A stretch of DNA of 32,061 bases from Acetobacteraceae bacterium (GTDB lineage Bacteria; Pseudomonadota; Alphaproteobacteria; Acetobacterales; Acetobacteraceae). The notes beneath the pieces were generated by a model. The model saw only the letters and a list, made by a program, of their open reading frames with translations. It did not search any database and was not told the DNA's origin. Positions 1 to 32,061 of the stretch are shown here, piece by piece (the first letter of the stretch is position 1; each line of letters starts with the position of its first letter). The translations under genes and the position numbers were made by a program. The stretch covers positions 1 to 32,061 of the forward strand of contig JAIXVH010000416.1 of the NCBI GenBank assembly GCA_027483125.1. Direction: 5' to 3'.

Positions 1-74
1 GGCATCAAGGGCATAACCGGTTGGACGGGCGCAGCATGCCCCCTCCCCAAACCTTGCCAAAACCCACACCGGGT

Positions 75-95
75 CCAGGGGTCGTTGACCCCTGG
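75..95. terminator. Hairpin (9-bp stem ccaggggtc/gacccctgg, loop gtt)
   Basis: Perfect inverted repeat read in sequence, downstream of the minus-strand EI gene. Confidence 0.4.
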
Positions 96-106
96 CAGGG
101 TGGGGT

Positions 107-133
107 CTGGGGAGGGACAGCGTCCCTCCCCAG
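107..133. terminator. Hairpin (12-bp stem ctggggagggac/gtccctccccag, loop agc) downstream of ptsI
   Basis: Perfect inverted repeat about 40 bp past the ptsI stop; no obvious T-tract. Confidence 0.45.
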
Positions 134-170
134 GGACCGAGCGGACCTCCGGTATCCCCTCACCATCCGG

Positions 171-1967
171 CTACGCCTTGTCCGTCCCGAAGGCGCTGAC
201 GAGTTCGTGGATGCGCGCGGGGTCGGATTGTTCCATCACGCGGCGTGCGAAGCGGGCGCAGTCATCGATGTCCAGCGCGCGGATCGCTTGTTTCACGCGA
301 GGGATGGAGGAGGCGTTCATCGACAGGCTGCGGATGCCCAGGCCCAGCAGCAGGGGCACGAGTTTCGGGTTGCCGCCCATTTCCCCGCACACCGAGACCG
401 GCATGCGCATGCGCAGTGCCGCTTCGGTGGCGAATTGCACCAGGCGCAGGACGGCCGGGTGCAGCGGGTCGTAGAGGTGGGCGAGGTCGGTCTCGGCGCG
501 GTCGACGGCCAGGGTGTACATGGCGAGATCATTGGTGCCGATGGCGAAGAAATCGGCTTCCAGGGCGATCGCGTCGGCGGCGAGTGCGGCGCCTGGCGTT
601 TCGATCATGGCGCCGAGCGGCGGCAGTTTTTCAGCGATGTTCTCGCCCCGGCGGCGCAGGCGGCGGGCGACGCGTTCGTAGATGTCGCGGGCCTGCGCCA
701 CCTCGGCCGGGATGGTCACCATGGGCAGCATCACGCGCACCGGCCCGCGGGCAGCCACGCGCAGGATGGCGGCGAATTGCTCCTCCAGCAGTTCCGGGCG
801 CTTGAGCAGCAGCCGGATGCCGCGCAGGCCGAGCGCGGGGTTGGGCCCGGCCGGTGGCGGGCTGCCTTCGGCCAGCGCCTCCATATCCTTCTCGCCGCCC
901 CAGTCGAGCACGCGGATGGTCACGGGGTCCTGGCCCATCGCCTCGATGACGGCGCGATAGGCCTCCACCTGGGCGTCCTCATCGGGCAGGTCGTCCCGGT
1001 TCATGAAGAGGAACTCGGTCCGCAGCAGGCCGATGCCCTGCGCGCCGGCCTGGGCGATCAGCGGCAATTCCGCCGGGATTTCCATATTGGCCTGCAGTTC
1101 CACCACCTCGCCATCGGTGGTCTCGGCCGGCAGGCGGCGCAGCTTCGAGAGCTTGGTGCGTTCGCGGGCGTAAGCCGCGAGCGATTCGCGGGCCGCGGCC
1201 AGCGCCCCTTCGCCCGGGTGCAGCACCACCTGGCCGGTGGCGCCATCCAGCACCGCCTGGTCGCCGCGGGTCGCGGCCTCGGTCAGGCCATGGACGCCAA
1301 GGACGGCGGGAATGCCGAGCGCGCGCAGCATGATGGCGGTATGGCCATCGGCGCCACCTTCCTCGGTGGCGACGGCGGCGATGCGGCTGGGGTCGAGCAG
1401 CGCGGCATCGGCCGGCGTGATTTCCTCGGCGATCAGGATGGCACCGGGGGGGACGTCCTTCAGGCTGCGGAAGGGGGTGGCGGTGAGGGTGCGGATCAAC
1501 CGGCGGCCGATCTCGCGCACCTCGGCCGCGCGGCGCAGCAGGCCGGCCTTGTCGTCATCCTTCAGCGCCAGGATGGTGGCGGCGATCTCCTCGGCCTCGT
1601 CCAGCACGGCGGTCTCGGGTGCGAGCAGCAGGTCGCCGATGCGCTTGCGCGCGCCGCGCAGCAGCCGCGAATTGCCGAGCATCAGGATATAGGCGTCGAG
1701 CAGCGGCGCCAGTTCCTCCTGCGCCTCCTCGGGCAGGACGGAGAGCCGGGTCTTGAGCTTGGTGACCTGCTTGCGCGCCGTGGCTGCGGCGGCGTTGAGG
1801 CGTTCGCGCTCGGCCTCGACCTGTTCGGGCTTGATGTCCCGGCGCGGGGCTTCGGCGGGCGGTTCGGTGGTGTCGAAGATGGCGCCGATGGCGACACCGG
1901 GCGAGACGGCGATGCCCTTGAACACCGTCTCCTTCAATTTGCGCGGGCGCCGAGGGTCAGTCTTCAT
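171..1967 (-). CDS. ptsI: Phosphoenolpyruvate-protein phosphotransferase (PTS enzyme I)
   Basis: 598 aa; active-site region EEGGADGHTAIMLRALGIPAV, C-terminal PEP-binding motifs (LRTEFLFMNRD, GTNDLAMYTLAVDR, VCGEMGG). Confidence 0.95.
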   Translation of the reverse strand: MKTDPRRPRKLKETVFKGIAVSPGVAIGAIFDTTEPPAEAPRRDIKPEQVEAERERLNAAAATARKQVTKLKTRLSVLPEEAQEELAPLLDAYILMLGNSRLLRGARKRIGDLLLAPETAVLDEAEEIAATILALKDDDKAGLLRRAAEVREIGRRLIRTLTATPFRSLKDVPPGAILIAEEITPADAALLDPSRIAAVATEEGGADGHTAIMLRALGIPAVLGVHGLTEAATRGDQAVLDGATGQVVLHPGEGALAAARESLAAYARERTKLSKLRRLPAETTDGEVVELQANMEIPAELPLIAQAGAQGIGLLRTEFLFMNRDDLPDEDAQVEAYRAVIEAMGQDPVTIRVLDWGGEKDMEALAEGSPPPAGPNPALGLRGIRLLLKRPELLEEQFAAILRVAARGPVRVMLPMVTIPAEVAQARDIYERVARRLRRRGENIAEKLPPLGAMIETPGAALAADAIALEADFFAIGTNDLAMYTLAVDRAETDLAHLYDPLHPAVLRLVQFATEAALRMRMPVSVCGEMGGNPKLVPLLLGLGIRSLSMNASSIPRVKQAIRALDIDDCARFARRVMEQSDPARIHELVSAFGTDKA

Positions 1968-2259
1968 GGAAGCGCGCCTCGATCAGCGCGGCGACGGCCT
2001 CGATCGCTTCCTTGGCGTCCCAGCCTTCGGCGCTGAGTTCGATCTCGCTGCCCTGCCCCGCGCCCAGCATCATCAACCCCATGATGGAGACGGCCGGCAC
2101 CGAGACACCATCGCGCGAGACAGTCAGATGCGCGGAGTAGCGTTCAGCCACACCCACAAGCTTAGCGGCGGCGCGCGCATGCAGCCCGCGGGAATTCAGG
2201 ATGGTCAGCCGCTTTCGCAGGACATGCGCCCCCGAGCCGGTCGGCAGCGATTCCCCCAT
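1957..2259 (-). CDS. ptsH: HPr phosphocarrier protein
   Basis: 100 aa; His site RGLHARAAAKL and Ser site SIMGLMML; overlaps the ptsI start. Confidence 0.93.
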   Translation of the reverse strand: MGESLPTGSGAHVLRKRLTILNSRGLHARAAAKLVGVAERYSAHLTVSRDGVSVPAVSIMGLMMLGAGQGSEIELSAEGWDAKEAIEAVAALIEARFHED

Positions 2260-2265
2260 GCGCGG

Positions 2266-2682
2266 CTAGCCCCCCTTGCAGTCGTCCTTGTGGTGCGCCT
2301 GCTCGACACAGGCGGTGATATATTTGCGCCCAGCATCGGCCGCGTGGTCAACCGCCGCAACCAGGGGTTCGCTGCCGCGGATTTTTGCCAGTTTCACCAG
2401 CATCGGCAAGTTCACGCCGGCCAGCACCTTCACCTTGCCATTGGCCAGGCTGCTGGCGAGGTTGGACGGCGTGCCGCCGATGATGTCGGTCAGCACCACC
2501 ACGCCATCGCCCTGGTCCACCGCGCCGATCGATTCGCGGATATCGGTGCGCCTTCCGGCCATGTCGTCATCGGGGCCGATGCAGACGGTCGCGACCGCCT
2601 GCTGCGGACCCACGACATGCTCCATGGCCAGCCGCAATTCCTCGGCGAGGCGACCATGGGTGACGAGGACGAGGCCGATCAT
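2266..2682 (-). CDS. PTS EIIA, mannose/fructose family
   Basis: Start refined to MIGLVLVTHGRLAEEL; phospho-His in VTHGRLA; TDIIGGTPSNLA motif. Confidence 0.92.
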   Translation of the reverse strand: MIGLVLVTHGRLAEELRLAMEHVVGPQQAVATVCIGPDDDMAGRRTDIRESIGAVDQGDGVVVLTDIIGGTPSNLASSLANGKVKVLAGVNLPMLVKLAKIRGSEPLVAAVDHAADAGRKYITACVEQAHHKDDCKGG

Positions 2683-2707
2683 CGGCGGCCTTGGGTGGGG
2701 AGAGGTT

Positions 2708-3700
2708 TCATTCGGCCTTGGCCATATGGGGGGGCGTGGGGGTGTTTTCGATGCCCTGAGACGTCGTGTTAGCGCTGCGCGGGTCTGCCGGCAATTCCCC
2801 CGCGGCGGAGCCGCCAAGCTCACTTCCGGCGGAGCCGCCAAGCTCACGATGCAGCAGTTCAACCTGCCGCTGTGGCGCATCGGCCATGCGTAAGAGATGC
2901 TGGTGCAGCGCACAGGCCAGCGCCACCGAGCGATGCTTCCCGCCGGTGCAGCCCAGCGCGATGGTCAGGTACTTCTTACCCTCGGCCTGGTAGGCCGGCA
3001 GCAGCCCTTCCAGCATGCCGGTCAGATGCGCCCAGAAGGGCGCGAAGGCCGGGTCGGCCTGGACATGGGCGGCCACATGCGGGTCCTGGCCCGTGAGCGG
3101 GCGCAGGGCCGCGACATAATGCGGGTTGGCGAGGAAGCGCAGGTCGAACACCAGGTCAGCCTCGCGCGGCAATCCTTTCGGAAACGCGAAAGACATGATG
3201 GTGACCACCAGCCCCGGCCCGCCGGCCTGGCGGAAGCGGCGTTCCAGCCGCTGGCGCAATGCGGGGATCGGCAGGTCGGTGGTGTCGATCAGCAGGTCGG
3301 CGGCCGCGCGCAAGGGGGCCAGCAGCGCGGTCTCGCGCGCGATGCCATCGGCGACCGAGGTGCCGAGCGCGCCGCCCGGCGCCAGAGGGTGCCGCCTGCG
3401 CGTCTCGGTGTAGCGGCGCAGCAGCACGCCCTCATCGGCGGTGGCGAAGAGCAAAGTGGGGTCGAGATCGGGGCGCAGGCGCAGGCGTTCGAGAATGACC
3501 AGCAGCGCCTCGGGCGCGAAGCCGCGGCTGCGGGTGTCCACGCCGACCGCGATCGGCAATGCGCCGTCGCCGAGGGCGGATTCGAGCAGGTTCAGCGGCG
3601 GGTTATCGACCGTCTCGAAGCCCATGTCCTCGAGCATGTTCAACATGGTGGCGCGGCCGGCGCCCGACAGGCCGGTGACGATGACGACGGGGCGCTTCAT
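2708..3700 (-). CDS. rapZ: RapZ/YvcJ family P-loop protein
   Basis: Start refined to MKRPVVIVTGLSGAGRATML; GCTGGKHRSVALA motif; ATGA overlap with hprK stop. Confidence 0.9.
   Translation of the reverse strand: MKRPVVIVTGLSGAGRATMLNMLEDMGFETVDNPPLNLLESALGDGALPIAVGVDTRSRGFAPEALLVILERLRLRPDLDPTLLFATADEGVLLRRYTETRRRHPLAPGGALGTSVADGIARETALLAPLRAAADLLIDTTDLPIPALRQRLERRFRQAGGPGLVVTIMSFAFPKGLPREADLVFDLRFLANPHYVAALRPLTGQDPHVAAHVQADPAFAPFWAHLTGMLEGLLPAYQAEGKKYLTIALGCTGGKHRSVALACALHQHLLRMADAPQRQVELLHRELGGSAGSELGGSAAGELPADPRSANTTSQGIENTPTPPHMAKAE
2804..2847. repeat. Two 20-bp perfect direct repeats (ggcggagccgccaagctcac), 24-bp period, in the rapZ 3' end
   Basis: Copies at 2804-2823 and 2828-2847; encode the repeated SELGGSA tail. 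Confidence 0.9.
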
Positions 3701-4137
3701 GGCGCGAAGGCGCCGCTGGTTTGGCGCAATTCGCCCAGGGCGGCGCGCAGTGCCCAGGCGCAAAGGGTGGGTGCCGCCGGGTGGGCGGCATCCAGCGGGA
3801 ATTCGGGCAGCGTGAGGCCAAGGGCGTCGAAGCGCGCGGGTTCGGGCAGGCGGGGCGGCGTGCTGGTCAGCCGTGCGGCGGCGGCGAGGCGTGCGGGCGC
3901 ATGCGGGATGCCGCGAAAGATGCCCAGGCCGCGCGCTTCGATCATGCCGGCGAGCGCGGCGGGCGCTTCGGCCCAGAGCGCGTCATGGTCACGGCGGAGC
4001 TGCACCTGGTCATCAGCCACCAGCGACCACCCTGCCTCGATCAGGCGCAGGGCGAGCAGGGATTTGCCCGCACCCGGAGGGCCGAGCAGCAGCAGGCCCG
4101 AGCCTGCGCGGGCGACGCAGGTGGCGTGGATCAGCAG
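3697..4137 (-). CDS. hprK: HPr kinase/phosphorylase, short alphaproteobacterial form; 5' end unresolved
   Basis: Frame reads LIHATCVARAGSGLLLLGPPGAGKSLLALRLIEAGWSLVADDQVQLRR...; no ATG/GTG/TTG lies between the upstream in-frame TGA (4162-4164) and the P-loop. 4137 is a possible CTG start only. Confidence 0.8.
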   Translation of the reverse strand: MLIHATCVARAGSGLLLLGPPGAGKSLLALRLIEAGWSLVADDQVQLRRDHDALWAEAPAALAGMIEARGLGIFRGIPHAPARLAAAARLTSTPPRLPEPARFDALGLTLPEFPLDAAHPAAPTLCAWALRAALGELRQTSGAFAP

Positions 4138-4254
4138 GGTGGCGGGTCCGGCAGGGGCGCGTCACGAGGGCAATGATGGCGTGAATGGGGTGCTGGCGCC
4201 AGAGCGGGCCGGTTTTGCTGGACGCGGCAGCGGCAGCCTATTACATGTAACCTA

Positions 4255-4476
4255 ATGTCCGCCACCAAGCCCACCCGCCTGAAGGTCGCCGAGCACCGCG
4301 CCCGGCTGCGCGCCCAGGGCCTGCGCCCGATCCAGATCTGGGTGCCGGACATGCGCGCCGCCGGCTTTCGCGACGCCGCCCACCGCCAATCCACCGCCGT
4401 GGCGGACAGCGCGGCCAGCGCGGAGGACCAGGCCTTCATCGACGCCATCTCCGCCCTGCCGGAAGGGCAGGGTTGA
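4255..4476 (+). CDS. MazE-like antitoxin (DUF3018-type)
   Basis: 73 aa, RLRAQGLRPIQIWVPDMR; overlaps the downstream MazF-like ORF by ATG/TGA region. Confidence 0.8.
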   Translation: MSATKPTRLKVAEHRARLRAQGLRPIQIWVPDMRAAGFRDAAHRQSTAVADSAASAEDQAFIDAISALPEGQG

Positions 4477-4829
4477 AGCGCGGCGACATCTGGACCGTGG
4501 CGGGGGGTGCGGACTACGCCGGCAAGCCGCGGCCGGTGGTGATCGTGCAGGATGATCACTTCGACGCAACCGAATCCATCACCATCTGCGCCTTCACCAC
4601 CGACACTACCGAGGCGCCGCTGTTTCGCCTTGCAGTGGCACCCGATGCGCGCAACGGGCTGCGCGCCGAATCGCGGTTGATGGTGGACAAGATCACAACG
4701 GTTCCGAAGGCCAGGCTCGGCACCCGCATCGGCCGGCTGGCGGCGGCGGATATGCTGCGCGTGAACCAGGCGATGATGGTGTTTCTGGGTCTCGCGGCCT
4801 CGCCGCGCGCCGGTACGAAAGCCCGCTGA
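4473..4829 (+). CDS. MazF/PemK family toxin
   Basis: 118 aa, MKRGDIWTVAGGADYAGKPRPVVIVQDDHF, typical MazF N-terminus. Confidence 0.88.
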   Translation: MKRGDIWTVAGGADYAGKPRPVVIVQDDHFDATESITICAFTTDTTEAPLFRLAVAPDARNGLRAESRLMVDKITTVPKARLGTRIGRLAAADMLRVNQAMMVFLGLAASPRAGTKAR

Positions 4830-4855
4830 CAGCGGCTGTTCAAGCGTGCGCCGCG

Positions 4856-4924
4856 AGGGCATGTGGCGCGCATGGAATTCCGATAAATCGCTGATATGCG
4901 CGATTGCCACGCCCGCGCCGGCAC
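4856..4924 (+). pseudogene. Decayed copy of the upstream region and first codons of tgt
   Basis: Gap-free alignment to 5835-5903 at constant offset 979 bp, 55/69 identical by hand count; frame reads MEFR-stop. Confidence 0.8.
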
Positions 4925-4970
4925 CTCCATCGCGCTCGGAAGCAGCTTTTCCCGGATTACAATTCTCCTT

Positions 4971-5405
4971 CTACAAAAACACGCCACTTGCACGCTCCAA
5001 GAACCATCTATCATCATGAGATCTAAATATAATAAAAACTCGCACATTACGGTAAAGAATGCTACCGGAACAGCACCCCAATCTTGAATTTAGTATTCTC
5101 TCGCAGAATACTTCATTATTTTCAAATGCGCACGATAGTAAATTTCGCTCAACGAATCGCTCAAACTGCTGCGCCGACAAGCCAGAGTCGCGACTTAACG
5201 ATAGAAGAGAGATACGTAAGAATCCCTGAAACCTTTCGTTTCTTTCGGCCGTAAATTCAGAATTGGGCGGGGTGGTTTGTATTGTTTCTATGGGAACGGA
5301 GCTAGGATGACTGCTAGTCAAACCCCATTGTACATCATCGCGAGCACACGCCGCAATGAACACACACAAACATGCTGCAGCAATAAATCTCAAAGAATTT
5401 GCCAT
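4971..5405 (-). CDS. Putative small lipoprotein, function unknown
   Basis: Start refined to MANSLRFIAAACLCVFIAACARDD; lipobox-like IAAC; AT-rich codon usage unlike its neighbours. Confidence 0.55.
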   Translation of the reverse strand: MANSLRFIAAACLCVFIAACARDDVQWGLTSSHPSSVPIETIQTTPPNSEFTAERNERFQGFLRISLLSLSRDSGLSAQQFERFVERNLLSCAFENNEVFCERILNSRLGCCSGSILYRNVRVFIIFRSHDDRWFLERASGVFL

Positions 5406-5474
5406 GCACCCCTCCCTACTGAGCACGTTCTTCAGTAGTTGCATTGAATATATTTTGAATTATTCGCCGCGTCC

Positions 5475-5536
5475 GCAATCAATATTCAATATTCAATATT
5501 CAATATTCAATATTTCAAAATTTATTGATTGATTGC
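5475..5536. repeat. Heptanucleotide tandem repeat (aatattc, about 4.9 copies, 5481-5514) between 9-bp inverted repeats gcaatcaat/attgattgc
   Basis: Read directly: aatcaatattcaatattcaatattcaatattcaatatttcaaaatttattgattgattgc. Confidence 0.9.
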
Positions 5537-5850
5537 GCATCGAAAAACGTGTCTGGTACATTTAGTAACACAGACCCAGTTATGCGTTACGGTCAAAAAC
5601 GGCGGCATTTTCAGGGACCAGCAAAGATCGACTGCCAGCGTCAAATGAACTGGGTAAATAGTCGAATGATTGAAATGCTGTGTCAAGCAGCACCTAGGCG
5701 GATCACCCGATCATGATAAGTTGAATGCTTCGCCCTCGGACCTCCCGTAACGCCATACTACTGCGGTCCGAATGCCAGCGGAGCGCTGTCGCAACAGCTC
5801 GCCATACTTAGGCCCTTGGCTGCCACCGGCATAAAGGGCAATGGGCGCCC

Positions 5851-6960
5851 ATGGAATTCCAATGGAACGCTGAAGCGCGCGACGGCCAGGCCCGCGCCGG
5901 CACATTGCACACCGCCCATGGCCCCGTCGCCACCCCCGTCTTCATGCCCGTCGGCACCGCCGGCACCGTCAAGGGCATGACCGCCGATGGCGTGCGCTCC
6001 ACCGGCGCCTCCATCGTGCTGGGCAACACCTATCACCTGATGCTGCGCCCGGGTGCGGAGCGCATCGCGCGCCTGGGCGGGCTGCATCGCTTCATGGACT
6101 GGCATGGCCCCATCCTGACCGATAGCGGCGGCTTCCAGGTCATGTCGCTCTCGGCCTTGCGCAAGATGGATACCGATGGCGTGACCTTCCAGTCGCATAT
6201 CGATGGCTCCAAGCATCGGCTGACGCCGGAGCGCTCCATCGAAATCCAGCATCTGCTGGGCAGCACCATCACCATGAGCTTCGATGAATGCACGCCCTAC
6301 CCCGCCACGCATGAGCAGGCGGCGCATTCCATGCGCATTTCCATGCGCTGGGCCGCGCGCGGCCGGGCGGCATTCCAGCAGCGCCCGGGCTATGCGCTGT
6401 TCGGCATCGTGCAGGGCAGCACCTTCGCCGATCTGCGCGCCGAATCGGTGGCCGCCCTGACCGATATCGGCTTCGAGGGATACGCGGTGGGCGGGCTTGC
6501 CGTGGGCGAGGGCCAGCAGGCCATGTTCGACACGCTGGACGTCACCACACCGCTGCTGCCACAGGACAAGCCGCGCTACCTGATGGGCGTGGGCACGCCC
6601 GATGACATCATCGGCGCCGTGGCCCGCGGCATCGACATGTTCGATTGCGTGATCCCCACCCGCTCCGGCCGCATGGGCCGCGCCTATACCTCGACCGGGC
6701 AGCTCAACCTGCGCAATGCCCGCCATGCCGATGACCCCGCGCCGCTGGATGCCGATTGCGACTGCCCCGCCTGCCGGAACCACAGCCGCGCCTATATCCA
6801 TCATCTGTTCAAGGCGGGTGAAATGCTGGGGCCGATCCTGCTGACCTGGCACAATATCCGCTACTACCAGCGGCTGATGGTGCGGCTTCGCGCCGCCATC
6901 ATCGCAGGCAATTTCGACCAGGAAGCCGCCGCCATCCGCGCCGGCTGGAGCCAAGCATGA
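5851..6960 (+). CDS. tgt: tRNA-guanine transglycosylase (queuine tRNA-ribosyltransferase)
   Basis: [41 protein letters not shown], and [17 protein letters not shown] zinc site. Confidence 0.97.
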
Positions 6961-7424
6961 GCACCAAGACGCAAGTGAAGGGCCTGACGCAGCTCGGCCG
7001 CACCACGGCCCTGCCAGCCACGCCGGACGAAGCGGTGCTGGAACGCGTGCCCAACCCGCACCCGGACCTGGCCTATTGCGTGCGCTTCGTGGCGCCCGAA
7101 TTCACCTCGCTGTGCCCCTTAACCGGCCAGCCGGATTTCGCGCATATCGTGATCGACTATGTGCCGCGCCGCTGGATCGTGGAGAGCAAGTCGCTCAAGC
7201 AATACCTGGCCAGCTTCCGCAACCATGGCTCGTTCCATGAGGCCTGCAGCATGGATATCGCGCTGCGGCTGAAGGCGCTGCTGACACCGCGCTGGCTGCG
7301 CATCGGCGCCTATTGGTATCCCCGCGGTGGTATCCCGATCGATGTCTTCTGGCAGACCGGCCCGGCGCCGAAAGCTGTCTGGGTGCCGGACCAGGGCGTG
7401 CCGGGCTATCGCGGCCGCGGCTGA
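6957..7424 (+). CDS. queF: NADPH-dependent 7-cyano-7-deazaguanine reductase (QueF)
   Basis: ATGA overlap with tgt; [43 protein letters not shown]. Confidence 0.96.
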
Positions 7425-7612
7425 AGCCTGAAGTGTTGAGAGGCCGATTCACCGATCAGGCTGAAGAAGCCTGACCGGATCGGGCTCTGCCCGGCCGCTG
7501 GGCGCGGCAAGTCCCGCGCCGCCGGGCAAGAACAGACCCGGCTGCCATCGGGCCGCGTGTTGGGCTGCGTCGGCTCCTCGCAATGCGGGCAGAGGATGGG
7601 CTCCTCCCTCAT
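7406..7612 (-). CDS. Small putative zinc-ribbon protein
   Basis: [34 protein letters not shown]...CSC pattern; start overlaps the upstream ORF stop (ATGA); 3' end overlaps queF. Confidence 0.45.
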
Positions 7613-7806
7613 TGCATCGCCCCCTTGTCGGGCAGGGGCTGCATGGCGCGCAGCCGGGCGGCCAGCGCCGCCTGGCCCGCGCGTTCGGCCAGCAGGGCTG
7701 CTTCCTCGCGCGCGGCCTCGAACCCCGCGCGGTATCCGGCATAGGTCGCGGCATCGAGCCCGCGCGACAGGCGGGCAGCGATGCGGTCGGTCAGGTCCTG
7801 GGCCAT
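7609..7806 (-). CDS. Small hypothetical protein, Ala-rich helical
   Basis: Start refined to MAQDLTDRIAARLSRGLDAATYAGYRAGFEAAREEAALLAERAG; coupled to the zinc-ribbon ORF. Confidence 0.5.
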   Translation of the reverse strand: MAQDLTDRIAARLSRGLDAATYAGYRAGFEAAREEAALLAERAGQAALAARLRAMQPLPDKGAMQ

Positions 7807-7876
7807 GCCGCGGCCATAACCGGGCCTGGACGCGCCGCCAAGCGCACAGCATCCTGCCGTGCAGGGAGAAACAACC

Positions 7877-8836
7877 ATGCAACGCCGCCAATTGCCGCTG
7901 CTCTCGGGGCTGCTCGCTGCACCAGCGCTCGCCCAACAGGATTATCCGACACGCGCCATCGCCGTCGCTTCCGGCTACGCCGCCGGCGGCGTGACGGACA
8001 TCGTCAGCCGCGCTGTCTCGGCGCGGATGGAACGTGAACTGGGCCAGCCCATGGTGGTGGAAAACCGCGTGGGCGCCGCAACCGCGGTCGCCAATACCCA
8101 TGTCGCGCAGGCGCGGCCGGATGGCTACACGCTGCTGATGGGCACCAGCACCCTGGCCATCAACCCGGCGCTGCAACCGAACCTGACCCCGCGCGAGCCG
8201 ATGCGCGCGCTCGACCCGATCGGCATGGTCTTCCGCTCGGCCTTCGTGCTGCATGTGAACCCTGCCCTGCCGGTGCGGAATATGGCCGAATTCCTGGCCT
8301 ATTGCCGGGCCCATCCGGGGCGGGTGAATTTCGGCTCCTCGGGCACCGGGGCGGTGAACCACCTGTCGCAGGCGCTGCTGGCCGCGCGCGCCAATCTGGA
8401 CGTGGTGCATGTGCCCTTCCGTGGCGGGGCGCCGGCGCTGATCGAACTGCGCGCCGGCCGCATCCAGGCGATGTTCAGCGCCGTGCAGGAAGCGCTGCCG
8501 GCCACGCGCGAAGGGGCGACGCGCGCCATCGGCATTTCGTCGGCCACGCGCAACGCGCTGCTGCCCGATGTGCCGCCGGTGGGCGATGCCGTGCCGGGCT
8601 TCGAGACGGTGTTCTGGCAGGGCCTCTTCGCGCCCACCGGCACGCCGGCGCCGATCATCGCGCGGCTGGGCACCGCATTGCGCGCAGCCACCACCGATGC
8701 CGCGCTGATCGCGCGCATGGCCGAACAGGGCGTGGATATCGTGACCGGTGACGCCACCGCGCTGCGCGACACCTTGGCGCGCGAGACGGTGATGTGGGGC
8801 GATCTGATCCGCACCGCCAATATCCGCCCCGAATAA
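7877..8836 (+). CDS. Bug/TctC-type (tripartite tricarboxylate transporter) substrate-binding protein
   Basis: QQDYPTRAIAVASGYAAGGVTDIVSRAVS; GVNFGSSGTGAVNHL-like and PFRGGAPALIELRAGRI motifs; signal peptide. Confidence 0.92.
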   Translation: MQRRQLPLLSGLLAAPALAQQDYPTRAIAVASGYAAGGVTDIVSRAVSARMERELGQPMVVENRVGAATAVANTHVAQARPDGYTLLMGTSTLAINPALQPNLTPREPMRALDPIGMVFRSAFVLHVNPALPVRNMAEFLAYCRAHPGRVNFGSSGTGAVNHLSQALLAARANLDVVHVPFRGGAPALIELRAGRIQAMFSAVQEALPATREGATRAIGISSATRNALLPDVPPVGDAVPGFETVFWQGLFAPTGTPAPIIARLGTALRAATTDAALIARMAEQGVDIVTGDATALRDTLARETVMWGDLIRTANIRPE

Positions 8837-8852
8837 CCCAGGGAGATCACGC

Positions 8853-10478
<1,626 letters not shown>

Positions 10479-10480
10479 TG

Positions 10481-12475
10481 TCAGGCGGCCAGGGCTCTGC
10501 CTGTCAGGGCCTGTTGCAGGCGGGCACGCAGCGCCACGGTCAGGTCGTTGAAGACCAGGCCGAGCCTGCCATCGCCGTGATCTGTCGCCCTGGCGGGCAG
10601 TTCCAGCCCGGCCCAGCACAGCACCATCATCTCGCCATTGGCCACCGGCGCTGATGCCGCCTCCACCCCGGCACCACCATTGGAGATATCGAGCAGCCGC
10701 GCCGTGATCGACACGCCATTCCTGCGGCGCAGGCTCACCATCTGATCCATGGAACTGCGCGCTTCGGAGCGACGATCGACATCGGGCGTCGCGGTGCGCG
10801 TCGCGCGGACCAGGCCGCCCTGCAGATCCCGCAAGGCATTGCGCACCTGTTCCGCGGTCACGCGCATCTGCTGGGCTTCCTGCCCGGTCTGCCGGGCGAT
10901 GCCGGCAATGCCCTGAACACGCGTGGTGACATCACGCACGGCGCTGGCGGAAGCAGCCACGGCGCCCGCGATCTCCCGGGTGGCGCTGTTCTGTTCTTCC
11001 ATGGCCTGCGCGACCTCGGCTGCGTTCTGGTCCACACTGGCGATGCTGCCAGCGATGCCGCGCACCGCCTCGACCGTCTGCTGGGTGTGCTGGCTCACCT
11101 GGGCCAGCTGGGCATTGATCTCCTCGGTGCGGCGGGCCGTCTGGGTGGCGAGGGTCTTCACCTCGCCGGCAACCACGGCGAAGCCCTTCCCGGCCTCGCC
11201 GGCGCGCGCGGCCTCGATGGTGGCATTCAGCGCCAGCAGATTGGTCTGGCCGGCAATGTCGCTGATCAGCCGCGCGACTTCCGCGATGCTGCCCACCGCA
11301 CCCTGCAATTGCTGCATGCTCGCATTGCCAGCCTCGGTGCCCTCCACCGCACCGCGCACGGCGTTGTTCGCCGTCTGCACGCGTCGGCTGATATCGCGGA
11401 TGCTCGCCGACAATTCATCGGTCGCGCTCGCCACCGTCTCGGCCGCCAGCTGTGCGGCCCCGGCCGCCGCGGCGGCAGCCTCGGTCTCGCGCATGCCTTG
11501 CTCCGCGGCATCGGCCATGCGGATCGCGGCCTCCGCCACATCCTCCATCTGGCGACCGACATCGGCCACGGCCGCGCGCGTCTCATGCTCGATGCGATCA
11601 GCCAGTTCACGCATCGCCGACGTCCGCGCCTCGGCGGCTGCCAGCATCGATGCCTCCCGCGCGGCTCGCAGCTTCGTCGCTTCGCGGGCATTCTCGCGGA
11701 AGACCAGCATGCTTTGCGCCATCTGGCCGATCTCGTCGCGCCGATCCAGACCTGGAATCTCGGTCTCCACCGCGCCATCGGCCAGGCGGACCATGGTCTC
11801 GCGCTGGAGAAGCAGGCCGCGGACCACGCGCCGCTGGATCAGCACCGCCGCGCCCAGCAACAGAAACACGCCGGTCAGCGACAGCACGGCCATCATCCAG
11901 ATGCCGGCGACGCCGCGCGCCTCGGCCGCCTGCACAAGCTGCGATGTCTCGGCAATCTGCGCATCGAGCATGGCGCCGATGCTCTCGGTCAGCGGGTCGA
12001 CCGCGGGATAGAGCCGCTGCACCACCAGTTGATCCAGCGCGGCCGTGTCTTGCCGTCGCAGGATGTCTCCCAGCTGGCGAACCAGCCCGTCGGCGGCGGC
12101 AATGCGCCCGCGCGCATCCTCCATGGCCGTCATGGCGCCCGGCGCCATCTCGCCGCGTGAGGCAGCGCCGCGCACCGCGGTCCAGGCGTCAGCGATCCGG
12201 GCCTCGGCACGCCGCAATTCATCGCGCCCCTCGTCCCAGTTCATGCCGCCATTGCGGACCTTGTGCGCGAGATCGACCACGGAGACCGCGTAACCGTCCG
12301 ACAGCAGCTTGAGGTCGGCGAGGCGACTGGCCGCAGATGTCTGCAGCACCCGAATGGCCTCGGTATTGGACCACAGCAATTGTATGCCGGCAGCACCATT
12401 GGCGACGGCTAGAAGCATGCCCGCGCCCAGGACAAGTGGCAGCATCCACGCAATACGCGCGAATCGATTGAACAT
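10481..12475 (-). CDS. Methyl-accepting chemotaxis protein with HAMP and C-terminal PilZ domain
   Basis: MCP hairpin signature [41 protein letters not shown]-terminal RRSEAR...DISNGGAGV (PilZ-like). Confidence 0.92.
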
Positions 12476-12548
12476 TTTTGACTCTACCTTGCTCGAAGGT
12501 TGGAACCCTGCCCATCAACCCTGAACACATCGTTAAGTCGGTGCTACG

Positions 12549-13169
12549 ATGGATGACGTGTCACCTCTGCGCATCCTCATCCTCATCGCGGGCATCGCCT
12601 CCCTCTGCACGCTGCCCATCGCCTTTGGTGCTCTGGCCGCGCTCGAGGCCACGCGCGTTCCAGGCAGCGCGGGCGAGTTGATCCATGCCGGGCAGATCGC
12701 ACTCATCGCCCTGCCATTCGCCGGCCCATTCGTGGCGCTGGCCGCCTGGCGCGCCCGCGGCGGCTTCGCCTGGCTGCTGGCCATCAGCATTCCCGCGACA
12801 CCCATCCTCGCCATCGCGGCCATGCTGGTGGGGCAGGCCATGGCCGAGCGCGATGCCGGGCTGCGCGCCGACCAGGCGCCGACCGAGAATGTGGCACTCG
12901 CCGCCTTCCTCGCACGGCCCGATGCGCCCGATGTGCTGGTGCTGCGCAGCCGCGGCCTGACCGCCATCCCGCCCGCTGTCTTCGCCGCCCCCTTCCTGCG
13001 CGAACTGGTGCTCGAGGATAATGCGATCAGCGCGCTGCCCGATGCGCTGCTCAACATGCCCGCGCTGCGTGTGGTGCGTGTCACCAACAACCCGATCCCG
13101 CGTGCCGAGATCGTGCGCTTCGCGCTGGTGCAACGTGCCCAAGGACGCGACATCCGCATCATCCCCTGA
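12549..13169 (+). CDS. Membrane protein with C-terminal leucine-rich-repeat-like segment
   Basis: N-terminal hydrophobic segments; LVLRSRGLTAIPPAVFAAPFLRELVLEDNAISALPDALLNMPALRVVRVTNNPIP. Confidence 0.7.
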   Translation: MDDVSPLRILILIAGIASLCTLPIAFGALAALEATRVPGSAGELIHAGQIALIALPFAGPFVALAAWRARGGFAWLLAISIPATPILAIAAMLVGQAMAERDAGLRADQAPTENVALAAFLARPDAPDVLVLRSRGLTAIPPAVFAAPFLRELVLEDNAISALPDALLNMPALRVVRVTNNPIPRAEIVRFALVQRAQGRDIRIIP

Positions 13170-13247
13170 TGCGAAAGGCATGGAAGAAACGCCTTGCGCC
13201 ACCCTGCGCGCGGGTCTTGCATGTCGCCATCAGCGAAGGAGAGCGCG

Positions 13248-14843
13248 ATGAAACCCGCCCTTTTGGCCGGAGCCCTGGCCTTGATGGCCAGCACGGCCAT
13301 GGCCCAGCAACCGCGCGTCCTGCGCATCGCCATGACGGCCGCAGATGTGCCCACAACCTCCGGCATGCCCAATAACGGCTTCGAAGGCATGCGCTTCCTG
13401 GGCTACCCGGTCTTCGAGGCACTGACCGCCTGGGACCTCTCGGACCCCGCGCGCCCCGCCGGCCTGCGCCCGGGCCTGGCCGAACGCTGGGAACAGGATG
13501 CGGCCGATCCGCGCCTTTGGCGCTTCCATCTGCGGCGCGGCGTGCAGTTCCATGACGGTACGGCCTTCAACGCCGATGCGGTGATCTGGAACCTCGACCG
13601 CTTCTTCCGCAATGACAGCCCGCAATTCGACGCCACCGGCAGCGCCATCACCCGCGGCCGCATCCCGGTGCTGGAGAGCTACCGCAAGATCGACGACTTC
13701 ACGGTCGAGATCCGCACCACGCGCCCGGTCTCCTACTGGCCCTATCTGCAGGTCTATATCCTGATCACCTCGCCGCAATCCTTCGAGGCTGCTGGCCGCG
13801 ACTGGGCACGCGTGGCAGCCCTGCCGGCGGCCGGCACCGGCCCCTTCCGCATCAGCCGCTTCGTGCCGCGCCAGCAGGCCGAGCTCTCGCGCAACGACAA
13901 TTACTGGGACAGCGCACGCCGCGCGCGGGTGGACCGCGTGCTGCTGCTGCCCATGCCCGAAGCCACGACACGGCTTGCAGCCCTGCGCTCCGGCCAGGTG
14001 GATTGGGTGGAGGTGCCGCCGCCGGACGCCATCCCCTCGCTGCGGCAGGCGGGCTTCCAGATCAGCACCGGCTCCTACCCGCATGTCTGGCCCTGGGTCT
14101 TCGCCGCCGGCCGGCCCGGCAGCCCCGTCGCCGATGTGCGCGTCCGGCAGGGGTTGAACTACTGCATCGACCGCCCCGCCATGGTGCAACTGCTCAACGG
14201 CACGGCCGAACCGAGCGTGGGCTTCTTCAAGCCCAATGACCCGAATTTCGGCAGCCCGCAGAACCAGTACCTCCTGGACGCGGCGCGCGGCCGGGCGCTG
14301 CTGGCCGAAGCCGGCTTCAACGCGCAGCGCCCGCTGACGCTGCGCGTGGGCATCTCCACCTCCGGCTCCGGCCAGATGCTGCCGCTGCCGATGAACGAGT
14401 TCCTGCAACAGCAGCTGCAACAGAATTGCGGCGTGCGCGTCGCCTTCGAAGTGGTGGAATGGAACACCCTGCTCGCCGGCCTGCGCGCCGAACCGGGCCA
14501 GCCCGCCTGGCTCGGCGCGGATGCGCTGAACATCAGCCTGGTCTCCTCGGATGCGGCGCAGATGGCGCGCTGGTTCATCAGCGCCAACTTCACGCCGCGC
14601 GGCTCCAATGCCGGGCATTGGCGGGACGAGGCCTTCGATACCGCCTTCACCGCGCTGGAGACCGAACGCGACCCCGCGCGCATCGCAGGCCTGCTGCGCA
14701 CCGCGCATGAACGCCTGGTGGACAACCCGCCCTGGCTCTGGATCGTGCATGACCTGAACCCGCGCGCCATGTCCCGCCGGGTGCAGGGTTTCACCCCGCC
14801 GCAATCCTGGTTCATCGACCTGGCGACGGTGACGGTGCAGTAG
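13248..14843 (+). CDS. ABC transporter substrate-binding protein, peptide/nickel family (SBP_bac_5)
   Basis: Start refined to MKPALLAGALALMASTAMAQ; WRFHLRRGVQFHDGTAFNADAVIWNLDR. Confidence 0.94.
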   Translation: MKPALLAGALALMASTAMAQQPRVLRIAMTAADVPTTSGMPNNGFEGMRFLGYPVFEALTAWDLSDPARPAGLRPGLAERWEQDAADPRLWRFHLRRGVQFHDGTAFNADAVIWNLDRFFRNDSPQFDATGSAITRGRIPVLESYRKIDDFTVEIRTTRPVSYWPYLQVYILITSPQSFEAAGRDWARVAALPAAGTGPFRISRFVPRQQAELSRNDNYWDSARRARVDRVLLLPMPEATTRLAALRSGQVDWVEVPPPDAIPSLRQAGFQISTGSYPHVWPWVFAAGRPGSPVADVRVRQGLNYCIDRPAMVQLLNGTAEPSVGFFKPNDPNFGSPQNQYLLDAARGRALLAEAGFNAQRPLTLRVGISTSGSGQMLPLPMNEFLQQQLQQNCGVRVAFEVVEWNTLLAGLRAEPGQPAWLGADALNISLVSSDAAQMARWFISANFTPRGSNAGHWRDEAFDTAFTALETERDPARIAGLLRTAHERLVDNPPWLWIVHDLNPRAMSRRVQGFTPPQSWFIDLATVTVQ

Positions 14844-14847
14844 CCGT

Positions 14848-14903
14848 TCTAGAGCACGTTCCGACCAGCTTGAATCAAGCTGGTCGGAAGACCGTGCTCT
14901 AGA
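14848..14903. repeat. Bulged hairpin 1 (tctagagcacg + 15-bp stem)
   Basis: 11-bp and 15-bp perfectly complementary arms separated by a 3-nt bulge (gac) on the right. Confidence 0.9.
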
Positions 14904-14913
14904 AGCATAGCTG

Positions 14914-14978
14914 CTAGAGCAGCTGATGTCCGATCGGCTGAACCGCGTAGCGGTTCAGCCGATCGGACGCTGCTCTAG
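14914..14978. repeat. Bulged hairpin 2 (ctagagcagc + 19-bp stem, loop gta)
   Basis: 10-bp and 19-bp perfectly complementary arms separated by a 4-nt bulge (tgat) on the left. Confidence 0.9.
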
Positions 14979-14999
14979 GCCGGCCATTGATGGCCGGCC
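14978..14999. terminator. Hairpin 3 (ggccggcca/tggccggcc, loop ttga)
   Basis: 9-bp perfect stem; only a short pyrimidine stretch follows. Confidence 0.5.
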
Positions 15000-15044
15000 C
15001 TTCTGCGCCGATCATGACCGCGCGACACCACAAGGGAACACGCC

Positions 15045-15380
15045 ATGATCGTCGATCTTCGCATCTACACCTGCAAGCCCAACAAGCTGCCCGCCTTCCT
15101 GAAGCTCTATGAGGAGAAGGCCTGGCCCTTGCAGCTGAAATACCTGGAGAATTGCGTCGGCTGGTACCAGACCGTGGAAGGCGCGCTGAACACCGTCGTC
15201 CATATGTGGGGCTATACCGACCAGGGCGACCGCGAACGCCGCCGCGCCGCCATGGCCGCCGACCCGGCCTGGGGCGAATACCTCAAGGCCGCAGCCGAGC
15301 AGGAATTGCTGGTGGCGATGGAGAACCGCATCCTCCGCCGCGCGCCGCATTTCGAAAAGCACCTGGCCGCCAAGGGCTGA
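15045..15380 (+). CDS. NIPSNAP family protein
   Basis: MIVDLRIYTCKPNKLPAFLKLYEEKAWPLQLKYLENCVGWYQTVEGALNTVVHMWGY. Confidence 0.9.
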   Translation: MIVDLRIYTCKPNKLPAFLKLYEEKAWPLQLKYLENCVGWYQTVEGALNTVVHMWGYTDQGDRERRRAAMAADPAWGEYLKAAAEQELLVAMENRILRRAPHFEKHLAAKG

Positions 15381-15397
15381 TCGGCCCTGCCGCCCGT

Positions 15398-15421
15398 CTC
15401 GCCTGCCAATCGGCAGGCGAG
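15398..15421. terminator. Hairpin (ctcgcctgcc/ggcaggcgag, loop aatc)
   Basis: 10-bp perfect inverted repeat 18 bp after the NIPSNAP stop. Confidence 0.55.
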
Positions 15422-15644
15422 ATGCTGGCCCGGGCCTCCGGCCTGCCGGGCCTGGCGGTAGTGGTGATCTATTCGGGGTCCCGGGCAGCCCACTCGGGCG
15501 CTGGTCCTGGACCTGTGCCGGGTGCGCGACTGGCGGGCGCGGAGCCGGATGCGATCGCCACCGCCTGCATTCTCAGCCGCCAGCATGCTCAAGCAGTCAC
15601 TGAGCGCTTGGCGCCATCGGCCCAGTGCTGCTATCGCAATCCAT

Positions 15645-16509
15645 AATGCCGCCGCCGCACCTGACAGCGTTGAATGCCCAGGACAAGCCCGTCGAGAGGA
15701 CGCCGCGGCTGGGTTGGCTGCGTTCGGCCAATCCGCCGCCCAGCCCGCGACCCACGGCATTGGCTGCAGCTGCCAAGGCCAGGCCGCCCGAAGTTCCGCC
15801 GACGATCGAGGCCCTGACGCCCCCTCCGCCGGCGCCACCCAGGCCCGCGGCCACCCGGCGCCGCTCCCAGCCGGATGATGAGGACCTGCTCGCGCACCTC
15901 CCACCCGCGCAGGTCCCCCTGCGCATGGCTGCCGGCGTGGTGGTCACACCGGATGATGCGCCGGCCGCCGCATCAGCGCCCGCCATGCTCCCCGCCCCGG
16001 CGCCCTCTCCGGCGCCCGCCGCGCCAGCCAGCACGGCGCGCAACCCCGCGGCCGAGCGTGCCTATCGCGCCGGCCGCGCCGGCCGCACGCCGCGGCATGC
16101 CATGTCGGCCGCCGAACTCGCCGCCTGGCGCGAGGGCGCGATGCAGGCTGGCCGCGCTCGCGACCCGATCTTCGGCGCCCCGCGCGCCTGGTGGTGGGTC
16201 GCACTCGCGCTGCTCCTGCTGCAACCGCTGGCCTATGCCGCGATGTGGTCCGGCATGCCCGGCACGGTCGCCGATTTCCTGATGACACCGCTGGGCCGCG
16301 AGGCTTGGCTCACGCTCGGCCCGGCCTATGCCGGCTGGTCCTTCTGGGGCCTGGTGTTCGCAGCCGCGCTGCTGCTGCAATTGCTGCGGCCGCTGGAACC
16401 GGTGCTGATCCTGCTCGCCGGTGCGTATTGGGTCTGGACGGGCTTGCACCTCGCCCATCTCTCTGGCTGGCTCGCGCAGAATATTCCGCCGTTGCCACTG
16501 CCGGGTTGA
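15645..16509 (+). CDS. Pro/Ala-rich membrane protein, unknown function
   Basis: MPPPHLTALNAQDKPVERTPRLGWLRSANPPP...; about 3 hydrophobic C-terminal segments; start uncertain (15625 or 15645). Confidence 0.65.
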
Positions 16510-16540
16510 CCCCGCGCGCGGCGCGGCGCGGGAGGATCCG

Positions 16541-18838
16541 ATGACCACCACCGCCTGGCTGCCGCATTCCTCGCATTGGGGCGCCTTTTCGGCGCGCATG
16601 GGCACGGCCGGGCTGGAATTGCGGCCGCATCCGGCCGATCCCGACCCTTCGGCCCTGCTGCACAACATGCCCGCCGCACTGAACCACCGCGCGCGCGTGG
16701 CGCAGCCCATGGTCAGGCGCGGCTGGCTGGAGCGTGGGCCGGGCCCCGATGCGCGGCGCGGGCGCGATGCATTCGTGGCCCTGCCCTGGGACCGCGCGCT
16801 GGATCTGCTGGGCGCGGAGCTGGCGCGGGTGCGGGATTCGCACGGGCCGGGCGCGGTGTTCGGCGGCTCCTATGGCTGGTCCAGCGCGGGGCGCTTCCAC
16901 CATGCGCAGAGCCAGGTGCATCGCTTCCTGAACATGGCGCTGGGTGGCTATGTGCGCTCGGTCAACAGCTACAGCGCGGGTGCCTCGGGCGTGATCCTGC
17001 CGCGCATTGTCGGCACCATGGAGGATGTCGCACGCCGCAACGTCACCTGGGAGGCGGTGGCTGAGCACAGCGAGATCTTGCTCGCCTTCGGCGGCATGGC
17101 GCTGAAGAACAGCGCCGTCGCCTCGGGCGGTATTTCCCGGCATGTCGAGCGCGGCGCCATGGACCAGGCGGCGCGGCGCGGTTGCCAGTTCATCTGCATC
17201 GGCCCGTTGCGCGACGACCTGCCCGAGGAAGCGCGCGCCGAATGGTGGCCCATCCGCCCCAATACCGACACCGCGCTGATGCTGGCACTCGCCCACACAT
17301 TGCTGGCCGAAAACCTGCACGACGAGGCCTTCCTGGCCAGCCACACCGCCGGCTGGCCGGTGCTGCGCGATTACCTGCTGGCCGCGCCCGCCAAGACCGC
17401 CGAATGGGCGGCCGGCATCACCGGCATCGACGCCGCGCGCATTCGCGATCTGGCGCGCCGATTGGCGGGCAGGCGCAGCCTGATCACGGTGGCGCATTCC
17501 CTCCAGCGCGCCGAATTCGGCGAGCAGCCGGTGTGGATGGGCCTGGCCCTGGCCGCGATGCTGGGCCAGATCGGCCTGCCTGGCGGCGGCTATCACTATG
17601 CGCTGGGCGCGCTGGGCCATACCGGCAGGCGCAGTGTGGCAGTGCCGATCGCGGCCCTTCCCCAGGGCAGCAATGCGGTGCGCGCCTTCATCCCCGTCGC
17701 GCGCATCGCCGACATGCTGCTGCACCCGGGCGAGGGATACGATTATGATGGCCGGCGTTATGCTTATCCGGATATCCGGATGGTCTATTGGGCCGGCGGC
17801 AATCCCTTCCATCATCACCAGGATCTGAATCGCCTGCGCCGCGCCTTCGCGCGTGTCGACACGCTGGTGGTCCACGAAAGCGCCTGGACCGCGACCGCGC
17901 GCCACGCCGATATCGTGCTGCCCGCGACGCTGACGATGGAGCGCGAGGATATCGGCGGCGCGCCCACCGACCCGGTGCTGATCCCGATGCGGCGATTGGC
18001 CGAACCCTTCGGCCAGGCGCGTGACGACTTCGCGATCTTCGCCGCCCTGGCCGCGCGGCTGGGGCGAGAGCACGCCTTCACCGAAGGCCGCGATGTGCAG
18101 GGCTGGCTGCGGCATCTCTATGAACCCACGCGCGCGGCGCTGGCCGAGCGCGGCCTGCCTGCGCCTGACTTCGAGGACTTCTGGAACGGCCCTGGCCTGG
18201 ACCTGCCCTTCGCGCCGGATGATGGCGGCATCCTGCGCCGCTTCCGCGACGACCCCGCGGGCCAGGCGCTGCACACGCCCAGCGGCAGGATCGAACTTGC
18301 CTCCGAGGTGATCGCGGGCTTCGGCTATGCGGATTGCCCCGGCCACCCGGCCTGGATCGCGCCCCAGGATGTGCCGCATGCGGCGGCCCCCCTGCACCTG
18401 GTCGCGAACCAACCGGCGACCCGGCTGCATTCCCAGCTGGATTTCGGCGCGACCAGCCAGGCCGCCAAGCGCCGCGGGCGGGAGGCGATGCGCATCCACC
18501 CCGAGGATGCCGCCGCGCGCGGCATCGCCGATGGCGATGTGGTGCGGCTGTTCAATGCGCGCGGGGCGTGCCTGGCGACGGCGACAGTCAGTGATGATGT
18601 GATGCCGGGCGTGGTGCATCTGCCGACCGGCGCCTGGTACGACCCCGAGGATGCGGCCGAGGACGCCCCGCTCTGTGTGCATGGCAACCCGAATGTGTTG
18701 ACGCGGGATGTGGGGACATCCTCGCTCGCGCAGGGTTGTACGGGGCAGTTGACCACGGTCGAGGTGGAGCGCTTCATCGGCAACCTGCCGCCGGTGCGCG
18801 CCTTCGATCCGCCGGTGCCGGCCCTGGCCGCTGAATAG
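16541..18838 (+). CDS. Molybdopterin-dependent oxidoreductase, BisC/TorA (DMSO reductase) family
   Basis: Start refined to MTTTAWLPHSSHWGAFSARM; GSYGWSSAGRFHHAQSQVHRFLN; NSYSAGASGVILPRIVG; no Tat signal or N-terminal 4Fe-4S cysteines. Confidence 0.9.
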   Translation: MTTTAWLPHSSHWGAFSARMGTAGLELRPHPADPDPSALLHNMPAALNHRARVAQPMVRRGWLERGPGPDARRGRDAFVALPWDRALDLLGAELARVRDSHGPGAVFGGSYGWSSAGRFHHAQSQVHRFLNMALGGYVRSVNSYSAGASGVILPRIVGTMEDVARRNVTWEAVAEHSEILLAFGGMALKNSAVASGGISRHVERGAMDQAARRGCQFICIGPLRDDLPEEARAEWWPIRPNTDTALMLALAHTLLAENLHDEAFLASHTAGWPVLRDYLLAAPAKTAEWAAGITGIDAARIRDLARRLAGRRSLITVAHSLQRAEFGEQPVWMGLALAAMLGQIGLPGGGYHYALGALGHTGRRSVAVPIAALPQGSNAVRAFIPVARIADMLLHPGEGYDYDGRRYAYPDIRMVYWAGGNPFHHHQDLNRLRRAFARVDTLVVHESAWTATARHADIVLPATLTMEREDIGGAPTDPVLIPMRRLAEPFGQARDDFAIFAALAARLGREHAFTEGRDVQGWLRHLYEPTRAALAERGLPAPDFEDFWNGPGLDLPFAPDDGGILRRFRDDPAGQALHTPSGRIELASEVIAGFGYADCPGHPAWIAPQDVPHAAAPLHLVANQPATRLHSQLDFGATSQAAKRRGREAMRIHPEDAAARGIADGDVVRLFNARGACLATATVSDDVMPGVVHLPTGAWYDPEDAAEDAPLCVHGNPNVLTRDVGTSSLAQGCTGQLTTVEVERFIGNLPPVRAFDPPVPALAAE

Positions 18839-18908
18839 CCGCCGCACGCCGCGCTTGACGCCGCGCCCCCCGGCGCGCTGCACTGGCGCGAAGCAATGGG
18901 GGGGACGG

Positions 18909-19232
18909 ATGGCCAGCGTGGTGTTCATCACCGCCGATGGCACGCGCCATGATATACAGGCCGAGGATGGCCTGTCGCTCATGCATGCGGCGACCGCATC
19001 CGGCGTGCCCGGCATCGATGCCGATTGCTTCGGCGCCTGCGCCTGCGCCACCTGCGCGGTGACGATCGGCGCCGAATGGGCCGATACCCTGCCGCCGCCC
19101 GATCTCGAGGAGCGCGCCATGCTGGCCGAACTGCCGGCCGCCGAGGCCCGCACGCGCCTATCCTGCCAGATCATCGCCTCGCCCCTGATCGAAGGCATCA
19201 CGCTGCACATCCCGGAGGCCCAAGCCCGATGA
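18909..19232 (+). CDS. [2Fe-2S] ferredoxin, adrenodoxin/putidaredoxin type
   Basis: MASVVFITADGTRHDIQAEDG; CFGACACATC cluster motif (Cx5CxxC) and distal RLSCQI. Confidence 0.94.
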   Translation: MASVVFITADGTRHDIQAEDGLSLMHAATASGVPGIDADCFGACACATCAVTIGAEWADTLPPPDLEERAMLAELPAAEARTRLSCQIIASPLIEGITLHIPEAQAR

Positions 19233-20482
19233 ACGCCATCGCCCCCATGCCGCCCGCGCCCGATCCTTGGTCCGTGCCGCTCGACCAGCTCAACCCCGGC
19301 GACCCACGCCGCTTCGAGGCCAATACCCATTGGGAGGCCTTCCGCCGCCTGCGCCAGGAAGCGCCGGTGCACTACACCGCCGACAGCCCGCTCTTCGGCG
19401 CCTATTGGTCGGTCAGCACCTATAAGGAGATCATGCAGGTCGAGAACCGGCCCGACGTGTTTTCCTCCGACAGCATCCATGGCGGCATCAGCATCCGCAA
19501 CCGGCCGGCCGATCTGCGCCTGCCCATGTTCATCGCCATGGACCCGCCGCAGCATGGCGGGCAGCGCGCCACCGTGCAGCCGATTGCCGCACCCACCAAT
19601 GTCGCCAAGCTGGAAGCCACCATCCGCGCGCATGCGGTGGAAATCCTGGAAGGTCTGCCGCGCGGCGAGGCCTTCGACTGGGTGGACCGCGTCTCGATCG
19701 AGTTGACCACGCGCATGCTGGCCACCCTGTTCGACTTCCCCTTCGAGGATCGTCGCCTGCTGCCCTGGTGGTCGGATGTGGCGACCATGCTGCTCCAGCC
19801 CGGCGCCCCTTTGCAGACCGAGGATGAGCGCGAGGCGGTGTTCGTGGAATGCCTGGAATACTTCACCCGGCTGTGGAACCAGCGCGTCAATGCCGAGCCG
19901 CGCCACGACCTGATCAGCATGATGGCGCATAGCCCGGCCACGCGGAACATGACCCCGCGCGAATACCTGGGCAATTTGATCCTGCTGATCGTGGGCGGCA
20001 ACGACACCACGCGCAATTCCATCACCGGCGGGCTGCTGTTCCTCAACCGCAACCCCGACCAATACGCAAAGCTGCGCGCCAACCCCGGGCTCGCCGCCGG
20101 CATGGTCAACGAGATCATCCGCTACCAGACGCCGCTGGCGCATATGCGCCGCACCGCCAATGCGGATTTCGAACTGGGCGGGCAGATGATCCGCGCCGGT
20201 GACAAGGTGGTGATGTGGTATGTCTCGGCCAACCGCGACCCCGGCTTCATCGATGAGCCGGAACGCTTCATCATCGACCGCCGGATGCCGAAGAAGCACC
20301 TCTCCTTCGGCTTCGGCATCCATCGCTGTGTCGGTGAACGCCTGGCCGAATTGCAGCTGCGCGTGCTGTGGGAGGAGATCCTGGCCCGCCTTCCCGAGAT
20401 CGAGGTGCTGGAGGAGCCGACGCGCGTGCTCTCCTCCTTCGTGCATGGCTATCGCAGCATGAAGGTGCGCATCGCGGCCTGA
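19229..20482 (+). CDS. Cytochrome P450, CYP153-like (terminal alkane/fatty acid hydroxylase family)
   Basis: ATGA overlap with the ferredoxin; MFIAMDPPQH, DWVDRVSIELTTRMLATLFDFPFEDR, LISMMAHSPATRNM, IVGGNDTTRNSITGG, HLSFGFGIHRCVGERLAELQLR, all recalled as CYP153 hallmarks. Confidence 0.92.
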   Translation: MNAIAPMPPAPDPWSVPLDQLNPGDPRRFEANTHWEAFRRLRQEAPVHYTADSPLFGAYWSVSTYKEIMQVENRPDVFSSDSIHGGISIRNRPADLRLPMFIAMDPPQHGGQRATVQPIAAPTNVAKLEATIRAHAVEILEGLPRGEAFDWVDRVSIELTTRMLATLFDFPFEDRRLLPWWSDVATMLLQPGAPLQTEDEREAVFVECLEYFTRLWNQRVNAEPRHDLISMMAHSPATRNMTPREYLGNLILLIVGGNDTTRNSITGGLLFLNRNPDQYAKLRANPGLAAGMVNEIIRYQTPLAHMRRTANADFELGGQMIRAGDKVVMWYVSANRDPGFIDEPERFIIDRRMPKKHLSFGFGIHRCVGERLAELQLRVLWEEILARLPEIEVLEEPTRVLSSFVHGYRSMKVRIAA

Positions 20483-20581
20483 CGCCGAATTGACAGGGCG
20501 CGAACGTCAATCCGCCTGAATTGGCGCGCATGACGCTTCCCTGCGGCCCACACATCCGGCTGCCGCCTGGGAGCTGCCGGC

Positions 20582-21757
20582 ATGTCCGCCGCATTGACGC
20601 GACGTCTCGAGGCTTTCGCACCCGCACGCGGCGGTGAATTCGCGCGTTTCGCGGGCTTCGTGCTGCTGTGCTTCGCGGCCAGCCGGGCGCTGCATTATGG
20701 CGTATACCTCTGGGGCGCGGTGCCGGGCGGGCGGTCCTTCGCGCAGGCGCTGTGCCAGTTCGATTGCGGCTGGTACCTGCACACAGCGACGCATGGCTAT
20801 GACGCAGCCCCGCACGCACATGATGCGGGCGATGCCGCGAACTGGGCCTTCTTCCCGCTCTACCAGGCGCTGGTCGCACTGGTCGCGGCGCTGACCACGC
20901 TGCCGGCGCTGCTGGCCGGCATCCTGCTGTCCAACATGCTGGCCATCGCGACCTGCCTGCTGGCCTTCGCCTATTTCGACAGCGCGGCCGCGCGGCGCTA
21001 CTTCGTGGTCATCCTCAGCTTCGCGCCATTCTCCTTCTATCTGAACGCGGTCTACACCGAATCGCTGTTCCTGTTCCTGGTGATGGGCGGGCTGGTGGCG
21101 CTGAAATCGGGCGCCTTCCTGCGCGCGGGCGGTTGGGGCTTCCTGCTCTCGGCCGCGCGGCCGGTCGGCGTGTTCTTCTGCTTCGCCATGGTGGTGGCCA
21201 TGCTGCGCGAGCATCTGCGCGCGGGCGGCCGGTGGCTCGCCTTTCCCGCCCATATGCTGCGCCGGCCCGACCTGATCACCGCGATCCTGTTCTCGGTCTC
21301 GGGGCTGTTCGGCTTCATGGTCTATCTGCACTGGCACATGGGTGATGCCTTCGCCTTCTCCCATGTGCAGCGCGCCTGGGGGCGGGAGATCGGCAATCCG
21401 CTGGCGGTGCTGTGGGATGCGCTGGGCGCGAACGACCTCTCGCTGTTCCTGGCGCGCGACCATTCGCGGCAATGGTGCGCGGCCTGGACGCTGCTGTGGT
21501 TCGCGCTCGCGGGCGTGCTCGCGGCGCGGCGGATGTGGCCCGAATGCATCTTCGCGGTGTTCTGCCTGGTGGTGCCGCTGGCCACCTCCATCCAGTCCAT
21601 GCCGCGCTACGGCTTCGGCGTGGCGCCGCTGCTGATCGCCGCCGCCCTGGTGCTGGAGCGTCTCTCGCCCGGCCCGCTGCGCGCGGGGCTGGTGCTGGCC
21701 GCGCTGAACATCCCACTGCTGGCGATGTGGTTCGCTGGTCACGGAGGCCTGATATGA
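20582..21757 (+). CDS. PIG-V-like GT-C mannosyltransferase family membrane protein
   Basis: FDCGWYLHTATHGY, NWAFFPLYQALV, NAVYTESLFLFLVMGG; many TM segments. Confidence 0.78.
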   Translation: MSAALTRRLEAFAPARGGEFARFAGFVLLCFAASRALHYGVYLWGAVPGGRSFAQALCQFDCGWYLHTATHGYDAAPHAHDAGDAANWAFFPLYQALVALVAALTTLPALLAGILLSNMLAIATCLLAFAYFDSAAARRYFVVILSFAPFSFYLNAVYTESLFLFLVMGGLVALKSGAFLRAGGWGFLLSAARPVGVFFCFAMVVAMLREHLRAGGRWLAFPAHMLRRPDLITAILFSVSGLFGFMVYLHWHMGDAFAFSHVQRAWGREIGNPLAVLWDALGANDLSLFLARDHSRQWCAAWTLLWFALAGVLAARRMWPECIFAVFCLVVPLATSIQSMPRYGFGVAPLLIAAALVLERLSPGPLRAGLVLAALNIPLLAMWFAGHGGLI

Positions 21758-22278
21758 TCCGCCGCCTGCCCTGGTACCTGGCCGCGCTGATGCTCGCGGG
21801 CTTCCAGCTCTACGCGCTGTATCTGGCGCGCAACCCTGCGGTCGACATCGACTACCGCAACTACTTCATGACGCGCAGCAGCGATTGCTGGCCGCGCGCG
21901 GTGCAGGATGTGGCGGTGATCGGCCAGCCGGTGCGCGTCTCGGCCAGCGGCGCCTTCCTGGCCTGCGGCTTCGCCCGGCCCTTGGGCTGGGGCCGCTGGA
22001 CACAGGGCAATGAGGCTAGGCTGCGGCTGCGCTTCACGCCAACCACCGAGCCGCTGGTCTTCCGCTTCGCCGCCATCGCCCGCGCGCCGGTTGCGGTCGA
22101 AGTGCTGGTCAATGGCATTATCGCGCAGCATGTCGCGCTGCAGCCGCAGGGCGGCGTGTTCGATGTGGCGCTGCCGGCCGGCACGGTGCTGGGCGGCCAG
22201 ACGGTGATCGCCTTCCGCTTCGCCGAGGAAGCGCCGCCGATGGGCCTGCAATGGTTCGCGTTGGAACGCGCGAACTGA
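21754..22278 (+). CDS. Hypothetical protein, one N-terminal TM plus beta-rich extracytoplasmic domain
   Basis: ATGA overlap with the GT-C gene; MIRRLPWYLAALMLAGFQLYALYLARNPAVDIDYRNYFM. Confidence 0.75.
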   Translation: MIRRLPWYLAALMLAGFQLYALYLARNPAVDIDYRNYFMTRSSDCWPRAVQDVAVIGQPVRVSASGAFLACGFARPLGWGRWTQGNEARLRLRFTPTTEPLVFRFAAIARAPVAVEVLVNGIIAQHVALQPQGGVFDVALPAGTVLGGQTVIAFRFAEEAPPMGLQWFALERAN

Positions 22279-22281
22279 CAG

Positions 22282-23458
<1,177 letters not shown>

Positions 23459-23469
<11 letters not shown>

Positions 23470-24085
23470 GATGGAACACCCCCGGTTCGTCGCAGCACAG
23501 CAGCAGCCGCGGGCCTTCCTGCGTGCGGGTGATGGGCGGGCTGCGATGCAGGCAATGCGCGCCCGCCAGCTTGCGGCCACGAAACATCGCCACCCCGCAC
23601 AGCGGCGCGCGCGAGACCTGGCACAGTTCCGGGTCGCCCATGCACCATTCCGTGCCCGCGCCGGCATAGGTGCAGAGCATGCGGTACCCCACGGCATCGA
23701 CATGAAAGCGCCGGCAGGCATCGCCGGTCACCGCCTCCAGCCGCAGCCGCACCTGGTCATGGCCGGTCATGGCGGCAAACAGCGTGCCCAGGCGGTAGAT
23801 ATCGGCGAGCAATTCCACGGGCACGCGCAGCGGCAGCTTCTCGGCCAGGCGCTCCACGGCCAGATCGGGCCTGGCCTCGGCGATGGCCGTGAAGGGTGCG
23901 CGCACCAGCATGGGGGCCAGCATCGCTTCCCACCCTTTCGGCACATCGCGCAGCCAGATCGCCAGCGGCACATCCGGGCGCAGCGCGGTCAGCAGCACGC
24001 GTTCATCGGCGCTGATGGCGGCATGCGGAGCGACCGGGGTCGCGCCCACTTCGTCAGGGGCGAAGACTTCGCAAAGGAACGACAT
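23459..24085 (-). CDS. DUF1826 domain-containing protein
   Basis: Start refined to [36 protein letters not shown]...HRSPPI; overlaps the COG0523 GTPase start. Confidence 0.85.
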
Positions 24086-24092
24086 GCTGGAC

Positions 24093-24105
24093 GTTATAGT
24101 ATAAC
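24093..24105. promoter_or_regulatory. Putative Zur box (gttatagtataac)
   Basis: Near-perfect palindrome GTTATA-G-TATAAC just upstream of the DUF1826 ATG. Confidence 0.75.
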
Positions 24106-24107
24106 AT

Positions 24108-25055
24108 TTAGTCCGCCGCCAAGGCCTCCGCGAAGATGGCCGGATCAGCATTGCCGCCACTGACCACGACGCCGATAGCATCGCCCTTCACCTTGCCCGC
24201 CAGCACCGCTGCCAAGGCCACGGCACCGCCCGGTTCGACCACGATCTTCAGATGCTCGAAGGCCATGCGCATGGCGCGGAACACCTCTGCCCGCGTCACC
24301 ACCACGCCGCCCGCCACACGCGGCGCGTTGACGGCGAAAGTCATCTCGCCGGGCATTTTCGACAGCAGCGCATCGCAAAGGCCTTCGCCGGCGCCGTCAT
24401 TGGCCAGGCGCGTGCCTTCGCGCAGGCTGCGGCCGTAATCATCCCAACCCTCGGGCTCCACCGCCCAGACGCGCGCGGCGGGCGCGAGTTCGGCCATGAC
24501 CAGCGCGCAGCCGCCGAGCAACCCGCCGCCGCCAGTGCACACGGCGAGCGCGTCCAGCGGCGGCGCATCCTCCAGCAGTTCCAGCGCGAGCGTGCCCTGC
24601 CCCGCGATCACATGCGGGTGGTCGAAGGGCGGCACGAGGACTGCACCGCGCGCGGCTGCGATCTCACCTGCCAGCGCATGGCGGTCCACGCCATGACGGT
24701 CGAAGGGGATGATCTCCGCACCCCAGCGGCGCGTCGCATCCACCTTCACGACGGGCGCATCGGCGGGCATGGCGATGGTCGCGCGCAGGCCGAGCAAGGC
24801 GGCCGCGCAGGCCACCGCCTGGCCGTGATTGCCGGAACTGTGTGTGACCATATGCGTGCCGGCCGGCAACTGCATCGCCGCGTTCAGCGCGCCGCGCAGC
24901 TTGAAGCTGCCGGTGCGCTGCAAAGGCTCGGGCTTGATGAAGACGGCGGCACCCACAGCGTCATCGATCGCGGGGTGGCGCAGCATCGGCGTGCGGCGAA
25001 TATGCGGCGCGATCCGCGCGGCGGCCGCCCGCACATCGGCGAAGACCGGCAGCAT
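24108..25055 (-). CDS. Threonine/serine dehydratase-like PLP enzyme
   Basis: Start refined to MLPVFADVRAAAARIAPHIRRTP; PLP lysine motif GSFKLRGALNA, SSGNHGQAVA, TGGGGLLGG. Confidence 0.92.
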   Translation of the reverse strand: MLPVFADVRAAAARIAPHIRRTPMLRHPAIDDAVGAAVFIKPEPLQRTGSFKLRGALNAAMQLPAGTHMVTHSSGNHGQAVACAAALLGLRATIAMPADAPVVKVDATRRWGAEIIPFDRHGVDRHALAGEIAAARGAVLVPPFDHPHVIAGQGTLALELLEDAPPLDALAVCTGGGGLLGGCALVMAELAPAARVWAVEPEGWDDYGRSLREGTRLANDGAGEGLCDALLSKMPGEMTFAVNAPRVAGGVVVTRAEVFRAMRMAFEHLKIVVEPGGAVALAAVLAGKVKGDAIGVVVSGGNADPAIFAEALAAD

Positions 25056-26164
25056 CAGGAAAACCTCCGCGGATCGACCAGCGCCACCGCATCCTCGGTG
25101 CCTGGTGGGGGCGCTTCGTCGCGGATCTGGGCTGCGATCAGCATGCCGGCGGCGGGTGCGGTCTGGATGCCATAGCCGCCCTGCCCGCACATCCAGAAGA
25201 AGCCCGGCAGGCGGCCTTCCCCGATCACCAGCGAACGATCCGGCGCGAAGGTCCGCAGGCCCGCCCAGCTGTGTTCCACGCGCTGCACCTCGATATCCAG
25301 CGCCTGCTGCATGCGGTCCACGGCGATGGCGATATCATAGTCATCGGGCCAGGCATCCATGGGTTCGCAATCGGTTTCGTCCGCAGGGCTGAGCATGATC
25401 TTGCTGCGCGCCTCGGGCCGCGCATACCAGCTGTGGCCGACATCGCCGACCAAGGGCCAGCCGCGCACGTCGAAGGGTGCGGGGTCGATGATGCAGGCGG
25501 TGCGGCGCTTGGGTTGCAGGCCCACGCGCGGCTCGCCGGCAAGCTCGGCCACCACATCGCCCCAGGCGCCGGCGGCGTTGACCAGGGTGGGTGCCGCATG
25601 CACCTCGCCGCCCTGGGTTTCGGCGTGCCACAGGCCGTGCTCGTGCCAGATGCGCCCGGCGCGATGGCGGAGCGCAATGCCACCGCCGCGCGCGCGCAGC
25701 TGCTTCAGGTAGCCAGCATGCAAGGCGGCCACCTCGATGTCGAAGCAGTCGGTCTCCAGCGCCGCGCCGGCGGCGTAGCCATCGCGCAGCGCGGGCACCA
25801 TCTCCTTGGCGCGGGCCGGGCTGATGCGCTCGATCACCGCGCCGCCCGAGAGCAATTCCTCCAATGCGGGAAGCTGCTCGGGCGGCGCCAGTTGCAGCAC
25901 CGGGCGCGGCGAGGCCAGCGGCGTCTCGGTGAAGCCCGGCGGCGGATTCTCGAAGAAATCCTTCGACGCCGCAGTCAGGATCCGGACATCCTGCGCGCCG
26001 TAATTGCGGATCCAGATCGCGGCACTGCGCCCGGTGGCGTGGTAGCCTGCGGTATCCTCCGCCTCGAGCAAAATCACCTTGTGGGTGGCGGCCAGGTTGG
26101 CCGCGGCGGTCGCACCCGCCATGCCGGCGCCGATGATCAGCACATCGGCCCGTTCCGCGATCAT
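25055..26164 (-). CDS. FAD-dependent oxidoreductase (glycine/D-amino acid oxidase family)
   Basis: MIAERADVLIIGAGMAGATAAANLA; C-terminal GFFWMCGQGGYGIQTAPAAG; start chosen by an AAGGATGAGG RBS-like sequence. Confidence 0.9.
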   Translation of the reverse strand: MIAERADVLIIGAGMAGATAAANLAATHKVILLEAEDTAGYHATGRSAAIWIRNYGAQDVRILTAASKDFFENPPPGFTETPLASPRPVLQLAPPEQLPALEELLSGGAVIERISPARAKEMVPALRDGYAAGAALETDCFDIEVAALHAGYLKQLRARGGGIALRHRAGRIWHEHGLWHAETQGGEVHAAPTLVNAAGAWGDVVAELAGEPRVGLQPKRRTACIIDPAPFDVRGWPLVGDVGHSWYARPEARSKIMLSPADETDCEPMDAWPDDYDIAIAVDRMQQALDIEVQRVEHSWAGLRTFAPDRSLVIGEGRLPGFFWMCGQGGYGIQTAPAAGMLIAAQIRDEAPPPGTEDAVALVDPRRFS

Positions 26165-26190
26165 TGCCAAAACCTCATCCTTCATAAGTG

Positions 26191-26220
26191 TTGCACGGCG
26201 CCCGCCGCGATGCGTAGGCT
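26191..26220 (+). promoter_or_regulatory. Possible sigma70-type promoter (ttgcac-18-taggct)
   Basis: Located in the divergent spacer upstream of the sugar ABC operon. Confidence 0.3.
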
Positions 26221-26270
26221 TGCCTCCAGCGGCAAAGAACCGCGCGAATAATCGCATGAGGAGGTCCAGA

Positions 26271-27623
26271 ATGTCCAAGCTTGAGGTCACACGCCGAGCC
26301 GCGCTCGGCGCGGGTGTCGCAACGGTCGGCACGCTGTCCGCGCCGGCGGTGTTCGGCCAGCCCACCACCACGATCCGTTGCGGCTTCTGGGACCATTGGG
26401 TCCCCGCCGGCAATGACGTGCTGCGCCGGCTTTGCGCGCAATGGGGTGAGCGCAACCGCGCCAACATCAATGTCGATTTCATCACCTCGGTCGGCAACCA
26501 GAACCTGCTGACGATCGCCGCCCAGGCGCAGTCGCGCTCCGGCCATGACATCCTGTCCTTCCCGACCTGGGAGCCGGCGGCGCATCAGCGCATGCTGGTG
26601 AACGTCGATGACGTGATGGGCAGGCTGACCCGCAAATACGGCCCGGTCACACCGGCCGCGGAGTATCTCGGTAAGCCGGGCGGCAACTGGGTCGCGATCC
26701 CGGCCGTGTCGGGCACGCAGATGAAGCCCGCCTGCGTCCGCTTCGACCTGATGCAGCAGCATGCCGGCATCGATATCCGCGCCATGTGGCCCGCTGAAAA
26801 CCGCGCTGGCCCCGGCGCCGATACCTGGAACTGGGACACCTTCGCGCGCGCCGCCGAAGCCTGCAACCGCGCGGGCGTGCCGTTCGGATTGCCCATGGGC
26901 AGCTTCACCGATGCGGTGGATTGGCTGGGCGCGCTCTTCGCCAGCTACGGCGCCAATGTGATGGATGAGCGCGGCAACATCACCGTGCGCAACAACGCCA
27001 ATCTGCGCGCCGCGGTGGACATGGCCGTGCGCATCTCGCGCCAGCTGCCGAACGACGTCTGGGCATGGGATGACGCATCGAACAACCGCGCGCTGATTTC
27101 CGGCCGTTCGGCGCTGATCTTCAACCCGCCTTCGGCCTGGGTCTCGGCGCGGCGCGACAACCCGGCGGTGGGTGCGCAGTGCTGGACGGTGCCGGTGCCT
27201 TCGGGGCCGCAGGGGCGCTTTGTGGGCTACCTGCCGTATTTCTGGGGCATCTGGAACTTCTCCCGCGTGCAGGGGCCGGCGAAGGAATTGCTGGAATTCC
27301 TCTCCGACCGCGAACAGGCGGATGCGCAGACCAGCACCAGCGCCGGCTATGATATCCCGCCCTTCCTGTCGATGAACGACTTCAATGTGTGGTCGACGGA
27401 AGGCCCGCCGGTCGGCACGGTGTACAATTATCCGCTGCGCGCGCACCACAATGCGCGGACTTCGGTGGCCTTCGCCCCGGCACCGGCGAACCTGGCGGTA
27501 CAGGCCTACAACCAGGCCCTGAACACCAAGCTCATCGCGCGCATCGTGCAGGCGAATGAGAGCGTGGACCAGGCCTTCGGCTGGCTGGAGCGCGAACTGA
27601 ACACCATCCGCCGCGGCGGCTGA
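26271..27623 (+). CDS. Extracellular solute-binding protein family 1 (sugar ABC transporter), Tat-like signal
   Basis: MSKLEVTRRAALGAGVATVGTLSAPAVFG; downstream permease and ATPase genes. Confidence 0.92.
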   Translation: MSKLEVTRRAALGAGVATVGTLSAPAVFGQPTTTIRCGFWDHWVPAGNDVLRRLCAQWGERNRANINVDFITSVGNQNLLTIAAQAQSRSGHDILSFPTWEPAAHQRMLVNVDDVMGRLTRKYGPVTPAAEYLGKPGGNWVAIPAVSGTQMKPACVRFDLMQQHAGIDIRAMWPAENRAGPGADTWNWDTFARAAEACNRAGVPFGLPMGSFTDAVDWLGALFASYGANVMDERGNITVRNNANLRAAVDMAVRISRQLPNDVWAWDDASNNRALISGRSALIFNPPSAWVSARRDNPAVGAQCWTVPVPSGPQGRFVGYLPYFWGIWNFSRVQGPAKELLEFLSDREQADAQTSTSAGYDIPPFLSMNDFNVWSTEGPPVGTVYNYPLRAHHNARTSVAFAPAPANLAVQAYNQALNTKLIARIVQANESVDQAFGWLERELNTIRRGG

Positions 27624-27640
27624 TGGCATGGGTCTGATCG

Positions 27641-27665
27641 CGTCAGGCTGCGCCGCAGCCTGACG
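27641..27665. other. Intercistronic hairpin between SBP and permease (cgtcaggctg/cagcctgacg)
   Basis: 10-bp perfect stem with a 5-nt loop cgccg, further extendable. Confidence 0.7.
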
Positions 27666-27730
27666 AGTGAAGCAACCCCGCAACGCCGGGGCGGCGCCGT
27701 GCCGCCCTCTTCCCGCCCGGAGATCACTGA

Positions 27731-28663
27731 ATGGCCGACAGCATGTCCGCGGCAATCCCCGCGGTGGCGCAGCCGCGCAGCAGCAGCCTGCAAAAGCTGG
27801 CGCGGCGGCGTTCCTCCATTGCCTTCCTGATGACCCTGCCGCTGATCTGCGTGATCCTGGGCCTGGTCGTCTATCCGGCAGGCTACGCGATCTATCTCTC
27901 CATGCTCAGCCGGCGCATGGATGAATTCGTCGGCCTCACGCAGTACGACATCCTGATCGAGAACGACACCTTCTGGCTGGTGGTGTTCCAATCCTGCTTC
28001 TTCGCCGTCACCGCCGTGATCGCCAAGGCCGCGATCGGCTTCTGGCTCGCGCATATGCTGCATCACATCCCGACCAAGGGTCAGCGCAAATGGCGCGGCA
28101 TGCTGCTGGTGCCATGGGTGATCCCGCCGGCACTCTCCACGCTGGGCTGGTGGTGGATGTATGATCCCACCTATTCCTCGCTGAACTGGATTCTGGCGAT
28201 CTTCGCGGTGCCCGCGGTGCCCTGGCTGGGTGAGCCCTGGTGGGCGCGTGTCTCGGTCATCATCGTCAATGTGTGGTACGGCGCGCCGTTCTTCATGATC
28301 ATGTATCTGGCAGCGCTCAAAAGCGTGCCGGAACAGCTCTATGAAGCCGCCGCCATTGACGGCGCGTCATCCTGGCAGCGGCTGCGCTACATCACGCTGC
28401 CGATGATGCAGAACATCATCTCCATCACCGTGCTGTTCAGCCTGATCGTGACGTTTGCGAATTACGACATCGTCCGCGTGCTGACCAATGGCGGCCCGCG
28501 TGACCTGACGCATCTGTTCGCCACCTACGCCTTCCAGGTGGGGATCCTGTCGGGGAACATCCCGCGCGGTGCGGCGGTCTCGCTGTTCATGCTGCCGCTG
28601 CTCGCGATCTTCGCCTTCTTCATCCTGCGCGGCGTCAACCAGCGCAACAAGGAGATGATGTGA
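27731..28663 (+). CDS. Sugar ABC transporter permease (MalF/UgpA type)
   Basis: EAA loop YEAAAIDGASSWQRLRYITLPMM. Confidence 0.94.
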   Translation: MADSMSAAIPAVAQPRSSSLQKLARRRSSIAFLMTLPLICVILGLVVYPAGYAIYLSMLSRRMDEFVGLTQYDILIENDTFWLVVFQSCFFAVTAVIAKAAIGFWLAHMLHHIPTKGQRKWRGMLLVPWVIPPALSTLGWWWMYDPTYSSLNWILAIFAVPAVPWLGEPWWARVSVIIVNVWYGAPFFMIMYLAALKSVPEQLYEAAAIDGASSWQRLRYITLPMMQNIISITVLFSLIVTFANYDIVRVLTNGGPRDLTHLFATYAFQVGILSGNIPRGAAVSLFMLPLLAIFAFFILRGVNQRNKEMM

Positions 28664-29538
28664 TGCAGGCCGCCACCATGGGTCGCCGCTCCGGCAGTTT
28701 GCGTGCGGAACGCCGCTGGGCGCTCTGGACCGCCTATGTCTCGCTGATCATCGCCTGCGTCATCTTCCTGATGCCGCCGGTCTACATGCTGATCACCTCG
28801 CTCAAGACCAATGCGGAAATGGCCAATCTGCAGGGCAACCCGTGGATCGTGCTGAACCCGACGCTCGAGCATTACCGCGCCATCGTGGAGAACCCGCTCT
28901 TCCTCACCTTCTTCTGGAACAGCATCAAGGTCACGGTGGTGACGGTGATCCTGTCCATGGTGATTTCGGTGCTGGCGGCCTTCGCGCTGGCGCGCATGCG
29001 CTTCTGGGGTTCGCAATGGCTCGCGACCGGCGTGTTCCTGACCTACCTGGTGCCCGACACGCTGCTGTTCATCCCGCTCTACCAGATCGTCGGCGGGCTT
29101 GGGCTGCTGAACAACACCTGGGGGCTGGTGCTGGTCTATCCCACGCTGACCGTGCCCTTCTGCACCTGGATCATGATCGGCTATTTCGCCTCGATCCCGA
29201 AGGAACTCGACGAAGCCGCGCTGATCGATGGCGCATCCTGGCCGCAGATGCTGATCAAGATCTTCATCCCCGTCGCACTGCCGGGCATCATCGCGGCCAC
29301 CATCTTCGCCTTCACCGTGTCTTGGGCGGCCTTCGTCTACCCCACGGCCTTCATCACCACGCCCGACCAGATGCCGCTGACCATCGGCGTCGTCTCCACG
29401 CTGGTGCGCGGTGACACCTTCGCCTGGGGGCAGATCATGGCAGGCGCCCTGCTGGCCGCACTGCCGCCGGTGATCGTCTACGCATTCCTGATGGATTACT
29501 ACATCGCGGGCCTGACGGCCGGCGCAACCAAGGGTTAG
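28660..29538 (+). CDS. Carbohydrate ABC transporter permease (MalG/UgpE type)
   Basis: EAA loop DEAALIDGASWPQMLIKIFIPVALPG; ATGA overlap with the previous gene. Confidence 0.94.
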   Translation: MMQAATMGRRSGSLRAERRWALWTAYVSLIIACVIFLMPPVYMLITSLKTNAEMANLQGNPWIVLNPTLEHYRAIVENPLFLTFFWNSIKVTVVTVILSMVISVLAAFALARMRFWGSQWLATGVFLTYLVPDTLLFIPLYQIVGGLGLLNNTWGLVLVYPTLTVPFCTWIMIGYFASIPKELDEAALIDGASWPQMLIKIFIPVALPGIIAATIFAFTVSWAAFVYPTAFITTPDQMPLTIGVVSTLVRGDTFAWGQIMAGALLAALPPVIVYAFLMDYYIAGLTAGATKG

Positions 29539-29607
29539 CCCGTCCGACCGCCGCAGCGCCGGATGGCGCGAAGGCGTGAATCGGCCGGGCCAAAGAAGGA
29601 TACGCTG

Positions 29608-30696
29608 ATGGCCAATGTTTCTCTGCGCAATCTCGTCAAGGAATATGACGGCGGCGTGCAGGCCGTGAAAGGCATCAACCTCGATATCCAGGACCATGAA
29701 TTCGTGGTCCTCGTCGGCCCGTCGGGCTGCGGCAAGACCACCACGCTGCGCATGATCGCGGGGCTGGAGGAGATCACCAAGGGCGAGGTCGATATCGGCG
29801 GCAATGTCGTCAACGACGTCCCGCCGCGCGACCGCGACATCGCCATGGTGTTCCAGAACTACGCGCTCTATCCGCATATGTCGGTCTACGAGAACATGGC
29901 CTTCGGGCTGACCTTGCGGAAATTCGCGCGCAGCGAGATCGACAAGCGCGTCAAGAACGCAGCGCGCATCCTGGACATCGAACCGCTGCTGGAACGCAAG
30001 CCCAAGGCACTCTCGGGCGGGCAGCGGCAGCGTGTGGCGATGGGGCGTGCCATCGTGCGCGACCCCAAGGTCTTCCTGTTCGACGAGCCACTGTCCAACC
30101 TCGACGCCAAGCTGCGCGTGCAGATGCGCACCGAGATCAAGAAGGTGCACCAGACGGTGCGCACCACCACCGTCTATGTCACGCATGACCAGGTGGAGGC
30201 GATGACGCTGGCCGACCGCGTGGTGGTGATGAACCACGGCATCATCGAGCAGGTGGGCCCCCCGCAGGAGCTGTATCACAACCCGGCCACGCGCTTCGTC
30301 GCCGGCTTCATCGGCAGCCCGGCGATGAATTTCCTCCATGCGCGCGTCGAGAATGACGCCGTCCATCTGACCGATGGCACGGTCCTGCCCATCCCGGAAT
30401 CGCGGCGTGCGCGCTACGCCAACGCTGTGGGCAAGCCGTTGCTGTTCGGCATCCGGCCCGAGCACCTGACGGACCACCGCCCGCATCTGCCGGGCCGCGC
30501 CGACCTCATCATCACGCCCGAGGTGATCGAGCCGATGGGCATGGAGACGATGGTGCATTTCCACCTGGGCGATGCGCGTGATTGCTGCGCCCGCTTCGAG
30601 CCGACCGTGCATGTGGAGCCGAACGTGCCCATCACGCTGACGGTGGACATGAACAACATGCACCTGCTGGATGAGGCGACGGGCAAGGTCCTATAG
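29608..30696 (+). CDS. ugpC: Sugar ABC transporter ATP-binding protein (UgpC/MalK type)
   Basis: [39 protein letters not shown]-terminal TOBE-like region. Confidence 0.94.
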
Positions 30697-30804
30697 GCGG
30701 CGCCGATCGGCGCCATCGCGGGGGTGGCTTGGACGTTGCGGCGTCTTCGGGCCATCCTGGGCGCAGCCGGCCATTTCACCGGCACGAGAAGAACGGACCC
30801 CCTG

Positions 30805-31203
30805 ATGCGCCTCCCGCTCACCGCCGCCGCCCTGTTGATCGCCACGCTGGCTGGCCAGCAGGCCCAGGCGCAATCCTCCTATGTCTGGCAGGGGCAGACC
30901 CTCCAGTCGGCGGGCCTCACCACCAATGGCTGCAACCTGCGCGTGCCCATGGCCACGCATAGCGGCAGCCTGGGCCTGAACAGCATCTTCGTCTCGGTGA
31001 TGAACCGGGGCACCGCCGCGGTCCGGATCACCGCCGATGTGGAACTCAGCGGCAACAACACCCGCAAGAGCGGCCCGATCACCGGCATCATCCAGCCCAA
31101 TTCGGCCATCACCTCCATGCAGGCCTTCAGCCCGGGCGGCACCACCCGCGAGGGCACGACGCTGCGCGTCCGCATCACGAGCTGCACGCCCCACACCTCC
31201 TGA
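30805..31203 (+). CDS. Small secreted protein of unknown function
   Basis: Signal peptide MRLPLTAAALLIATLAGQQAQAQ; beta-rich mature part with two cysteines. Confidence 0.6.
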   Translation: MRLPLTAAALLIATLAGQQAQAQSSYVWQGQTLQSAGLTTNGCNLRVPMATHSGSLGLNSIFVSVMNRGTAAVRITADVELSGNNTRKSGPITGIIQPNSAITSMQAFSPGGTTREGTTLRVRITSCTPHTS

Positions 31204-31235
31204 GGCGCGAGGCCGCGGGTCTGGACGCCGCCGCC

Positions 31236-31258
31236 CGGCAGGGGCAGTTTCCCTGCCG
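31236..31258. terminator. Hairpin (cggcaggg/ccctgccg)
   Basis: 8-bp perfect inverted repeat between genes; lies just before the next RBS, so the role is uncertain. Confidence 0.3.
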
Positions 31259-31274
31259 AGCGGAGGACAGCATC

Positions 31275-32061
31275 ATGGCCGAACCAGACTACGTCTATAT
31301 TCCCGAAGCGGAGCTGGAGAGCTTCGTCACCCGCATCTTCACCGCCTCCGGCTGCGCGCCGGGCGAGGCGGCGCGGATTTCCAACCATCTGGTCGGTGCC
31401 AACCTCGCGGGGCATGACAGCCACGGCGTGGTGCGCGTGCCGCGCTATGTCGAGTGGCAGCGGGCTGGTCATGTGCTGGCGGGGCAGGAGGTGGAGGTCG
31501 TCACCGATGGCGGCGCCTTCGTGCTGCTCGACGGCAAGTTCGGCTTCGGCCAGACGGTGGCGCAGCAGGCCACGCGGCTGGGCATCGAACGGGCGCGCGC
31601 GCAGGGCGCCTGCATCGTGGGCCTGCGCAATGCCGGCCATATCGGCCGCACCGGCGACTATGCCGAGATGGCGACGGCCGAGGGCCTCATCTCCATCCAT
31701 TTCGTGAATGTCGCGGGCTCGGTGCTCGTGGCGCCCTTCGGCGGCGCGGAACGGCGCTTCTCGACCGCGCCCTTCTGCGTCGGCGTGCCGCTGCCCGGGG
31801 GGCCGGTGATCCTGGACTTCGCCACCTCCTTCGTCGCCGAGGGCAAGGTGCTGGTCGCCTCCAATGGCGGCAAGGCGCTGCCGGAGAACGCGTTGATCAC
31901 GGCCGATGGGCAGATGTCGGGCGATCCGCACACGCTTTATGGCGAATACCCGCCGGTGGGGCCGCGCAACCCGTCCAACGGCACGGGCGCGATCCGCGCC
32001 TTCGGCGACCACAAGGGCAGCGGCCTGGCGTTCATGTGCGAGCTGCTGGCCGGCGCCTTCA
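31275..32061 (+). CDS. Ldh family (malate/L-lactate/ureidoglycolate) oxidoreductase, truncated by window end
   Basis: NLAGHDSHGVVRVPRYV, GHIGRTGDYAEMA, DFATSFVAEGKV, FGDHKGSGLAFM. Confidence 0.93.
   Translation, partial: MAEPDYVYIPEAELESFVTRIFTASGCAPGEAARISNHLVGANLAGHDSHGVVRVPRYVEWQRAGHVLAGQEVEVVTDGGAFVLLDGKFGFGQTVAQQATRLGIERARAQGACIVGLRNAGHIGRTGDYAEMATAEGLISIHFVNVAGSVLVAPFGGAERRFSTAPFCVGVPLPGGPVILDFATSFVAEGKVLVASNGGKALPENALITADGQMSGDPHTLYGEYPPVGPRNPSNGTGAIRAFGDHKGSGLAFMCELLAGAF

Follow-up and report, generated by a model that had tools for sequence, protein, structure and literature searches.

The window, by which we mean the entire 32,061-nt stretch of DNA analysed here, contains two consecutive bulged hairpins between a gene for an extracellular solute-binding protein and a gene of the NIPSNAP family. 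The hairpins had been noticed in a sequence-only reading of the same DNA, which described their stems, bulges and coordinates correctly to the base. The features of the locus are as follows; ranks refer to a matrix of IS630 terminal inverted repeats (TIRs) scored over the 64,074 positions of the window on both strands.

13194-14843, + strand: gene for an extracellular solute-binding protein, family 5 (Pfam PF00496, E 2.8e-68), upstream; stop codon at 14841-14843, true start possibly internal
14848-14903, no strand: hairpin 1, with an 11-bp basal and a 15-bp apical stem that covary across 29 elements
14848-14858/14893-14903: hairpin 1 basal stem, 11 bp
14850-14851, no strand: left flanking TA, within CTAG, read as target duplication; TA flanks the family's elements and is single in empty sites
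14852-14975, no strand: putative composite mobile element GAGC...GCTC, 124 nt, two hairpins; absent at the orthologous site of a congener (G003:C502), dispersed in G003 and 12 other genera
14852-14875, + strand: outer arm of hairpin 1, GAGC-ACGT-TCCGACCAGCTTGAAT; matrix rank 1 of 64,074, 18/24 bases shared with an actual IS630 TIR
14859-14873/14875-14889: hairpin 1 apical stem, 15 bp
14890-14892, + strand: hairpin 1 bulge GAC, 3 nt, on the right (inner) arm; inner arm the longer in 26/29 elements, reversed in 0
14900-14916, no strand: spacer between the hairpins (GCTC to GAGC), 17 nt; 17-18 nt in all 29 elements and in 22 G023 pairs
14914-14978, no strand: hairpin 2, with a 10-bp basal and a 19-bp apical stem
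14914-14923/14969-14978: hairpin 2 basal stem, 10 bp
14924-14927, + strand: hairpin 2 bulge TGAT, 4 nt, on the left (inner) arm; inner arm the longer in 29/29 elements
14928-14946/14950-14968: hairpin 2 apical stem, 19 bp
14952-14975, - strand: outer arm of hairpin 2, GAGC-AGCG-TCCGATCGGCTGAACC; matrix rank 20 of 64,074, weaker than hairpin 1
14976-14977, no strand: right flanking TA, read as target duplication on the same grounds as the left
14978-14999, + strand: perfect palindrome GGCCGGCC-ATTGAT-GGCCGGCC, present also in the element-free relative shortly after the stop codon
15045-15380, + strand: NIPSNAP family gene, downstream (Pfam PF07978, E 2.5e-26)

The two-hairpin stretch has a minimum free energy of -107.1 kcal/mol against a mean of -50.6 for shuffled sequences (z = -13.9, 0/200 shuffles), and it gives no Rfam match above the gathering score. 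The octamer at the hairpin ends, CTAGAGCA, occurs four times in the window where 0.15 occurrences are expected, each time at the hairpin pair. The pair forms one unit, TA-(GAGC...GCTC, 124 nt)-TA, which is devoid of coding capacity, shorter than 300 bp and bounded by terminal inverted repeats, as is expected of a MITE.

A BLAST search with the 146-nt stretch recovers from G003 at least five copies in which both hairpins and both ends are present, together with partial ones; the order of the hairpins and the spacer are constant among them and the flanks are unrelated. G007 has one copy. The source genome of the window holds only degraded fragments besides the window copy. The exact paired end pattern, for which the sequence-only reading had proposed a genome-wide search, is found there at the window site alone; further copies of the element lie in related genomes. 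A looser AGAGCA...TGCTCT pattern gave four further listed sites in this genome, none of them palindromic. Across the taxonomic family the element is present in 26 of 300 genomes from 13 genera, and in the 12 other genera it is mostly full length, with 71-80% identity and a near-constant length. The 29 elements that we aligned measure 125-130 nt including both TAs. No match was obtained in the plasmid collection. The dispersed copies, the empty sites described below and the presence in 13 genera bear out the earlier suggestion of a MITE-like family whose ends are conserved and whose cores vary, here with covariation, and they contradict confinement to a single site, the outcome it had named as fatal to that suggestion. 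The mobile unit appears to be the pair and not the single hairpin.

Some copies are arranged in a more complex way. At L219, at L225, in the left flank of L267 and in the right flank of L260 we observed three-hairpin arrays and elements abutting through a shared TA, an arrangement that insertion of one element into another's terminal TA would produce. L038 in another congener (G008:C6:109057-109107) is a palindrome of another kind whose ends, TAGAGCATTTTTATCTGCTC...GCTGATGCTCTA, are related, possibly another IS630-type MITE.

Comparison with relatives that lack the element indicates how it arrived. The orthologous gene pair at G003:C502 has no element between flanks that are 97% and 96% identical to the window, and the net difference of 126 bp (124 + 2) fits the length of the element plus a duplicated TA. 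This empty site reads CTTGG where the window has TTCTA, so the TA is not preserved and the clean evidence for a TA target comes from other copies. Four of the five bases at G003:C502 5018-5022 differ from the window within a region otherwise ~97% identical; these differences could be substitutions or an excision scar. The copy at G003:C461 reads CCCGG-C-TA(..)TA-GAAATG and its empty counterpart at G000:C268 reads CCCGG-T-TA-GAAATG, with a single TA within TTAG. A decayed copy at G003:C120, which has lost hairpin 1, corresponds to a single CTAG at the empty site in G007:C1. These are the two clean comparisons (n=2); a third, G003:C300 against G000:C197, is consistent with insertion followed by decay of one TA. 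G007:C74, tried as an empty site, proved uninformative: in the orthologous gene pair there, ~450 nt of other sequence, probably coding, stands in the element's place between the flanks (about 1317-1769).

Flanks counted in G023 point the same way. TA precedes the outer arm at 31/38 outer ends there, and at outer ends the base before it is C, G or T, leaving TA as the constant part. Because the flanking 4-mers are identical in only 6/12 units while TA flanks are common, the duplication is taken to be the 2-bp TA. In several copies the flanking TA belongs to a stop codon and, since the first base of the element is G, insertion there restores a TAG stop; at L059 this holds for either side of the element, where two convergent open frames end. 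Judged by these alignments, the two-hairpin element is an insertion at TA, usually inside CTAG, with a 2-bp duplication. IS630-family elements transpose into TA with duplication of TA (PMC2170065), and a CTAG preference was recorded for IS630 by Tenzen and Ohtsubo 1991, as cited in PMC2170065.

We next compared the ends with those of IS630-family elements (PF13358, ISRm2011-2-like) gathered from the taxonomic family and from plasmids, whose ends were located as TA-flanked inverted repeats without assuming any end sequence such as GAGC. The elements found in this way are TA-flanked units of ~1,050 bp, and in 18/22 both ends read AGC at positions 2-4, mostly as GAGC. The ends of the two-hairpin element fit the similarly TA-flanked terminal repeats of this family, GAGC-N4-TCCGA(T/C)C...TGAAT, and the core of each arm continues this consensus rather than being unrelated, as the sequence-only reading had supposed. 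The inner arms rank at 2,206 and 285 against the matrix as they stand and at 1 and 4 without the bulge. Across the family, outer arms share up to 20/24 bases with real IS630 ends, and most of these matches have a permutation p < 0.05 with GAGC held fixed; the outer arm of hairpin 2 in the window matches at 15/24 (p = 0.06). Between the two outer ends the identity is ~63% (first 20 nt, ungapped), whereas the arms within a hairpin are ~95% identical, a pattern that simple TIR-driven selection does not predict.

A transposase gene was sought in the same genomes. The incomplete assembly of the source genome has no match to PF13358 or to an IS630 transposase gene, and the fragmented assembly of G003 contains IS630 transposase gene fragments only. 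No autonomous IS630 element with these exact ends was found in G003 or G023, nor any element with identical ends, and IS630 genes are present in some other carrier genomes of the family, e.g. G042, G106, G132 and G161. Fragmented assemblies tend to lose repeated insertion sequences. A MITE usually has an autonomous partner in its own genome but need not have one, as partners can be lost.

The placement of the bulges is regular. When each of the 58 hairpins of the 29 elements was folded, the inner arm was the longer in 55/58, the arms were equal in 3 and the outer arm was never the longer, a count that overstates the number of events because related copies are not independent. The same rule holds in G023 (genus g16), which has a sequence-distinct two-hairpin family of 22 pairs with a gap of 17-18 nt. 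Many copies occur in this genome, e.g. L184-L225, with CAGCACTATCCGCTCACGC... paired with GAGCAATATCCGTTC... or GAGCACGAAATGCGCCC.... Its outer arms show N4 spacing in 37/38 cases and its inner arms N6 in 36/44 (Fisher p 2.7e-14). The spacing of IS630 ends is retained by the outer arms only, and this would account for movement of the two hairpins as a pair. We infer that the inner insertions shift the inner ends out of register and that the outer pair alone would be usable.

The stems themselves also appear to be kept. The 32 pairs scored in the family alignment cover hairpin 1 and the basal stem of hairpin 2 (the hairpin 2 apical stem was left out, since MAFFT displaces it by the length of the bulge), and 11 of them change on both sides. 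Such changes fill 93 cells against 31 in shuffles (0/500), and at most 10 when the partners are slid. The signal is strong only with all 13 genera; the seven copies of the genus alone give no significant excess (60/500 shuffles). Covariation across genera suggests that hairpin formation itself is kept. The fold may matter, be it that of the DNA during transposition or that of the RNA where genes end; alternatively, copying from arm to arm during replication may keep the palindromes perfect.

The same covariation would be expected if the hairpins were retained for a function, as bidirectional terminators or protectors of RNA 3' ends between genes, with mobility mainly a matter of history. Several copies lie exactly at stop codons, sometimes those of two convergent open frames, as this proposal would have it. 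It is compatible with a MITE origin and we regard it as a minority possibility that deserves some weight, because templated repair between arms could also make stems covary, the presence of the element at one site varies between ~97%-identical relatives, so that no single site needs it, and the solute-binding-protein gene already has a palindrome of its own at 14978-14999. That palindrome is possibly the native terminator of the gene. The element lies between it and the stop codon. Since the element-free relative has the palindrome too, the gene did not originally end in the element. From this arrangement, the element would add 3' hairpins to the solute-binding-protein transcript without having supplied its original end.

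Two other mobility systems have to be considered. A REPIN-like element would consist of two inverted, bulged REP hairpins moved as single-stranded DNA by a RAYT (TnpA-REP), an IS200/IS605-like tyrosine transposase. The opposed paired hairpins, the conserved bulge in each and the location mostly at gene ends all recall this layout, bulges in REPs matter for TnpA-REP (PMC8266576), and stem covariation fits a system that reads hairpins. However, Y1_Tnp (PF01797) is absent from 8 genomes, including the source genome and the copy-rich G003 and G023, with positive controls in E. coli and Caulobacter. The constant GTAG/CGTC foot is also absent, the TA flanks are symmetrical and the ends match TIRs of IS630, a DDE family. 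The cognate RAYT proposed in the sequence-only reading therefore has no counterpart in any of the 8 genomes, and we consider this origin improbable. Still less credible is an IS5-family MITE of the MITEPsy1 type with a 4-bp CTAG duplication. CTAG stands at both ends of the element, and MITEPsy1 duplicates 4 nt when it inserts at its targets, CTAG or YTAA (PMC3189936), but the half-failure of 4-mer identity noted above is at odds with a duplicated CTAG. Moreover, the right TA may be followed by G, A or C, in contrast to the fixed first base of the element, and the MITEPsy1 ends, GGAAGG, differ from those of the element, which match IS630.

The best explanation, to which we assign a probability of roughly 0.8, is that the hairpin pair is a single non-autonomous MITE of the IS630/Tc1-mariner type, with the outer arms as its ends and a transposase presumed to act in trans. 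Dispersal, empty sites, TA flanks, similarity of the ends, the bulge rule and covariation all argue for it at the level of sequence. The ends would be the left arm of hairpin 1 and the right arm of hairpin 2, each TA-GAGC-N4-TCCGAyC, and the whole unit would have inserted into CTAG a few bases past the solute-binding-protein stop codon, duplicating the TA. An IS630-family transposase borrowed from a full-size element would recognise the outer arms, the insertions of 3-4 nt would hold the inner arms out of register, and single hairpins would accordingly not move alone, the pair travelling together. The window copy has probably lost its mobility, given that its own incomplete genome yielded no IS630 gene.

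More tentatively, and at somewhat less than even odds, these elements may represent a widespread two-hairpin class of IS630 type whose bulge marks polarity: insertions of 3-4 nt would silence the inner ends and restrict transposition to the pair, and each hairpin would be kept because its fold is needed, either for transposition itself or in RNA where genes end. The AGAGCA...TGCTCT palindromes scattered across genomes of this alphaproteobacterial family are thereby assigned to a mobility family, with a rule that can be tested. If that rule on the bulge is true, a DDE transposon turns two palindromes with two potential ends each into one unit with two usable ends, and DDE-type MITEs become linked to a REPIN-like architecture that is usually attributed to another class of enzyme. 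In the open-licence papers searched we found no description of a two-hairpin design with inner bulges, and accounts may have been published elsewhere.

Among known systems, REPINs, REP doublets and the CGTC-tagged REPs of Alphaproteobacteria (PMC8266576, PMC3733652) share with the element opposed hairpins, a conserved bulge in some REPs, location at gene ends and the combination of two inverted hairpins in one unit. The element differs in having a TA duplication and IS630 ends, no RAYT that could be found and no constant GTAG or CGTC foot. MITEPsy1 of Pseudomonas syringae is likewise a short MITE (100 nt) that targets CTAG, but has IS5-related ends and a 4-bp duplication (PMC3189936). The ISRm2011-2-like insertion sequences of the IS630 family in Alphaproteobacteria have the same TA flanks, GAGC-N4-T ends and the CTAG preference recorded for IS630 (Tenzen and Ohtsubo 1991, cited in PMC2170065); unlike the element they are autonomous, ~1,050 bp long and encode a DDE transposase, and they do not have the two-hairpin design. 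The RUP element of Streptococcus pneumoniae, compared by description, belongs to another host, and PMC2229807 does not describe it with two hairpins, inner-arm bulges and covarying stems. Like the element, RUP is an intergenic repeat (~107 bp) with a TA target, and its ends resemble those of the IS630-family element thought to mobilise it, IS630-Spn1 (PMC2229807).
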